Source: Bradyrhizobium arachidis (lineage in GTDB: Bacteria; Pseudomonadota; Alphaproteobacteria; Rhizobiales; Xanthobacteraceae). From it: a DNA stretch of 64,000 bases. Shown here one piece after another: positions 1-64,000 of this stretch. The number at the start of each line of letters is the position of its first letter. Position 1 is the stretch's first letter. Made by a program: the position numbers and the translations under genes. The notes beneath the pieces were generated by a model. The model did not search any database and had not been told where the DNA came from. It saw only the letters and a list, made by a program, of their open reading frames with translations. The stretch lies in the NCBI RefSeq assembly GCF_015291705.1, contig NZ_CP030050.1, positions 6,758,001-6,822,000 on the forward strand, written 5' to 3'.

Positions 1-1384
1 CGGCGACCTGCCGGTCCGCCGCGCTGCCGCTGAGCTCCTCGTTCATGTCGCGGGCGAGCGCCCGATGAACGGCGCTGGTCTCGGCGAACGAGACAGGTTT
101 GCCGTCGCGCAGCAGCATGAACGGAAGGATCGTGGCGCGGGCGAATTCCTCGTCATCTGCACCGATGTTCTCGGTCGCTGCTGGAATGGAACGCAGCGAC
201 GGCGACAGCGCGATCATGCTGTCGATGCCGGCCGCAAGCTCGGCCAGCGCCCTGGCGCGGAAAGCGCCAGGCACTGCGTAGTACCTGCCGATCTCCGCGA
301 GCGCGGCTTCCCACCGCAGCCACTGACCGAAATTCGGCCGGCGCTCGAACCGCGAGCGCAGCACCGTCCAGGCCGTCGGCCAGTCGCCGCGGCCGGCATA
401 ATCGAAAATGCCCGGCGCGATCGCGCCGATCCGGTCGATCGACCGCGACAGGCCTTTCGGCACCAGCAGCGCACCGCTGAAGGCAGGTCCGCCGAAGAAC
501 TTCGAGCCGGTCATCAGCACCATGTATCCGCGGTCGAGATAGCAGCGCAGCCGGCGGCGGCCGAGCCGCGCCTGACAGGCATCGACGACCACCTGAACCT
601 TGCGCGGCCAGCGCCGCGCGATCTCATCGAGGCAGGCAGCACTCGGCGCGCGCCAGCCGAGTTTTGACGAATCCATGATGTGCAGAAGAACGCAGCGGCC
701 TTGCGCGAGGCTGGTCTCAATGGCACGCATCACCGCAGCATCCGTATCCGCGCGCATCGCGATGCCGGAGGCGGCATCCATCAGCGGAACCGCGATGCTG
801 TCGGCGGAAAGACCCGCAACCGCGGCATCCTTGCGCACCGCAACGCCGCTCGCCGTCATCGAGCTGAAATGGTGTCCACGCGCGGTATGAACCGTGCCGC
901 TGCCGGTCTGATCCGTGCCGACCACGATCGTCACCGGCGGCGCGCCGAGCACCGCGCTCGCCAGGAACAGCGCGTGAAGCTGGGAGTCCGTGCCGGAGGG
1001 CGAGAACACGACGTCGACCCTCGGCGAGAGCTGAAGGTGGCCGCGCAGCTCCTCGCGCATACCCTCGCAGCGCGCGTCGAAGGCGATCTCGACCTCGTCG
1101 AACAGGCACCTGTGCATCAGCTCCTCGCGCGCCAGCGCGGCGCGGTCATAGGCCGCTTGCGAGATGGTCGACGCGGTCGAGGACGCGAAATTCCAGATCT
1201 CTGGCTCGGGCGAGGCCGCACAGCCATAGGCGTTGACACGATCCCGGGGATCGAGCACCAGGCGCGGGTCTCCGCCGGAGACCAGCAGCGTGTCCAATGG
1301 CGTGAAGAGATCGCGCAAGAGGTAGCGCGAACCGCCGTCGGGCGCGCGTTCCGAAGCTGACGGACGGGATGCGCCGGTGCTCAT
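1..1384 (-). CDS. PLP-dependent (fold type I, class-V aminotransferase-like) enzyme, 3' end cut by window edge
   Basis: The frame opens with ATG at 1384 and stays open to base 1, so at least 461 residues are present and the C-terminus lies outside the window. Fold type I PLP hallmarks are visible: an SPSGTDSQ segment that would hold the cofactor phosphate, a VVDACQ segment with the aspartate facing the pyridine nitrogen, and TGSKFFGGPAFSG with the likely Schiff-base lysine at residue 295. The enzyme class is therefore clear, but the substrate is not. It starts 11 bp after the glycosyltransferase gene on the same strand, so the two are probably co-transcribed behind the flagellar hook genes. 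A role in making or modifying a sugar for flagellar decoration is possible but is inference from position only. Confidence 0.7.
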   Translation of the reverse strand, partial: MSTGASRPSASERAPDGGSRYLLRDLFTPLDTLLVSGGDPRLVLDPRDRVNAYGCAASPEPEIWNFASSTASTISQAAYDRAALAREELMHRCLFDEVEIAFDARCEGMREELRGHLQLSPRVDVVFSPSGTDSQLHALFLASAVLGAPPVTIVVGTDQTGSGTVHTARGHHFSSMTASGVAVRKDAAVAGLSADSIAVPLMDAASGIAMRADTDAAVMRAIETSLAQGRCVLLHIMDSSKLGWRAPSAACLDEIARRWPRKVQVVVDACQARLGRRRLRCYLDRGYMVLMTGSKFFGGPAFSGALLVPKGLSRSIDRIGAIAPGIFDYAGRGDWPTAWTVLRSRFERRPNFGQWLRWEAALAEIGRYYAVPGAFRARALAELAAGIDSMIALSPSLRSIPAATENIGADDEEFARATILPFMLLRDGKPVSFAETSAVHRALARDMNEELSGSAADRQVA

Positions 1385-1394
1385 CCCGCAAGGC

Positions 1395-2180
1395 TCACGC
1401 CGCGTCGGCCGCCGCCGCCGCAGGCGCGGCTGCGAATTGCGAGGCGATGTCGCCGTGAAACACCGATGGCCCGACATGGTCGAGCGAGCTCTGGATGTCG
1501 GCCCAGATCTCGCCGCCGATGTCAGTCCAGCGCTTGCAGAAGGCGAAGTCCTCGGAGAGATACGTGCCGGTCGCAGGATCAATCATGCATTCGAACAGCG
1601 CGAACCGGTTCTGGCTCGCCGCCAGCGTGTCGTGCGAATGCTCGCGGAAGAACTGCAGATTCGCGTAGGCCGGATGGCGACACATCGCCTCCAGCACGTG
1701 GCGGCGGATCATCAGGAAACCGGTGCCGGCGTAGCGCACGCGGGTGAAACCGTTGACGACCACGATGCGGTCGGGGTCCTCGACCTCGAGCACGTAGTCG
1801 AGCGCGGCGGCCGGCAGATCGATGCGGCGGGCCTCGATCGCCCGCTTCGCCTTGTCCCAGTTCACCCGCTTGATCGGATAGCAGCCGGCGACGACGTCCG
1901 CCCCGCACTCGATCAGCCGGAACACCTGCTCCGGCCTGAAGCCGATGTCGGCGTCGATGAACAGGAAATGCGTCGCCTTGGGATCGTCCAGGAACATCGC
2001 GACCAAATTGGCGCGCGCGCGCGTGATCAGCGCGTCGCCGTCGCGCAGGTGCACCTTGAGATCGAGATTGGACATGCCCTGCACGGCGCGCTGGAGCGCA
2101 AAGATCGAGCTGGCATAGATGCTCGAGACCTGGCCGCCGAAGCACGGCGTCGCCACCACCAGCTGCATCCTGTCCGACAT
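1395..2180 (-). CDS. Glycosyltransferase-like protein (GT-A fold)
   Basis: The 261-residue protein opens with a short strand and a loop (VVATPCFGGQV) and carries FIDADIGF, with Asp76-Ala-Asp78 as a DxD metal and nucleotide-sugar site. These are GT-A glycosyltransferase features. No signal peptide or membrane helix is seen apart from an Ala-rich tail, so it should act in the cytoplasm. It lies just after flgL and just before a PLP enzyme. A full CtrA-type box lies about 50 bp upstream of its start, so it may be transcribed separately from flgEKL. Flagellin or hook-protein glycosylation is a reasonable hypothesis from context, but the acceptor cannot be read from the sequence. Confidence 0.72.
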   Translation of the reverse strand: MSDRMQLVVATPCFGGQVSSIYASSIFALQRAVQGMSNLDLKVHLRDGDALITRARANLVAMFLDDPKATHFLFIDADIGFRPEQVFRLIECGADVVAGCYPIKRVNWDKAKRAIEARRIDLPAAALDYVLEVEDPDRIVVVNGFTRVRYAGTGFLMIRRHVLEAMCRHPAYANLQFFREHSHDTLAASQNRFALFECMIDPATGTYLSEDFAFCKRWTDIGGEIWADIQSSLDHVGPSVFHGDIASQFAAAPAAAAADAA

Positions 2181-2229
2181 CGGCCGCTCCGCCCCGCTCC
2201 AATCCTCACCAAGAGGTAAAGAAGCATGG

Positions 2230-2244
2230 TTAACGACGCCTTAA
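2230..2244 (-). promoter_or_regulatory. CtrA-type box TTAA-N7-TTAA upstream of glycosyltransferase gene
   Basis: Two TTAA half sites (2230-2233 and 2241-2244) are separated by exactly seven bases. Read on the minus strand the site extends to TTAACCAT, the fuller form of the CtrA recognition sequence. It lies 8 bp beyond the flgL stop and about 50 bp upstream of the glycosyltransferase start, a sensible promoter position. Binding by CtrA is inferred from the motif. Confidence 0.6.
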
Positions 2245-2251
2245 CGTATCC

Positions 2252-4150
2252 TTACAGGAACTTGACGAGCGAGAGCTGGGCGAGGTTCGAGGTCACCTGA
2301 TAGGACGCCTGAAGCGCGTTCTGGAGCGCCAGGATCTCGCTCGCCACCTGGTCCTGCGGGGCCGATTCCGCCTGGTCGATGATGGACTGGAGCTGCGCCT
2401 TGGCCTGGGTCTGGCGCGTGGTCGCGTCCTTCATCGTGTTCTGGGCCATCGCGATGTCGGTCTGGATGTCCTCAATGCGCTGCTGTCCGGGCTGCTGGGT
2501 CAGCGCCTGGGTCGTGCGCAGGCTCAGCGCGGCGACCTGCCCGCCCGAATACTGCCCGCCCGGGGTCGTCGAAAACGTGCCGAACACGGCAATCGCCTGC
2601 AACTGCCGGCGGATCGCGTCCTCGTCCGCCTGCGCGCCGTACTGCACCGTGACGGAATCGTCGACCCGCGCGACCGCGGTCGAACGCGGCGAGCCCGGTC
2701 CGTCATTGCCTTGGTACCATTTAATGGTGTTCGCCGAGCCATTGACCAGAGTGGTGGCCGAGCTCGCCGGAGAGGAGCCAACGCGCAGCGGCGGCTGCGT
2801 GGCGGTCACGGGCGTCGTGCTGAAACCGAGCGAGCCCAGCGCGGCGGTCGCGCCCGGGGTCGAGCCCGTGATGTTCAGGCTCGCCGCATCGTCGGTGTTG
2901 ATCGTGATCACGCCGCCATGAATCGTCGACGGCTTGGAAGTGCCGGTGATCTGGTCGATCTTGCTCATCAGCGTCTGGATGCTGTCGGTCACGTTGAGCT
3001 GGTTGCCGGTCGCCCCCGAATTGACGAAGGTCAGCGTGGTGCCGTTGACGGTGATGCTGTCGCCGGCGGAAAAGCCCGGCGTGATTGAGTCCGATCCACT
3101 TGCGCCGGACAGCGCCGTCGCGCCCGTGGCGATGTTCGAAGCCGGCGGGGCGACCTGATTGGTGACTGCCGTCCCGGTCACCGAGCTTGCCGTGTTGAAG
3201 AAGTTGTCACCCGCGGTCACGGCCGAAGCCGCGACCAGCGACGTGTTGGCAAGCTTCTTGATCGCGGTGTTCAGCGCCGTGTTGAGATTCGCCGCGGTAT
3301 TGTTCGGGTTGACCGGGACGCTCGCATCGATCGCGAAACTGCCGAGCGGCGTAGGTGTCGCCGTGGACGCGGTCAGGTCGATCTGCTCGGTGGTGCCGTC
3401 CGGCAGCGTGAACTGGACGCTCAGCTTGTCGCCGTTGCTCGGATTGACGCCGTTGAGATCGACCGAGAACGACACCGGCGAGCCACTTGGACCGGTGACG
3501 GTCGCCCCTGTCAGCGTCGAGGACACCGCCTTGATCTTGAGTCCGAACGGCGATCCCGCGGCGTCTTCCGACACCTTCACCGAGCTCGGCGTCGGCTGCG
3601 CCTGCACCAGGCGCCCCATGCCGTTGGCGCCGAGATCGGCGGCCTGGCGCTCGGCCATGACGGTCTTGAAGCCCGCCTGCGTCGTGGTGCCGTTGATGAT
3701 GTCCCCGGCATTGGCGACCGGCTGGGTGTTGTACGCGGTCCCGGAAAACAGATAGCGGTTGCCGGACTGCGTGTTCAGCACGCCGACCATCGAGCCGAAC
3801 TGGGCCGCGGCCGTGTTCTGCGCCACCGTCTGTCCGTTGACGTTGAGATCCTGCGCCGTGCTGGCCGAACCCGTCTGGGTGTTGGTGCGAATGGTCGTCA
3901 GCGACTGGAGCGCGGTATTGGCGAGGTTGATGTTGACGTTGACGTTGGTGATCGTGTCAGTATAGGCGGCGATGTTGGAGAGCTGCGAGCGCCCGGCGAT
4001 CGCAAATCCCTCGTTGGTGCCCATGCCCGAATAGTTCTGCGACAGCTTGCCGGTCGAGAGCTGCGTCGACAGATCGGTGAGCTGCTGGTTGATGTTGCGG
4101 ATCTGCGCGCCGAGAACCGACGAGGAGTAGTTGATGCTGCTGATCGACAT
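2252..4150 (-). CDS. flgL: Flagellar hook-filament junction protein FlgL
   Basis: FlgL (HAP3) forms the second junction ring between hook and filament and is exported by the flagellar type III apparatus. The N-terminus has the flagellin-type D0/D1 heptad pattern (SSINYSSSVLGAQIRNINQQ), and the C-terminus ends with another amphipathic helix region (residues about 540-632), as expected for an axial protein. At 632 residues it is about twice the enteric length. The extra length is a Ser/Thr/Gly/Ala-rich middle that contains a module resembling one inside FlgE of this operon (here about 2806-3066). It follows flgK by 20 bp and is the last of the three axial genes. Without comparison it could be labelled a flagellin-like protein, but the position after flgK supports FlgL. 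Confidence 0.88.
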   Translation of the reverse strand: MSISSINYSSSVLGAQIRNINQQLTDLSTQLSTGKLSQNYSGMGTNEGFAIAGRSQLSNIAAYTDTITNVNVNINLANTALQSLTTIRTNTQTGSASTAQDLNVNGQTVAQNTAAAQFGSMVGVLNTQSGNRYLFSGTAYNTQPVANAGDIINGTTTQAGFKTVMAERQAADLGANGMGRLVQAQPTPSSVKVSEDAAGSPFGLKIKAVSSTLTGATVTGPSGSPVSFSVDLNGVNPSNGDKLSVQFTLPDGTTEQIDLTASTATPTPLGSFAIDASVPVNPNNTAANLNTALNTAIKKLANTSLVAASAVTAGDNFFNTASSVTGTAVTNQVAPPASNIATGATALSGASGSDSITPGFSAGDSITVNGTTLTFVNSGATGNQLNVTDSIQTLMSKIDQITGTSKPSTIHGGVITINTDDAASLNITGSTPGATAALGSLGFSTTPVTATQPPLRVGSSPASSATTLVNGSANTIKWYQGNDGPGSPRSTAVARVDDSVTVQYGAQADEDAIRRQLQAIAVFGTFSTTPGGQYSGGQVAALSLRTTQALTQQPGQQRIEDIQTDIAMAQNTMKDATTRQTQAKAQLQSIIDQAESAPQDQVASEILALQNALQASYQVTSNLAQLSLVKFL

Positions 4151-4170
4151 CTTTCAGAGCCCTGTACTGG

Positions 4171-6054
4171 TTACGCTTGAGCCTGGATCAAAGTGTTCAT
4201 CATGCTCTGCACCACCGACATGACGTGGGCGTTGGCGGCATAGGCATTCTGAAGCTGGATGAGGTTCGACATCTCCGAGTCGAGGTTGACGCTGGAGGTC
4301 GAGTTGAACTTGGCCTGGAGCGTCGAGACCACGACGCTCTGGCCCTGCTGGAGCTGGGTCGCCTGGGTCGAGGCGTTGGCCTGCACGCTCAGGAACTGCT
4401 GGAGATAGTTCGAGACGCTGCCGGTGAAGGGCTGGTTCGCGGAGCCGAGGCCGGTGGTCGGCGAATAGGAGAACACCGCACTGGTGAGCTGCGAGTAGAG
4501 ATAGTCCGAACGCGTGGTGTCGCCCGGGGGCGTCACCGGCGAGGTGTTGTAGACCGACAGCTTGGTCGGATCGGCGACCAGCTGCGTGTTCACGGCGATG
4601 CGCCCGGCAAGGCCGGTCATCTGCGAGCCCGATGCGGTGATCGCGCCGGTGTAGAGCGCCTGCCCGCCGTCGGTGAACAGCGCCAGTTGCGGATTGCCCG
4701 AGGCCAGCGACGACATCGTCTTGGAGGTGGAAGCCGAATTGATCTTGGCAAGGCCGGTGTTGTCGTCGGTGACCCGCAGCGTCGTCGCGGTCGCCGGCGA
4801 CGGCGCGGCGGAGAACGACAGATGCGAGCCTGCCAGCGCGGTGTTGAGCGCGGAGGCGATCGCACCCATGCCGCTAGAGAAATTGACGCCCACCCGCATC
4901 GGATTGGCGTTGGTGGCGTTCTGGAGCGGCAGCGCCGCCGGATCGGTCACGTTGACGAGCGTGATCTGGCGCTGGGTGTTGGTCGCCGTGTCCGTGTAGG
5001 TGATGTTGACCGTGTTGCCTGCTTGCGCGCCGGCAAGGTCGAGGTCGAAGCCGGCCGGCGGACCGGAGACCGTGCTGCCGGCGGTGGTCTTGTCGGACAG
5101 CGCGCTCGACATCGTGGCGGCGAGCTGGTCGATCTGGGTCTGCGCCTGCACCAGCGTCTGGTCGCGGAGCTTCAGATCGGCCGCGATCTGGCCCGAGGAA
5201 ACCACGTTGTTGGCGACGACGTCGAGCTGCGAGCCGTTCGGCAGCTTGATGTTGAACGCGCCGACGCCGGACTTGGCGGGATCGCTGTTGTAGAGCGAGG
5301 TCGCCGACAACGCGCCGGCAGAGGCAAAGGAGAATTGCGAGGCGAGCCCGGCGCCGACCAGCTGGATGCCGGTGGTGGTGTAGATGTTGGCCTGATTGGA
5401 GCCGTCGGTGGTGACGCGGACGTCGACATATTTCGACAGCGTGTTGATGGCCTGGTCGCGCTGGTCCATCAGCGTCGCGGCGGAGGGATCGTTGGCCGAC
5501 AGGCCCTGGAGCTTGGTGTTGATGTCGGCGACCTTCTGCATCGCCGCGTTGGCCGCCTGCGCCGAGGTGCCGAGATCCTGCTCGACATTGGAGCGCAGCG
5601 ACTGGATGCCCTTGGTGGTGACGTTGAGCTGCTGCGCCAGCGCCTGCGCCGCGCCCAGCGCAACGGTCTGCGCCGACGAGGCGCCTGAGCTCGTCGACAA
5701 CGCCTGCAGCGCCGTGGTGAATTTGTTCAGCGCGCTTTCGAGCGTGCCGTCGTTGCCGGGCGTGCCATAGACATTCTGAAGCTGCTTCAGAATGTTGGCC
5801 ATCTGGTCGGCATAGCCGCTGCCGCCGGTCTCGGTGCGGAGCTGGTTCAGCACATAGGTGTCGAGCTCCCGGCTGACGCCGGTCGTCATCGCCGTCGAGC
5901 CGAAGTCGCCGGTGGTGACCTCGATCTGGTTCGCCGTCTGGACGACGTAACCCGGCGTCTGCGAGTTGGCGACGTTCGAAGAGACGATCGAGAGCGCGGC
6001 CTGGTTGGCACGCAGACCGCTCATCGCACTGGCGAGGGCTGAACTCAAACCCAT
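4171..6054 (-). CDS. flgK: Flagellar hook-associated protein FlgK
   Basis: FlgK (HAP1) is the first junction ring on the distal hook. The N-terminus (GLSSALASAMSGLRANQAAL, then SSNVANSQTPGY) is the canonical rod/hook/HAP D0 motif, and the C-terminus (SEMSNLIQLQNAYAANAHVM) is the matching axial helix. The protein has 627 residues, longer than the enteric form because of an enlarged central region. It begins 35 bp after the flgE stop and ends 20 bp before the flgL start, so flgE-flgK-flgL is a tight operon. Export by the flagellar type III system without a cleaved signal is expected. Confidence 0.93.
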   Translation of the reverse strand: MGLSSALASAMSGLRANQAALSIVSSNVANSQTPGYVVQTANQIEVTTGDFGSTAMTTGVSRELDTYVLNQLRTETGGSGYADQMANILKQLQNVYGTPGNDGTLESALNKFTTALQALSTSSGASSAQTVALGAAQALAQQLNVTTKGIQSLRSNVEQDLGTSAQAANAAMQKVADINTKLQGLSANDPSAATLMDQRDQAINTLSKYVDVRVTTDGSNQANIYTTTGIQLVGAGLASQFSFASAGALSATSLYNSDPAKSGVGAFNIKLPNGSQLDVVANNVVSSGQIAADLKLRDQTLVQAQTQIDQLAATMSSALSDKTTAGSTVSGPPAGFDLDLAGAQAGNTVNITYTDTATNTQRQITLVNVTDPAALPLQNATNANPMRVGVNFSSGMGAIASALNTALAGSHLSFSAAPSPATATTLRVTDDNTGLAKINSASTSKTMSSLASGNPQLALFTDGGQALYTGAITASGSQMTGLAGRIAVNTQLVADPTKLSVYNTSPVTPPGDTTRSDYLYSQLTSAVFSYSPTTGLGSANQPFTGSVSNYLQQFLSVQANASTQATQLQQGQSVVVSTLQAKFNSTSSVNLDSEMSNLIQLQNAYAANAHVMSVVQSMMNTLIQAQA

Positions 6055-6089
6055 GTGTACTTACCGCCTTTGGTTACGTCACGCGCCGA

Positions 6090-8375
6090 TCAGCGCAACA
6101 CGTTCAGGAGGTCCTGCACCATCGAATTGGCCGTCGTGATCACCTTGGTGTTGGCCGAATAGGCCTGCTGGGTCACGATCAGCTTGGTGAACTCGTCGGC
6201 GATGTCGGTGTTCGAGCCTTCCAGCGACGAGCCGCTGATGGTGCCCGAAGCGCCGTCGATCGCAGGTCCCGACTGTTCGGTCGCAGCGTAGGCGCCCCCG
6301 TCCAGCGCCTTCAAATAGTTGGTGCCGTTGAAATGCGACAACGTCACCTGGGCGAGATCGAGGTTCTGGCCGTTGGAGAAGGTTCCGACCACGAGGCCGC
6401 TGTTGTTGACCGACACCGAGCGGAGCTGGCCGGCGGCGTAGCCGTTCTGCGTGATGGTGTTGATGGTCACGGCGCCGCTCGTGCTGGCATATTGCGTCAG
6501 CCCGCCCTGGGAGATGTTGAAGGCGACCGAGCCGAGCTGCTGGCCGCTGACGGTGACGTTGTTGATGGTGATGCCCGAGCCACTCGGCGAGGTCAGCGAG
6601 CCGTCGGCGGCGAAGGTGAAGGCCTGTCCCGTGTTCATCCACGCAACGTTCGTGCCGGTCGCGTTCGGGTCAGTCTGATAGAACAGATTCCAGGTGTCGG
6701 AATGACCGGTTCCCAGCGAGGCGCTGTCGGTCTTGGCCCAACGGAGCTGCAGATTCACCGGCGTGCCGGCCGCATTGTAGGCGGTCACCGCGCCACCGCT
6801 GATCGTTTCCTTGGTGAAGGTCGCGACGTCGTTGCCGATCACGGTGCCCGTGCCGGCCGTTCCGCCGCCGCCGCGAGGCTTGGAAACGGCTGAGGTGAAG
6901 CCGAGCGCCGCGAACGCATTGGGGTTGCTGCTGGAGACGTTCAAAGAGGGGTTTGCGGTGCCGGTATTCAGCGTGATCACTCCGTTGCTGATCGACGAGC
7001 CTGAAGTGCCGGCGAGAAAGTCGATCTTCTGAAGCAAGGTCGAGATGTCGTCGTTGACGCTGATCTGGTTCGCGCCGCTCGCAGCACCCGAGACGAAAGT
7101 GAGCGTCTGACCGTTCACCGTGATCGTATCGGGATTAACGACGGGCGGCCCCGCCGACCCTGCCTGGAAACCCGAGGAGAGAACTTCCGAAGCGCCGGGC
7201 ATAGCGGCACCACCGAGCAGCGTATTGCCGGTGATCGCGGGCGTGGACAGCACGTTGCCACCGCGCGTCACGTTGCTGAGGCCGAGCGTGGTCGCTGCGC
7301 TACCGCTGATCGCAAGATCGACGAGGGTGCCGCCTGCGATCTGGATGTTGCCGGTACCGGTGATCGTGGCGGTGACGCCGTTGCCGGCGCCACCGGCCGT
7401 TTGAATCGCAGTGAGGATATCGTTCACCGTCGTCGTGGCGCCGGCCTTCACGCCGATCACGGTGCTGTTCGCAGTCGTCGTGATGCCCGTCGCGGTGTTG
7501 TCGAAGGTGATCGTATAAGGGCCGCTGCCGTTGTTGATGGTCAACGTCTGGCCGGCCAACGACACGCCGAGATGCGGGCTTGCGCTCGGGTCGAGGGACG
7601 TACCGGTGCTCGCTGCGGCCGATGCGCTGTTCAGCAGGGCCACCGAGCCGGTTACCGTCGTCGACGTGTAGGCCGAGCGCAGATTGCCGGTAGCGGCGGC
7701 GCCGGAGACCGTCGCGTTCACATAAGGCGGCGGCGGCGTGCCGACGATCAGCGGGTTGGCGGCGAAATCCGACGGGTTCAGGCCCCCGGCCGCCAGCAGC
7801 GTCTTGGCCGCCGCGGTCGAGCTCGCCGCCGTGTTCGGCTGCGACGGCAGGTTCGCGGCGTACTGGATCGAGGTTGTCGCCTGCGCCGGAATGAAGTTGT
7901 TCTGGAATTTCAGGACGGTGGCGACGTTGCCGGTCGGGTTGCCGGTCTTGGGGTCGACCGTGGTGCCCATCAGATAATAGCCGGCGCCGTTGACCAGGTT
8001 GCCGTTGGCATTGAGCTGGAAGTCGCCGCGGCGGGTGTAATAGGTGACGCCGCTGAACACCGGCACGTTGTCGACGATCCCGGTCGCCTTCTGGATCGAG
8101 AAGAAGCCGTCGCCGGTGATCGCCATGTTGGTGGCGACGGTGGACGAGGAGATCGTGCCCTGCGTCGTGATCGTCGCCTTGGCGTTGGCCGTCACGCCGC
8201 CCGCGACCTGCTTGCTCGGGACCGAGGCGTCGGGAATGAGATCGACGAAGCTGGTGCCGATGCCCTTGTAACCGGTGGTGGATGAGTTCGCGATGTTGCC
8301 GGAAATGTTCTGCAGCGCATAGGATTGCGCCTGCAGGCCACCCACCGAGGTGTTCATTGCATCGAAGATACCCAT
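6090..8375 (-). CDS. flgE: Flagellar hook protein FlgE
   Basis: FlgE polymerises into the hook. The N-terminus (GIFDAMNTSVGGLQAQSYAL, then ISGNIANSSTTGYKG) and the C-terminus (VTQQAYSANTKVITTANSMV) are the conserved axial segments. A GDGFFSI motif follows in the D1 region. The protein has 761 residues, almost twice the enteric hook protein. The central region carries two related Gly/Thr/Asn-rich modules (DNA about 7270-7580 and 6885-7133), the second closely resembling a module in FlgL. The start has a GGAG about 8 bases upstream. It is the first gene of the flgEKL block. Confidence 0.93.
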   Translation of the reverse strand: MGIFDAMNTSVGGLQAQSYALQNISGNIANSSTTGYKGIGTSFVDLIPDASVPSKQVAGGVTANAKATITTQGTISSSTVATNMAITGDGFFSIQKATGIVDNVPVFSGVTYYTRRGDFQLNANGNLVNGAGYYLMGTTVDPKTGNPTGNVATVLKFQNNFIPAQATTSIQYAANLPSQPNTAASSTAAAKTLLAAGGLNPSDFAANPLIVGTPPPPYVNATVSGAAATGNLRSAYTSTTVTGSVALLNSASAAASTGTSLDPSASPHLGVSLAGQTLTINNGSGPYTITFDNTATGITTTANSTVIGVKAGATTTVNDILTAIQTAGGAGNGVTATITGTGNIQIAGGTLVDLAISGSAATTLGLSNVTRGGNVLSTPAITGNTLLGGAAMPGASEVLSSGFQAGSAGPPVVNPDTITVNGQTLTFVSGAASGANQISVNDDISTLLQKIDFLAGTSGSSISNGVITLNTGTANPSLNVSSSNPNAFAALGFTSAVSKPRGGGGTAGTGTVIGNDVATFTKETISGGAVTAYNAAGTPVNLQLRWAKTDSASLGTGHSDTWNLFYQTDPNATGTNVAWMNTGQAFTFAADGSLTSPSGSGITINNVTVSGQQLGSVAFNISQGGLTQYASTSGAVTINTITQNGYAAGQLRSVSVNNSGLVVGTFSNGQNLDLAQVTLSHFNGTNYLKALDGGAYAATEQSGPAIDGASGTISGSSLEGSNTDIADEFTKLIVTQQAYSANTKVITTANSMVQDLLNVLR

Positions 8376-8553
8376 AACTTTGTCTCCAAATCCGATCCCG
8401 GCGGCCGGTCGACCATGGCCGCAGTCGGAAGAGACAGTCGCAAGGGCTATGCCAATGCGGGTATCTTCAGGAAATCAATGACTTAAATAGACAGGCCCCG
8501 GTCGGGTGACCGGGGCACAATTGCCGGGCCGGCAACAATTGCCGGGACATCCT
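8376..8553. other. flgE upstream region with palindromic hairpin
   Basis: This interval holds the presumed flgE promoter region. It also contains a palindrome (TTGCCGGGCCGGCAA, 8521-8535) that could fold downstream of the msrB transcript. No coding potential is seen. Confidence 0.4.
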
Positions 8554-8655
8554 GTCGTTCCGGGGCGATGCGAAGCATCGAACTATGATGCGCACTTGCG
8601 CACCTGAGAAGTTCGAGAGTCCGGATTCGATGCTCACGCATCGCTCCGAAATGAC
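8554..8655. repeat. Palindromic intergenic repeat element
   Basis: The outer ends are inverted (a run near 8554-8570 resembling TCGTTCCGGGGCGATGCG against the complement near 8634-8654). Nested small hairpins lie inside, such as CGATGCGAAGCATCG (8566-8580). This layout matches a dispersed repeat family familiar from Bradyrhizobium intergenic regions. It lies just beyond the msrB stop codon. Confidence 0.6.
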
Positions 8656-8665
8656 ACCTCACTAA

Positions 8666-9178
8666 CTACGTCGCCGACGCCGCGGCCGGGTGGAAGACCA
8701 GCCCGAAACCGTCGATGCAGTAGCGCAAGCCGGTCGGCTTCGGACCGTCGTCGAAGACGTGGCCGAGATGGCCGCCGCAGCGCCGGCAGTGCACCTCGGT
8801 GCGCAGCATGCCGTATGTGCGGTCCTCGGTCTTGCCGACGTTGCCTTCGATCGGCTGGTAGAAGCTCGGCCAGCCGGTGCCGCTCTCGAACTTGGTGTCG
8901 GACGCGAACAGCGGCAGGTCACAGCCGGCACAGGCGAAAACGCCCTTGCGGTGCTCCTTCAGCAGCGGGCTGGAGCCCGGCCGCTCGGTGCCGTGATTGC
9001 GCAGGATCTCATATTGCTGCGGCGTCAGCTGGGCGCGCCATTCGGCCTCCGTCTTCTCGATCTCGAACTTTTCCGCGGCCTTCTCACCAGCCTCGGCGGG
9101 GGATCCTCTCAGCCAGCGGAAGGCGGAAAGGCCGAACAGGCCGGCGGCAGTCGTTAGCAGGATGCGGCGGTCAAACAT
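8666..9178 (-). CDS. msrB: Peptide-methionine (R)-S-oxide reductase MsrB, exported by a Tat-like signal
   Basis: MsrB reduces methionine-R-sulfoxide in proteins. Two zinc-binding CxxC pairs are present (C83/C86 and C131/C134). The catalytic cysteine is C154 within RYCIDG, where most family members read RYC(I/V)NS. The usual resolving cysteine of the SGCGWPSF motif is threonine here (T101), so regeneration probably uses another thiol or thioredoxin directly. Residues 1-30 (RR at 4-5, then a hydrophobic stretch) resemble a twin-arginine signal or membrane anchor, implying action in the periplasm. The gene stands alone, with a repeat element downstream. Confidence 0.88.
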
Positions 9179-9264
9179 CTCATTCTCCGTGCGCGGGAGT
9201 CCACGCCCTGAGATACGGGCTCTAACGGCCGACGTTACACTTCCGGGCGGAATTTTTCTCAGGG

Positions 9265-10722
9265 TTATTGCGAGACGCTGGCGTCCTGCGGAACCGGTTC
9301 CACGGCTTCCGGCGCAGGTTTCGGGGTCGGAGCGAGCCGAGGCCGCACGCCCGGCGGCGGACGGCGCGGGCCGGTGCCGGCGGCGCGGTTGGCTTCGGCC
9401 AGCCGTGCCTCGCGTTCCCGGTCCTTGACCCTGGCACGCTCGCGGTAGCGCGCGAGCGAGCCCGCGGCGGCGGAACTCGCCCTGCCCCAGAGCCCGACCA
9501 ATTGGCCTGCGACACGACCGGTCGCCCCGCCCGCCCAGACCAGCTCGAACGGCGAGAACAGCTTCCAGCGTTCATCGCCCCACAGGATGCTGCGCGCGAT
9601 CAGCTGCCCGGCCATGGCCGAGGTGTTCATGCCCTGGCGGCCGAACCCGCTCGCCACCCACAGGCCTTTGCGCAACTGGCCGATCTGCGGCATGCCGTGC
9701 ACGGTCTGGCCGGTGGCGCCGCCGAACATGTCGGTGATCTCGACATCGCCGAGAGCCGGGAAGATGGTGCGGATTCGCCGCTTGACGCCGCCTGCAAAGC
9801 GCTGCGGCCGTGCGGCCCAGGTGGTCTCCGGGCTCTCCCACATCAGCCGGTCGCCGTCGACGATGCGGAAATGGTCGACGCCGTCGGTATCCATCACCGA
9901 TCCCTTGAACGCGACGATCTCGTGCACGCGCTCGCCGAGCGGCGCAGTGATGCCGGCATAGCGCCAGACCGGCAGCAGCGTCTCCGACAGCCGCCGCAAG
10001 GGCGCGCCGAGATGGATGTTGCCGGCGAGCACGATGTGGGTCGCGCGCAGCCGCGCCGAGGGCGTGACGATGCGCTTGCGGATGCCGGAATGATCGATGC
10101 TGACCACCGGCGTGTCCTCGAAGATGCGGGCCCCTGCCCGCCGCGCCAGTGCCGCAAGGCCGTGCACATATTTGCGTCCGTCGACCTGGAACGCCCTGGG
10201 ATAGTACACGCCGTGGAAGTAACGATCGGTCTTGAGCGCCTCGCGGACACGATCGACCTGCCAGCCCTCGACCTCGGTGTCGAAATCCTCGTTCAGCATC
10301 TGCAACCGGCTGATCAGCCGGTCGCCGGCATCGACATTGGAGACCTCCAGCACGCCTTCGCTGAGGCCGATGCTCGGCATGTTCTCCTTGCTGGCATTGG
10401 CGCGGACGAACTCGGCGCCCTCCTTCGACAGCGTCCACAATTCGCTGGCGTCCTCGAAACCGATCCGCTCGATCAGGTCGGTGAGCGGCAGGGCAAAGCC
10501 CGGCATCACGGTGCCGAGCTGGTTGCCGGAGGCGTTCCAGCCGATATGGCGGCCCTCGAGCACCGCGACGCTGGCCCCGAGCCGGGCGGCCTCCAGCGCG
10601 ATCGAGAGGCCGGCCAGCCCGGCCCCAATCACGCAGATGTCGGCGTCGAGATCGAACGACAGCCGCACGCGGTCGCGAAAGCCGGCTTCCTGCTGGGACA
10701 CGCTTGTGAAAGTCTCGCTCAT
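9265..10722 (-). CDS. FAD-dependent oxidoreductase (DAO family)
   Basis: The 485-residue protein has an N-terminal Rossmann motif, [10 protein letters not shown] (residues 31-40), followed by an acidic ribose-binding end ([10 protein letters not shown]). The DAO-family C-terminal segment [20 protein letters not shown] is near residue 360. This is the architecture of amine or amino-acid oxidases such as gamma-glutamylputrescine oxidase (PuuB) and glycine oxidase, but no puu genes are nearby, so the substrate is unknown. A Pro/Arg-rich tail of about 60 residues is unusual and probably disordered. No signal peptide is seen, so cytoplasmic action is expected. Confidence 0.75.
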
Positions 10723-10732
10723 GCAGTTTTCT

Positions 10733-10821
10733 TAGAGCATGATCCGGAAAAGTGTGCAGCGGTTTTCAGAAAAGATCATGCGCAAAACAACAACTTAAAT
10801 CGCGATGACGATTTGTTCTAA
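10733..10821. repeat. Dispersed repeat of the GAGCATGATCCGGAAAAGTG family
   Basis: The unit begins TTAGAGCATGATCCGGAAAAG and runs through AGCGGTTTTCAGAAAAGATC to a GCGCGATGACGAT-like end. A second copy with the same internal order is at 44502-44605, and a shorter palindromic derivative lies at 47591-47656. The unit has partial dyad symmetry (GCATGATC...GATCATGC). It occupies the divergent gap between the FAD oxidoreductase and sixA genes, so their promoters may partly lie inside it. Confidence 0.75.
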
Positions 10822-10917
10822 GCCTCGTCGCGCATTAAAGACCGATCGGGCGCCTGTCACCTTGTCCTCAACGGGCGCCTGTAGATTATTTTGGACGTGG
10901 AACGATTCGAGAATGCC

Positions 10918-11454
10918 ATGCGCCGTTTGATGCTGCTGCGTCACGCCAAGACCGAGACTGACGCGCCGAGCGGCCGTGACCAGGACCGCCGGCTTGACGA
11001 CCGCGGCCACAAGGACGCCGCCCAGATGGGCGACTGGATCGCCGCGCATCCGCCCGTCCCCGAGATCGTGCTGGTGTCGCACGCCGTCCGTGCCAGGCAG
11101 ACCTGGGACATCGCCTGGGAGGCGATGAAGGACCGCGTTGCGGCGCCTGAGGTCGAGGTCCTTCCGGAACTCTACGGAGCCGATCCCGCGCAGATCCTGG
11201 AATCCATTCGCACTGCAACCGCCCCCGCCGACCCCAGGCGTTTGCTGCTGATCGGACACAATCCCGGCATGCATGAGGTCGCCCTGATGCTGATGGGCGG
11301 CGGTGATCCCGCCGGCGCCAAGGCGCTCGCCGACAATCTGCCCACCGCGGGACTTGCGATCTTCGACTTTGACGTGAAGGATTGGAGCGACGTGGCCTAC
11401 CGCCGCGGCAAACTGGTGCTGTTCGTCAGCCCCAAGCTGCTTCGATCGGGCTAG
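10918..11454 (+). CDS. sixA: SixA-type histidine phosphatase
   Basis: The protein (178 residues from this ATG) belongs to the histidine phosphatase superfamily. LLRHAKTE near the start carries the RH signature with the phospho-accepting His9, and LLLIGHNPGMHE carries the second catalytic histidine. Family members such as SixA dephosphorylate phosphohistidine on Hpt or PTS proteins. A TTG at 10891 extends the frame by nine residues, but the family pattern starts right after the ATG used here. The gene is 57 bp upstream of the usp gene and may share its transcript. The physiological substrate is unknown; an Hpt protein is encoded about 37 kb away in this window. Confidence 0.8.
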   Translation: MRRLMLLRHAKTETDAPSGRDQDRRLDDRGHKDAAQMGDWIAAHPPVPEIVLVSHAVRARQTWDIAWEAMKDRVAAPEVEVLPELYGADPAQILESIRTATAPADPRRLLLIGHNPGMHEVALMLMGGGDPAGAKALADNLPTAGLAIFDFDVKDWSDVAYRRGKLVLFVSPKLLRSG

Positions 11455-11511
11455 AGACGCGCGGGCGCCGTCTCGACCGGTCGATCCAGCCTGGTTCCTA
11501 GGGAGGCGCAG

Positions 11512-11937
11512 ATGTTCAAGTCCATCCTCGTGCCCATCGACCTCGCCGACACCGATCTCGCCAAGCCGGCGATCGCGACCGCGACAACGTTGTCGCAAAA
11601 CTGGAGCGGATCGGTCCGGCTGCTCAACGTGCTGCCGATGACGCCGGTGATGCTCGCCGAATACGTCCCGGCCGATTTCGACGAACAGCAGCGCCAAACC
11701 TCGGAAGAGGCGCTCGCCATCGTCGCGCGCGAGTCCGGCATCGAGCCGGGACGCATTTCCAGCGTGGTGCGCCAGGGCGGCATCTATCACGAGATCCTGG
11801 AGGAGGCCGCGCACATGAAGGCCGACCTGATCGTGATGACCTCGCATCGGCCGGCAATGCGCACCTATTTCCTCGGCTCCAATGCCGGGCACGTCGTGCG
11901 TTACGCCAAGTGCTCGGTGCTGGTGGTCCGGCACTGA
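11512..11937 (+). CDS. Universal stress protein (UspA family)
   Basis: The protein has 141 residues. It starts FKSILVPIDLADTDLAKPAI, the typical Usp first strand with the conserved aspartate, and ends with GSNAGHVVRYAKCSVLVVRH. That end contains the G-x9-G(S/T)-type ATP-binding segment (GSNAGHV) and the closing strand. A GGGAGG lies about 5 bases before the ATG. Usp proteins bind ATP and accumulate under stress. The membrane protein gene follows 15 bp later, so the two are probably in one transcript. Confidence 0.88.
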   Translation: MFKSILVPIDLADTDLAKPAIATATTLSQNWSGSVRLLNVLPMTPVMLAEYVPADFDEQQRQTSEEALAIVARESGIEPGRISSVVRQGGIYHEILEEAAHMKADLIVMTSHRPAMRTYFLGSNAGHVVRYAKCSVLVVRH

Positions 11938-11952
11938 ACGCGGAGCAATGCC

Positions 11953-12414
11953 GTGAAGAACTGGTGGCGCAAGTGGAGCTATGAAATCCCGCTCGCGATC
12001 GGCGATGCGTTGTGGGAGATCCTGGTCGTGCAATTCGCGGCACTGCTGGACCGGCTGACCTGGCGAAAGGTGGCGGCCCTCGCCCCGGTGGCCGTCCTGC
12101 TGCTGGCCTATTACCACAGCGTGCCGCTGCCTCCCGCGCTGATGCTGATCGGCGACCTCGTCGCCTATATCGACATCTTCTCGGTGGTGCTGATGCTCAG
12201 CATCCTGAGCCGAGCCGCGACGATCGCGTTTCTCGTGAAGCGGGCCGCTATACGCGCCGCGGCACTGCTTGCGCGCCTTCGCACCGGCATGCGGCGGATC
12301 GACCCCAGGCAGCGGCGCGGAGCGGGTTCGGCGCCGAGGCCTCGCCGCAAGCCCAACCAGTCCGAAGATGATCGAGCTTTCGGCGGGATGTGGGGTCAGG
12401 CTGCGATGGCCTGA
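11953..12414 (+). CDS. Small membrane protein of unknown function
   Basis: A 153-residue protein starting at GTG (11953); the nearby ATG at 11949 hits a stop at once. It has two hydrophobic segments (about 45-60 and 63-90) separated by a short polar turn, then an Arg/Pro-rich basic tail that looks disordered. I do not recognise a family. It follows usp closely and may be co-expressed with it. Confidence 0.55.
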   Translation: MKNWWRKWSYEIPLAIGDALWEILVVQFAALLDRLTWRKVAALAPVAVLLLAYYHSVPLPPALMLIGDLVAYIDIFSVVLMLSILSRAATIAFLVKRAAIRAAALLARLRTGMRRIDPRQRRGAGSAPRPRRKPNQSEDDRAFGGMWGQAAMA

Positions 12415-12440
12415 GCCCCGAAGTTTTCTAGAAGGCGCGC

Positions 12441-12677
12441 TTACAGATAGCGCCTCAGCTCGGCCTTGACCTGCCCGTACACCGCGTCCTCGATCTGGCT
12501 GCGGTTGATCCCGATGTCGCGCAGGGCGCGGTCGTCGAGCTCGTTCAATGTCTTGACGGCGGAGCGGCGCTCCAGGCGGTCGAACAGCGCATAGGCGGCG
12601 TTGGCAAGCGTTGCAAAAAATCCGCTCGACGAGGATGGGCGTAAGCTCCGCCCGGCAGTTTGCGAGATCGTGGTCAT
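12441..12677 (-). CDS. DUF1127 small protein
   Basis: The 78-residue protein ends in the DUF1127 pattern (LNELDDRALRDIGINRSQIE, then a short tail). This is a short basic-acidic helix motif, also called YjiS-like, seen in many small alphaproteobacterial proteins that take part in phosphate, stress or RNA-related regulation. The start is at the internal ATG with GGAGAAG 5 bases upstream rather than the longer frame to 12749. It is divergent from a MocR regulator across 186 bp that carry symmetrical sequences, so it is the obvious candidate target of that regulator. Confidence 0.82.
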   Translation of the reverse strand: MTTISQTAGRSLRPSSSSGFFATLANAAYALFDRLERRSAVKTLNELDDRALRDIGINRSQIEDAVYGQVKAELRRYL

Positions 12678-12793
12678 GTTTCTTCTCCGGCGTATCATTC
12701 CGCGCGGCGAAGCAGGTGCCGTTGGCGCAGACGCGGTCAGCGCCTGCACCTCATTTGCCGTCGGATTGCTCTCGCTCTCCTCGGCTCAATCGC

Positions 12794-12852
12794 GGAACTT
12801 GATGGAACTTAAATGCTCCAGTACACTTCTCGGAGCAAGTAAAACATTGCTC
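12794..12852. promoter_or_regulatory. Cluster of direct and inverted repeats upstream of MocR gene (candidate operator)
   Basis: GGAACTT occurs at 12794-12800 and again at 12804-12810, exactly 10 bp apart. TGCTCC (12814-12819) pairs with GGAGCA (12832-12837), and GAGCAA (12833-12838) pairs with TTGCTC (12847-12852). Only 11 bp separate the last arm from the MocR start. MocR/GntR regulators often bind such repeats next to their own gene. Binding is inferred. Confidence 0.5.
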
Positions 12853-12863
12853 TCGGTGCAATA

Positions 12864-14207
12864 ATGTCCAAGTTCGAGTACGTGAAGCTTGCCGATGCCA
12901 TTGCGGCCGATATCACTAACGGCACGTTAAGGCCCGGCGACCGGCTGCCGCCGCAGCGCAATTTTGCCTATGACCGTGGCATCGCGGTCTCGACCGCGAG
13001 CCGGGTTTATACGGAATTGCTCCGCCGCGGCCTCGTCGTCGGCGAGGTCGGCCGCGGCACCTTTATCTCCGGCGACGTCAGGCGCGAGGTCGAGACCGTC
13101 AGCGAGCCGCGCGATGCGCGGATCGACTTCGAGGTCAATTATCCGCTATTGCCGCAGCAATGGGCGATGATCGCCAAGAGCCTTGCGGGGCTGGAGCGCG
13201 TCGATGCGCTCGAATCCGCGCTGCGCGTCTCCACCAGCACCGGCACCAAGAGCGCGCGCAACGCGGCCGCCGCCTATCTCGCGCGCAAGGATTTTGCGCC
13301 GCAGGCCGAGCAGATCGTGTTCACCGCCAACGGCAAGCAATCGCTCGCGGCAGCGCTCGCCGCGCTCGTGCCCACCGGCGGCCGCTGCGGCGTCGAGGCG
13401 CTGACCTATCCTTACGTCAAGAGCATCGCCGCGCGGCTCGGCATCACGCTGGTGCCGATTCCAATGGACGAATTCGGCGCGCGGCCCGATGCGATCCAGA
13501 AGGCCCATCGCGAGGCGCATCTGTCGGCGCTGTATCTCCAGCCCATCATCCAGAACCCGCTCGGCGTCACCATGAACGCGACGCGGCGCGCCGATATCAT
13601 GCGCGTCGCCGAGAAGCTCGATCTCACCATCATCGAGGACACCGTCTACGGCTTCCTCGCCGACGACACGCCGCTGGCTGCGCTCGGACCGGACCGCTGC
13701 ATCGTCATCGACAGCCTGTCCAAGAAGGTCGCGCCGGGCCTTGCCCTCGGCATCCTGGTCGCGCCGCCGCACTTGCGCGAGAGCGTGATGAGCGCGGTGC
13801 GCACCGGCGGCTGGACCGCCTCCGGCCATGCGCTGGCGGCCGGGCAGCGGCTGATGGCCGACGGCACGGTCGCCGAGCTGACGCGGCTGAAGCGCATCGA
13901 CGCCACGCGCCGCCAACAGACCGCGGCAAGGCTGCTCGCGGGCTATCAGCACGCCGCCGATCCGCGCTCCTATCATCTCTGGCTGACGCTGCCGCCGCAC
14001 TGGCGCTCGCAGACTTTCGTGGCCGCCGCAGCCCGTCGCGGCATCGCGCTGACGCCGTCCTCCACCTTCGCGATCGCGCATGGCCATGCGCCGAATGCGG
14101 TGCGCCTCGCGCTCGCCCCACCCAGCTTCGAGCAGCTCGATTCGGGCCTGCGCACGATCGTGTCGCTGCTCGGCACCAAGGAAGAAGATTTCGACTCGAC
14201 GGAGTAG
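12864..14207 (+). CDS. MocR-type PLP-dependent transcriptional regulator (GntR family)
   Basis: The protein (447 residues) has an N-terminal GntR winged helix (about residues 1-70: DAIAADITNGTLRPGDRLPP, then STASRVYTELLRRGLVVGEV) fused to a fold type I aminotransferase-like domain. PLP-site features are present: QPIIQNPLGVTM, IIEDTVYGFL, and DSLSKKVAPG with Lys287 as the likely cofactor lysine. Such regulators sense PLP or amino compounds and activate or repress the divergent gene, here a DUF1127 gene. No good ribosome site precedes the ATG, so the message may be leaderless or weakly translated. Confidence 0.87.
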   Translation: MSKFEYVKLADAIAADITNGTLRPGDRLPPQRNFAYDRGIAVSTASRVYTELLRRGLVVGEVGRGTFISGDVRREVETVSEPRDARIDFEVNYPLLPQQWAMIAKSLAGLERVDALESALRVSTSTGTKSARNAAAAYLARKDFAPQAEQIVFTANGKQSLAAALAALVPTGGRCGVEALTYPYVKSIAARLGITLVPIPMDEFGARPDAIQKAHREAHLSALYLQPIIQNPLGVTMNATRRADIMRVAEKLDLTIIEDTVYGFLADDTPLAALGPDRCIVIDSLSKKVAPGLALGILVAPPHLRESVMSAVRTGGWTASGHALAAGQRLMADGTVAELTRLKRIDATRRQQTAARLLAGYQHAADPRSYHLWLTLPPHWRSQTFVAAAARRGIALTPSSTFAIAHGHAPNAVRLALAPPSFEQLDSGLRTIVSLLGTKEEDFDSTE

Positions 14208-14220
14208 CGCGTCGGGGAGA

Positions 14221-14802
14221 CTAAGGGAGCAGCGCCTTCGGCACGGAATCAAAACTGTAGCTCTGCGGCTGGTTGCGCCGCACGAAGCCGCCGACCTGCC
14301 AGGCGAACAGCGCGGCAAAGCCGAGGATGAACAGCACGCCCGCGAACTCGCCGATCATCAGCGCGCGGATCAGGAGTCCCGCCATCGCAACCGTCAGCAG
14401 CGCCAGGAACGCCAGCACCGCGGCATAGGTCTTAGCGCCGAGGCCCGCGGTGAGCGCCGCGCGACTGCCCGCCTTCGCCATCCGCGCATGCAATTCGAGG
14501 ATGAAGTCGCGAAACCCGTTGTCCTGCGGCGCCATCAGCGCGGCGGTCTGCCAGCTCGTCGAGAGGATTGCGATGCGGCCGCCGCCGCTGTGGCTGACAT
14601 CGGCGCGGAAGCGGTGCTGCTGCATCGAGACCGGGCGGAACGACAGCCTGACAGCACTGATCTCGTCATAGCGCCACAGGCCCGAGCGGCCGGCGATGTG
14701 CCAGGACAGCCCCTCCTGCGTCAGCTCGAAGCGATGCGCCGAGCCGATCAGCGATGCCTTGTAGGCGTAGCTCGTGGTCGCCTCGGCTCCGGAAACCTGC
14801 AT
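14221..14802 (-). CDS. Membrane protein of unknown function
   Basis: The protein has 193 residues. The N-terminal half is soluble and beta-rich, with a segment (GLWRYDEISAVRLSFRP) that resembles bacterial PH-like or YcxB-like domains. Two hydrophobic helices follow (about 125-145 and 148-170), with a short C-terminal tail. It converges on the MocR gene (13 bp apart) and is divergent from another small membrane protein gene. The PH-like reading is a guess from pattern, not a recognised family hit. Confidence 0.55.
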   Translation of the reverse strand: MQVSGAEATTSYAYKASLIGSAHRFELTQEGLSWHIAGRSGLWRYDEISAVRLSFRPVSMQQHRFRADVSHSGGGRIAILSTSWQTAALMAPQDNGFRDFILELHARMAKAGSRAALTAGLGAKTYAAVLAFLALLTVAMAGLLIRALMIGEFAGVLFILGFAALFAWQVGGFVRRNQPQSYSFDSVPKALLP

Positions 14803-14866
14803 CTCGAAATCAATCCCGTCCGCGATATGCTTGCGCGACCGCCCTCGCCCATCCTACAAGCGAGCC

Positions 14867-15301
14867 ATGGCTGAGACGACCTTTTTTCCGCGTCGCCTGA
14901 TTCTCGGCGCCGCTGTGATCTCCGGCGTGCTGCTCGCGCTCGCCGTGCACATGCTGGGCGCGCGCTATGGGCTCGACCTCGGCGGCCTCTGGCGTTCCGA
15001 TACCCACGAATTCATGCCTGCGGGCGCGGCGATCGCCTGGTGGCTGATCGCAACCGTCGGCTTCTCCGGCGGCTATTTCACGGCGAGCCTGATGCAGAGC
15101 GCCGTCGACGGCCAGATCCCGCAGCGGATGCGGCAGTTCCTGATCGCGGTCGGCGTGCTCCTGCTCGCAGGCGCGGGCCAGGCGGCCTCGGCACCGAGCC
15201 CGATCCCGACCGTCTCGGTCGTGCTCGCCGGGCTCGCCGCCCTGTGCCTCGGCGCCGTGATGGCGTTCTGCGGCGCGCATTTCGCCCTGCGCCGCGGCTG
15301 A
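14867..15301 (+). CDS. Small multi-pass membrane protein of unknown function
   Basis: A protein of 144 residues from this ATG, with about four hydrophobic segments (near 8-28, 50-68, 85-105, 112-135). The upstream in-frame extension to 14774 overlaps the divergent neighbour and looks non-coding. No motif is recognised. It ends 4 bp before the convergent GGDEF/EAL gene. Confidence 0.6.
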   Translation: MAETTFFPRRLILGAAVISGVLLALAVHMLGARYGLDLGGLWRSDTHEFMPAGAAIAWWLIATVGFSGGYFTASLMQSAVDGQIPQRMRQFLIAVGVLLLAGAGQAASAPSPIPTVSVVLAGLAALCLGAVMAFCGAHFALRRG

Positions 15302-15305
15302 CCGT

Positions 15306-17705
15306 TCAGGCGGTCGCCCGCAAACGCGGACGCTCCAGCATCAACGCCACGCCCGAGGCAGGCCGCGGCTTGCTGAACAGATAACCCTGCGCCTGGGTGC
15401 AGCCCTCGCGCCGCAGGAGCTCGAGCTGCGCATCGTTCTCGACGCCTTCCGCGGTGGTGACGATGCCGAGGCTGCGGCCAAGGCTCGTCACGGCGCGGAT
15501 GATCGCCATGGAATCCTCGCGCGTTGCGAGCTCCGACACGAACGAGCGGTCGATCTTGATCTTGTCGAACGGGAAGCTGCGCAGATAGCTCAGCGATGAA
15601 TAGCCGGTGCCGAAATCGTCGAGCGAGATTCGCACGCCCATGGCGCGCAGCTCGTGCAGCGTGGTCAGCGTCGCCTCGCTGTTCTGGAGCAGCACGGATT
15701 CGGTGATCTCGAGCTCGAGACGGCGTGCGCTCAGTCCCGAGGCGGCCAGCGCCGCGGTCACCGACGCGATCAGGTTCGGGCTCTTGAACTGCACCGGCGA
15801 CAGGTTGACGGCGACGTCGATATCGTCAGGCCAGGTGGCCGCATCGGCGCAGGCGCCGCGCAGCACGAACTCGCCGAGCTGGATGATGAGACCGGTCTCC
15901 TCGGCCAGCGGAATGAAGTTGACGGGCGAGATCAGTCCGCGCTGCGGATGGTTCCAGCGCAGCAGCGCCTCGAAGGCGACGACGCGATCGCTGGCGACGT
16001 CGCGGATCGGTTGGTAGTGCACCTCGAATTCATCGCGTTGCAGCGCCGCGCGCAGATCCATTTCCAACAGCCGCCGCGCCTGCGCGCGCGCGTCCATGCC
16101 GGTCTCGAAGAAGCGATAGGTGCCGCGGCCGTCGGCCTTGGCGCGGTACAGCGCGAGATCAGCGTTCTTCAAGAGCTCGTCCGGATTGTTGCCGTCCTGC
16201 GGCGACAGCGAGATGCCGATCGAGACGCCGATCACGATCTGATGGTCGTCGATCTCGTAGGGCGCCGAGATCACCTCGACGAGACGGCCGGCGAGCGATC
16301 TCGCCGCGGCTTCCTCGGAGCGTCCGATCTGGACCACGGCGAACTCGTCGCCACCGAGCCGCGCCACGGTGTCGTTCTCGCCGACGGTGGCCTTCAGCCT
16401 GCGGCCGACCTCCTTCAGCAGCGCATCGCCGATCGGATGGCCGAGCGAGTCGTTGATGTCCTTGAAATGATCGAGATCGAGACAGAGCACCGCGAGCTGG
16501 TCGCCCGACATGGTGCGCCGCAGTCCCTGCTCGAGCTGCTCGTGGAACAGCACGCGGTTGGGCAAACTGGTCAGCGCGTCATGGCGCGCCATGTGCGAGA
16601 TCTTGGCCTGCGCCTCCAGCCATTCGGTGATGTCCTCGAAGGTCGCGACCCAGCCGCCGCCCTGCATCGGCTGGTTGACGACGCGGATGGAGCGGCCGAG
16701 CCGGTTGACGACCTGGCTGGTCGTGCGGCCCTCGCGCGCATCGGCGACGAGACGCGCGAAGAACTCGCCCGCATCGCCCTGCCACTGGCCTTTCGCCTGC
16801 TCCTCCCGCAGCACGTCGACGAGCAGGCGCCCGGCGAGCGGAATGCCGGTGCGGCCGAGCATCGCGGCGTAGCGTTCGTTGAAGAGCTGGATCTTGCCGT
16901 CCGCATCGAACATGCACAGGCCCTGCGACATGTTCTCGAGCGCAGCATCCAGCACGACCTGCTGGCGTCCGAGCTCGCCCTTGGCACGACGGTCGAGCAC
17001 GGCGGCCGCGAGCGCGATCGCGATGATGGCAGCCGCCGCGCTGGCGGTCAGGATCGACAGCGACGCCGGCGGGATCGAAAGGCCGCTGACCACGAGCGTA
17101 GGATCGGGCGTCAGCTCCAGCGCGCCCATGGCGGTGAAATGATGCGAGACGATGGCGACCGTCAGCAGGACCGTCGCGCCGAGGGCACCGGACACGCCGT
17201 CGCGCCGTCCCGCGACAAACAGAGCGAGCGAGCCGAAGAGGATGCCGAGCAGGATCGAGACGGTCACGGTACCGGTCGCCCAGCCGACATGAGCCGGAAT
17301 CTCGAACGCCATCATGCCGGTGTAATGCATGGCGGCCACGCCGCCGCCGACAACGGCGCCACCGAGTGCAACCAGGAGCCCGCGCGTCGTCGACACCGAG
17401 ATGCTGAGACCGATGAAGGTGACTGCGATCGCAAAGATCAGCGACAGCACCGTCACGGGGATGTTGTAAGCGCCGCCGGCGCCCGGCCCGTACGCCTGCA
17501 TCGCGATGAAATGGGTCGCCCAGATGCCGCAGCCGGCAACGGCAGCATCGAGCGCAATCCACGCCACGCGAGCGCTCCCACGGGCCGCGCGGGCCCGGTG
17601 AAACAGGCTGATCGCTGCAGCGCTCGCGAGCAGACACACCGCGCCGCCAAGCGCAACAAGTCGCCAATCATGCTCGTCGGTGAGACAGTAGAGGACCTGA
17701 TACAT
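15306..17705 (-). CDS. MHYT-PAS-GGDEF-EAL cyclic-di-GMP signalling protein
   Basis: The protein (799 residues from the ATG at 17705) starts with a seven-helix MHYT sensor (about 1-215), where three repeats of the motif are visible: ATHFIAMQAY, AMHYTGMMAF and SHHFTAMGAL. MHYT domains are thought to sense O2, CO or NO through copper. A PAS-like domain follows (about 250-365), then GGDEF (about 375-540) and EAL (about 545-795). Both catalytic motifs look intact (RLGGDEFAVV and FEALLRW), so the protein may both make and degrade cyclic-di-GMP, with the net direction set by the sensor. It could link gas sensing to motility or surface attachment. Confidence 0.92.
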   Translation of the reverse strand: MYQVLYCLTDEHDWRLVALGGAVCLLASAAAISLFHRARAARGSARVAWIALDAAVAGCGIWATHFIAMQAYGPGAGGAYNIPVTVLSLIFAIAVTFIGLSISVSTTRGLLVALGGAVVGGGVAAMHYTGMMAFEIPAHVGWATGTVTVSILLGILFGSLALFVAGRRDGVSGALGATVLLTVAIVSHHFTAMGALELTPDPTLVVSGLSIPPASLSILTASAAAAIIAIALAAAVLDRRAKGELGRQQVVLDAALENMSQGLCMFDADGKIQLFNERYAAMLGRTGIPLAGRLLVDVLREEQAKGQWQGDAGEFFARLVADAREGRTTSQVVNRLGRSIRVVNQPMQGGGWVATFEDITEWLEAQAKISHMARHDALTSLPNRVLFHEQLEQGLRRTMSGDQLAVLCLDLDHFKDINDSLGHPIGDALLKEVGRRLKATVGENDTVARLGGDEFAVVQIGRSEEAAARSLAGRLVEVISAPYEIDDHQIVIGVSIGISLSPQDGNNPDELLKNADLALYRAKADGRGTYRFFETGMDARAQARRLLEMDLRAALQRDEFEVHYQPIRDVASDRVVAFEALLRWNHPQRGLISPVNFIPLAEETGLIIQLGEFVLRGACADAATWPDDIDVAVNLSPVQFKSPNLIASVTAALAASGLSARRLELEITESVLLQNSEATLTTLHELRAMGVRISLDDFGTGYSSLSYLRSFPFDKIKIDRSFVSELATREDSMAIIRAVTSLGRSLGIVTTAEGVENDAQLELLRREGCTQAQGYLFSKPRPASGVALMLERPRLRATA

Positions 17706-17792
17706 TGCCGATTCCTGTTCCACCCGACATCTGAACCGGCAGAGATGGATAGCAGGTAACCGGCTATTCAGCGGTTCGGAAAATGGTGAACA

Positions 17793-17820
17793 GACAATGT
17801 GTGCGGTCGCTCACATTGTC
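17793..17820. terminator. Strong hairpin at the 3' end of the MFS exporter gene
   Basis: GACAATGTG (17793-17801) is the exact complement of CACATTGTC (17812-17820), with a 10-base loop. It includes the stop codon of the MFS gene and lies 88 bp before the MHYT gene start on the same strand. There is no clear T-run, so it may act as a Rho-assisted terminator, an attenuator or an operator. Confidence 0.4.
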
Positions 17821-19229
17821 GGCCCCTGCGCCCTTGCGCCGAGGCCGATCACGGCCGCAGCAAGCAGCAGGACAGCGGCAGAAATGATCAGCGACAGGTG
17901 CAGCCCCGTCATGAACGTTGCTTCCGAGACCACCAGCGAGCCGAACAGCGCGACGCCGAGCACGCTGCCGGTCTGCCGCGTCGCGTTCAGGACTCCTGCG
18001 GCGATGCCGGAGCGCGCTTTCTCGACGCTACCCAGCAAGGTCGAGGTCAGCGGCGGCACCAGCAGGCCGAGCCCGCCGCTGATCGCAATCATCTGCGCAA
18101 AGATCGCGGAGTAACTTGTCCCGGCTTCGATCCAGACCAGACCGAGGCAGCCGAGCGCCGAGACGCAGGCGCCGACGACGATGGTGGGACATGGGCCGAT
18201 CCGTTCGGCAAGGCGCGGCGCCAGCAGGTTGACCGGCAGCACCGCCCCCATCATCGGCACGAAGGCCAGACCCGTCCACCACGCCGACAGCCCGTTGATC
18301 CGCTGGAAGTACAGGCTGAGCACGAAGATCAGGCCATAGATCGCGACATTGACGAGCAGGCCGACGATCGTGGTCAGGGTAAACAAGCGGTGACCGAACA
18401 GCGACAGCGGCAGCATCGGCTGCGCCGCGCGGCTCTCGCGCCAGATGAAGAGCACGGCGAGAACGGCGGCTCCGACGAAGGCCGCGATCACCGCCGGATG
18501 GTCCCAGCCGAGCGCGCCGCCTTCGATGATCGCGCCGGCAAGCGCCCCGAGCGCACCGATCGCGGCAAGCTGGCCGGGCAGATCGATCTCACGCGAGGTC
18601 GCTCGCGTGGTCTCGGCCGCATAGCGCCAGCTCAGCCAGAGGCCGCCGAGCCCGATCGGCAGGTTGACCAGGAAGATCGCGCGCCAACCGACCAGCGTGA
18701 TCAGCGCGCCGCCGACGAACGGGCCGGCGGTGAGTGCGAGACTCGCTCCGGCCGCCCAGACGGCGACGGCGCGGCCGCGCGCACGATCGTCCGTGTAGGC
18801 ATGATTGAGCAGCGCGAGAGAATTCGGCACCAGGATCGCCGCCGCCAGTCCCTGGACCAGCCGCGCGGCGATCAGGACGATGGCGTTGGGCGACAGCGCG
18901 CAGGCCAGCGAGGCCGCGGTGAAGATCGCGAACCCCGCCATGAAGATGCGCTTGGCGCCGATGCGGTCGCCGAGCGCGCCGGCCGTCAAAATGAAGGCGG
19001 CGAACGCAATGGTGTAGGCGCTGACCACCCATTGCAGCTCCGCGACGCCGCCGCCGAGCGTCTTGCCCATCGCATCCAGCGCGGTGTTGACGATGGTGAC
19101 GTCGAGTTGCACCACGCCATAGCCGAGGCTCATCGCCGCCAGCGTGAGCGAGGTCGCAAGAGGCGAACGGGCTCGCGGCGCGCCGGCTCCGTCGTCGAAG
19201 GTTTGATATTTGATGGTGTTAGCTCGCAT
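17811..19229 (-). CDS. MFS drug exporter (DHA2/EmrB-QacA type)
   Basis: A protein of 472 residues with the 14-helix pattern of DHA2 proton-coupled exporters. Motif A-like GALGDRIGAKRIFMAG and the antiporter motif region (TAGPFVGGALITLVGWRAIF) are visible. The start at 19229 is chosen because GAGGTG lies 5 bases upstream, although the frame extends to 19262. It is divergent from a second, frameshifted MFS gene. It probably exports hydrophobic drugs or metabolites; the substrate is unknown. A strong hairpin overlaps its stop codon. Confidence 0.82.
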   Translation of the reverse strand: MRANTIKYQTFDDGAGAPRARSPLATSLTLAAMSLGYGVVQLDVTIVNTALDAMGKTLGGGVAELQWVVSAYTIAFAAFILTAGALGDRIGAKRIFMAGFAIFTAASLACALSPNAIVLIAARLVQGLAAAILVPNSLALLNHAYTDDRARGRAVAVWAAGASLALTAGPFVGGALITLVGWRAIFLVNLPIGLGGLWLSWRYAAETTRATSREIDLPGQLAAIGALGALAGAIIEGGALGWDHPAVIAAFVGAAVLAVLFIWRESRAAQPMLPLSLFGHRLFTLTTIVGLLVNVAIYGLIFVLSLYFQRINGLSAWWTGLAFVPMMGAVLPVNLLAPRLAERIGPCPTIVVGACVSALGCLGLVWIEAGTSYSAIFAQMIAISGGLGLLVPPLTSTLLGSVEKARSGIAAGVLNATRQTGSVLGVALFGSLVVSEATFMTGLHLSLIISAAVLLLAAAVIGLGARAQGPTM

Positions 19230-19451
19230 GCTGCACCTCGATTGCAGCCCCATGCGAAACATACGCTTTCACCGCGCCAACATGATTCGATTATGATCGA
19301 AGCATCATCGCGCGAGGAATCGTATCCTTCAGCAACAACAACGAAACTTCGCGTTCTGCTCGCCGTGCAACTCCCGTCCGCGCGGAAGCATGGGAACAGC
19401 GCGAGATTGTCTCTGTTGATCCCTTCACGTTCCCTTCTCGGCAGTGACCTC

Positions 19452-20692
19452 ATGGCAAGAGTTGGCAACACCTCAATTCCGTCTGGCGCAAGATCGGAGT
19501 TCGGCAAGACCGCAACCGTCATTGCCGTCGGCTGCCTGATCGGCGTCCTGTTCGCCGGCAGCACCATCGCAACGCCGCTCTACGTCATCTACAAGCACCA
19601 GTTCGGCTTCTCCCAGATCACCCTGACGCTGATCTATGCCGTCTACATCGTCGGCAATTTGACTGCACTGCTGGTGTTCGGCCGGATGTCGGACGAGGTC
19701 GGGCGGCGGCGCACGGCGGTCATTGCCATCGGCATCGCCGTCGCGGGGGCAGTGGTCTTCCTGCTCGCACACGGGGTCGCTTCGCTTTACGTGGCACGGG
19801 TGCTGAGCGGCCTCGCCATCGGGATCGGCGCCGGAACCGGCACGGCGTGGCTCGCCGAACTGATCGCCGAGCAGGACCGCTCCCGCGCCACCGTGATCGC
19901 GACGATCGCGAATTTCACCGGCCTCGGCCTCGGCGCGCTCGTCGCCGGCCTGCTTGCCGAATATGTCGCGCTTCCGCTGCGAACGCCGTTCAACGCTATC
20001 TCGTGGTGCTGGTGGTTGTCGCGACCCTCCTCGCCTTCGCGCGCGAGACCGTGGATCGGCCGCTGGCTGCGCTCACGCAGCTGTCGATCCGGCCGCGTGC
20101 CGGCGTTCCGTCGTCGATCCGGTCGCGCTTCGTGGCGCCCGCGGTGACAGGCTTTGGCGCCATGGCCCTCGTTGCCTTTTTCGCCGCACTTGCACCGAGC
20201 GTGCTCGCCAACGAGCTGCATGTCACCAGCCACGCCGTCGCCGGCGCAATCTTCCTCGAGCTTGCGGCAGCCGTGGCGCTGGTCATCGCGCTGACACGCT
20301 CACTCTCCAGCCGCACCGCCATGCTGTGGTCGCTCGGCCTGATGTTGCCGAGCCTTGCCTTGCTCGTGACGGCACAATTCGTGGGATCGCTCGGCGTGAT
20401 GATCGCATCGACCGCGACCTGCGGCGTGGCGGCGGGCCTCGGCTATCGCGGCAGCCTGCAGGTGGTGAACCAGATCGCACCGGATGATCGCCGCGCCGAG
20501 GTGGTCTCGGCCTATTTCATCTGCTGCTTTCTCGGAAACGCGCTTCCGGTGATCGGGATCGGCGTGCTCTCGACCCTGACCAGCCTGACCGTGGCGAGCC
20601 TGGTGTTTGCCGCCACCATTGCGGCCTTCGCAGTGATCGCCCTGATCTTCGGGCTGAAATACCAGGGCGGGCAGGCCCCGCAAGGCGAATAG
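19452..20692 (+). pseudogene. MFS transporter gene broken by a frameshift near 19980-19996
   Basis: From ATG 19452 the frame encodes the first five or so helices of an MFS protein, including motif A (GRMSDEVGRRRTAVI), up to about 19980 (AEYVALPLRTP). After that it reads into Arg/Ser-rich nonsense. The homologous continuation (RYLVVLVVVATLLAF) resumes in another frame from about 19994 and runs to the stop at 20692. The change corresponds to one missing base or two extra bases. The rest of both halves is well preserved, so this is either a very recent mutation or a sequencing error. An intact gene would encode about 413 residues with 12 helices. Confidence 0.75.
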
Positions 20693-20741
20693 AAGGAGAC
20701 GCCGCACAGCCGCGCGGCGTCTCCAGATCAAGACCGGATCG

Positions 20742-21248
20742 CTAGCTCGCTGCGCGGAGATTGACCTTGCTCTCGGCGAGCGTCGTCAGCTTCTTGTCGG
20801 TCGCCTTCTCCTCCTCCAGCGTCTTGGCCAACACGCTGGCGCAGTCGTTGCGGCCGAGCTGCTTGGCCCAGGCGATCAGGCTGCCATAGCGGACGATCTC
20901 GTAATGCTCCGCGGCCTGCGCCGCATTGATCAGCGCGGCGTCCAGCACTGCCTTGTCGGCGACTTCGCCGACGGTCTCATCGGCTTCCTCGATGATGCCG
21001 TCGATCGCCGGGCAGTCCACCGCCTTGACGGCGACGCCATGCATCTTGAACACTTCCTCGAGCCGCGTGACGTGCTGCTTGGTTTCCTCGAGGTGCGTCA
21101 AAAAGCCCTGCTTCAACTGCGGATCGGTGGCCTTACTTGCCATTTTCGGCAGCGCCTTGGTGAGCTGCTGCTCCGCGTAATAGATGTCCTGGAGCTGGTG
21201 CACGAACAGGTCGTTCATGGTCTTGATGTCTTTTGTGAACAGTCCCAT
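20742..21248 (-). CDS. YciF/DUF892 ferritin-like protein
   Basis: A 168-residue, helix-rich protein matching the DUF892 (YciE/YciF) family. The family pattern starts LFVHQLQDIYYAEQQLTKAL, has a central HLEETKQHVTRLEEVF helix with carboxylate and histidine ligands, and ends in a QAAEHYEIVRYGSL helix. These are ferritin-like four-helix bundles tied to stress responses. The start with GAGGATT about 6 bases upstream is used. It faces the broken MFS gene, with the two ends 49 bp apart. Confidence 0.88.
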   Translation of the reverse strand: MGLFTKDIKTMNDLFVHQLQDIYYAEQQLTKALPKMASKATDPQLKQGFLTHLEETKQHVTRLEEVFKMHGVAVKAVDCPAIDGIIEEADETVGEVADKAVLDAALINAAQAAEHYEIVRYGSLIAWAKQLGRNDCASVLAKTLEEEKATDKKLTTLAESKVNLRAAS

Positions 21249-21674
21249 CGTTCCAATCCTCTTTCGGTTTTGGGAACACGGAGGCATCGGCTTGCATGAA
21301 AAAGCCGCTTATTCCGCCATGTTCGATTGCTGATTGGGCGCTAACGGGTACGCAGCATCGGCGTTCCAAAAAAGCCCGCATCGCTTGCGGTGGAACAAGG
21401 ACACGGGCGCCAGGATTTGAAACCATGTCAAAATCCGGACGCGCGATCCAAGCCGCGCATTACGACTCATATGCTTAACGCGCCCCGGATGTGAACCGCG
21501 TATGACAAAGGTCGCAGGTCCAAAGCAGAACCTATCGTTGTCAAGGGCTGCACAAGCCGCCGTTTTTGCCTTAAATGAGCTACATCATGCTAGCGATCGA
21601 CGCCCACGGGCCGTGATCGCGGCCGACCGGCCAATGCCTGGCCCTATCGATCTTGCCCCCTGCCGGGAGGATGA
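21249..21674. other. Gene-free region with a structured, weakly tRNA-like stretch
   Basis: No gene is supported in these 426 bp. The stretch 21405-21485 has ends that can pair (GGGCGCC at 21405-21411 with CGCGCCC at 21479-21485) and an internal hairpin (GGATTTGA at 21413-21420 with TCAAAATCC at 21428-21436). On the minus strand it contains TTTCAAATCC, reminiscent of a tRNA T-loop, but a cloverleaf cannot be completed. A short frame at 21502-21690 has no ribosome site and no recognisable product. Confidence 0.35.
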
Positions 21675-22757
21675 ATGCACGGACTGCTGACCGCGCTGAA
21701 ACGCGGCTTCAAACGATGGATCGGCTGGCGACGGCTCGGAATTGCCGCGAGCGTCTTCATCATCGCCTTCGCGGTCACCACGCTTGTGCGTACCCTCAAA
21801 GGCATCGATACCGGCGTCATCCTGACCGCGCTGACCGAGATTCCCCGGGAAAATATCGGGCTCGCGGCGATCTGCGTCGTCTTCGCGTTCTGTACGCTGA
21901 CCTTCTACGACTTTTTTGCATTGCGAACGATCGGCAAGAAGCACGTGCCCTATCGCATCGCAGCACTGTCCAGCTTCACGTCCTATTCGATCGGCCACAA
22001 CATCGGCGCCACGGTTTTTACCGGCGGCGCGATCCGTTTCCGGATCTATTCGGATTACGGGCTGAATGCGATCGACGTCGCCAAGATCTGCTTCCTGTCG
22101 GGACTGACCTTCTGGCTCGGTAACATCTTCGTGCTCTCGATCGGCATGGCGATCCATCCCGACGCCGCCTCGTACATGGATCAGCTTCCCTCCTCCATCA
22201 ACCGGCTGATCGCGTTCGGCGGCCTCGCCTCGATCAGCGCCTATCTGGTCTGGCTCTGCATGGGCGAGAAGCGCCGCGAGCTCGGACAGAAGGGCTGGAA
22301 GGTGGTGCTGCCGTCGGCGCCCCTGACGCTGGTGCAGATCCTGATCGGCGTGGTCGATCTCGGCTTCTGCGCGCTGGCGATGTACCTCCTGGTGCCGGCC
22401 ACTCCGCAGATCGATTTCCTCTCGCTCGCCGTCGTGTTCATCCTGGCGACGCTGCTGGGCTTTGCCAGCCATGCCCCCGGGTCGATCGGCGTGTTCGATG
22501 CCGCCATGCTGGTGGCGCTGCCCGAATTCGGCCGCGAACAGCTTCTGGCGACGCTGCTGGTGTTCCGCATCCTCTATTTCGTGATCCCGTTCGGCCTCGC
22601 CATCTCCATCATGGGCGCCCGCGAGCTCTGGATGAACGTGGTCGAGCCCTGGCAGGAGCGGCGGCGGCTGGCGGAGGCCTGCGCGCAGGCCAATCTGCCC
22701 AAGCAGGTGACGCCGATGGAGCGTGAGCGCCTGGTGCGGCAGGCCAGCAAGCGCTGA
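21675..22757 (+). CDS. YbhN/UPF0104 family membrane protein (LPG synthase TM-domain family)
   Basis: A 360-residue protein with about eight membrane helices. Its pattern matches the lysylphosphatidylglycerol synthase transmembrane family (flippase-like YbhN/AglD), with the GHNIGATVFTGGAIRFRIY segment and the late LGFASHAPGSIGVFD segment typical of it. The soluble aminoacyl-transferase half is absent, so lipid transport or modification without LPG synthesis is likely. A GGGAGG lies 5-6 bases before the start codon. The exported SGNH hydrolase gene follows 96 bp downstream and may be co-transcribed. Confidence 0.82.
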   Translation: MHGLLTALKRGFKRWIGWRRLGIAASVFIIAFAVTTLVRTLKGIDTGVILTALTEIPRENIGLAAICVVFAFCTLTFYDFFALRTIGKKHVPYRIAALSSFTSYSIGHNIGATVFTGGAIRFRIYSDYGLNAIDVAKICFLSGLTFWLGNIFVLSIGMAIHPDAASYMDQLPSSINRLIAFGGLASISAYLVWLCMGEKRRELGQKGWKVVLPSAPLTLVQILIGVVDLGFCALAMYLLVPATPQIDFLSLAVVFILATLLGFASHAPGSIGVFDAAMLVALPEFGREQLLATLLVFRILYFVIPFGLAISIMGARELWMNVVEPWQERRRLAEACAQANLPKQVTPMERERLVRQASKR

Positions 22758-22853
22758 GCGGCGCCCGCCCGCAAAAGCGGCAGACGAAGGTTGCAGGCGG
22801 GGGAGCAATGCTCTCTTATTTCCGCCTCAACTTTGCCGTTGAAGACGCGGGCC

Positions 22854-24806
22854 ATGATCCGACTTTCCTTTCGCACCCTCTCCGCCTGCGCCCTGGTGTT
22901 TGCCGGGATTTTGACCGTCTGGCCGTCCGAGCGCGCTGCCGCGCAGGATGCCGGCGCGATGCAGGTCAATTGGGAGGTGCGCAACCGCTTCCGCCTGTTC
23001 CGCGAGGAGCGCGACTTCCTGCTCCATGTCGAGAATGCGCGTAATCGCAACATCCTCGCCGCCGAGCAATCGCTGGAGCTCCAGAGCGAGGGCCGCGGCT
23101 GGGCTCGCAACATGGTCAACCGGCTCTGCATCGACCTCCAGGGCCGGGTCAACCAGCCCTGCACCCGCGACAACGTCAAAGAGAACTACATCACCCCGAT
23201 CGACCACCCCATCACCGTGCGCCTGACCGGCGCGGTGCCGGTCGGCGCCACCTGCGCCTGGAGCTTCGACGACGGCGACGGACCGCAACAATCGACCTTC
23301 GACTGCGCCGAGCCGGTCAATCTGCGCGTCCGCTACGGCAAGCAGACGGTCGCAACCGTCGACGTCTCCTCCGGCTCCGACCCGACCCAGCGCGTCCAGA
23401 CCGAAATCCAGGTCCGCGATATCTTCATCGCCGGCCTCGGCGACAGCATCGCCTCGGGCGAAGGCAATCCGGACCGGCCGCTGGCGCTGTCGGACGAAGG
23501 CTTCTGCTTCCGCTCCTATCTCGGCACCGCCGGCGCGCAATACTACCGGCCGAGCCGCGCCGGCTACAAAGGCGGTCGCGCCTGCGAGGCGCCGGACACG
23601 CTCGCCAACTGGCAGCACTACAGCGCGTTGTGGTTCAATGCGCCGTGCCACCGCTCGCTCTACAGCTACCAGGCCCGCACCGCGCTGGCGCTCGCGGTGC
23701 GCTACACCCACATCGCCGTGACCTATCTACCACTCGCCTGCACCGGCGCCAGCATCGGCGACGGGCTGCTCGGCTCGCAGCGCGCCCGCGAATGCCCGCC
23801 CGGCAAGACCGGCGTCTGCAACACCAGCGTGAACGCGCAGGTCGCCGAGCTGCGCGAGGCGCTCACCGCGGCGAAGAAACGCCAGCCCGACCGCACGCTC
23901 GACCTCGTGCTGCTCTCGGTCGGCGCCAACGACGTCTATTTCTCCGGCCTCGTCGCCGACGTCATCGTCGACACCGCGACCGAGCGCGCGCTGTTCCGCC
24001 GCTCCGGCGTGATGGCGAGCGTCGACGATTCCCGCGACGCGCTGGCGCGCGAGCTGCCGCAGAATTTCGTTCGCTTGCGCGAGGCCTTGAAGCCGCTCGT
24101 CGGCGGCGACCTCTCGCACGTGGTCTATGTCTCCTACGCCAATCCGGCGCTCGCCGATGGCGGCGTGCCCTGCCGCGGCGGCCGCGCCGGCTTCGACATC
24201 CATCCGTCCTTCAACGCCGACCCGCAACGCCTCGCGCGTGTCTCGACCTTCGTCGACACCGAGTTTCTGCCGCAGCTGAAGGGACTTGCCACCTGCACCC
24301 GCGGCGCGCTGTGCCGCGATCCCGAATCCGACCGCATGACCTTCGTCGATGCGCATCAGGCCGCTTTCGCCGATCACGGCTTCTGCGCGCATTCGGGCAA
24401 CGATCCCGAATTCGACCGCACTTGCTTCGCGGAGAACGGCCAGAGCTTCAACCCTGACATCGTGAGCGCGGCGAGCCAGCCGATGCTGTGCGGCCGCGGC
24501 GCCTCGGAGTACCGCGCCTACCTGCCCCGCGCGCGCTGGATCCGCGACGCCAATGACAGCTATTTTGCCGCGATGACCTATCCGCAAGGCTTGCCGGCCG
24601 CGAGCCAGCCGACCGACATCCACGATGCCACCTGGGGCGTGCTCTCCGCGGTCTATGGCGGCGCCGTGCATCCGAGCGCGGAAGGCCATGCGGCGATGGC
24701 GGACGCAGCGCTGCCGGCGGCAAGTGCGGTGCTGGGTCTCGACGCCGTGCCGCCCGGCGTGACGAGCGGATTCCTGCCGCAGTTGCTGCCGAGCGCGCGG
24801 CAGTAG
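22854..24806 (+). CDS. Exported SGNH/GDSL hydrolase
   Basis: A protein of 650 residues with a signal peptide (SFRTLSACALVFAGILTVWP, cleavage near AAAQD). A PKD-like beta region (around 125-170, CAWSFDDGDG) precedes the hydrolase domain. Block I is GDSIASGEGNP with nucleophile Ser198, block III is SVGANDVYFSG with Asn, and block V is GAVHPSAEGHAAMAD with the catalytic histidine at 606. It should act in the periplasm or outside on an ester such as an acetylated polysaccharide or lipid. The start follows the signal peptide logic; a longer frame reaches back to 22791. Confidence 0.85.
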   Translation: MIRLSFRTLSACALVFAGILTVWPSERAAAQDAGAMQVNWEVRNRFRLFREERDFLLHVENARNRNILAAEQSLELQSEGRGWARNMVNRLCIDLQGRVNQPCTRDNVKENYITPIDHPITVRLTGAVPVGATCAWSFDDGDGPQQSTFDCAEPVNLRVRYGKQTVATVDVSSGSDPTQRVQTEIQVRDIFIAGLGDSIASGEGNPDRPLALSDEGFCFRSYLGTAGAQYYRPSRAGYKGGRACEAPDTLANWQHYSALWFNAPCHRSLYSYQARTALALAVRYTHIAVTYLPLACTGASIGDGLLGSQRARECPPGKTGVCNTSVNAQVAELREALTAAKKRQPDRTLDLVLLSVGANDVYFSGLVADVIVDTATERALFRRSGVMASVDDSRDALARELPQNFVRLREALKPLVGGDLSHVVYVSYANPALADGGVPCRGGRAGFDIHPSFNADPQRLARVSTFVDTEFLPQLKGLATCTRGALCRDPESDRMTFVDAHQAAFADHGFCAHSGNDPEFDRTCFAENGQSFNPDIVSAASQPMLCGRGASEYRAYLPRARWIRDANDSYFAAMTYPQGLPAASQPTDIHDATWGVLSAVYGGAVHPSAEGHAAMADAALPAASAVLGLDAVPPGVTSGFLPQLLPSARQ

Positions 24807-24828
24807 AAGCGACGCTACCTCCACACAC

Positions 24829-24955
24829 GCCGTCATCGTCCGCCTTGTGCGCAATCGCGCACTGGAGCGGGCGATCCAGTACTCCGTGACAGCGGTGATT
24901 TGAATCGAGACGCCGCGGCGTACTGGATTCCCCGCCTTCGCGGGGAATGAGAGTT
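24829..24955. repeat. Palindromic intergenic repeat (ACTGGATTCCCCGC family)
   Basis: The segment contains GCGATCCAGTACTCC near 24871-24885 and its partner GTACTGGATTCCCCGCC near 24920-24936. It closes with CGCGGGGAATGAGAG. This is the layout of a dispersed palindromic repeat seen between genes of Bradyrhizobium and relatives. It fills most of the 315-bp gap between the SGNH hydrolase and the glucarate transporter genes; the rest should hold the transporter promoter. Confidence 0.6.
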
Positions 24956-25121
24956 GAGTGCGTGGCACGTGTTCGCCGTCACCACGCATCGTTCCCCCAA
25001 CCCGCCGTTCCATCAATCCAAAAACGGCATCGATCGATACTCCCTTCAACTTGGACACTTTGCCGCGCGCGCCTCTAGGAGTCGCCTTGAGGAAACGTTT
25101 CGAGTTCTAAGGAGGCGCATG

Positions 25122-26474
25122 ATGAGCGCAGTGGTGTCCGCAGCGGACGTGAGGAGGTCTCGCGTCAGGCTGTTCATCGTGACCATGTTGTTCCTGGTCA
25201 CCACCGTCAATTATGCCGACCGGGCCACGCTGTCGATCGCGGGCCCTGCGCTTTCCAAGGAGCTGCATCTCGATCCCATCGCCATGGGCTGGATCTTCTC
25301 GGCGTTCGGCTGGTCCTATGTCGTTGCCCAAGTGCCGGGCGGCTGGCTGCTCGACCGTTACGGCTCGCGCCTCGTCTATGCCTTCAGCATCATCGTCTGG
25401 TCGCTGTTCACGCTGATGCAGGGCTGGGTCGGCTTCCTCAGTGCCGGCGCCGCCGTCGCCGTGCTGTTCGCGCTTCGCCTGCTGGTCGGCGTCGCTGAAG
25501 CCCCCTCCTTCCCCGCCAACGCCCGCATCGTCGCGGCGTGGTTTCCCGGCAACGAGCGCGGCACCGCATCGGCCTTCTTCAACTCTGGACAGTATTTCGC
25601 CACCGTGATCTTCGCGCCGCTGATGGGCTGGATCGCGCATGATTACGGCTGGCGCTATGTGTTCTTCGTGATGGGCGCGCTTGGCGTCGTCATGGGTCTC
25701 GCCTGGCTCAAGACCATCTACGGCCCAAAGGAGCACCCCTCGATCAACGAGGCGGAGTTCGACTACATCAAGGAAGGCGGCGCGCTGGTCGATCTCGACG
25801 CGCCCAAGGACGATCTGCTGCGCGAGCGTGCGCCCGAGGCTGGCTCCGGCTGGGACCACATCCGCCAGCTGCTCTCCAACCGCATGATGCTCGGCGTCTA
25901 TCTCGGCCAGTACTGCATCAACACGCTGACGTATTTCTTCCTGACCTGGTTTCCGGTCTACCTCGTCAAGGAGCGCGGCCTGTCGATCCTGCAAGCCGGC
26001 TTCGTCGCGACGCTGCCTGCGCTGTGCGGCTTCATCGGCGGCGTGCTCGGCGGCATCATCTCCGATGCGATCCTGCGCAGGACCGGCTCGCTGACCATGG
26101 CGCGCAAGATCCCGATCGTCGGCGGCATGCTGCTGTCGATGTCGATCATCGCCTGCAACTATGTCGACGGACAGGCGCTGGTGGTCGGCTTCATGGCGCT
26201 CGCCTTCTTCGGCAAGGGCATCGGCGCGCTCGGCTGGGCGGTCGTCTCCGACACCTCGCCCAAGGAAGCCGGCGGCGTCTCCGGCGGCCTGTTCAACACC
26301 TTCGGCAACCTCTCCTCGATCACCACCCCGATCGTGATCGGCTACATCCTGGCCGCCACCGGCTCGTTCAACGGCGCACTGGTGTTCGTCGGCGCCAACG
26401 CGCTGGTGGCCGCCTTCGCCTATCTCGTCATCGTCGGCAAGATCGAGCGGGTGGTGCTCAAACGTTCCTCCTGA
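25122..26474 (+). CDS. MFS aldarate transporter (anion:cation symporter family)
   Basis: The protein has 450 residues and 12 membrane helices. The N-terminus (NYADRATLSIAGPALSKELH, then GWLLDRYGSR) and the mid-region (AEAPSFPANARIVAAWFPGNERGTA) match the ACS subfamily that includes D-glucarate, D-galactarate and D-galactonate permeases. AAGGAGG ends 6 bases before this ATG; an ATG three bases earlier leaves too little room. It heads the aldarate catabolic block, so proton-coupled uptake of glucarate or galactarate is the likely job. A good terminator follows, so it may be transcribed separately from the enzymes. Confidence 0.85.
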   Translation: MSAVVSAADVRRSRVRLFIVTMLFLVTTVNYADRATLSIAGPALSKELHLDPIAMGWIFSAFGWSYVVAQVPGGWLLDRYGSRLVYAFSIIVWSLFTLMQGWVGFLSAGAAVAVLFALRLLVGVAEAPSFPANARIVAAWFPGNERGTASAFFNSGQYFATVIFAPLMGWIAHDYGWRYVFFVMGALGVVMGLAWLKTIYGPKEHPSINEAEFDYIKEGGALVDLDAPKDDLLRERAPEAGSGWDHIRQLLSNRMMLGVYLGQYCINTLTYFFLTWFPVYLVKERGLSILQAGFVATLPALCGFIGGVLGGIISDAILRRTGSLTMARKIPIVGGMLLSMSIIACNYVDGQALVVGFMALAFFGKGIGALGWAVVSDTSPKEAGGVSGGLFNTFGNLSSITTPIVIGYILAATGSFNGALVFVGANALVAAFAYLVIVGKIERVVLKRSS

Positions 26475-26507
26475 GGGCTCCCCATGGGAGCTTGACCAGG
26501 CAACTCA

Positions 26508-26541
26508 ACGGCGGCCCTCAAAAGCCGCCGTCTTTGTTTTG
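26508..26541 (+). terminator. Rho-independent terminator after the aldarate transporter gene
   Basis: ACGGCGGC (26508-26515) pairs exactly with GCCGCCGT (26524-26531) over an 8-base loop, followed by the T-rich CTTTGTTTT. It lies 33 bp after the transporter stop codon and just before the LysR gene. Confidence 0.8.
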
Positions 26542-26599
26542 GGAGTGATCGATGCTAGAAGTGCCGGGGAAACGCCTTATCCATCTAAGGCATGTATCG

Positions 26600-27505
26600 A
26601 TGTTCGACCTCAATCAGCTCCGCTGTTTTGTCACGGTGGCGGAGGAACTGCATTTCGGCCGCGCCGCCGCGCGGCTGAACATGACCCAGCCGCCGCTGTC
26701 CCGGCAGATCCAGGTGCTCGAGCACATCATCGACGCGCCGCTGCTGGAGCGCACCAGCCGCTCGGTGCGGCTGACGCCGGCGGGGCGCAGCTTCCTACCC
26801 GAGGCGCGGCGCATCCTCAAGCTTGCGGAAAGCGCCTCGCAAGTCGCCCGCCGCATCGCACTCGGCAAGACCGGCTCGCTCAAGATCGGCTTCACCGCGG
26901 CCGCCGCCTACGGCTTCCTGCCCGAACTGGTCGCCGCCTGCCGCGCGAAACTGCCCGAAGTCGATTTCTCGCTGAAGGAGATGGTGTCGGGCGACCAGTT
27001 CGAGGCGCTGACCTCGGGCCAGATCGACGCCGGCCTGCTGCGGCCGCCGATCGCGCGTCCCGAGCTCACCAGCCGCCGCGTCGTCGCCGAGCCGCTGCTG
27101 GCTGCGATCCCGAAGAAGCATCCGCTGGCGAATGCCGACAGCATCACCATCAAGGACTTCGACGACCAGCCCTTCGTGATGTATTCGCCCTATGAGAGCC
27201 GCTACTTCCACGATCTCCTGGTGGCGCTGTTCACGCGGGCCGACGTGCTGCCGCGCTATGTTCAGCATCTCAGCCAGATCCATTCGATCCTCGCCATGGT
27301 GCGCGCCGGCCTCGGCCTTGCCATCGTGCCGGCTGCGGCCGCGAGCCTGAAGATCTCCGACGTGCGGCTGCGGCCGCTCAAGCTGCGCACCCGTGTCCCC
27401 GTCGAGCTGTTCATGGTCTGGCGCCGCGACGACGAGAACCCGCTGCTGTCGGCCCTGGTCAAAATCGCCGGCGAATTGTCCTCCGCGGAGGTGGCGGAAG
27501 ATTGA
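26600..27505 (+). CDS. LysR-family regulator, probable control of aldarate catabolism
   Basis: The protein has 301 residues from this ATG. The helix-turn-helix is canonical (LNQLRCFVTVAEELHFGRAA, then LNMTQPPLSRQIQVLE), followed by a periplasmic-binding-protein-like effector domain. An in-frame ATG at 26552 has a GGAG at good spacing and would add 16 residues, so the start is open. The gene sits between the transporter and the catabolic enzymes, all on the same strand rather than divergent. It is therefore the natural candidate regulator of the block, with an aldarate or pathway intermediate as coinducer (inference). Confidence 0.87.
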   Translation: MFDLNQLRCFVTVAEELHFGRAAARLNMTQPPLSRQIQVLEHIIDAPLLERTSRSVRLTPAGRSFLPEARRILKLAESASQVARRIALGKTGSLKIGFTAAAAYGFLPELVAACRAKLPEVDFSLKEMVSGDQFEALTSGQIDAGLLRPPIARPELTSRRVVAEPLLAAIPKKHPLANADSITIKDFDDQPFVMYSPYESRYFHDLLVALFTRADVLPRYVQHLSQIHSILAMVRAGLGLAIVPAAAASLKISDVRLRPLKLRTRVPVELFMVWRRDDENPLLSALVKIAGELSSAEVAED

Positions 27506-27634
27506 TGCTCAATCCGCATCGGTCGATATAGGCTTTGGCTTGGACGCGCATCGAACGGTCTCCTAAACCACGGCGCATGGACGCGCGGCCTTCTGCTTGC
27601 GTCCTCCACAACACGAGGCAAGGGAGCAGCGCCC

Positions 27635-28579
27635 ATGAGCAAGATGACCCCGCAGGAGATGGCCCAGAAGATCGGATCGGGCCTCCTGTCCTTCCCCGTC
27701 ACGCCGTTCAAGGCGGACTACTCCTTCGACGAGGCGACCTACCGCGCCAACATGGACTGGCTGTGCGGCTATGACGTCGCAGGTCTGTTCGCCGCCGGCG
27801 GCACCGGCGAGTTCTTCTCGCTGACCCCGACCGAGGTTCCGCAAGTCGTGAAAGTCGCCGTCGACGAGACCAAGGGCCGCGTGCCCGTGCTCGCCGGCAC
27901 CGGCTACGGCACCGCGATCGCCCGCGAGATCGCGATCGGCGCGGAAAAGGCCGGCGCCGACGGCCTCTTGCTGCTGCCGCCCTATCTCACCCATTCCGAG
28001 CAGGAAGGCCTTGCCGCCCATGTCGAGGCGGTCTGCGCCTCCGTGAAGATCGGCGTCATCGTCTACAACCGCGACAACGCCATCCTCCAGCCCGATACGC
28101 TCGCGCGCCTTGCCGAGCGCTGCCCGAACCTCGTCGGCTACAAGGACGGCATCGGCGACATCGAGTTGATGACGCGTGTCTACACCAAGCTCGGCGATCG
28201 CCTGACCTATGTCGGCGGCCTGCCGACCGCCGAGACCTTCGCGCTGCCCTATCTCGACATGGGCGTGACGACCTATTCGTCGGCCGTGTTCAACTTCGTG
28301 CCGGAATTCGCCACCAATTTCTACGCCGCCGTGCGCAAGCGCGACCATGCGGCGATCCACGCCGGGCTGAAGGACTTCATCCTGCCGCTGATCGCGATCC
28401 GCAACCGCAAGAAGGGCTATGCGGTCTCGATCATCAAGGCCGGCATGAAGGTGATCGGCCGCGATTCCGGCCCGGTCCGTCCGCCGCTCACCGACCTCAC
28501 CGAGCAGGAGATCGCGGAGCTGGCCGCGCTGGTGAAGAAGCTGCCCGCCGCACGATCGTCACAACAGGCTGCAGAATAG
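27635..28579 (+). CDS. kdgD: 5-dehydro-4-deoxyglucarate dehydratase
   Basis: The enzyme (EC 4.2.1.41, DHDPS/NAL superfamily TIM barrel) converts 5-dehydro-4-deoxy-D-glucarate to 2,5-dioxopentanoate with loss of water and CO2. The 314-residue protein has the Schiff-base lysine K170 (GYKDGIGD), the catalytic tyrosine Y144 (VYNRDNA) and the [10 protein letters not shown] loop of this subgroup. The alternative, plain dihydrodipicolinate synthase, is made unlikely by glucarate dehydratase and semialdehyde dehydrogenase genes next door. GGGAG precedes the ATG. gudD follows after 26 bp. Confidence 0.93.
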
Positions 28580-28605
28580 CAGCAGACAACAGGGAGGAGC
28601 GTGCG

Positions 28606-29949
28606 ATGGCCCAGACGGAAATCTCCGGCGCACCGGTCGTCACGGCGATGCAGGTGATCCCGGTCGCGGGCCGCGACAGCATGCTCCTCAACCTCAGCGG
28701 CGCGCATGCGCCGTTCTTCACCCGCAACATCGTCATCCTCACCGACAATGCCGGCCACACCGGCGTCGGCGAGGTGCCGGGCGGACAGAAGATCTGGCAG
28801 ACACTGCAGGACGCCCGCGATCTCGTGATCGGCAAGACCGTCGGCGCGATGAACAACATCCTGGCCGACATCCGCACCGCCTTCGCCGATCGTGATGCCG
28901 GCGGCCGCGGCAAGCAGACCTTTGACCTCCGCGTCATGATCCACGCGGTCACCGCAGTCGAGTCGGCGCTGCTGGACCTGCTCGGCCAGCATCTCGCGCT
29001 GCCGGTCGCAGCCCTGCTCGGCGAAGGCCAGCAGCGCAAGAGCGTCGAGACGCTCGGCTACCTGTTCTTCGTCGGCGACCGTCGCAAGAGCAAGCTCGAC
29101 TACGTCACGGGCGAGACCGGCAAGGCGGAATGGTTCAACCTCCGCCATCAGGAGGCGATGACGCCCGAGACCGTGGTGCGGCTCGCCGAGGCGACCCACG
29201 ACCATTACGGCTTCGCCGATTTCAAGCTCAAGGGCGGCGTGCTCCGCGGCGAGCAGGAGATCGAGGCCGTCACCGCGATTGCAAAGCGCTTCCCCAACGC
29301 GCGCGTCACGCTCGACCCCAACGGGGCCTGGTCACTCGACGAGGCCATCAGCCTCTGCAAGGACATGCACGGCATCCTCGCCTATGCCGAGGATCCCTGC
29401 GGTGCCGAAGCCGGCTTCTCGGGCCGCGAGATCATGGCCGAGTTCCGCCGCGCCACGGGGCTGCCGACCGCAACCAACATGATCGCCACCGACTGGCGGC
29501 AGCTCTCCCATGCGCTGCGCCTGGGCGCGGTGGACATCCCGCTGGCCGATCCCCATTTCTGGACCATGCAAGGCTCGGTGCGCGTCGCCCAGACCTGCCG
29601 TGACAACGGCCTGACCTGGGGCTCGCACTCCAACAATCACTTTGACATCTCGCTCGCCATGTTCACCCATGTCGGCGCCGCCGCCCCCGGCAAGGTCACC
29701 GCGATCGACACCCACTGGATCTGGCAGGACGGTCAGGCGCTGACGCAAGAGCCCCTCCAGATCAGGGGCGGCAAGATCGCGGTCCCGGACCGTCCAGGCC
29801 TCGGCATCGAGATCGACCGCGCGGCCATCGAGACCGCGCATGAGCTCTACAAGAAGCATGGACTTGGCGCCCGGGATGACGCTATGGCCATGCAGGACCT
29901 GATCCCCGGCTGGACCTTCGACGACAAGCGTCCGTGCCTCGTGCGCTAA
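28606..29949 (+). CDS. gudD: Glucarate dehydratase
   Basis: This enolase-superfamily enzyme (EC 4.2.1.40) dehydrates D-glucarate (and L-idarate) to 5-dehydro-4-deoxyglucarate. Active-site residues are visible: the KxK pair K207/K209 (FKLKGG), metal ligands D237 (LDPNGAW) and E262 (AEDPCGAE), and catalytic H341 (GSHSNNHFD). At 447 residues it matches the family length. GGGAGGAG lies 6-7 bases before the start. It lies between kdgD (26 bp) and the semialdehyde dehydrogenase (21 bp), consistent with one operon. Confidence 0.95.
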
Positions 29950-29970
29950 GAGAAAATCTGGAGGAATGAG

Positions 29971-31419
29971 ATGACAGAAATCCTGAGAAACTTCATCGGC
30001 GGCGAATGGATCGAGGGATCCGGCATCACGAAGAACATCAATCCCTCCAACACCAACGATCTCGTCGGCGAATACGCCAAAGCCGACAAGGCGCAGACCG
30101 AGAAGGCGATCGCCGCCGCCAAGGCCGCCTTCCCCGCCTGGGCGCAGTCGACCCCGCAGGTGCGCTACGACGCGCTCAACAAGATCTCGACCGAAATCCT
30201 CGCCCGCAAGGAAGAGCTCGGACGCCTGCTCGCCCGCGAGGAAGGCAAGACGCTTCCAGAAGGTATCGGCGAGGTCGCCCGCGCTGGCCAGATCTTCGCC
30301 TTCTTCGCCGGCGAGGCGCTGCGCCTGATCGGCGAGAAGGGCGCCTCGGTGCGCCCCGGCCTCGACGTCGAGCTCACCCGTGAGCCGGTCGGCGTCGTCG
30401 GCATGATCACGCCCTGGAATTTCCCGATCGCGATTCCCGCCTGGAAGATCGCGCCGGCGCTCTGCTACGGCAACACCGTGGTGTTCAAGCCGGCCGAGCT
30501 GGTGCCAGGCTCGGCGCATGCGCTGTCGGAGATCATCACCCGCTCCGGCATTCCCGCCGGCGTATTCAACCTCGTGGTCGGCTCCGGCTCAGTGGTCGGC
30601 CAGACCTTGCTCGAACATCCTGACGTCGCCGCGATCTCCTTCACTGGCTCGGTGCAGACCGGCCGCAAGATCGCGCAGGCCTGCGTGCTCTCCAACCCGA
30701 TGAAGAAGTTCCAGCTCGAGATGGGCGGCAAGAATCCGCTGGTCGTGCTCGACGACGCCGACCTGAAGACCGCCGTCGAGGTCGCCGTCAACGGCGCCTA
30801 TTTCTCGACCGGTCAGCGCTGCACTGCCTCCTCCCGCCTGATCGTCACTGAAGGCATCCATGACCGCTTCGTCGCGGCGATGGCCGAACGCCTGAACAGC
30901 CTGTCGGTGGACGACGCGCTCAAGGCGGGCGTGCATATCGGCCCCGTGGTCGACCAAAGCCAGCTCGACCAGGACCTGCGCTACATCAAGATCGGCCAGG
31001 ATGAGGGCGCCAAGCTCGCCTTCGGCGGCGAGCTGCTCAAGCGCGAGAACCCCGGCCATTATCTGCAGCCGGCGCTGTTCACCGAAGCCAACAACAACAT
31101 GCGCATCGCGCGTGAGGAGATCTTTGGCCCCGTCGCCGCCGTCATCCGCGCCAAGAACTACGAGGAGGCCCTCGCCATCTCCAACGACACCGAGTTCGGC
31201 CTCGCCTCCGGCATCTGCACCACCAGCCTGAAATACGCCTCGCACTACAAGCGCAACAGCGAGTCCGGCATGGTGATGGTCAATCTGCCGACCGCAGGCG
31301 TCGACTATCACGTCCCGTTCGGCGGCCGGAAAGGCTCGAGCTACGGCGCCCGCGAGCAGGGCTCCTATGCCCGCGAGTTCTATACGACGGTGAAGACGGC
31401 TTATACTTTCCCGGGTTGA
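29971..31419 (+). CDS. 2-oxoglutarate semialdehyde (2,5-dioxovalerate) dehydrogenase
   Basis: This NAD(P)-dependent aldehyde dehydrogenase (482 residues) has general base E250 (LEMGGKNP) and nucleophile C284 (GQRCTASSR), plus the TPWNFPIA cofactor segment. Placed directly after kdgD and gudD, it should oxidise 2,5-dioxopentanoate to 2-oxoglutarate (EC 1.2.1.26), completing entry to the TCA cycle. By sequence alone it could also be succinate-semialdehyde-like, but the operon strongly favours the aldarate role. A good GGAGG precedes the start (TCTGGAGGAATGAG). Confidence 0.92.
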   Translation: MTEILRNFIGGEWIEGSGITKNINPSNTNDLVGEYAKADKAQTEKAIAAAKAAFPAWAQSTPQVRYDALNKISTEILARKEELGRLLAREEGKTLPEGIGEVARAGQIFAFFAGEALRLIGEKGASVRPGLDVELTREPVGVVGMITPWNFPIAIPAWKIAPALCYGNTVVFKPAELVPGSAHALSEIITRSGIPAGVFNLVVGSGSVVGQTLLEHPDVAAISFTGSVQTGRKIAQACVLSNPMKKFQLEMGGKNPLVVLDDADLKTAVEVAVNGAYFSTGQRCTASSRLIVTEGIHDRFVAAMAERLNSLSVDDALKAGVHIGPVVDQSQLDQDLRYIKIGQDEGAKLAFGGELLKRENPGHYLQPALFTEANNNMRIAREEIFGPVAAVIRAKNYEEALAISNDTEFGLASGICTTSLKYASHYKRNSESGMVMVNLPTAGVDYHVPFGGRKGSSYGAREQGSYAREFYTTVKTAYTFPG

Positions 31420-31423
31420 GACA

Positions 31424-31515
31424 TCGTAGGGTGGGCAAAGCGAAGCGTGCCCACCAGCTACGTTCGACGTGAAACAAGGTGGGCACGGCGCGTTGCGCCT
31501 TTGCCCACCCTACGA
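31424..31515. repeat. Inverted repeat of the GTAGGGTGGGCAAAG family inside the aldarate operon
   Basis: A perfect 17-bp arm (TCGTAGGGTGGGCAAAG, 31424-31440) is complemented at 31499-31515. The spacer contains further GTGGGCACGGCG-type symmetry. This is a dispersed palindromic repeat widespread in Bradyrhizobium. It lies 5 bp after the dehydrogenase stop and 18 bp before the garD-type start, so its transcript would fold into a long stem that could affect read-through or mRNA decay. Confidence 0.8.
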
Positions 31516-31532
31516 CTTCTGAGGCAAAGCAG

Positions 31533-33074
31533 ATGGACCAGGACGTCGCAGCGAAAGAACAGCCCCGCTACATCAAGCTCAACGAGCGCGACAATGTCGC
31601 GATCGTGGTCAATGATTTCGGGCTTCCCGCCGGCTCCCGCTTTGCCAGCGGGCTGACGCTGCGCGCCTTCGTGCCGCAAGGGCACAAGACGGCGCTGGTC
31701 GACATCGCGCAAGACGCCCCGATCATCCGCTATGGCGAGATCATCGGCTATGCGCTCTCGCCGATATCAGCCGGCGAATGGGTCGATGAAGCCCGCATCC
31801 GCATGCCGGAGGCCCCAGCCCTCGACAAGCTCGAGATCTCGACCGCCGTTCCCGCACCGCTGCCTCCGCTCGAAGGCTTCACCTTCGAAGGCTACCGCAA
31901 TCCGGACGGCTCAGTCGGAACGAAAAACATCCTCGGCATCTCCTCCTCCGTGCAATGCGTCAAGGGCACGATGGAATATGCGGTCAAGCGCATCCGCGCC
32001 GAGCTGCTGCCGAAATATCCGAACGTCGACGACGTTGTCCCGTTGACGCACGCCTATGGCTGCGGCGTCGCGATTACCGCGCCCGACGCAGTCGTGCCGA
32101 TCCGCACCTTGCAGAACCTCGCACTCAATCCGAATTTCGGGGGCGAGATTCTGGTCGTCGGCCTCGGCTGCGAGAAGCTCGCGCCGGAGCGGCTGGTGCC
32201 GGAAGGCGTCAGCGATGCCATCGTGCGCATGCAGGACGAGGCCTTCGACGGCTTTGGTGCGATCGTCGATGCGATCATGACCCAGGCCGAGGCACGGCTG
32301 AAGGTGCTCAACACCCGCAAGCGCGAGACCTGCCCGGCCTCCGATCTCGTCATCGGCCTGCAATGCGGCGGCAGCGACGCCTTCTCCGGCGTCACCGCGA
32401 ACCCCGCCGTCGGCTTCGCCGCGGACCTCCTGGTGCGCGCCGGCGCCACCGTGATGTTCTCTGAAGTGACCGAGGTGCGCGACGCCATCCAGCTCCTGAC
32501 CCGCCGTGCCATCAACGAGGACGTCGGCCGCGCGCTGGTGCGCGAGATGGCCTGGTACGATTCCTATCTCGCGCGCGGCGGCGCCGACCGCAGCGCCAAC
32601 ACCACGCCCGGCAACAAGAAGGGCGGACTTGCCAACATCGTCGAGAAGTCGCTCGGCTCGATCGTGAAGTCCGGATCATCCGCCATCACCGGCGTGCTCT
32701 CGCCCGGCGAGAAGGCGACGCAGAAGGGCATGCTGTTCGCGGCAACGCCCGCCTCCGACTTCATCTGCGGCACGCTCCAGCTCGCCTCCGGCATGACGCT
32801 GCAGGTCTTCACCACCGGTCGCGGCACGCCTTACGGCCTTGCGGCCGCGCCCGTGATCAAGGTCGCGACCCGCAGCGAGCTCGCGCGGCGCTGGAAGGAC
32901 CTGATCGACTTCGATTCAGGCAGCATCGCCACCGGCGAGAAGACCATCGAGGAATGCGGCTGGGACCTGTTCCGCCTGATCCTCGACGTCGCCTCCGGCC
33001 GCACCAAGCCGTGGTCGGACCGCTGGGGCATCCACAACGATCTCACGCTGTTCAATCCGGCGCCGGTGACCTGA
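31533..33074 (+). CDS. garD: Galactarate dehydratase (GarD/UxaA family)
   Basis: The protein has 513 residues from the ATG with GAGG 8 bases upstream. The N-terminal SAF-like domain (about 15-100) is followed by the UxaA/GarD core with [20 protein letters not shown] and [18 protein letters not shown]. This Fe-dependent family dehydrates altronate or galactarate. In this operon D-galactarate (EC 4.2.1.42, same product as glucarate dehydratase) is the best reading; altronate dehydratase is the alternative. With the preceding genes it would let the cell use both glucarate and galactarate. It is separated from them by a palindromic repeat. Confidence 0.87.
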
Positions 33075-33077
33075 GGG

Positions 33078-33818
33078 TCACTGGCTGCCGAGCAGGTGCA
33101 TGTCGCCGAGCGTGACCGGCAGGCTGCGCGTGATGAGGTCCGCAATCGCCGCGCGCAGCCGTTCGCTCGAAGCCGGACCGTCAAACGTCGCGTCGACTGC
33201 GCCGCTCGGGCCGGCAATCCGCATCGTCGCCGTGTTGTCGAGCGGCGCGGCGGCCCGCTTCTCGATCACGTCGAACGACTTGCCATCGATGACGCGGACT
33301 TCGTACAGCGCGTGGATCAGGCCGTAATCCGCAAGGAGGGTCCGGTATTCGGCGAGCCCGACACCCTCGACGTTGCGGCCGTTGCCGAGCTTCGACTTCG
33401 CCCGCGTGATCACGATGTAGGCGTCCAGGCCTTGCGGAGAGACATCGCTGCGAACCAGCTCCTTGAACGGATCGCTGCGCAGGAGATTGACGGGCGTAAC
33501 CGGCGAATCCCTGACAGCGGCGAACGCGACGCGGCGATAGCTCACCGGCTGCACGCGAAAGCGGCCGCTGAGGAGCTTCGTCGCTTGGTGCACGATGAAC
33601 TCGTCCAGCCCCCACGCGCTGATCGAAGCGCTTTGCCCGGTCTTGCCGAACCCGGTCAGGCCGGCCTGCGTCAGGCTCATCTCCTCGCCGATGGCCGAGA
33701 TGATGCCGACGGTCTTGATCGCCTGCAGGCGGCTCGTGCGTGTCTCGAACGCGGCGGCGGCGCCGAGAACGGCGGAGGCAAACGCGAGGCCAATCCATAG
33801 AACAGCTATGCGGCGCAT
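33078..33818 (-). CDS. Exported protein of unknown function
   Basis: A 246-residue protein with an N-terminal signal or anchor (IAVLWIGLAFASAVLGAAAA). The rest is a mixed alpha/beta soluble domain with no motif I recognise. It starts 3 bp after the MipA-type gene on the same strand, so it is co-transcribed with that outer membrane protein and probably works in the periplasm with it. It converges on garD with a 3-bp gap. Confidence 0.6.
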   Translation of the reverse strand: MRRIAVLWIGLAFASAVLGAAAAFETRTSRLQAIKTVGIISAIGEEMSLTQAGLTGFGKTGQSASISAWGLDEFIVHQATKLLSGRFRVQPVSYRRVAFAAVRDSPVTPVNLLRSDPFKELVRSDVSPQGLDAYIVITRAKSKLGNGRNVEGVGLAEYRTLLADYGLIHALYEVRVIDGKSFDVIEKRAAAPLDNTATMRIAGPSGAVDATFDGPASSERLRAAIADLITRSLPVTLGDMHLLGSQ

Positions 33819-33821
33819 CGC

Positions 33822-34709
33822 CTATCGAATCCTGAAATCGAAGGAATAGGAGGCGCCCAGGCCTACCGTGGTCTGGTTCGACGATCCCCGCAGCTTGACC
33901 AGCGGACTGTCAGCGGCATCGCCCAGCAGCTTCTCGTACTCGACATAGGCATGGACCTCCCATTGCGGATTGATGCGGTAGGAGATCTGGCTGCCGAAGC
34001 CGACCGAGTGCGCGCCGCCCCTGGCATCATATAGTGGCAATCCCGACGCTGCCGCCTGCACTGCGTCGACGCCGAAATAGGGCGCGGTCGCCTTGGTGCT
34101 CTTCCAGGTGAAGCGCGGGCCAGCCGAGACCGTCAGCCTCTGGATCAGCGGCACGATGACGTCGGCGGAGACATCTGCTACGGCGCCGGTGTGGCCACCC
34201 AAGCCCTGGCGCAATTCGCTGCGCAGGCGCAGCCAGTCGACCGGATAATATTCGACGAAACCTCCGAGCTCATAGGCCGCCTTGACGTCGCCAAGGCCCG
34301 TCAGCTCGGCATATCTGTCGCTCTTGCGCGAGGAGACATATTTGAACGCGGGGCCGGCGCGAAAATTGCCGACGTCGAGCAGCGCAATGCTGGCGCTGTC
34401 GCGAGGTCCGCGAAACTGGTCGATGGATCCGGCACGACGGATGGTGAAGATCGGGATCGGGAGAAATCTCCCGTTCTTCGATCCGACGAAGTCAGGCGTG
34501 TATTCGCCACCGATGCCGACCATGACGGTCCAGTTGCCGGAGGGCGATGGCAGCATCGGCAGGTCGAATGGCGGCGCCGGCAGCGTGAATGCGGTCTGCG
34601 CCGATGCAGCCTGAGGAAGCGCGATGATCGTGCCGAGTGCGGCAAGCAAGGCGGTCGTCCGCCGCGCATTCGCCGTGAGGCGGAGAGCGGCTTCGTCAAG
34701 ATAAGTCAT
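33822..34709 (-). CDS. MipA/OmpV-family outer membrane protein
   Basis: The protein (295 residues from the ATG at 34709) has a signal peptide ending near ALPQAASAQT. A beta-rich body follows, with alternating strands (WTVMVGIGGEYTPDFVGSKN) and a terminal aromatic strand (LGASYSFDFRIR), as in MipA/OmpV scaffolding proteins of the outer membrane. In E. coli MipA bridges murein synthase and hydrolase; here the role is not known. It is divergent from an OmpR-type two-component system, with repeated putative operators between, so that system probably controls it. Confidence 0.82.
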   Translation of the reverse strand: MTYLDEAALRLTANARRTTALLAALGTIIALPQAASAQTAFTLPAPPFDLPMLPSPSGNWTVMVGIGGEYTPDFVGSKNGRFLPIPIFTIRRAGSIDQFRGPRDSASIALLDVGNFRAGPAFKYVSSRKSDRYAELTGLGDVKAAYELGGFVEYYPVDWLRLRSELRQGLGGHTGAVADVSADVIVPLIQRLTVSAGPRFTWKSTKATAPYFGVDAVQAAASGLPLYDARGGAHSVGFGSQISYRINPQWEVHAYVEYEKLLGDAADSPLVKLRGSSNQTTVGLGASYSFDFRIR

Positions 34710-35051
34710 TACGGGGCCCCGGACCGGCCTTGCTGGCCGAGTCGACTTGATGTGGTTCGGAGCCCCGCATGTGACCCGGCAAAATTGCCCCAAGATTGCA
34801 ACGGGCGATCGTCGCCGCGACATTTCGCGCGGTCAGCCGTGCAGCCGGACCAACATTGCACGAACATTGCCGGCCCCCGCTCACACTCTCAAATTTTGGC
34901 CGCCGCAGCCGGTGCAACTCCCCGGCTCCTGCCTTTTATTCGCCTAGCTCGCTGCCTTAATGGAACCTCGCGCACGAACCGAAATGCCGGAATTCGGCCA
35001 GGAAGCGTCATGGTCGGGGTTCGATTGCCCCAGCAGAGAAGGACGAGGTGC
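34710..35051. other. Divergent control region between mipA-type gene and two-component system
   Basis: The 342 bp between two divergent starts contain no gene. The main structure is two pairs of short direct repeats, annotated separately. The rest is moderately less GC-rich around 34880-34960 and probably contains the promoters. Confidence 0.4.
34781..34870. promoter_or_regulatory. Two pairs of 11-bp-spaced direct repeats (candidate response-regulator sites)
   Basis: Pair 1 is AAAATTGC (34781-34788) and AAGATTGC (34792-34799). Pair 2 is AACATTGC twice (34852-34859 and 34863-34870). Each pair repeats AANATTGC with a period of 11 bp, the spacing expected for a dimer of an OmpR-type regulator. 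The pairs are 71 bp apart and lie between the mipA-type gene and the regulator gene. Confidence 0.55.
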
Positions 35052-35732
35052 GTGCGCTCGCTCGTGATCGAAGACGAACCGCAGATCGGCGCCTATGTCA
35101 GCCGGCTGCTCGGACAATTGCACGGCGTCGTCGACCTCGTCGGCTCGATTGCCGATGCCCGCCAGGCGCTGGACAATTTCAAATATGATCTCGCGATCGT
35201 CGACCGGATGCTGCCTGACGGCGATGCGCTCGAGGTGGTCACCGCGCTGAGCCAGTCGCCGGAACGTCCCGCGATCATCATGTTGACCTCCAAGGACGCC
35301 AAGGAGGACGTCGTCGACGGCCTCAACGGCGGCGCCGACGACTATCTCGGCAAGCCGTTCGAGCCGCAGGAATTGATCGCGCGTGTGCGTGCGGTCTTGC
35401 GCCGGCCTCGCCTGCTCGCGCCCGCGGTGCTGTCGCTTGGCAATGTCGAGCTGCATCTCGGCAGCAACGAGGCGATGGTCGGCGATACCAAGGTCCTGCT
35501 GCGGCGGCGCGAGGCCCTGATCCTGGGCGCGCTGCTGATGCGCCGCGATCGCGTCATCACCCGCGAGGCCCTGATCGAGGAAATCTACGGTTTCGACGAC
35601 GAGATCGAATCCAACACGCTCGAAGCGCAGGTCTCGCGCTTGAGGAAAAAATTGGCGGCATACGGCGGCGACGTCGAGATCCGCAGCATGCGCGGCATCG
35701 GTTACATCCTACGGCTGGCCACGCCGCGATGA
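35052..35732 (+). CDS. OmpR-family response regulator
   Basis: A protein of 226 residues starting at GTG with AAGGACGAGG upstream. The receiver domain (1-115) has the acidic pair E7/D8, phospho-acceptor D51 (IVDRMLPDG), the switch Thr/Ser in MLTSKD, and the conserved lysine in LGKPFEP. The C-terminal winged helix (about 125-222) has the ESNTLEAQVSRLRKKL recognition helix. Its stop overlaps the kinase start by four bases. Direct repeats upstream suggest it controls itself and the divergent mipA-type gene. Confidence 0.92.
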   Translation: MRSLVIEDEPQIGAYVSRLLGQLHGVVDLVGSIADARQALDNFKYDLAIVDRMLPDGDALEVVTALSQSPERPAIIMLTSKDAKEDVVDGLNGGADDYLGKPFEPQELIARVRAVLRRPRLLAPAVLSLGNVELHLGSNEAMVGDTKVLLRRREALILGALLMRRDRVITREALIEEIYGFDDEIESNTLEAQVSRLRKKLAAYGGDVEIRSMRGIGYILRLATPR

Positions 35733-37093
35733 CCTCGATCGCCCGGACCTTTGCGCTGTCGCTCGGCATCGCCGCGACGACGATCTTCCTGATCATGCTC
35801 GGCCTCTTCATGTGGCGCTATCCGATGGAGGAGCGCGAGTTCAGGGCGTGCCGGGTCGTGGTTGCCGTTCTCGACCGCGCCACCGAGATCGAAGGGCAGA
35901 ACCTCACGGTGCGCCCGACGCGCGCTCTCGAAGAGCTCAAGGCGGACAGCCCGAACCTCTGGTACGTCGTGTCCGCAGGCGACATGGTCAGCGAGTACGG
36001 CAGCGAACGCCGGCCGGCCCTTCCCTTCGCGTTTCCCTATCACGGGCCCGTCGGCTCATCGGTCTTCAACACGCTCGACCAGAAGAGCACCTTCTGCCTC
36101 GCCGTCGTGCAAAGGGGCTCGTTGCAGCTCGCGATGATGATCGGCGAGCCTCAAGTCCGGTTCGGCCGGATTGCACGAAACTTTCTCATCCGCAGTGTCT
36201 TTTCGATCATGCTGCTGGCGCTGGCCTTCGCCGCGACCGTCGCCGTCGGCGCGGCGCTGGCCGCGCGTTTCGTCTCACGCGGCATCGAACGGGTGGCGCT
36301 TCGCGCGCTCGCGATCGACCCTGCAGCCCCGCAGGGTCTGATATCCCTGTCCGAGGTCCCTCGCGAGCTGAAGCCGCTGGTCGAGGCGCTGAACCGCGCC
36401 TTCGGCGAGATCGATGCCTATATCAGGATGCAGCGACGCTTTCTCGGCAACGCCGCCCATCAGCTTCGCACGCCGCTGACGCTGCTGCGCGCGAAGATCG
36501 AGGACGTGCCCGAGCCGGCCTTGAAGGCCGAGCTGGTGCGCGACGTCCGCCGCCTGACGTCGCTGGTGTCCGCAATGCTCGACCTGGCGCGCCTGCAAAA
36601 TCATGCGATCGAAAAGCGGCCGATCGATCTTGCCGAGATCACGCTGGACGTGCTGGCCGATTTCGGTCCCTCGGCGCTGGACGCCGGCATCGAGCTTGCG
36701 CTGGAGCGCGCCGAGGAAGGCCCGGTGCTGGTGCAGGGCGTCGATGCCGCCATTCGCAGCGCGCTCGCCAATCTCGTCGGCAACGCGCTGATCCATGCCC
36801 ATGGCGCCCGACGCATCGTCGTCACGCTCGCCGGCCGCAGCATCGCGGTGGAAGACGACGGCGCAGGCCTGCCCGACGGCGCCGAGCACAAGCTGCTGGA
36901 GCCGTTTCAGACCGGCAACACCGCAGGCGGCGGCGCTGGCCTCGGCCTGTCGATCGTCCGCGAGATCATGACCGCCCATGGCGGTGAGCTCGCCATCTTC
37001 TCCGCGCCCGGCCACGGCACGACGATGAGCCTGCGCTTTCCCGAACGAGCGGCGGCGACGAAATCTCCGCAGCTCGATCTGGAAGCGCGCTAG
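35729..37093 (+). CDS. Sensor histidine kinase
   Basis: A 454-residue inner-membrane kinase. One helix lies at about 5-27 and a second at about 152-178, bracketing a periplasmic sensor of about 120 residues with no recognised motif. HAMP-like linker, H box (NAAHQLRTPLTLL, His244), N box (NLVGNALIHAH) and glycine boxes (VEDDGAGLP and GGAGLGLSIVREI) follow. Translation is coupled to the response regulator by ATGA overlap. The signal is unknown. Confidence 0.92.
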   Translation: MTSIARTFALSLGIAATTIFLIMLGLFMWRYPMEEREFRACRVVVAVLDRATEIEGQNLTVRPTRALEELKADSPNLWYVVSAGDMVSEYGSERRPALPFAFPYHGPVGSSVFNTLDQKSTFCLAVVQRGSLQLAMMIGEPQVRFGRIARNFLIRSVFSIMLLALAFAATVAVGAALAARFVSRGIERVALRALAIDPAAPQGLISLSEVPRELKPLVEALNRAFGEIDAYIRMQRRFLGNAAHQLRTPLTLLRAKIEDVPEPALKAELVRDVRRLTSLVSAMLDLARLQNHAIEKRPIDLAEITLDVLADFGPSALDAGIELALERAEEGPVLVQGVDAAIRSALANLVGNALIHAHGARRIVVTLAGRSIAVEDDGAGLPDGAEHKLLEPFQTGNTAGGGAGLGLSIVREIMTAHGGELAIFSAPGHGTTMSLRFPERAAATKSPQLDLEAR

Positions 37094-37111
37094 CGCGCCC
37101 TCGCCGCTCTC

Positions 37112-38548
37112 TCAATACTTCGCCACCACCGGCGTGTTGAAGTGATAGTTCAGCCCGCTGCGGAAGATGTGCTCCTGGAGGTGGCTGGTGTGGGCGAACG
37201 TCGCACCGAAAACGCTGGTGTACTGGTCGGTCACGCTGCCGAGGTCGACGAACAGATATTCCGTCTTCGCGGTCCAGTTCGGACCGAGCAAGCCGAACGG
37301 ATTGACGGGCGACTCGAGGCCGCCACCGACGGTGTAGCCGCTCTTGGTGTGCCTGGCGGTGATCTGCTGCACGACGAACACACCGAAATTATTGGTGTCG
37401 ACCAGGGTCGTCTTCACGTCGCCATAGGCGGCGCCGCCTGTCAGATAGAAGAGCGACGAGCCGACCGAATAGCCGATGCGCGCCCGCGCCGTGCCGAGCC
37501 AGGTCATCCGCTGGTCGACGGTGAGATCGAAGCCGATCGGCGGGCCGCACCACAACAGGCAAACCTCGTTGTCGCGCTGGGTCGAGCCCTGGATGTCGGC
37601 TTCGAGACCGAACACCCAATTGGCGGCCTGCCAGTTGTAGCCGATCTGTCCGCCGCCGATGAAGCCTTTCGGGCTCAAGTCGTGCCGTCCGGGATCGGTC
37701 GAAGCGACGACATCATACGTGCTGGCATTGCGCGCAATTGCGGCACCCGCATTGCCGCCGACATAAAGCCCCGTCCAGTTCGCCGCCGGCTGCTCCCGAT
37801 AGGGGGTGCCGCCGACACGATAGTTCACGCCGACACGGAAAATGTGCTCGCGGGTATCCGACGAGAAACTCGCAGGCGTGCCCAGCAGGGTGCCTGCGCC
37901 CGTCTGGGTGCCGAGATTGAGATAGAGATATTCGATCTTGCCGGTCCAGTTGCCCGCGAGAGCAGCCTCGACACCGCTACCGATGGTCCAGCCGGTGCGG
38001 ACCTGGCTGATGCTGAAGCTGTCGGGGATCTCGGTGACGCTGGTCCGCACGTCGCCATACGCAAAGCCGCCGGTCACATAGCTCAGCACGGGGCCATTGG
38101 CCAGGCCAACGCGGCCGCGCACGGTACCGAACCAGCCGAGCCGTTGCGAATAAGTGAGGCCCAGGGCGCTGCAGGCCGGGAGCGAGAAGACGCCGCAACG
38201 ATCGTCCTTCAGGTCGGCGGCCTGGATATCCGTCTCAACACCGAGGACCACGTTGCCGAGACCGAGATTGCCGCCCTGCCAGTTGTAGCCGGCCTGCGCG
38301 CCGCCGAGCCCGCCCTGCGGCCCGAGGCGGTTGATCTCGGTAAAGATCGTGCCGGTAAATCCGGCACTGGTCAGATTGCGGCCAACGCCATAACCGGCAT
38401 TGACGCCGAGATAGAAGCCGGTCCAGTCATAAAGCGTGGCCTCGATCCGCGGCGCCTTGACGTAGGCCGGCCGGGTCAGGTCGGCCGCCCCTGCGGCAGC
38501 CGTTCCGCCGATGACCATCACCACGGCGACGAGAGACGCTTTCTTCAC
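37112..38548 (-). CDS. Outer membrane protein with two tandem Omp25/31-type barrels
   Basis: The protein (478 residues) starts at GTG 38548 with AAGGA 7 bases upstream. Its signal peptide is KKASLVAVVMVIGGTAAAGA. Two complete porin-family repeats follow. The first starts at DWTGFYLGVNAGYG (from D41) and ends in RVGVNYRV; the second starts at NWTGLYVGGNAGAA (from N257) and ends in RSGLNYHF. Each carries the internal GYNWQ, FGLEADIQ-like and RARIGY-like strands of an eight-stranded barrel. Single-barrel versions are common in Rhizobiales (one lies at 61780 here). The protein is divergent from an AraC regulator. Confidence 0.85.
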   Translation of the reverse strand: MKKASLVAVVMVIGGTAAAGAADLTRPAYVKAPRIEATLYDWTGFYLGVNAGYGVGRNLTSAGFTGTIFTEINRLGPQGGLGGAQAGYNWQGGNLGLGNVVLGVETDIQAADLKDDRCGVFSLPACSALGLTYSQRLGWFGTVRGRVGLANGPVLSYVTGGFAYGDVRTSVTEIPDSFSISQVRTGWTIGSGVEAALAGNWTGKIEYLYLNLGTQTGAGTLLGTPASFSSDTREHIFRVGVNYRVGGTPYREQPAANWTGLYVGGNAGAAIARNASTYDVVASTDPGRHDLSPKGFIGGGQIGYNWQAANWVFGLEADIQGSTQRDNEVCLLWCGPPIGFDLTVDQRMTWLGTARARIGYSVGSSLFYLTGGAAYGDVKTTLVDTNNFGVFVVQQITARHTKSGYTVGGGLESPVNPFGLLGPNWTAKTEYLFVDLGSVTDQYTSVFGATFAHTSHLQEHIFRSGLNYHFNTPVVAKY

Positions 38549-38770
38549 GACCGATTCCTTTCGCTCGACTTCAGCTGCGCAAAGCCTAGGAGGTCTCGCG
38601 GCACGACTCTTGGACCGATGAGAACAAGTCCGGACAATGATGAACTCGCCCGCCGATTGCCGGCTCAATGGTGCATTCCGACAACACGACGGAAGCGCCG
38701 CCGATTGAAAAATAGCGTCATCGGTGATATCGGCTCGAACCGCCGGACGATGGACTGCAACTATTCCTTC

Positions 38771-39754
38771 ATGACACCGCCCAAGTCCCGCTCCACGCCC
38801 GTCCATGTCTCCACGGACGAATTTCCGGTCCAGCAACGCCTCGCCAAATGGCGGGAGATCTACGGCCGCAGCATCGCGAATGTGGACATCGAGCCGATCG
38901 GCGACGAGCCGTTTCATGCCAGCGTGACCTTCCAGAGCCTGCCCGGCATCGGCATCGTGTCGGGATCGCGGTCGCCGGCACATTACCACCTCACTCGCCA
39001 GCATCTCGCCGGCGCACGGGACGGCTTCGGTATCTCCGTGCTCATCAGCGGCGCTTCCACGACGAGACAGCTCGGGCGCGAGATCGTCGGGCGCCCCGGC
39101 ACCGCCGTCGTGATCTCCGGGACCGATCCGTCGGTCAGCACGATGCACCGCATGGGGCAATTCCTGACCATCGTCCTGCCCCGGCCCGAACTCGCGGTGC
39201 TGCTCCGCGATCTGGACTCCGCCTATGCGCGGCAGATTCCGGCCGAGAACGGCGCGCTTCGACTGCTGGTGCAGTACGTGAACACGCTTCACGCGGCCGG
39301 CCCGCTCGATGCGCCGCCGCTCGCGCACGCCGTGGCGAGCCACATCATCGATCTGGCAGCGCTCGCGCTCGGCGCGGAGGACGACGTCGCCCATGAAGCG
39401 GAAGGGCGCGGCCTCGCGGCCGCCCGGCTTCAGGCCATCAAGACCGACATCCGCAAGAACCTCGGCGATCAGGAACTGTCGGCAACGACGCTCGCCTTGC
39501 GGCACGGCGTCTCGCCGCGTTACGTGCACAAGCTGTTCGAACGCGACGGCACCGGCTTCTCGGAATTCGTTCTGGCGCGCCGGCTCGACTGCGCGCAGCA
39601 AATGCTGAAGGATCCGAGCTTCGCCACCCGCACCATCAGCGCCATCGCGTTCGAGTGCGGCTTCGGCGACATCTCCTATTTCAACAGGACGTTCCGACGC
39701 GCCTACAACGCGACTCCGTCCGACATCCGCTCTGCCGCTTTACGGCTCCGATGA
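38771..39754 (+). CDS. AraC-family transcriptional regulator
   Basis: The protein (327 residues from this ATG) has an N-terminal sensing domain resembling AraC_binding_2 (with PGTAVVISGTDPSVS). The C-terminal double helix-turn-helix has ATTLALRHGVSPRYVHKLFE and AIAFECGFGDISYFNRTFRR. Alternative in-frame ATGs are at 38750 and 38619; no ribosome site decides between them. It is divergent from the double-barrel outer membrane protein gene, a plausible target. The inducer is unknown. Confidence 0.85.
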   Translation: MTPPKSRSTPVHVSTDEFPVQQRLAKWREIYGRSIANVDIEPIGDEPFHASVTFQSLPGIGIVSGSRSPAHYHLTRQHLAGARDGFGISVLISGASTTRQLGREIVGRPGTAVVISGTDPSVSTMHRMGQFLTIVLPRPELAVLLRDLDSAYARQIPAENGALRLLVQYVNTLHAAGPLDAPPLAHAVASHIIDLAALALGAEDDVAHEAEGRGLAAARLQAIKTDIRKNLGDQELSATTLALRHGVSPRYVHKLFERDGTGFSEFVLARRLDCAQQMLKDPSFATRTISAIAFECGFGDISYFNRTFRRAYNATPSDIRSAALRLR

Positions 39755-39952
39755 ACCTGCCGCGGGTCCGGTCGCGTGGCGCGGAACGGTCATGAAACCG
39801 AAGCGCGGAAATGTTTCAGGATTGCTTCATCGCTGTCGCCTGACGCAACCAAATAGATCGCCGGCCGCCGTCGAATGTTCGCATGCGAGCGAACCTGCTG
39901 CGGCATCGCCGCGACCAAACCTCCGATTGACATCTTCAACGGAGATTCTCCA

Positions 39953-40222
39953 ATGCGTTTTCTTTCGATGATTGCCGTCGCCGGTGCGATGATTGCGAGC
40001 TCCACGGCTGCGTTCGCCGGCGAACTTCCCTCTTACGAAATCAAGTCGTTTCCGATCTCGACGACTCAGGTGCAGGTGCTCGGCGGTGCCGGCGTCGAGG
40101 AGCAGTCGGCCGCGCCCGCGATGATCGTCGCCGGCATGCCCGCCTCCCCCGCGCAAGTCTCGGTGCTGTCGCCGCGCGTCAAGCGGCTGGCGAGCGCGAC
40201 CGCGGCGAGCGAGGAACGCTGA
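39953..40222 (+). CDS. Small exported protein of unknown function
   Basis: An 89-residue protein with a clear signal peptide (FLSMIAVAGAMIASSTAAFA, cleavage before GELPS). The short mature part has a SFPISTTQVQVLGGAG segment and a basic end. GGAG lies 8 bases before the ATG. No family is recognised; a periplasmic location is expected. Confidence 0.65.
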   Translation: MRFLSMIAVAGAMIASSTAAFAGELPSYEIKSFPISTTQVQVLGGAGVEEQSAAPAMIVAGMPASPAQVSVLSPRVKRLASATAASEER

Positions 40223-40270
40223 GACAATTTGCGACCCCGGCTGTCCTTGCCGGGGTCGTCGCTCTCGCCG

Positions 40271-41401
40271 TCAGCGTGAGATATAGCCCGATGCGATCGG
40301 CTTGAATCGATAGATCAGATACGGCGTCTTGTTTTCTGCTTTCCCGCCATGGAACATGGCGGCTGCGGAGACCTGTGACGCCGATACGTACATATAGCCG
40401 TCGGGAGAGGCCGTGATCCCGTCCGGCCACACCATGTCCGCATCGCTCAGATAGGTGCGAAACTTCCGATCGGTCCCGACGACACCAATCGATTTGGTCT
40501 CGACCGCAGTCAGGTAGATGTTGCCCGCGTAGTCGATCGACAGGCCGCCATTGTTCGGCTTGTCCGAGTAGCGTTCCACCCTCGCGCTCAGCTCTTCGGC
40601 GGGCAGCTTCTCGTTGGCGAGGTCGGCCGCCTTGATGCGGTACAACGAACCGCCGCTGAGCGGCGCGAAATAGACCCACTCGGACCTCGCATCCATCGTG
40701 ATGCCGTCGCAGCCGACCTTGATGAGCGAAGGCTTGCCGTCCTTGCCGGGCACCGTCAGATCATTGCCATCCACGGTGATTGGCACATTCTCGGGGACCG
40801 TGGATCGATCGCCGTCCAGCACGCGCCGGGCGACGCCCGTATCCATATCGATGACGATGATCGCAGCGTGAGATCCGTCGCCACCAGGCCCGATGTTTTC
40901 GTCGGCGACGTAGAACTTCCGGTTCTTCTGGTCGATCACGATGTCCTGCGGCTGCGAGCCTTTCACCGTCACCGGCTCCGGCATGTAATAGATGCGTTCC
41001 AGCCTGTTGGTGCGCGTATTCCACCCCACCAGCTTCGGCGTGATCTGCGTCCGGAATCCCATGTCGATGATCCACACGACACCGCTTTCGTCGGAACGAA
41101 GGCCCAGCACATTGTCCAGGTACTGATCGGTGCCTTTTCGTGGCGTATTCCATTCGGCATTCGGGAACGGCTCGAACGTCGTCGGCGACGTCAGCCGCGC
41201 CACGCGTATGTCCGGACTGAAGAAGGGATGGTGGCTGAAGATCAGCTGGTTGTCGGGCGTAAACGCAATGTTGCCGACTGACTGAGGCAGCCTCGCGAAA
41301 ACTTCAGCGTTGCCGCTTCCGCTTTCCGCACAGGCTGCGCCCGTGACGATTGCCGCCGACAGCAGAGTGACAAGTCGAATTCCTCTCCTCACGCTTCGCA
41401 C
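40271..41401 (-). CDS. Exported Yellow/major-royal-jelly-like protein
   Basis: A protein of about 376 residues from GTG 41401, which has GGGAG at suitable spacing; GTG 41392 is also possible. After a signal peptide (LVTLLSAAIVTGAACA) comes a six-bladed beta-propeller pattern with motifs of the MRJP/Yellow family (DNVLGLRSDESGVVWIIDMG, NNGGLSIDYAGNIYLT and VWPDGITASPDGYMYV). In bacteria these are often called L-dopachrome tautomerase-related or SMP-30-like, but enzyme activity is unproven. It is divergent from an HxlR regulator that may control it. Confidence 0.8.
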   Translation of the reverse strand: MRSVRRGIRLVTLLSAAIVTGAACAESGSGNAEVFARLPQSVGNIAFTPDNQLIFSHHPFFSPDIRVARLTSPTTFEPFPNAEWNTPRKGTDQYLDNVLGLRSDESGVVWIIDMGFRTQITPKLVGWNTRTNRLERIYYMPEPVTVKGSQPQDIVIDQKNRKFYVADENIGPGGDGSHAAIIVIDMDTGVARRVLDGDRSTVPENVPITVDGNDLTVPGKDGKPSLIKVGCDGITMDARSEWVYFAPLSGGSLYRIKAADLANEKLPAEELSARVERYSDKPNNGGLSIDYAGNIYLTAVETKSIGVVGTDRKFRTYLSDADMVWPDGITASPDGYMYVSASQVSAAAMFHGGKAENKTPYLIYRFKPIASGYISR

Positions 41402-41619
41402 CGTTCGCTCCCTGTGTTTTCTAAGGTTATTCCCGCGCGCGTTCGACCAGTCTTGCGCCGGTTGCCGCCGCAGGATTTTGAATGCAGAGACTTCCATCCA
41501 GGCCGAAGCTCGTTCATCACGGCGTCGCTGACATCAGTCTTTGCGAGAGCGACGATGCGCGCTAATTTGGCGACTGACAATTACGCACAGGCCGGTCCTC
41601 TAGTATCACGGAGTGAACT

Positions 41620-42036
41620 ATGCAGAAGCTCGGCGGCAAGACGTATGATTGCGCCGTTGGATGTCCCGTCGGGGCCACCCTCGATCTGATCGACGGCAAG
41701 TGGAAGGGCGTGATCCTCTATCATCTGCTCGACGACACGATTCGCTTCAACGAGCTCAAGCGGCGCCTGTCCCGCATCACGCAGCGCATGCTGACGCGCC
41801 AGCTCCGCGAGCTCGAGGCCGACGGCCTCATTCATCGCGAGATCTACGCCGAAGTCCCGCCGCGGGTCGAGTATTCCTTGACGGCGCTGGGGCGCTCCCT
41901 CGAGCCGGTCGTTCGCATGCTCTGGACGTGGGGCAATCAGTATCTCGCGACGGAAGCTGCCCGTGCCGGCGCGGTCAACGGAGCCGTTCCACTCTCGCCG
42001 CGGGTCAGACGGAGCCTGCCGTCAGGCCACGCGTAG
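41620..42036 (+). CDS. HxlR-family transcriptional regulator
   Basis: A protein of 138 residues with the HxlR winged helix: ATLDLIDGKWKGVILYHLLD, then FNELKRRLSRITQRMLTRQL and a HREIYAEVPPRVEYSLTALG wing. The N-terminal cysteines (YDCAVGCPVG) are the positions used for thiol or quinone sensing in some relatives. A GGAG lies 7 bases before the ATG. It is divergent from the Yellow-like gene across 218 bp. Confidence 0.9.
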   Translation: MQKLGGKTYDCAVGCPVGATLDLIDGKWKGVILYHLLDDTIRFNELKRRLSRITQRMLTRQLRELEADGLIHREIYAEVPPRVEYSLTALGRSLEPVVRMLWTWGNQYLATEAARAGAVNGAVPLSPRVRRSLPSGHA

Positions 42037-42146
42037 GGCGGCCCTGCGTCGGTCTACGCCGCGCCAAGGCACACCGCGCCATTTTCACAATCACCGATCC
42101 GCGCGCCGCCATCAAGCGGCGCGCGATCTCCTTACATGAATACTAA

Positions 42147-42153
42147 TTCTAAA
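42147..42153. promoter_or_regulatory. Possible iron-control-element half site upstream of siderophore receptor
   Basis: TTCTAAA matches one half of the ICE motif bound by Irr or RirA-type iron regulators in Rhizobiales. The left half is poor. It lies about 93 bp before the receptor start, in an unusually AT-rich stretch. This is a weak candidate. Confidence 0.25.
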
Positions 42154-42245
42154 TCTGATGATTGAGGGACCATTGAGTCCTTCCTGCACTTCAAGCCCGA
42201 GACTGCGCTTGTTAGTCGTCCGCCCCGCAAATGATGGGGTCGCGA

Positions 42246-44504
42246 ATGACTACATGGCTGAGGACGACGGCAGGATTGATCGGCGGCACATTGCCGATGT
42301 TGGCAAGCTTGATGGACGCGGCGCCGGCCGCGGCGCAATCATCGTCGCAGGAGCTGCCCGCTGTCGTCGTCCAGCAATCATCGCCGCGACCAGCGGCGCG
42401 CGCCCATCCGCTTCGCTCACGCCAGGCTGTGCAAGCGGCAAGCCGTCGTCGTCAAGCCGAGCGGGCCGCTGCGAACGCCAACACCCCAGCCGCGGACGCG
42501 AGTGCTGGCGCGGAGACCGCGACGGGCCCCGTCCGCGGCTACGTCGCGACCCGCAGCGGCACCGGCACCAAGACCGACACGCCGCTGCGCGAGACGCCGC
42601 AGTCGATCAGCGTGGTGACCGCCGATCGCGTCACCGACCAGGGCGTGACCACCGTGCAGGAGGCGCTGCGCTACGTCCCCGGCGTGTTCGCCGACGCGTA
42701 CGGTGCGGATTCGCGCGGCGACTTTCCACGCATCCGCGGTCAGGATCCGAACATCTATCTCGACGGCACGCGCGTGGTGAACACGTTCAACTTCAACGAA
42801 TGGCGGCCGGAGCCCTACACGCTGGAGCGCATTGAGGTCCTGCGCGGTCCATCCTCGGTGCTTTACGGCGACACCTCGACCGCCGGCCTGTTGAACCTGA
42901 TCTCGAAGCGCCCCCGGGCCGAATCCGCGAACGAGATCGGCGTGCAATATGGCAGCTTCAACCGCAAGCAGGTGCAGCTCGACTCCACGGGCAAGCTGAC
43001 CAAGGACGGCGAGTGGCTCTATCGCTTTGTCGGCGTGTTCCGCGACAGCAACATGCAGACCGACTACGTCAAGGACGACCGCATCCTGCTGGCGCCGTCG
43101 CTGACCTGGCGGCCGACCAACAACACCAGCTGGACCGTGCTCGGCACCTACCAGAAGGACACCACCGGCTCGTCGACGGCCTTCCTGCCGCATGAAGGCA
43201 CGCTCTATCCCGGTCCAAACGGCTTCATCCCTGTCAACCGCTTCACCAGCGAGCCGGGCTGGGACCGCTATCAGACCGAGACCGGCGCGGTCTCCAGCCT
43301 GTTCGAGCACCGCTTCAGCGATGCGCTCGTCGTCAGGCAGAACATGCGCTATACGCATGTGGAGGGCATCTATCACGGGCTTTATCCGGACGTGTACTCC
43401 AATCCGGACAATCCGTTCCTCGATGCGGACCGGCGCACAGTGGCGCGCTATATCTGGGCTCGCGACAGCGTCAAGGACAACTTCACTTCGGACAGCAATG
43501 CCGAGCTGAAATTTGCAACGGGCTCCGTCCAGCACAAGACGCTGTTCGGCGTCGACTACCGCGGCTACAAGGAGCGCGCTTCGTCCGGCGGAGGTTACGA
43601 TGCAACGCCGTTCGATCTCTACGCGCCGGTCTACACCGGCGTCACGCCGCCGGACATGTCGGCCGAGCCCGATCTCCGCCAGAGCCAGCTCGGTCTCTAC
43701 GGTCAAGATCAGCTGCGGCTGGGACCGTGGCTCGCTGTGCTCGGCCTGCGCCACGACTACGTCACCAGCGACACGCAGGGCTCACCGGTCGAGCATTACC
43801 AGGCGACCACGGGCCGCGCCGCGCTGATGTACGAGCTGCCGTTCGGCGTCACGCCTTACGTGACCTATGCACAGTCGTTCAATCCTGTGTTCGGCAGTGG
43901 TGTCTGCGCGGCGGGTGTCTGCGCGCCGCAGCGCGGCGAGATGGTGGAGCTCGGCTTCAAGTACAATCCGGCACCCGGCAACGCGATCAACGGCGCGATC
44001 TTCGACACCACCGAACGAAACCGCCTGGCCAGCGATCCCGACAATCCGCTGCTCTCGGTCCAGACCGGCAAGGTGCGCATCCGCGGCGCCGAGCTCGAGG
44101 TGCTGGCGCGCCTCACGCCGGATCTGGATCTGATCGGTGCCTACACCTATCTCGATGCGCGCGTGGAAAGCGGCGACAACGCCGGCAAGCATGTCGAGAC
44201 CGTGCCGGATCACCAGGCTTCGCTCTGGGCGAAGTACCGCCTGTCGCTGATCGGCCTTCCCGGCGTCACGCTCGGCGGCGGCGTGCGCTACATCGGCGCC
44301 TCCTGGGACGGCACCGACACCATCCGCACGCCCGACTACACGCTGTTCGATGCGATGGTCCGTTACGAGACCGGTCCCTGGCGCCTTCAAGTCAATGCCA
44401 GCAACCTGTTCGACAAGCGTCACGTCACCACGTGCCTTGCGCGCGGCGACTGCTTCCTCGGCATCGGCCGCACCGTGCTGGGCAGCGTGACCTATAAGTT
44501 CTAG
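42246..44504 (+). CDS. TonB-dependent siderophore receptor (hydroxamate type)
   Basis: The protein has 752 residues from this ATG (frame starts also at 42231 and 42234), with signal peptide ending near AAPAAAQ. An unusual Arg/Ala/Gln-rich linker of about 70 residues precedes the plug. The plug has TPQSISVVTADRVTDQGVTT, ALRYVPGVF, and the LERIEVLRGPSSVLYGD signature. The 22-stranded barrel ends NLFDKRHVTTC and SVTYKF, as in FhuA/FoxA-like ferrichrome receptors. It imports ferric siderophores with TonB energy. No biosynthesis genes are near, so xenosiderophore use is likely. Its stop codon lies at the edge of a dispersed repeat. Confidence 0.92.
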   Translation: MTTWLRTTAGLIGGTLPMLASLMDAAPAAAQSSSQELPAVVVQQSSPRPAARAHPLRSRQAVQAASRRRQAERAAANANTPAADASAGAETATGPVRGYVATRSGTGTKTDTPLRETPQSISVVTADRVTDQGVTTVQEALRYVPGVFADAYGADSRGDFPRIRGQDPNIYLDGTRVVNTFNFNEWRPEPYTLERIEVLRGPSSVLYGDTSTAGLLNLISKRPRAESANEIGVQYGSFNRKQVQLDSTGKLTKDGEWLYRFVGVFRDSNMQTDYVKDDRILLAPSLTWRPTNNTSWTVLGTYQKDTTGSSTAFLPHEGTLYPGPNGFIPVNRFTSEPGWDRYQTETGAVSSLFEHRFSDALVVRQNMRYTHVEGIYHGLYPDVYSNPDNPFLDADRRTVARYIWARDSVKDNFTSDSNAELKFATGSVQHKTLFGVDYRGYKERASSGGGYDATPFDLYAPVYTGVTPPDMSAEPDLRQSQLGLYGQDQLRLGPWLAVLGLRHDYVTSDTQGSPVEHYQATTGRAALMYELPFGVTPYVTYAQSFNPVFGSGVCAAGVCAPQRGEMVELGFKYNPAPGNAINGAIFDTTERNRLASDPDNPLLSVQTGKVRIRGAELEVLARLTPDLDLIGAYTYLDARVESGDNAGKHVETVPDHQASLWAKYRLSLIGLPGVTLGGGVRYIGASWDGTDTIRTPDYTLFDAMVRYETGPWRLQVNASNLFDKRHVTTCLARGDCFLGIGRTVLGSVTYKF

Positions 44505-44605
44505 AGCATGATCCGAAAAAGTGCGCAGCGGTTTTTCGAAAAGACTATGCTCAAACAACAACCTGAAGCGCGATGACGATTCATCCTGATCTCATCGCGC
44601 CTTAG
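44502..44605. repeat. Dispersed repeat of the GAGCATGATCCGAAAAAGTG family
   Basis: Same internal order as the copy at 10733-10821: AGAGCATGATCCG, GTGCGCAGCGGTTTTT, ATGCTCAAACAACAACCT, AAGCGCGATGACGATTC. The receptor stop codon (TAG, 44502-44504) is the first triplet of the element. It separates the receptor gene from the convergent small exported protein gene. Confidence 0.75.
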
Positions 44606-44610
44606 AGATG

Positions 44611-44958
44611 CTATGTCATGCTGCCCGGCATGAAGCAGCGCACGCGCGGATGGCCGTCGATATAGTGCTTCCACACCATGGTGCGGCCGATCTTGTTCGG
44701 CACGGTGATCACGGCGCCGTCAGGCACCACGACCCATTCGTCGTCGAGATGGACGCGGTACCGTCCCTTGTCGGATTCCCAATCGACATCGGCAACGACA
44801 TAGCCGTCGGCATCCGAGCAGCACTGTCCGTATTCGCTGTGCAGGCTCTCGAACCAGGGCTTGAGCGGCGAGTTGGCGTAGCGGCCGTCGTCGCGCGCCA
44901 GCGCCGGGCTGGTCAGCAGCACTAGCAGCGCTGCCGCACATGGTTTTGCAAATCGCAT
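44611..44958 (-). CDS. Small exported protein of unknown function
   Basis: A 115-residue protein with a signal peptide (FAKPCAAALLVLLTSPALA). The mature part contains a Cys pair (YGQCCSDADGYV) and a third cysteine near the C-terminus (PRVRCFMPG). The pattern WFESLHSEYGQCCSDADG recurs in exported proteins of Bradyrhizobium, but I know no function. GGAAG precedes the ATG. Confidence 0.7.
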   Translation of the reverse strand: MRFAKPCAAALLVLLTSPALARDDGRYANSPLKPWFESLHSEYGQCCSDADGYVVADVDWESDKGRYRVHLDDEWVVVPDGAVITVPNKIGRTMVWKHYIDGHPRVRCFMPGSMT

Positions 44959-45206
44959 GTCGTCTTCCCGCGGATCACAATGGCGCCGCGAGGGACAGAC
45001 GATGTCGCCCGCCGGCCACGCCGTCAGGCAGGCATGGACATGGCGACTCGTTCCCCCAGCAGCTTTGCGACAGCTATGCAAATCCGGCGCCAACGCGCAT
45101 TCCGGGGAACTACGGCAGAAAGGTGCAACGGCATGCGCCTTTCGACGGATATGGCCGTCGGGACAAGACCGCCGCGGCGACGACTCTCAGGGGATGCGAA
45201 AACCGC

Positions 45207-45806
45207 CTACTGCTTCGGAGCGGGCGCCATCATCGCGCCGCCCTTCTTCGCTGCAGGCGTGGGCGCCGGCTTGGTCGCGGCGGCCTGCGCGGGCAGATAC
45301 TTCGCGACGATGGCGGGATCGACCTGGGCGATGTTGGCGTCCGGCAGGCGTTGCCAGGTCTCGTCCTTGCCGAACAGGGAAATGCCGAGGAAGCCGCGCA
45401 TGGTCAGGGTCTGGCCATCGGGACTCACCGTCATCTTGGCCTTCCAGATGTTGCCGTCGCGCGGATTGACGACGTTGCCGCCCTCGTACTTCAAGCCGTC
45501 ACGCTTCATGTCGCGGATGAAGGACAGACCGAGCACCGGCTGGTTCTTGCGATCGTCGGTGCACTTCGTGCAGGCCTCGTTCGGATCGTCGCCGGGGCGC
45601 GGGAAGGTCTTTGCGATCACGCCTTCGAAGATGCCGTTGTGGTCGATGAAGAGGAACCATCCGACTGTCTTGCCGTCCTCGACCTTCTGCCACAGGCCCG
45701 CTGCGGTCGGCTGCTGCGCCTGTGCCGCAGCCGGGCTCACCGCGCCGGTCGACAGTGCGAGCGCGAGCAGCGAGAGCAGCCGAAAGCTGGAAAAGAGATT
45801 CCGCAT
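45207..45806 (-). CDS. DUF2147 exported protein
   Basis: A protein of 199 residues. The signal peptide [20 protein letters not shown] is followed by a DUF2147 domain ([40 protein letters not shown], then [17 protein letters not shown]). A Pro/Ala/Lys-rich tail ends it. DUF2147 proteins are periplasmic lipocalin-like folds of unknown role. It is downstream of the ferredoxin reductase gene on the same strand, 106 bp apart. Confidence 0.85.
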
Positions 45807-45912
45807 TATGATCACCTTGCTAAGCGGCAACTGGAATGGCCGCAGACTACGGCGATTTCGCGAACGGTTCCAGCACCAGAAACATGGGGCATGGCGTTCC
45901 CGCCCCTCGCCC

Positions 45913-46950
<1,038 letters not shown>

Positions 46951-47123
46951 TTATCGGTCGTTATCGGTTGGACGGCGCCCGTTGGGCAGAGGTGACCCTG
47001 CCTGTCTAGCCAACGGGGATGGATCAGGGAAGGCATAAAAGCGGGAGCGCCCCGCAGCCGCGCCCACTTGCCGGGTCAGGATAACTGGGCTGTAACGGGC
47101 TGCGATATGACGGAGATCAATCG

Positions 47124-47591
47124 GTGAACGCACCAAGCCGCCTCGACACGACGCCGCGCCTTGAGGACTACCCCTACCGCCTCAGCGACAACGTGCGCTT
47201 CGGCGATCTCGATCCCAACCAGCACGTCAACAACGCGGTCTACGCCACCTATTTCGAGACCGGCCGTGTCACGCTGATGAAGCTTCCCGAATACGGGCTG
47301 ACCCCGCCGGGCCTCGCCTGGATCATGGTGCGGCTCGACATCCATTTCCGCGCCGAGCTGCATTGGCCGAACACGATCGAGCTCGGCCTCGGCGTGGTGA
47401 AGCTCGGACGGACGTCAGTGACCTTCGAGCAGGTCGTGTTCTCGAACGGAAAGTGCATTGCGTCGGCGACGTCGGTCGGCGTCCTGCTCGACGAGGCGAC
47501 GCGGCGTCCGGCGCCGCTGACAGCAGAGGTGATCGAGAAGCTCAGGCCCTGGCACAAGCGCGGCATCGAGGTCGTGCCGCCGGGCTCATAG
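47124..47591 (+). CDS. Acyl-CoA thioesterase, 4HBT hotdog family
   Basis: The protein has 155 residues and starts at GTG. The hotdog motif YRLSDNVRFGDLDPNQHVNN with the active-site aspartate is near residue 30. This region and the VRLDIHFRAELHWP strand match YbgC/FadM-type thioesterases. The substrate is probably an acyl-CoA; chain length cannot be read. It is divergent from the ferredoxin reductase gene and convergent with the ferredoxin gene. Confidence 0.85.
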   Translation: MNAPSRLDTTPRLEDYPYRLSDNVRFGDLDPNQHVNNAVYATYFETGRVTLMKLPEYGLTPPGLAWIMVRLDIHFRAELHWPNTIELGLGVVKLGRTSVTFEQVVFSNGKCIASATSVGVLLDEATRRPAPLTAEVIEKLRPWHKRGIEVVPPGS

Positions 47592-47656
47592 TGCATGATC
47601 CGGACCCGCAGGGCCCCGACAGCGCAAAGTGTGTAGCGGTTTCCGGGATCATGCAC
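47591..47656. terminator. Palindromic repeat acting as likely bidirectional terminator
   Basis: GTGCATGATCC (47591-47601) is exactly complemented by GGATCATGCAC (47646-47656). The inner sequence AAGTGTGTAGCGGTTTCCGG belongs to the repeat family at 10733 and 44502. It sits between the 3' ends of two convergent genes. Confidence 0.55.
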
Positions 47657-47671
47657 TCCTAGAGTGAAAGA

Positions 47672-47992
47672 TCAGGCCTGGCGTTCGGGCGTCGCAACGA
47701 CCAGCCCGTCGAGCTCGTCGGAAACCTTGATCTGGCAGGACAGGCGCGAGTTTGGGCGCACGTCGAAGCCGAAGTCGAGCATGTCCTCTTCCATCGGCGT
47801 CGGGCCGCCGACCTTCTCGCGCCAGGCTTCGTCGACATAGACATGGCAGGTCGCGCAGGCACAGGCGCCGCCGCATTCGGCCTCGATGCCGGGAATGCTG
47901 TTGCGGATCGCAGCTTCCATCACGGTCGCGCCGTTCTCGACTTCCACCGTACGGGTTTCGCCCTTGTGGTCGACAAAGTGAATCTTGGCCAT
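47672..47992 (-). CDS. Adrenodoxin-type [2Fe-2S] ferredoxin
   Basis: A 106-residue ferredoxin. Cluster ligands C40, C46, C49 and C86 fit C-x5-C-x2-C-x36-C; C44 is extra. The pattern matches vertebrate-type ferredoxins that serve cytochromes P450, Fe-S assembly or heme-modifying enzymes. No P450 or isc gene is in the window. The reductase gene at 45913-46941 is a plausible electron donor. Confidence 0.93.
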
Positions 47993-48071
47993 GTGTGCTC
48001 GTGCTGCCGCGATGTTGGGGAAAAAGGAGTATCCGGGCTGTCCTATAACGGGTCGGTCAGGGCCGCGCTAT

Positions 48072-48118
48072 AGCGTTTTCAAGCGAAGTGGGCCCCGTTT
48101 CGCGCGGAGGAAAACGCG
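48072..48118. repeat. Short palindromic repeat (GCGTTTTC...GAAAACGC)
   Basis: AGCGTTTTC (48072-48080) pairs with GAAAACGC (48110-48117). The middle (AAGCGAAGTGGGCCCCGTTT) is similar to a common intergenic repeat of Bradyrhizobium. It lies upstream of the ferredoxin gene and downstream of the Hpt gene. Confidence 0.5.
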
Positions 48119-48170
48119 TTCAGACAGAAGGCCAACGCGCAAGGCCCCCGCACGAATCGGGCTTGCGAGC

Positions 48171-48545
48171 CTAGTGCTTGAGGATCGCCGCGATCGCCGC
48201 GCGGACCTCGGCCACGGCCACCTTCAGCGCGGCGAAGGCGTGCGGCCGGTCGTGGCCGGTCCGGATCGCCATCTCGAGGCTGGCGGCCGCGTCGGCAACC
48301 GCAAAGGCGCCGATCCCCCTCGCCGAGCCCTTGAGCTTGTGCGCGAGCGCGCCGGTCTCGGCCGGCAACGCAGTCATTGCGGCGAGTAGGCGGACCGCCT
48401 GCTCGGCGAACATCGCGAGCACTTCCTGTTCCAGCTCGGCATCGCCGAGCGTCATGCGGGAGAGGTGGTCGAGGTCGAGCGGGCTGTCGATGGGCGCAAG
48501 CGGGGGCGAGGGCATCCAGTCCATCCGTTGCAGTTCAGGCGTCAT
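48171..48545 (-). CDS. Single-domain Hpt phosphotransfer protein
   Basis: The Hpt domain pattern GALAHKLKGSARGIGAFAVA carries the phospho-accepting histidine, and the helix before it (EVLAMFAEQAVRLLAAMTAL) fits the family. From ATG 48545 the protein has 124 residues; frames from 48608 or 48524 are also possible. Hpt proteins relay phosphate between hybrid kinases and response regulators. It is divergent from the giant coiled-coil protein, and a TTAACCAT half site lies upstream (48617-48624, read on the minus strand). A SixA-type phosphatase that could act on such proteins is at 10918. Confidence 0.82.
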   Translation of the reverse strand: MTPELQRMDWMPSPPLAPIDSPLDLDHLSRMTLGDAELEQEVLAMFAEQAVRLLAAMTALPAETGALAHKLKGSARGIGAFAVADAAASLEMAIRTGHDRPHAFAALKVAVAEVRAAIAAILKH

Positions 48546-48942
48546 GGCGCAGGCCCCGGCATCGCGCGATGGTTCCGCCGGTTCGGCGGTGACTTCCCCT
48601 CCACCCAAGCATGGAAATGGTTAACGAAATGTTTGGGCCGTTTTACGCAATTCTGCCCGTTTATTGACGAAAAGTTGCCGCAATCGACCAAGTTCGGTGG
48701 AGAATTGCATTTATTGCTAAGGCTTTACGGCGCGATCCTGTTAACGATGATTAAGATTGTCTTAATCGCGGGCATTTCATTCGCGACGCTCTGCCAATAG
48801 GATGTTGCGGAAATTAGCGGACAAGCCGTCCGGGTGGGGACGGCTCGGAGATCCGCGCAAGCGGCATGATCCGGTCTGTGAGCTTGCGTCGCGCGCAGGG
48901 CTCGCGGGGGGCGTGTACAAGTAACGAGGGCTCGGACTGAAC
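48546..48942. other. Divergent control region between Hpt gene and giant coiled-coil gene
   Basis: No gene is seen in this interval of about 400 bp. It is clearly AT-richer than its surroundings from 48610 to 48790. It holds a TTAACCAT half site at 48617-48624 and a cluster of TTAA half sites annotated separately. Confidence 0.5.
48741..48767. promoter_or_regulatory. CtrA-type box cluster
   Basis: TTAA half sites start at 48741, 48751 and 48762. The last two are separated by exactly seven bases (GATTGTC), a perfect TTAA-N7-TTAA, within an 8-bp inverted repeat (GATTAAGA, 3 bases, TCTTAATC; 48749-48767). It lies about 175 bp before the giant gene. CtrA binding is inferred from the motif. Confidence 0.6.
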
Positions 48943-51900
48943 ATGGCGAATACTCCCAAGAAGGTCAAAGACCCGACAGAAGTTGCGCTTTCTGCGATCC
49001 AGGAAGCCCTGAACATCAGCGATACGGCCGCGGACACCAGCCGCAACGCCGCAATGCGCAACGAGACCGCGCCTGCGATGACACCGCCGGCGCCTCCCGT
49101 GTTCGACGACGAGCCGACCTTCGAGCCGCGCCCGGCCGCCAATGAGCGCGCCACCGTGTTCGATTCGATCGAGGAGCCGCGCACCGCGCGCCGTGCCGCC
49201 AATGACGACCGCGAGACCATCGGCCAGCTGCTCCAGGCGCTTCAGAAGGGCCGCCCCGCCCGCAGCGTCTACACCTTCGCCACCATCTTCGCCGGCGTCT
49301 GGCTTGCGGCCTGCGCCGCGCTGACCGTCGGCTTCCTGCCCTCGATCCAGGCCGCCATGGGCCAGAGCGGCGGCGTGCTGGTCATCGCCGGCCTGATCGC
49401 GATGTTCTTCGCCCCGATCATGCTGTTCTATTTCCTGGCAAGCCTCGTCTGGCGCGGCCAGGAAATGCGCATGATCGCGCAAGCGATGGCGCAGGTCGCG
49501 ATCCGCTTCTCCGAGCCGGAAGGCTCGGCCTCCGATTCCATGGTCACGGTCGGCCAGGCCATCCGCCGCGAGGTCGCGGCGATGGGCGACGGCATCGAGC
49601 GCGCGATCGCGCGCGCCGGCGAGCTCGAGACGCTGGTCGCCAACGAGGTCGCCGCGCTCGAGCGCGCCTATAGCGACAACGAGGTGCGCATCCGCGCCCT
49701 GCTCCAGGACATCGCGCATCAGCGCGACAACCTGGTCGGCCAGGCCGAGCAGGTCCGCAGCGCCATCTCCGGCGTGCAGATCGATCTGCGCCACGACATC
49801 GCGCTGATCTCGGACGCGATCGCCTCGCGCGTCGACGAGGTCGCAAAATCCATCACCGGCGCGCTGGAAGAGCGCGGCGCCCACATCACCAGCGCCTTGA
49901 GCAATGCCGGCGACAACATGATCCTGGCGCTCGGCGAGCGCGGCGGCGACCTGCTCGACCGTCTCGAGGAAGCCAGCAACGAGACCACGCGCGCCGTGCT
50001 CGATGCCAGCGAGCGGCTGACCACCAGCCTCAACTTCAAGACCGGCCACGTCCACGACGAGTTCGTCGACCTCGCCGACCGCGTCCACGAAATGCTGAAC
50101 GAGCGCATCGACCGCATCACCGGCGAGTTCGAGCAGCGCTCCGCCGCCATCGTCGACGGCATCTCCGAGCGCACCGAGCAGGTGCACGACAGCCTGAAGA
50201 ACTCGTCGGATTCGCTGCTGCTCGAGCTCGAGCTGCGCTCCAACGACCTCTCCGCCAAGATCGACGACGCCGGCAACCGCCTCGCCGGCCACATCATGAC
50301 CAGCGGCGACAAGGCGAGCGAGGCGCTCGACGCCACCGTCAACGCCCTCGTCGCCAAGGTCGTCAGCCAGACCGAGACCGCGCACGACTCGCTGTCGCTG
50401 CAGATGAGCGCGTTCGACGAGCTGGTGAAGAACCAGGGCTCCGAGCTGGTCGAGAAGTTCGCCCGCGACTCCGGCACGCTGGGCGCGCTGATCACCCGCC
50501 ACATCTCCGAGTTCGACCGCACCGTGAAGACGTTCGGCGGCGAGATCGTCGAGCGCATGGGCCAGCGCACCCAGGACATCCATGAGTCGCTGAAGACCTA
50601 TGTCGACAATTTCGACACCCGCTTCACCGCCAACGGCGGCGAGATCACGGCCGTGCTCGACCAGCGTCTGGTGCAGTTCGAGACCACGATCGGCGACCGC
50701 GTCAGCAATTTCGACGCCTCGCTGAACGGCAAGATCGCCAGCCTCGACGGCACCATCGAAGGCCACATCAAGACCTTCGACGAGCAGCTCGGCGGCCGCG
50801 TCAGCTCGCTCGAGCAGTCGTTCGATACCCGCGCGCGGTCCGTCACCGAGACCATCGACGGCCGTCTCAACACGCTCGCGACCTCGCTGACCGACGGTGC
50901 CGCGCAGGCGATCCAGTCGATCGACTCGCGCCTCACCCACCTCACGACGTCGCTGACCGACGGCGCATCGCAGACCATCCACACCATCGATACGCGCCTG
51001 ACGCATCTGACCACCACCCTCACCGGCGGCGCCTCGCAGGCGCTCGAGTCCATCGACACCCGCCTCACCTACCTGACGACCGCGCTGACCAACGGCGCCT
51101 CGCACGCCATGCAGTCGATCGACACCCGCCTCGGTCTGTTGACCTCGACGCTGACCGACGGCACCGCGCAGGCGATCGAGGCGGTCGACCGCCGCATCAC
51201 CGGCGTCACCGAGATCATCGACAGCCGCAGCACGCATCTGACCGACACGGTCACCGCGCGCTTCCAGGACGTCCAGCAGGCCATCGAGACCAAGGTCGGC
51301 TCTGTCGCGAGCGACATCGACGTGCGCGTGGCGCAGTTCGAGGACCTGCTCGGCTCGCGCGTCGAGGCCGTCGCCGGCCGCATCGAGAGCAGCGGCCGCC
51401 AGGCCAGCGAGGACATGATCTCCCGCGCCGAGATGATCTCGACCGCGATCCGCTCGCACGTCGAGGACGCCGAACGCTCGCTCACCAACCTCGTCGTCAA
51501 CACCAGCGAGACGATCCAGACCGGTGCGCGCACCGCCCAGCAGTCGCTGATGACGGTCTCCTCCGACGTCAACGCCCAGCTCAAGATGACCTCCGCCGAG
51601 GTCGAGCGCGCGCTGACCGCGGTCGGCACGGGAGCAGCGAACTCGATCCTGAGCAGCGCCCGCGAAGCGCAGTCGTCGCTGGTCGCAGCATCCGGCGATG
51701 CATCGAACCAGATCAAGGGGCTCGCAGCCGACGTCGAGCGCACGCTGTCGGCGGCCGGTTCCGCCACCGCAGCCTCGATCCTGGCCGGCGCCCGCGAGGT
51801 GCAGACCACGCTCGTCACGGCGTCTTCGGACGCGGCCAATCACGTCAAGACGCTCACCGCCGACGTGCAGCGTTCGCTGTCGCTCGCCGGCACCACCACG

Positions 51901-54594
51901 GCGGAATCGATCACGGCCGGCGCCCGCGATGCGCAGACTTCGCTGATCGCCGCCTCGAGCGAGACTGCCAACCAGATCAAGGCACTCTCCTCCGACGTGC
52001 AGCGCTCGCTCTCGATGGCGGGTACTGCGACGGCCGAATCCATCATGGCCGGCGCCCGCGAAGCCCAGAGCACGCTGGTCACGGCGTCCTCGGACGCGGC
52101 AAGCCAGGTCAAGTCGCTTGCGGCCGAAGTGCATCGTTCGCTCTCGCAGGTCGGCCAGACCACTGCCGAGACGATCACCACCAGCGCCCGCGACGCCCAG
52201 AGCACCCTGCTCTCGGTCTCCGCCGAACAGACCAGCCAGGTCCGCTCGCTCGCGGCCGAGATGCAGCGCGCGCTGGCGACCGCCGGCGGCGCCACCATCG
52301 AGGCGCTGACCAGCGGCGTGCGCGAAGCGCAGGGCACGCTGATCTCCGCATCGACCGATGCGGCGAGCCAGATCAAGTCGCTGACCACGGACATCGAGCG
52401 CACGCTGACCGCGGTCGGCGCCGACACCGCCTCGACCATCCTCAACAGCGCGCGTGAGGCGCAGACCTCACTGACCTCGACCTCCGCGGATGCCGCGAGC
52501 CAGATCCGCACGATCTCGACCGAGATCGAGCGTGCACTGAGCGCGGCCACCGCGAATGCGACCAGCGACATCCAGAGCAGCGCGCTCAACGCCCAGAACG
52601 CGCTGATCTCCGCCTCCAACGAGGCGAGCTCGCGGGTCAAGTCGAGCTCGGCCGACATCGAGCGCTCGGTGCTTGCCGCCTCGAGCAGCTTCGGCCAGGC
52701 CATGACCGGCAAGACCGACGAGATCGTCACCTATGTGCAGCAGCAGGCCGACCGTCTGTCGAACATGATCGACGCCAAGCGCGGCGCGCTGGTCGACGCG
52801 ATCGGCTCGAAGACCAGCCAGCTCACGCTCGACATCGACCGCGTCACCTCCGACGCGCTGAAGTCGATCGAGACGCGCGGCCACGCCTTCTCGCAGACCA
52901 TGATGGGCAACGGCTCGGAAGTCGCCCGCACTATCAATGCGGCGAGCGAGATGGCCACCGGCGCGGTCGGCAAGTCGCTCAAGGACCTCGAACAGGCCTC
53001 GCGTTCCGCGATCGACCAGTCGCGCCAGGTCTCGATCGCGGCCGTCACCGAGATGCAGGAGACCAGCAAGATCCTGCGCACCGACACGGTCGCCCTTTTC
53101 GAGCGCCTGCGCGAAGGCAACATCCTGCTGCAGGAGGTGCTGACCGGTGCGCACGACAACCTCAACTCGCTCGAGCGGGCGCTGGTGACGCGTGTCGCCG
53201 ACTTCGTCTCGGCGATGAACGACGTCACCTCGCGCAACGGCGCTGCGACGCAGAACCTGGAAGACCAGCTCAACGTCTTCAACAGCAAGACCACGAAGGC
53301 GCTGCAGGATCTCGGCGAGCTGTCGACCCAGTTCGACGCCCACGGCAAGGCGCTCGTCGATGCCGCCCAGGTCGTCGAGCAAAGCAACAAGAACACCACC
53401 GCCTCGCTCGCCGAACGCAAGCAGGCGCTGGAATCGCTCGTCACCACGATCGACCTGCGCACGACCGATCTCGACCAGCGGCTGTCGCGCTTCACCGGCC
53501 TGCTCGATGAATCGCTGGCCGCCGCCGAGGAGCGCGCCCGCGACATCGCCCGCGTCGTCGCGGAGACCGCCGGCGCAGGCTCGGCCGCGATCACCCGCCA
53601 GTTCGAGGCGGTGCGATCGGCCTCCGAGGAGGAGCACCGGCAGACCATCGAGGCCATGCACGACATCTACCGCCAGACCACCGACGAGGCGGATGCGATG
53701 TTCAAGCAGTCGACCGAGAAGTTCACCAACCTCGTGTCCAGCATGAAGCAGATGGCGTTCGAGATGCACAACGAGCTCGAAGCCACCCGCAACGAGCTGC
53801 GCCGCGGCGTGCTCGAGATGCCGCAGGAGGCCGCCGAGAGCACTGCGCAGATGCGCAAGGTGATCGTCGACCAGATCGAGGCCCTCGCCGAGCTCAACCG
53901 CATCGTGGCCCAGCACGGCCGCGGCCTCGACGTCTCGACGACGGGCCGCGCCTCTGCCGCCGTCCAGCGCCAGGATGAGCCGTTGATGGCAGCCGCGGGC
54001 GGTCGCGGCACCGAGACGCGCATGCGCGACACCGGCAGCGCCTCGACGCTGCCGCCGCCGGACCTCGGCATGCCCGCCCCCTCGCGTCGCACCGAAGCGC
54101 CGTCGGTTGCGCCTTCCAGCAACGACCAGAACCGTGACGGCTGGCTGTCGGATCTGCTCAACCGCACCGACGCCAACCAGGGCGCCCCGAACGGTCGCGA
54201 GGCTTCCCGTGGCCGCGCTGCACCCGCGCCGCAGCCGCAGGCGCCGCAGAGCAGCAGCAATCCGCTGGAATCGCTGTCGCTCGACATCGGTCGGCTGATG
54301 GACCGCAACCTCGCCGCCGAGATGTGGGACCGCTACCAGCGCGGCGAGAACAAGGCCTTCACCAAGCGCCTGTACACGCCCGCCGGCCAGAAGGCCTTTG
54401 ACGAGGTCGCCCGCAAGTATCGCGCCGACCGCAACTTCAAGGGCACCGTCGACCGCTACGTCGCCGAGTTCGAGCGCCTGCTCGACGAAGTCGCCCGCGA
54501 CGGCCGCGGCCCGCAGGAACTGCGCAGCCACCTGACCTCGGAGACGGGCCTGGTCTACACCCTGCTCGCGCATGCGGCGGGCCGGCTGGGGTAA
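48943..54594 (+). CDS. Giant membrane-anchored coiled-coil protein, probable growth-pole-ring (GPR/RgsE)-like
   Basis: An 1883-residue protein. A disordered N-terminus (1-105) is followed by two membrane helices (about 109-131 and 144-169), which leave the long remainder on one side of the inner membrane. Then come about 1500 residues of amphipathic helix. Within these are five 22-residue repeats (residues 647-756, TSLTDGA...IDTRLTHLT type) and nine exact 44-residue repeats (857-1252, each with AREAQ...SSDAASQIK...DVERSL). The 22/44 period is that of apolipoprotein-type helices. A Pro/Ser/Arg-rich linker (about 1660-1780) leads to a conserved-looking C-terminal domain (about 1785-1883) with EMWDRYQRGENKAFTKRLYT. 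Size and layout resemble GPR of Agrobacterium and RgsE of Sinorhizobium, which form a ring at the growth pole; orthology is inferred. Databases may also call it kinesin-like. Confidence 0.75.
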   Translation: MANTPKKVKDPTEVALSAIQEALNISDTAADTSRNAAMRNETAPAMTPPAPPVFDDEPTFEPRPAANERATVFDSIEEPRTARRAANDDRETIGQLLQALQKGRPARSVYTFATIFAGVWLAACAALTVGFLPSIQAAMGQSGGVLVIAGLIAMFFAPIMLFYFLASLVWRGQEMRMIAQAMAQVAIRFSEPEGSASDSMVTVGQAIRREVAAMGDGIERAIARAGELETLVANEVAALERAYSDNEVRIRALLQDIAHQRDNLVGQAEQVRSAISGVQIDLRHDIALISDAIASRVDEVAKSITGALEERGAHITSALSNAGDNMILALGERGGDLLDRLEEASNETTRAVLDASERLTTSLNFKTGHVHDEFVDLADRVHEMLNERIDRITGEFEQRSAAIVDGISERTEQVHDSLKNSSDSLLLELELRSNDLSAKIDDAGNRLAGHIMTSGDKASEALDATVNALVAKVVSQTETAHDSLSLQMSAFDELVKNQGSELVEKFARDSGTLGALITRHISEFDRTVKTFGGEIVERMGQRTQDIHESLKTYVDNFDTRFTANGGEITAVLDQRLVQFETTIGDRVSNFDASLNGKIASLDGTIEGHIKTFDEQLGGRVSSLEQSFDTRARSVTETIDGRLNTLATSLTDGAAQAIQSIDSRLTHLTTSLTDGASQTIHTIDTRLTHLTTTLTGGASQALESIDTRLTYLTTALTNGASHAMQSIDTRLGLLTSTLTDGTAQAIEAVDRRITGVTEIIDSRSTHLTDTVTARFQDVQQAIETKVGSVASDIDVRVAQFEDLLGSRVEAVAGRIESSGRQASEDMISRAEMISTAIRSHVEDAERSLTNLVVNTSETIQTGARTAQQSLMTVSSDVNAQLKMTSAEVERALTAVGTGAANSILSSAREAQSSLVAASGDASNQIKGLAADVERTLSAAGSATAASILAGAREVQTTLVTASSDAANHVKTLTADVQRSLSLAGTTTAESITAGARDAQTSLIAASSETANQIKALSSDVQRSLSMAGTATAESIMAGAREAQSTLVTASSDAASQVKSLAAEVHRSLSQVGQTTAETITTSARDAQSTLLSVSAEQTSQVRSLAAEMQRALATAGGATIEALTSGVREAQGTLISASTDAASQIKSLTTDIERTLTAVGADTASTILNSAREAQTSLTSTSADAASQIRTISTEIERALSAATANATSDIQSSALNAQNALISASNEASSRVKSSSADIERSVLAASSSFGQAMTGKTDEIVTYVQQQADRLSNMIDAKRGALVDAIGSKTSQLTLDIDRVTSDALKSIETRGHAFSQTMMGNGSEVARTINAASEMATGAVGKSLKDLEQASRSAIDQSRQVSIAAVTEMQETSKILRTDTVALFERLREGNILLQEVLTGAHDNLNSLERALVTRVADFVSAMNDVTSRNGAATQNLEDQLNVFNSKTTKALQDLGELSTQFDAHGKALVDAAQVVEQSNKNTTASLAERKQALESLVTTIDLRTTDLDQRLSRFTGLLDESLAAAEERARDIARVVAETAGAGSAAITRQFEAVRSASEEEHRQTIEAMHDIYRQTTDEADAMFKQSTEKFTNLVSSMKQMAFEMHNELEATRNELRRGVLEMPQEAAESTAQMRKVIVDQIEALAELNRIVAQHGRGLDVSTTGRASAAVQRQDEPLMAAAGGRGTETRMRDTGSASTLPPPDLGMPAPSRRTEAPSVAPSSNDQNRDGWLSDLLNRTDANQGAPNGREASRGRAAPAPQPQAPQSSSNPLESLSLDIGRLMDRNLAAEMWDRYQRGENKAFTKRLYTPAGQKAFDEVARKYRADRNFKGTVDRYVAEFERLLDEVARDGRGPQELRSHLTSETGLVYTLLAHAAGRLG
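50881..51210 (+). repeat. Five tandem 66-bp (22-residue) repeats inside the giant gene
   Basis: Successive units encode T-S-L-T-D-G-A-x-Q-x-I-x-x-I-D-x-R-L-T-x-L-T, five times without length change (residues 647-756). The last unit is the most diverged. The period equals that of apolipoprotein amphipathic helices. Confidence 0.85.
51511..52698 (+). repeat. Nine tandem 132-bp (44-residue) repeats inside the giant gene
   Basis: Units start at residues 857, 901, 945, 989, 1033, 1077, 1121, 1165 and 1209, all exactly 44 residues. Shared positions include A-R-E-A-Q at 6-10, S/A-S at 16-17, Q-I/V-K at 23-25 and D-V/I-E/Q-R at 30-33. The absence of any indel argues for selection on register. Confidence 0.92.
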
Positions 54595-54617
54595 GCGGCA
54601 ATCATCGCGAATAGAAA

Positions 54618-54648
54618 ACGGAGGCCTCACGGCCTCCGTTTTTGTTTG
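54618..54648 (+). terminator. Rho-independent terminator after the giant gene
   Basis: ACGGAGGCC (54618-54626) pairs with GGCCTCCGT (54631-54639) over a 4-base loop, followed by TTTTGTTT. It is 23 bp after the stop codon. Confidence 0.88.
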
Positions 54649-54693
54649 CGATCGTCGTTGCGATGGTAGGAAAGGCCACGCCCTGATCTATCA

Positions 54694-54800
54694 CCGTCAC
54701 CCTGAGGCGGACGCGCAGCGGCCCTCGAAGGGCAACGGCCCGGCTGCTTCCGGGCCGAGCATCCTTCGAGGCTCGCTGCGCTCGCACCTCAGGATGCCGG
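54694..54800. repeat. Palindromic intergenic repeat (CACCCTGAGG...CCTCAGGATG family)
   Basis: CGTCACCCTGAGGCGG at the left faces CACCTCAGGATGCCGG at the right. Nested hairpins lie inside (GCCCTCGAAGGGC and GGCCCGGCTGCTTCCGGGCC). This is a typical dispersed palindromic element of Bradyrhizobium. Confidence 0.65.
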
Positions 54801-54828
54801 GACCAAGAGCGAGGTCGACGTAGCGATC

Positions 54829-54912
54829 GTCATTGCGAGGAGCGAAGCGACGAAGCAATCCAGACTGTCTCCGCAGAGGTAGTCTGGACTGTTTCGCTTC
54901 GCTCGCAATGAC
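54829..54912. repeat. Palindromic intergenic repeat (GTCATTGCGAGGAGCGAAG family)
   Basis: GTCATTGCGA (54829-54838) is complemented by TCGCAATGAC (54903-54912), with further pairing of AGCGAAGCGA and TCGCTTCGCT and a central AGTCTGGACT-type stem. It lies 22 bp beyond the mlaD stop codon and could end the mla transcript. Confidence 0.72.
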
Positions 54913-54934
54913 GAGTGGAGAGGTCCGTGTCCGC

Positions 54935-55804
54935 CTACTGCCGCCTCGGCGCCGCTACCGGCTTCGGCGGCTCGGGCGGCGGGGCGGCTTGCGATGAGTT
55001 GCTGGCGCCGAACAGCACGCGGGTGGGGTTGCGGTCAAAATTGTTCACGGCGCGGCTGATGTCGCCGAGGGTGCGGCGGCCGTCCGTCATCAGCGCGCCG
55101 GAGCGCTTGTCGAAATCTTCGGCGAGTTCGCGGATCGACTTCACCGCCTGGAACAGCTCGCCGCCGTCCTTGCCGCCGGCGAGCGTGTTGAGGCCGAGCA
55201 TGAGATTGTCGGCCTTGAGCATCACGCCGTCGACCTTGGCCATCACGCCGTCGATCTTCTCGGAGTTGCGGGCGAGCGAGTTGGTGAAGGTCTCCAGGTT
55301 CTTCAGCGAGTTCTTCACCGACTCCTGATTGTCGGCGACGATCTTGTTGATGTTCTGGAGCGTGGCGCGGATCGCCTCGGTGACGTCCTGGAGCTTGTTC
55401 GGATCGGCCGTCAGCGTGGGAATGCCGTCCTCGTCGAGCGGCGGCGCCGGTGCCGCCTCCTCGCCGCCCTTGAGCGAGATCGCGGCAACGCCCGTCAGGC
55501 CCTGGAATTCGAGGCCGACCAGCGTGTCCTTGCGGATCGGCGCGTTGTTCTCGACCATGGCGAGTGCGACAACCCGCCGCGGGTTATCGAGCTTCACCGA
55601 GACCACTTCACCTACCCGGATACCGTTGAAGTTGACGCTGCCGCCATTGCGCAGGCCCGCGGCCGGGCCCTCGAACACGACGCGCAGCGGGCTACGCTGC
55701 TTGGTGGTGTGCAGCGACTGGAACCACAGCACGAAGCCGATCGCCGCGGCGATCACCGCCAGCGTGAACGACCCGATCAATACGTAATTCGCCCGCGTTT
55801 CCAT
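54935..55804 (-). CDS. mlaD: MlaD-type MCE lipid-binding protein
   Basis: The protein (289 residues) has one N-terminal membrane helix (YVLIGSFTLAVIAAAIGFVLWF) and a periplasmic MCE domain (about 38-120: LRVVFEGPAAGLRNGGSVNF, then GVAAISLKGG). A long helical tail (about 140-240) with repeated KNLETFTNSLARNSEK-type segments and a Pro-rich end follow. MlaD hexamers carry phospholipid between the inner membrane transporter and the outer membrane. It is the last gene of mlaE-mlaF-mlaD. The mlaA, mlaB and mlaC genes are not in the window. Confidence 0.9.
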   Translation of the reverse strand: METRANYVLIGSFTLAVIAAAIGFVLWFQSLHTTKQRSPLRVVFEGPAAGLRNGGSVNFNGIRVGEVVSVKLDNPRRVVALAMVENNAPIRKDTLVGLEFQGLTGVAAISLKGGEEAAPAPPLDEDGIPTLTADPNKLQDVTEAIRATLQNINKIVADNQESVKNSLKNLETFTNSLARNSEKIDGVMAKVDGVMLKADNLMLGLNTLAGGKDGGELFQAVKSIRELAEDFDKRSGALMTDGRRTLGDISRAVNNFDRNPTRVLFGASNSSQAAPPPEPPKPVAAPRRQ

Positions 55805-55829
55805 CAGGTGCTCCGGCTACTCAACCCAG

Positions 55830-56615
55830 CTACGAACCCATGACCGCGCGGGCGCGCTTGCCATGGAAATACTGCCTCAGCCAGGGATGCTGCGAGGCCT
55901 GCATGTCGGCCATCGACCCTGCAGCAATGATCTTACCGTTCCCTAAAACGGCGATGCGGTCACATGCTGTGTAGAGGCTGTCGAGGTCGTGCGTTACCAT
56001 GAAAACCGTCAGCCCCAAAGTGCGCTGGAGCGTCCTCACCAGTTCGTCAAAATCGCCGGCGCCGATCGGGTCGAGGCCCGAGGTCGGCTCGTCCAGGAAC
56101 ACGAGGTCAGGATCGAGCGAGAGCGCGCGGGCCAGCGCCACGCGCTTGATCATGCCGCCCGACAATTCCGACGGAAAGCGCTCAGCAACCTCGGGCTTGA
56201 GGCCCACCATCGTGAGCTTGGCCATGGTGATCTCGTCCATCAGCCGCTGCGACACGCGAAGATATTCGCGCATCGGAAACTGGATGTTCTGCCGCACGGT
56301 GAGCGAAGAGAACAGCGCGCCCTGCTGGAACAGCACGCCCCAGCGCCGCTCGACATTGCGGCGCTGCGATGTGCTGGAGGAATCGAGGTCGACGCCGAAC
56401 ACCTCGATGGAGCCTGCGACCTTCGGCACGAGGCCGATGATGGTGCGCGTCAAAACCGATTTGCCCGCGCCAGAGGGGCCGACGAAGCCGAGGATCTCGC
56501 CGCGCTTGACGTCGAGGTTGAGGCCGTCGAGCACGCGCGTCGATCCGAACTGCACGGTGATGTCGCGGACGCGGATGATCGGGTTTTGAACAGCGTTTTG
56601 GATGTCTTGCGCCAT
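55830..56615 (-). CDS. mlaF: MlaF-type ABC ATPase
   Basis: The ATP-binding subunit (261 residues) has Walker A GPSGAGKS (46-53), signature LSGGMIKRVALARA, Walker B LVFLDEP and the switch histidine in FMVTHDLDS. It powers the Mla lipid transporter. The start codon lies two bases after the mlaE stop, so the genes are translationally linked. Confidence 0.93.
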   Translation of the reverse strand: MAQDIQNAVQNPIIRVRDITVQFGSTRVLDGLNLDVKRGEILGFVGPSGAGKSVLTRTIIGLVPKVAGSIEVFGVDLDSSSTSQRRNVERRWGVLFQQGALFSSLTVRQNIQFPMREYLRVSQRLMDEITMAKLTMVGLKPEVAERFPSELSGGMIKRVALARALSLDPDLVFLDEPTSGLDPIGAGDFDELVRTLQRTLGLTVFMVTHDLDSLYTACDRIAVLGNGKIIAAGSMADMQASQHPWLRQYFHGKRARAVMGS

Positions 56616-56617
56616 CG

Positions 56618-57751
56618 TCACATCCCGATCGAGGCGAAGAAGATGGCGAACACGCCGTCCATGACGATGACGAAGAAGATGCCCTTCACCACCGAGGCTG
56701 TCGTGTGCTGTCCGAGCGATTCCGCGCTGCCCTGCACCGCGAGCCCTTCGACGCAGGCGACGATGCCGATCACGGCGGCCATGACAGGTGCCTTGACGAT
56801 GCCGACGATGAAATGGTCGATCGAGATGGCGTCGCGCAGCCGCAGCAGGAAGGCCTCGGGATCGACACCGCCATAGAGCCAGGCGACGAGCCCGCCGCCA
56901 TAGAGCGCGGCCATCGCGCCGAGGAAGGCGAGGATCGGCAGCGCCAACACCAGCGCCAGCATGCGCGGCAGCACCAGCACCTCGATCGGATCGAAGCCCA
57001 TGGTGCGCAGTGCGTCGATCTCCTCGCGCATCTTCATCGAGCCGAGCTCGGCGGTGTAGGCGCTGCCCGAGCGGCCCGCGACCATGATCGCGACCAAGAG
57101 CACGCCGATCTCGCGCAGCACCAGCACGCCGAGCATGTCGACCACGAAGATGTCGGCGCCGAAACGGCGGAAATGAAAGATGCCCTGCTGGGCTATGATG
57201 CAGCCGATCAGGAAGGTGATCAGCACGATGATCGGCACCGCGCGCCAGCACACCTGCTCCAAATGGTGCACGGTCGAAGTCAGGCGGAACGAGCGTGGAT
57301 GGATCAGCACGCGAAAGCCTGCGGCGAGCACCGCGCCAAGCATGTCGATGAGGCCGGTCATCGTGCCGGTAAGGCCGGCCACGGCGCGGCCGATCTGCTC
57401 CAGCATGCCGGTGATGGTGATCGTGCTGCTCTCGATCACGGGGGTCGCCCTGACCCGCCGCACCTCGTCGACGAGGCTGGAATAATTGGCGGAGAGGCCG
57501 GCGATCTGCGCCTCGACCGGCCCTTGCGTCAGGCTGCGGCGCAGCCGCTCGATCAGCCAGGCGCCGAAGGTGTCGAGCTTGGCGACCTCGGAGACGTCGA
57601 TGAAGATGCTTTGCGGGCCGCCGGCGAGCTTCTCGGCGTCAGCCACCATCCGCTCCAGCACCGGCGCGAAGCTCGCGGTCCAGGTTCCGGTGGCGCAGAG
57701 GGCCAGCGCGTTGCCTTTGGCAATCCGCTCCAGCTTGGGATCGCCGTTCAA
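56618..57751 (-). CDS. mlaE: MlaE-type permease with N-terminal STAS domain
   Basis: The permease (377 residues) has a STAS domain in its first 110 residues (FIDVSEVAKLDTFGAWLIER), equivalent to a fused MlaB. The MlaE core of five to six helices follows, with the family segments MVAGRSGSAYTAELGSMKM and EEIDALRTMGFDPIEVLVLP. STAS-fused MlaE is common in alphaproteobacteria, which explains the missing mlaB. It heads the operon and is divergent from the epimerase gene. Confidence 0.92.
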   Translation of the reverse strand: MNGDPKLERIAKGNALALCATGTWTASFAPVLERMVADAEKLAGGPQSIFIDVSEVAKLDTFGAWLIERLRRSLTQGPVEAQIAGLSANYSSLVDEVRRVRATPVIESSTITITGMLEQIGRAVAGLTGTMTGLIDMLGAVLAAGFRVLIHPRSFRLTSTVHHLEQVCWRAVPIIVLITFLIGCIIAQQGIFHFRRFGADIFVVDMLGVLVLREIGVLLVAIMVAGRSGSAYTAELGSMKMREEIDALRTMGFDPIEVLVLPRMLALVLALPILAFLGAMAALYGGGLVAWLYGGVDPEAFLLRLRDAISIDHFIVGIVKAPVMAAVIGIVACVEGLAVQGSAESLGQHTTASVVKGIFFVIVMDGVFAIFFASIGM

Positions 57752-57885
57752 GATGTCCGCTCCCTTGCCGAGGCGGAGAAAATCAGATCGTTGCGCACGC
57801 GCCCTTACCTAGAGAAGGTACCCCCAACTGGCCATTGTTAGTTGCTAGAGGTAACTAGCAGGTTCAGATTTCGCCAGAGTTCAAA

Positions 57886-58881
57886 ATGACTTCCAGCAAA
57901 GTTCCGGCACTTAGGGCGCAAATCGAGCGCTTTCCGATTGCCGGCAGTTTCACCATCAGCCGGGGCGCCAAGACCGAGGCGGTGACCGTCGTGGCCGAGG
58001 TGAGCCGGGACGGCCTGACCGGCCGCGGCGAGTGCGTGCCCTATCCCCGCTATGGCGAGACCCCTGAGGCGACGCTAGCCGCGATCCAGGCCATGGAGGA
58101 CGCGATCCGGGGCGGTCTCGACCGGGAGGCCCTCCAGGCCGCCATGAAGCCTGGCGCGGCCCGCAACGCCCTGGATTGCGCCTTCATCGATCTGGAAGCC
58201 AAAACGGCGGACCTGCGGGCCTGGAGCCTGCTCGGCCGCCCCTCGCCGGGCGAGCGCACCACCGCCTTCACGATTTCGTTGGGGACGCCCGAGGCGATGG
58301 CGGCGGCGGCCGCCAAGGCCGCGCACCGGCCCCTGCTCAAGATCAAGCTCGGCGGCGATGGCGATCCGGAGCGAATTGCGGCGGTGCGCAGGGCCGCCCC
58401 GGAGTCCGAGCTGATCGTCGACGCCAACGAGGCCTGGGCCGAGGCCAATCTGGAAGCCAACCTCGCCGCCTGCGCCGCCGCCGGCGTCACGCTCGTGGAG
58501 CAGCCGCTGCCAGCCGGCAAGGACGACGCGCTGGCGCGGATCGAGCGGCCGCTCGCGGTCTGCGCCGACGAGAGCGTGCATGACCGTGGTTCGCTCGCGC
58601 CATTGCGAGATCGCTACGACGCCGTGAACATCAAGCTCGACAAGACCGGCGGCCTCACCGAAGCCCTCGCGATGGCCGATGACGCGCAAGCGCTCGGCTT
58701 CGAGATCATGATCGGCTGCATGGTCGCAACCTCGCTGTCGATGGCCCCCGCCATGCTGGTGACGCCGCAGGCGCGCTTCGTCGATCTTGACGGCCCGCTG
58801 CTGCTGGCGCGCGACCGCGATCACGCCCTGCGTTACGACGGCAGCCTGGTCTATCCGCCGGAGTCCTCGCTCTGGGGGTGA
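57886..58881 (+). CDS. Dipeptide (L-Ala-D/L-Glu) epimerase
   Basis: This enolase-superfamily protein (331 residues) has the K152-x-K154 pair (LKIKLGG), metal ligands in IVDANEAW, VEQPLPAG and CADES, and the opposite lysine in NIKLDKTGG. The pattern is that of muconate-lactonizing-subgroup dipeptide epimerases (EC 5.1.1.20), which recycle murein L-Ala-D-Glu. Substrate range in this subgroup varies. Its 3' end overlaps the convergent MFS gene by 31 bp. Confidence 0.86.
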   Translation: MTSSKVPALRAQIERFPIAGSFTISRGAKTEAVTVVAEVSRDGLTGRGECVPYPRYGETPEATLAAIQAMEDAIRGGLDREALQAAMKPGAARNALDCAFIDLEAKTADLRAWSLLGRPSPGERTTAFTISLGTPEAMAAAAAKAAHRPLLKIKLGGDGDPERIAAVRRAAPESELIVDANEAWAEANLEANLAACAAAGVTLVEQPLPAGKDDALARIERPLAVCADESVHDRGSLAPLRDRYDAVNIKLDKTGGLTEALAMADDAQALGFEIMIGCMVATSLSMAPAMLVTPQARFVDLDGPLLLARDRDHALRYDGSLVYPPESSLWG

Positions 58882-60047
58882 GCGATCAGCCGATGCCGCG
58901 CCGACCAGATCACCAGCGCTCCGGCCGCGGCCATCGCAGCCATGACGTAATAGAGGCCGTCGCCGATGCGGGCGTAGATCGCGCCTGAGGCGATCGAGGT
59001 CGCAGCGCCGAGCAGCCCGTTGCAGGCGGCATAGTAGCCCTGCCCCCGCGCGATCTGGTGCGAGGGCACGCGCTGCACCAGCAGGCTCATGGTGCCGAGG
59101 ATGGTCATGCCGAAGGTGAGGCCGTGGCCGAGCTGCGCGAGCGCGAGCAGCGCCAGCGGCGGCTCGTTCGCGGTGACGATCCAGCGCAGCACGGCGCTCA
59201 AGCCCCCGATCGCGATCATCGTGGACGGATGCAGCGAGAAGCGCGGCGACAGCGCGAACACGACGATCTCGGCGATCACGCCCAGCGTCCACAGCCCCGC
59301 GATCGTCAGGCCGCCGAGACCATGGAGCTGCCAGTTGATGGCCGAGAAGGTGTAATAGGCGACGTGACTGCCCTGGATCAGCGCGGCCGAGGCGATCACG
59401 GCCCAGAAGCCGAGATCGCGCAGCAGCGCCGTGTCGGCACGCGCCTCAGCGCTCTTCCGCCTGACATCGTCGAGCGGCTGCAATAAAAGGCTGGCGAGCA
59501 CCGCGACGACGGCCCAGGCGACGATGACCCAGATCAGGTCGCGCGCCGCGATGACGTCGACGAGATAGCCGCAGGCGAGCGAGCCCGCGGCGAACGCCGC
59601 CGAGCCCCACAGCCGCAACGGGCCGTAATCGAGCCCGTAGCGCGCGACGCCGCGCAGCGCAAAGGCATCGGTCAGCGGCATCGTCGGTGTCCACATCATG
59701 CAAGTCAGCGCATAGATCAGAAACAGCGCCAGCGGCTGCTGCTGCAAGCCCACGGCCGCAAACCCGATGGCGGTCGCCAGCACTGACACCATCATGCCCG
59801 CGCGGATGGCGTGCCGCTTTTCGGCAAAGGCGGTCACTTGCGGCAGCGTGGTGAAGCGCGTGATCGCCGGCAGCGCGTTGATGAGGCCGATCCAGCTTGC
59901 GTCGATGCCGATCGCCTTCAGCCAGACCGGAAAGAACGGCAGATGCGTTCCCGATACCGCGAACACCGCCGAGTAGAACAGCGCGAGGCTGACGGCGAAT
60001 CGCCGCTTCACGGCTGCTGGCGTGGGGATTTGTGATTCGGACTGCAT
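58851..60047 (-). CDS. MFS transporter (HcaT/phenylpropionate-permease-like)
   Basis: A 398-residue, 12-helix transporter. The N-terminus FYSAVFAVSGTHLPFFPVWL and the motif RLWGSAAFAAGSLACGYLVD match the MFS_1-like group that includes HcaT and LacY-like permeases. The substrate is unknown. It overlaps tail-to-tail with the epimerase gene by 31 bp and is divergent from the next gene, with 75 bp between starts. Confidence 0.8.
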   Translation of the reverse strand: MQSESQIPTPAAVKRRFAVSLALFYSAVFAVSGTHLPFFPVWLKAIGIDASWIGLINALPAITRFTTLPQVTAFAEKRHAIRAGMMVSVLATAIGFAAVGLQQQPLALFLIYALTCMMWTPTMPLTDAFALRGVARYGLDYGPLRLWGSAAFAAGSLACGYLVDVIAARDLIWVIVAWAVVAVLASLLLQPLDDVRRKSAEARADTALLRDLGFWAVIASAALIQGSHVAYYTFSAINWQLHGLGGLTIAGLWTLGVIAEIVVFALSPRFSLHPSTMIAIGGLSAVLRWIVTANEPPLALLALAQLGHGLTFGMTILGTMSLLVQRVPSHQIARGQGYYAACNGLLGAATSIASGAIYARIGDGLYYVMAAMAAAGALVIWSARHRLIAHPQSEDSGG

Positions 60048-60122
60048 CAAACCAATTGCGATTCGGTCGATATCGTGGTGATCGTTAGTGTAACGCGTGG
60101 TGATTTGCGCGACGAGATTGTC

Positions 60123-61505
60123 ATGGCCAACGAAGCATTCGCCCTTTCGCCCATGTCTGCCCGCGCGGCCGAGCCGAACGAGCAGGATTACGACGCGATC
60201 CGCGAAGCCTTCATGGAGACCGCGCGCGGCCGCTGGTTCCTCGGCGAATACGCCAAGCGCAACCGCAATGCCGACACCCGCATGGTGCTGGATGCGGTCG
60301 CGAAAATCGAAGAAACCCTTGCGGCACAGCGACAACCCGTCGTCGAGGACCGCCTGCCCGAAGCGCTGGTCGAGATCCGCCGCGCCATCCGCGAGGCCGA
60401 GACCATCGCGATCGCGGCATGCGATCCCGCTGCGATCGAAGCCAGTCTCGCCCCGATCCCGCGCGGGATCCGCATCATCAAGGAGATCTCCTGGCGCTGG
60501 CGCGAGATCGGCGCCGATGGGCGAATCTGCGACCTCATTGATTCGCAGCTTGCCTCGATCGAGGCCGCCTGCGGGCAGATTTCGACCATCGACCCCCGCG
60601 TCGAGCTCAAGGCCGCATTCGATCTGCTCAGGGAACGCATCGAGCAGACCGAGGGCGGCGCAACGCCGCAGGCCGCGCATCCCTCGCCGGTGCCTGCGCA
60701 GGACACACCGCCGGTCGCAGAGCCTGTCGAGCCCGCATCAGCCGCGATGGCGAGCGAGGGAGCCGTGGCTTTTGCGGAGACGCCGCCGGACGTCGCGGCG
60801 GCTCCCGAGCCCGAAGCAGCAGTGGAGACGGCCGGCACGCCAGAGCCGTCCGCGATCGCCGAGCAGGCCATCGATGCTGCCGTCGCGCCGGAGATCGCAG
60901 CCGAGAGCGAAAGCGCGCCCGACCATGTCGCGGTTGCGGACATCGCTTTTGAAGAGCCGGTCGTCGAGCCCGCCGCCGTCGCGGAGGTGACCGACGAGTT
61001 CTCGCTCGACGCCGAGGACGAAGCCATACTCGAGGCCATCGCGCTGGAGATGGCTGCACCCGATCCCGAGTTCGACGAGATCATCGAGCCGGTCGAGATC
61101 GCAGCGGCTGCTCCCGAGCCGATGGCTGCGGCGACCGCAGCGCCCGTTGCCGTCGAGGTCGAAGTGCCGGTTGCCGTTGCGCCAGCCGCACCGGTCGCGG
61201 AGCCCGCAGAAGACGCGCCGATCGCGATGGAGTCGCTCACGCGCCTCACCAACGCGATCGCCGAGGCCGCTGCCGAGGTGATGGAGCAGCCCGCCCCCGC
61301 CATGGCCGCCGCCGCAAGCTTCGGCGCCGCGCCGACCGCGACGCTGCCGATGCCCTCGCCCCTGTCCGCGTCCTTGCCCGAGCCCTCGCTCGGCGCCACC
61401 ATCCTCGCCAGTGGCATGCTGCAAAAGCCCCGCGCCGCCGCCAACGATCCGCTGGCCCCGATCCGTCGCATGACCCAGGCTGAGAAGATCGCGTTCTTCT
61501 CGTAA
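60123..61505 (+). CDS. Uncharacterised protein with RGRWFL N-terminal domain and Ala/Pro/Glu-rich linker
   Basis: The protein has 460 residues from this ATG. Residues 20-180 form a helical domain with ETARGRWFLGEYAKRNRNAD (about 33-52), a pattern I associate with unannotated Rhizobiales proteins. Residues about 185-400 are almost entirely Ala, Pro, Glu and Val and must be disordered. A short conserved-looking tail (LAPIRRMTQAEKIAFFS) closes it. There is no signal peptide or membrane helix. Such a layout suits a scaffold or adaptor, but the function is unknown. It may be annotated elsewhere simply as hypothetical. Confidence 0.65.
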   Translation: MANEAFALSPMSARAAEPNEQDYDAIREAFMETARGRWFLGEYAKRNRNADTRMVLDAVAKIEETLAAQRQPVVEDRLPEALVEIRRAIREAETIAIAACDPAAIEASLAPIPRGIRIIKEISWRWREIGADGRICDLIDSQLASIEAACGQISTIDPRVELKAAFDLLRERIEQTEGGATPQAAHPSPVPAQDTPPVAEPVEPASAAMASEGAVAFAETPPDVAAAPEPEAAVETAGTPEPSAIAEQAIDAAVAPEIAAESESAPDHVAVADIAFEEPVVEPAAVAEVTDEFSLDAEDEAILEAIALEMAAPDPEFDEIIEPVEIAAAAPEPMAAATAAPVAVEVEVPVAVAPAAPVAEPAEDAPIAMESLTRLTNAIAEAAAEVMEQPAPAMAAAASFGAAPTATLPMPSPLSASLPEPSLGATILASGMLQKPRAAANDPLAPIRRMTQAEKIAFFS

Positions 61506-61779
61506 CGAGCAAACGCTCCCGCCACACCGCCATTGCGAGCGCAGCGAAGAGGCGAGCACCTCAGGTGCCGCGCCTGTGCGATTGTGACGCTCACGCGTCG
61601 ATCCCATGACGCGCGCCGAAAAATGCGTGGAAATATTTGCGCGGAGAAAGTCCTCGGCAATCGTCTACATCACGAGGGCATGCGGTCCGTCGCGTGCCGC
61701 TGTCCGCGAACGCGTGCGCGAGACGCCATTGGTCCCGCGCAGCGGTTCTGCGACCGCCGCAAGCCAGAGACTCTGTCCG

Positions 61780-62535
61780 ATGACATCTTCTCTCCCGATC
61801 ACGACGGCAATCCTCGGCGTCACAGCCATCGTCTTTGCTGCCAACGCCTCGGCCGCCGACCTGCCGCCCTATCCGCACGATGCGCCGGTCATTCGCGGTG
61901 CGCCGGTCTATGGCTGGCAAGGCGCGTATGTCGGCGTCGCGGGCGGCGGGTCGTGGGGACGCAGCAAGCATGTCGATCGTGTGACAGGCCTCGACGACAC
62001 ACCGGTGTTCAACGTCAATGGCGGCGTGTTCGGCACGACGGCGGGCTACAATTGGCAGCTGATGAGCTGGATCTTCGGCGCCGAGGGCGACTTGTCATGG
62101 GCCGGTCAAAAAGGCAGCTCGCTGGACAGCGGTCCTGCCGGCAACGTGGATTTCTCGAGCTTCACAAAACTGCAATGGCTGGGCACGCTTCGCGGGCGCA
62201 TCGGATACACGCCCGGCAATGTGCTGCTCTATGCGACGGCGGGTTATGCAGCCGCAGGCGTCGAAGCCGGCGTGAAATCGTCCGCAACCGGCGCGGTCTT
62301 CGACAGCGCATCGTCGTGGCGATCCGGATGGACCGCGGGTGCAGGTGCCGAATGGGCATTCGCGCCTGCTTGGTCGGCAAAAGTCGAATATCTCTATGTG
62401 AAACTGGAAGATGGCGGCTTCACCACGCCCAACCTCGGCGCGGCGTTCGATCGCAGTCACGTGTCATTCGACGATCACATTGTTCGGATCGGCGTGAACT
62501 ACTATTTCAGCGGCCTTCCGATCCGACACTACTAG
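61780..62535 (+). CDS. Outer membrane beta-barrel protein (Omp25/31 type)
   Basis: A protein of 251 residues with a signal peptide ending near ANASAADLPP. The barrel starts GWQGAYVGVAGGGSWG and has GYNWQLMSWIFGAEGD, GTLRGRIGYTPGNVLLYATA, AKVEYLYVKL and a final RIGVNYYFSG strand. This is the single eight-stranded porin-family barrel common in Rhizobiales. The upstream 270 bp contain an in-frame extension without support. Confidence 0.86.
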   Translation: MTSSLPITTAILGVTAIVFAANASAADLPPYPHDAPVIRGAPVYGWQGAYVGVAGGGSWGRSKHVDRVTGLDDTPVFNVNGGVFGTTAGYNWQLMSWIFGAEGDLSWAGQKGSSLDSGPAGNVDFSSFTKLQWLGTLRGRIGYTPGNVLLYATAGYAAAGVEAGVKSSATGAVFDSASSWRSGWTAGAGAEWAFAPAWSAKVEYLYVKLEDGGFTTPNLGAAFDRSHVSFDDHIVRIGVNYYFSGLPIRHY

Positions 62536-62703
62536 TCTGAAATTCTCTCGAGTGACTCTTCGTCACTGCATGAAGTTTTGACTCATCGTCGCGCGAACTT
62601 TCTGCTATATGCCGCGACCAACAGGCGAAGCTCGGCTGCAACGATCCTGATCGCGTTGAAGCCGATTGCATATAAGCCGACGGTAGATACAGGGAATTTT
62701 GCG

Positions 62704-63513
62704 ATGTCAGAGATCACGACCCCGTCGTCGGGTGCCGCCACGCGGCGTGCCGTCATATCGAGAGGCCTTGGTGCTGCGGCAGCAGGCGTTGCCGCAAGCG
62801 CGATGACCACGCGCTCCGCAATGGCGGACGGCAAGAGCAACGGAGCGGCCAGTTTCGTTGGTGGAGGCGGCGCCGCCAGCGGTGGCAATTGCTTCCTGAA
62901 GGGCACCCGGATTTCCACGGCGGCGGGCGAGCGCAGGATCGAGGATCTCGTCGTCGGTGATCTGTTGCCGACGGTGTTCGGCGGAATGCGCGCGGTGCAA
63001 TGGATCGGCCGGTTCAACCGCACCAGGAGCGATCCGAACAAGCCGTGGGTGAAGAGCGCACGGCCGGTCCGCATCGCGCGCTCGGCGCTTGCTCCCAACG
63101 TGCCGCATGCCGACCTCTACGTGACCCAGGGTCACGCTGTGCTGCTCGACGGCCTCCTCATCCCCGCCGGCAATCTCGTCAACGGCACGACGATCACGCT
63201 CGACGCCGCGGATGAGCATGACGCGCTCGAATTCTTCCACATCAAGCTCGAATCCCACGACGTGATCTACGCCGAAGGTGCGCCTTGCGAGACGCTGCTG
63301 CGGGTCGACGAGACCATGAGCAATTTTGCGGATTATCTGCGCAAGCACGGTGAGCAGGACGCGCGGGACGTCCATTGCGCGCCGATCACCGGCCATGGCC
63401 GCCGCAGCGCGATGATGACGAGAGCGCGGCGCCTGGTCTCGCCCTTCCTCGGCCCGCAAAAGGTCGACATCATCAGCGCTCGCCTCGGCTCGCGGGCGGC
63501 TGGCATCATCTGA
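62704..63513 (+). CDS. Exported Hint-domain (Hedgehog/intein-type) protein
   Basis: A protein of 269 residues. The N-terminus resembles a Tat signal (ATRRAVISRGLGAAAAGVAA). A Hint domain begins at C63 (CFLKGTRISTAAGERRIEDL, then VVGD) and continues with DLYVTQGHAVLLDG and a GTTITL strand. Hint domains can self-cleave at the first cysteine, but here no C-terminal partner with the intein ending is seen, so autoprocessing is not established. GC-rich Gly/Ala linker residues precede it. Function is unknown. Confidence 0.8.
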   Translation: MSEITTPSSGAATRRAVISRGLGAAAAGVAASAMTTRSAMADGKSNGAASFVGGGGAASGGNCFLKGTRISTAAGERRIEDLVVGDLLPTVFGGMRAVQWIGRFNRTRSDPNKPWVKSARPVRIARSALAPNVPHADLYVTQGHAVLLDGLLIPAGNLVNGTTITLDAADEHDALEFFHIKLESHDVIYAEGAPCETLLRVDETMSNFADYLRKHGEQDARDVHCAPITGHGRRSAMMTRARRLVSPFLGPQKVDIISARLGSRAAGII

Positions 63514-63615
63514 GCCCGCGCACAGAGATCGACGACATCGAGGACGATCAGGCAGCCGGCGCACCGGCTGCCGCGACATGAGCGCTCGCGACCGGCGAAA
63601 ATCCTGCCCCGTCGA

Positions 63616-63975
63616 CTAGCCGCAATTCCAGACCGCGCCGATCGGCGTCCGCGTCCAGCACGGGCCGAAACTGCCGCCATTGTAGCGGCCGCCGCCAAAG
63701 CCGGGCCGGCCGAAATAGTGCCACTCGCCGTCCCAGCGGTAATACTGCGGCACCGGGTCGATGTACCAGTGACGCCGCTCGCTGCGCGCAAGGCGCCGCA
63801 TCGCGTCCTTCTGCTTGTAGAGCGGAATGCTGTTGCTCAGCGGCTGACGATAGCCCGGCAGGAAGCCGTAGCCATGCCAGACCGGCTTGGGGCGCTTTTG
63901 CGTCGACGCAGCGGACGCGATGGCGGGCAGCAGCGACAGGACGATAGCAACAGACAGACACATGAGGCGCGACAT
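63616..63975 (-). CDS. Small exported protein of unknown function
   Basis: A 119-residue protein with a signal peptide (LMCLSVAIVLSLLPAIASAA). The mature part is rich in Gly, Tyr, Trp, Arg and Pro (HYFGRPGFGGGRYNGGSFGP), with two cysteines near the end (GPCWTRTPIGAVWNC). Such YHxxGRxxxGxG proteins occur in multiple copies in Bradyrhizobium. No function is known. Confidence 0.65.
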   Translation of the reverse strand: MSRLMCLSVAIVLSLLPAIASAASTQKRPKPVWHGYGFLPGYRQPLSNSIPLYKQKDAMRRLARSERRHWYIDPVPQYYRWDGEWHYFGRPGFGGGRYNGGSFGPCWTRTPIGAVWNCG

Positions 63976-64000
63976 GGATCGACCATAGAGAGTCGCTTGC

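Follow-up and report, generated by a model that had tools for sequence, protein, structure and literature searches.

A giant gene of Bradyrhizobium arachidis as the likely orthologue of the pole scaffold GPR/RgsE, and its proposed kinship with TipN

The window analysed here is a stretch of 64,000 nucleotides from Bradyrhizobium arachidis. Its most prominent gene encodes a protein of 1883 residues and is flanked by several genes that recur beside its relatives (Table 1). An initial annotation, made from the letters alone, had described a giant membrane-anchored protein and had proposed that it is the counterpart of the growth pole ring protein (GPR) of Agrobacterium and of RgsE of Sinorhizobium. 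The open reading frame, with an ATG start, is borne out. A search of the 9.87 Mb genome, a single contig, with the gene's own sequence returns this gene alone, and the closest relatives retrieved are Bradyrhizobium proteins with at most 95% identity in the best segment. Two long antisense open reading frames lie opposite the giant gene on the minus strand (48814-52134, 1106 aa; 52468-54630, 720 aa) and are probably artefacts of high-GC codons.

Table 1. Features at the giant-gene locus, with positions counted from the first letter of the window
Feature	Position	Strand	Basis
Pyridine-nucleotide-disulphide (ferredoxin-reductase-like) oxidoreductase	45913..46941	-	22/39 loci
2Fe-2S ferredoxin, conserved neighbour	47672..47992	-	Pfam Fer2; 38/39 loci
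Hpt-domain protein, divergent neighbour, acceptor-His motif AHKLKG	48171..48608	-	Pfam Hpt 33.1 bits, cut-off 24.6; synteny
Perfect CtrA-type site TTAA-N7-TTAA, divergent Hpt/GPR intergenic region	48751..48765	.	read in sequence
Probable GPR/RgsE/TipN-family scaffold protein, 1883 aa	48943..54594	+	ORF, ATG start, homology
N-terminal tail motif VALSAIQEAL, residues 14-23	48982..49011	+	conserved pattern
Two membrane helices, residues 114-162	49282..49428	+	hydropathy and AlphaFold model
Juxtamembrane helix, residues 163-285, with GQAIRREVAAMGDG at 204-217	49429..49797	+	alignment, n=42 sequences
11-residue-repeat rod, about residues 286-1400, limits approximate	49798..53142	+	periodicity, indels
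DNA tandem repeats, 66/132 bp (22/44 aa)	50852..51201	+	repeat search
DNA tandem repeats, 132/264 bp (44/88 aa)	51654..52216	+	repeat search
Disordered linker, residues 1661-1774	53923..54264	+	composition
Linker motif DGWLSDLLNR, residues 1732-1741, order-specific	54136..54165	+	pattern count
C-terminal domain, six helices, residues 1775-1883	54265..54591	+	model and profile matches
mlaD-mlaF-mlaE-like lipid-transport genes	54935..57751	-	MlaD, MlaE by Pfam; ATPase by reading sequence
Enolase-superfamily (dipeptide-epimerase-like) enzyme	57886..58881	+	20/39 loci
MFS_1-like transporter, real start probably further in	58851..60680	-	17/39 loci

The two N-terminal membrane helices of the initial annotation were recovered by hydropathy (segments 114-132 and 144-162) and in an AlphaFold model built on an N-terminal alignment, where helices cover both segments and are followed by a single helix of 138 residues (pLDDT 90.6, pTM 0.43). 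Such an arrangement would leave the bulk of the protein in the cytoplasm. The juxtamembrane helix is the best-conserved stretch of the N-terminal module in the alignment, and it has an apparently homologous part in TipN, the new-pole marker of Caulobacterales. Ahead of the membrane segments, the pattern A[LIVF]xA[VIL][EQD]xAL, which was drawn up after the tails had been viewed, occurs in 29 of 39 N-terminal tails from across the order Rhizobiales and in 0.0 of shuffled ones.

Beyond the juxtamembrane helix, the hydrophobicity of the rod is dominated by a single period of 3.665 residues (11/3), with a power of 74.9 against a shuffle 99th percentile of 9.8; power at the heptad period of 3.5 is 0.0, and the sequence repeats at 11, 22, 44 and 88 residues. 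The 11/3 phase lies near 83 degrees at residues 298-847 and near 107-124 degrees at 848-1397, and then breaks, leaving residues 1400-1660 helical though less regular. From the amphipathic helix of about 1500 residues in the initial annotation, a long helical rod therefore stands, while its regular 11-residue part is confined to about residues 290-1400. With a helix rise of 0.15 nm per residue, this regular part of about 1100 residues would measure about 165 nm if straight. That is of the same order as the GPR ring of about 200 nm (PMC8262873), a comparison that is suggestive only.

The periodicity had also been called apolipoprotein-type, and this description is only partly right. The Pfam family Apolipoprotein (PF01442) matches the protein at 196.5 bits (cut-off 90) in 9 stretches. 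Across the 9.87 Mb genome, 7 of its matches fall in the giant gene; the 2 others are weak (E 2.5e-4 and 5.5e-4), and 7 of 14 control genomes also show matches of this strength. Among the 11 positions of the repeat (residues 287-1265), however, just three are free of charge; one of them is 100% ILVMF, another 61%, and the third holds mostly small residues. Their 3-4-4 spacing forms a narrow seam and is the geometry of an 11-residue coiled coil, a model that suits the rod no less well than a lipid-binding apolipoprotein face does. The eukaryotic apolipoproteins A-I, A-IV and E share the 11/22-residue amphipathic helical periodicity, whereas the window protein is membrane-anchored, far longer and has a narrow hydrophobic seam.

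It has been proposed for GPR that the rod is a true apolipoprotein-type surface that binds lipids and handles them at the growing pole. In keeping with this idea, the profile of the N-terminal alignment matches apolipoprotein A-IV (E 4.5e-10) in addition to the PF01442 score, mlaD and mlaE each lie nearby in 17 of 39 order loci, and deletion of the A-IV-like domains impairs GPR (PMC8262873). Nevertheless, the uncharged face, 3 in 11 positions, is narrow, and a shared 11/3 periodicity alone could yield profile matches of this kind. We treat lipid binding by the rod as possible yet rather unlikely.

Composition bears out the disordered linker of the initial annotation (59% P/G/S/A/N/Q over residues 1661-1775; rich in A, P, S and G), and the compact C-terminal domain was likewise recovered as an AlphaFold model of six helices (residues 1766-1883, pLDDT 80.5, pTM 0.71). 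Comparison of this domain with solved structures gave no clear relative. In GPR, the C-terminal domain is needed for function (PMC8262873). Within the linker, the pattern W[LIVM]x[DEN][LIV]L, drawn up after two examples had been viewed, occurs in 26 of 41 order proteins, compared with 0.01 in shuffles, and in 0 of 20 proteins from outside the order.

The proposed orthology to RgsE was examined with a Sinorhizobium meliloti record (CP090106.1; our locus L160) that carries a gene of 2089 aa annotated as kinesin (L160 13662-19931), the published length of RgsE being 2089 aa (PMC7327166). This 3.7 Mb record is filed as pSymB and looks like the chromosome because rgsE and cytochrome bc1 genes are present. 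When RgsE is searched against the window genome, only the giant gene matches, and it does so at both ends (26% identity in the N part, 37% in the C part); conversely, RgsE is the sole match of the window protein in the S. meliloti record. The two are thus each other's only match at both ends, as orthology predicts, and neither a failure of reciprocity nor a better orthologue elsewhere in the genome, the outcomes named beforehand as refuting, was found against RgsE. Gene order, a second check suggested at the outset, agrees as well: a ferredoxin gene is present in 38 of 39 loci across Rhizobiales, and the order ferredoxin-Hpt-giant gene is common to the window and S. meliloti.

RgsE resembles the window protein in its two N-terminal membrane helices, in a long helical region of PF01442 type whose period is close to 11/3 (3.655), in its C-terminal domain and in the gene order of its locus. 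The proteins differ in length, with 1883 aa in the window as opposed to 2089 for RgsE (SMc00190) and 2115 for GPR (Atu1348). They also differ in their internal repeats, which lie at 22, 29, 44 and 106 residues in RgsE and at 22/44/88 in the window protein, and in the 11-residue phase, which drifts along the rod of RgsE and stays put in that of the window protein. The link to Agrobacterium GPR would run through the published homology between RgsE and GPR.

Of 101 order genomes searched, 100 contain the N-terminal module, which gives a single match in 99 of these; the one miss is a genome that is 88% complete. According to Krol et al., every Rhizobiales family has RgsE homologues (PMC7327166). 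An orthologue in Bradyrhizobium is therefore to be expected, and the orthology proposed in the initial annotation is supported. By analogy, its function would be that of GPR/RgsE, proteins that reside at the growing pole and whose depletion makes cells round, whereas overproduction makes them branch (PMC8262873, PMC7327166).

For comparisons within the order, 40 loci were chosen from the 100 matching genomes for family spread and long contigs; one that lacked an N-terminal match (L137) stands outside the neighbour tally (n=39) and the motif and CtrA counts. The open frame spans 927-2940 residues in the 39 order-wide loci (median 1892), and the C-terminal domain was found in 38 of these 39. Several members are irregular. 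In L132 (G085), both the N and C parts were found, but the open frame that carries the N part closes without the C domain, so that the gene may be broken or mis-sequenced. In L047 (Bradyrhizobium sacchari), the gene looks broken or mis-sequenced because it is read in two frames, whose pieces match separately, near residue 1545 of the homologue. L131 (G077), from the family of the window organism, has an unusually divergent N-terminal module (E 3e-24) and a C domain that is 53-56% identical. A short, degraded extra C-terminal end lies about 1.2-1.9 kb downstream of the full gene in L014 (13025-13166) and L051 (13683-13808). Family members are variously annotated as kinesin, ATPase, chromosome segregation ATPase or negative regulator of septation ring formation.

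Profile searches raised one further reading, in which the gene encodes a ZorA/MotA/TolQ-type motor or anti-phage protein. NCBIfam models do match, with ZorA_4 at E 0.0011 for the window protein and ZorA_1 at E 1.5e-19 for RgsE; yet the scores of 17.9 against a curated cut-off of 500 bits and of 69.8 against 190, respectively, fall far short, the best stretches lie in the helical rod (residues 385-625 of the window protein), and the neighbours are ferredoxin, Hpt and mla genes. We consider this reading hardly credible; at 17.9 of 500 bits, the window protein falls outside the ZorA family as curated.

The divergent Hpt gene recurs at many loci. An iterated Hpt profile, built from these same loci, finds such a gene in 35 of 43 order loci (the window, L160 and L161 included) and, outside the order, in 11 of 21 loci from a few families; plain tblastn with the window Hpt protein finds it in 29 of 39 order loci. 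Of the 35 order genes, 31 are divergent and lie within 1 kb of the giant open frame, those in L126 and L127 share the strand of the giant gene at a distance of about 1.8 kb, and no distance could be assigned for L116 and L134. Most of these neighbours retain the acceptor-His motif. It was not found in the Hpt-like neighbours of two sphingomonad loci (L199 7643-7936; L191), where the protein may be a structural partner. A literature search that combined Hpt domain, polar growth and Rhizobiales found nothing.

The intergenic region shared by the Hpt gene and the giant gene contains a perfect copy of TTAA-N7-TTAA, which we take to be the CtrA-type consensus. With at most one mismatch and within 500 bases upstream, this site occurs at 26 of 42 order loci, compared with a mean of 5.1 and a maximum of 9 of 42 under a first-order Markov null and with 5-15 of 42 for twelve other spacer lengths. 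Exact copies are present at 8 of the 42 loci versus 0.2 expected, and 15 of the 26 sites fall between -192 and -249, with distances measured from the earliest start codon that the open frame allows. Outside the order, no clear excess of the site is seen (5 of 24 loci versus 1 to 4 for other spacers). This element probably couples transcription of the giant gene to the cell cycle, judging from sequence; the passages on GPR consulted in the growth-pole-ring literature do not take up its regulation by CtrA.

The length of the rod varies in a characteristic manner. Among 80 Bradyrhizobium-like relatives, kept from 167, rod gaps are exact multiples of 11 residues in 122 of 125 cases, which amount to 49 of 52 distinct events where 4.7 would be expected, whereas linker indels among the same relatives measure 1-15 residues and none is a multiple of 11. 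Slippage between DNA repeats may also favour multiples of 11; outside both repeat arrays, 17 of 20 events obey the rule, and those that depart from it are found near residues 1542-1584. Eight pairs of other loci divide evenly, four following the rule (2/2, 2/2, 4/4 and 9/11 gaps) and four not (1/3, 1/6, 2/5 and 3/15). It should be noted that the motif, CtrA and indel tests were devised after the site, motifs and repeats of the window had been seen.

Beyond the order, a C-domain profile made from order sequences only matches 126 of 337 genomes of Alphaproteobacteria, 123 of them once, and gives no match in the other 211. Twenty class loci were chosen from the 126 genomes for family spread and long contigs, although several share a family. 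Hydropathy shows one or more strong membrane segments near the N terminus of all 20 open reading frames, and two in 13 of them at the threshold used. Members in sphingomonads (Erythrobacter and relatives) are annotated as ATPase or hypothetical, and in Sphingomonas parapaucimobilis the homologue again has a divergent Hpt neighbour.

To locate Caulobacterales, the holdfast gene HfaA served as a marker; it matches 12 of the 337 genomes, 11 of them over the cut-off. The strongest HfaA family is f115 (G376), whose relative G163 has a weak and partial HfaA match. These two genomes each have a single C-domain match at modest significance (E 1.9e-6 and 1.2e-5), in open reading frames of 838 and 863 aa. 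A search with the G376 protein returned an identical hypothetical protein of an unclassified Brevundimonas as its best match and, among 120 matches listed, at least 16 named tipN or TipN, all from Brevundimonas. In what follows, TipN means Brevundimonas proteins so named by annotation, and their relatives.

Profile-profile comparison with TipN, whose profile is shallow (Neff 1.5-1.6), gave a probability of 94.4 and E 9.4e-8 for the C domain and a probability of 95.2 and E 2.8e-8 for the N-terminal module, as opposed to E 0.0079 or worse for reversed and other-segment controls. The C profile used here held 39 order and 10 class rows, none from f115, and the N profile order rows only. That both ends match suggests that GPR and TipN descend from one ancient pole landmark. 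Orthology is further supported by a shared neighbour, since the sole match of the window MFS gene in each of G376 and G163 adjoins tipN and is convergent with it. TipN likewise has two membrane helices, a long helical region, apparently homologous N and C modules, one C-domain match per genome in two genomes and an MFS neighbour in Brevundimonas. It differs in being about 830-880 aa long with a much shorter middle, in the absence of a PF01442 match from the two TipN proteins scanned (196.5 bits in the window protein) and in its known Caulobacter role, which is polarity and not unipolar elongation. The Hpt gene was not found in either of the two TipN loci.

Alternatively, the giant gene could be a GPR/RgsE orthologue while GPR and TipN are merely analogous, that is, unrelated membrane-anchored coiled-coil proteins of the new pole. 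Two published statements point this way, with TipN called analogous to GPR in PMC13170164 and Caulobacter crescentus-specific in PMC4460556, and the missing PF01442 match can be read in the same sense, as can the N-terminal profile, which in plain hmmsearch matches one of the two TipN loci (L203) and misses the other (L204). Set against this are the controlled matches of both terminal modules, the MFS neighbour with its one match per genome, and the fact that the C profile had picked a single open reading frame in each genome before the name TipN was known. In addition, the order-based C profile gives strong matches in bridging families that are HfaA-positive (f172 near 1e-36, f55 near 1e-32, f56 near 1e-20). 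We thus regard mere analogy as improbable and consider it highly probable that the gene is the Bradyrhizobium orthologue of GPR/RgsE, a new-pole scaffold belonging with Caulobacter TipN to one alphaproteobacterial family of pole landmarks.

Members of about 690 aa occur in two f56 loci (L198 and L205), the former with an Hpt neighbour. A TipN-like factor has been proposed for Hyphomonas neptunium (PMC6650430), and if f56 corresponds to Hyphomonadaceae, its members are possible candidates for that factor. As for the family link itself, one sentence in PMC8546619 states that GPR has similarity to TipN; in the literature searched, mostly open-access and represented in part, domain homology or synteny between GPR and TipN was not found set out.

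On the preferred reading of a GPR/RgsE orthologue, the two membrane helices would anchor the protein in the inner membrane, and the long 11-residue-repeat rod would run into the cytoplasm and self-associate. The conserved C-terminal domain and the short tail motifs may recruit partners of envelope or division type; RgsE is reported to interact with TolQ, RgsA and RgsS (PMC7327166). Clustered at the new pole, as the GPR/RgsE literature would lead one to expect for Bradyrhizobium, the scaffold could confine growth there. The CtrA-type site, common to the divergent Hpt gene, would tie transcription to the cell cycle, and the Hpt protein itself may have a role in this arrangement.

Taken as a whole, we think it likely that GPR/RgsE and TipN form one orthologous, mostly single-copy and class-wide family with unnamed members elsewhere, for example in sphingomonads. 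In many lineages, the gene would form an ancient divergent pair with Hpt, under CtrA-type control in Rhizobiales; in Bradyrhizobium, rod length would change almost only in 11-residue steps, which could adjust how far the rod extends. On this view, unipolar growth would have been built upon a polarity landmark of greater age.

Specialists should find most of value in the family link and the 11-residue rule. Thanks to the rule, rod length lends itself to clean variation in experiments, and the Hpt neighbour together with the CtrA-type site offers a handle on how the growth-pole scaffold is wired to the cell cycle. The connection to TipN, described as similarity in PMC8546619 and as analogy in PMC13170164, is where the present analysis adds value. 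If there is indeed one family, work on Caulobacter polarity would be transferable to polar growth in rhizobia, and candidate pole landmarks would be at hand in sphingomonads and other Alphaproteobacteria.
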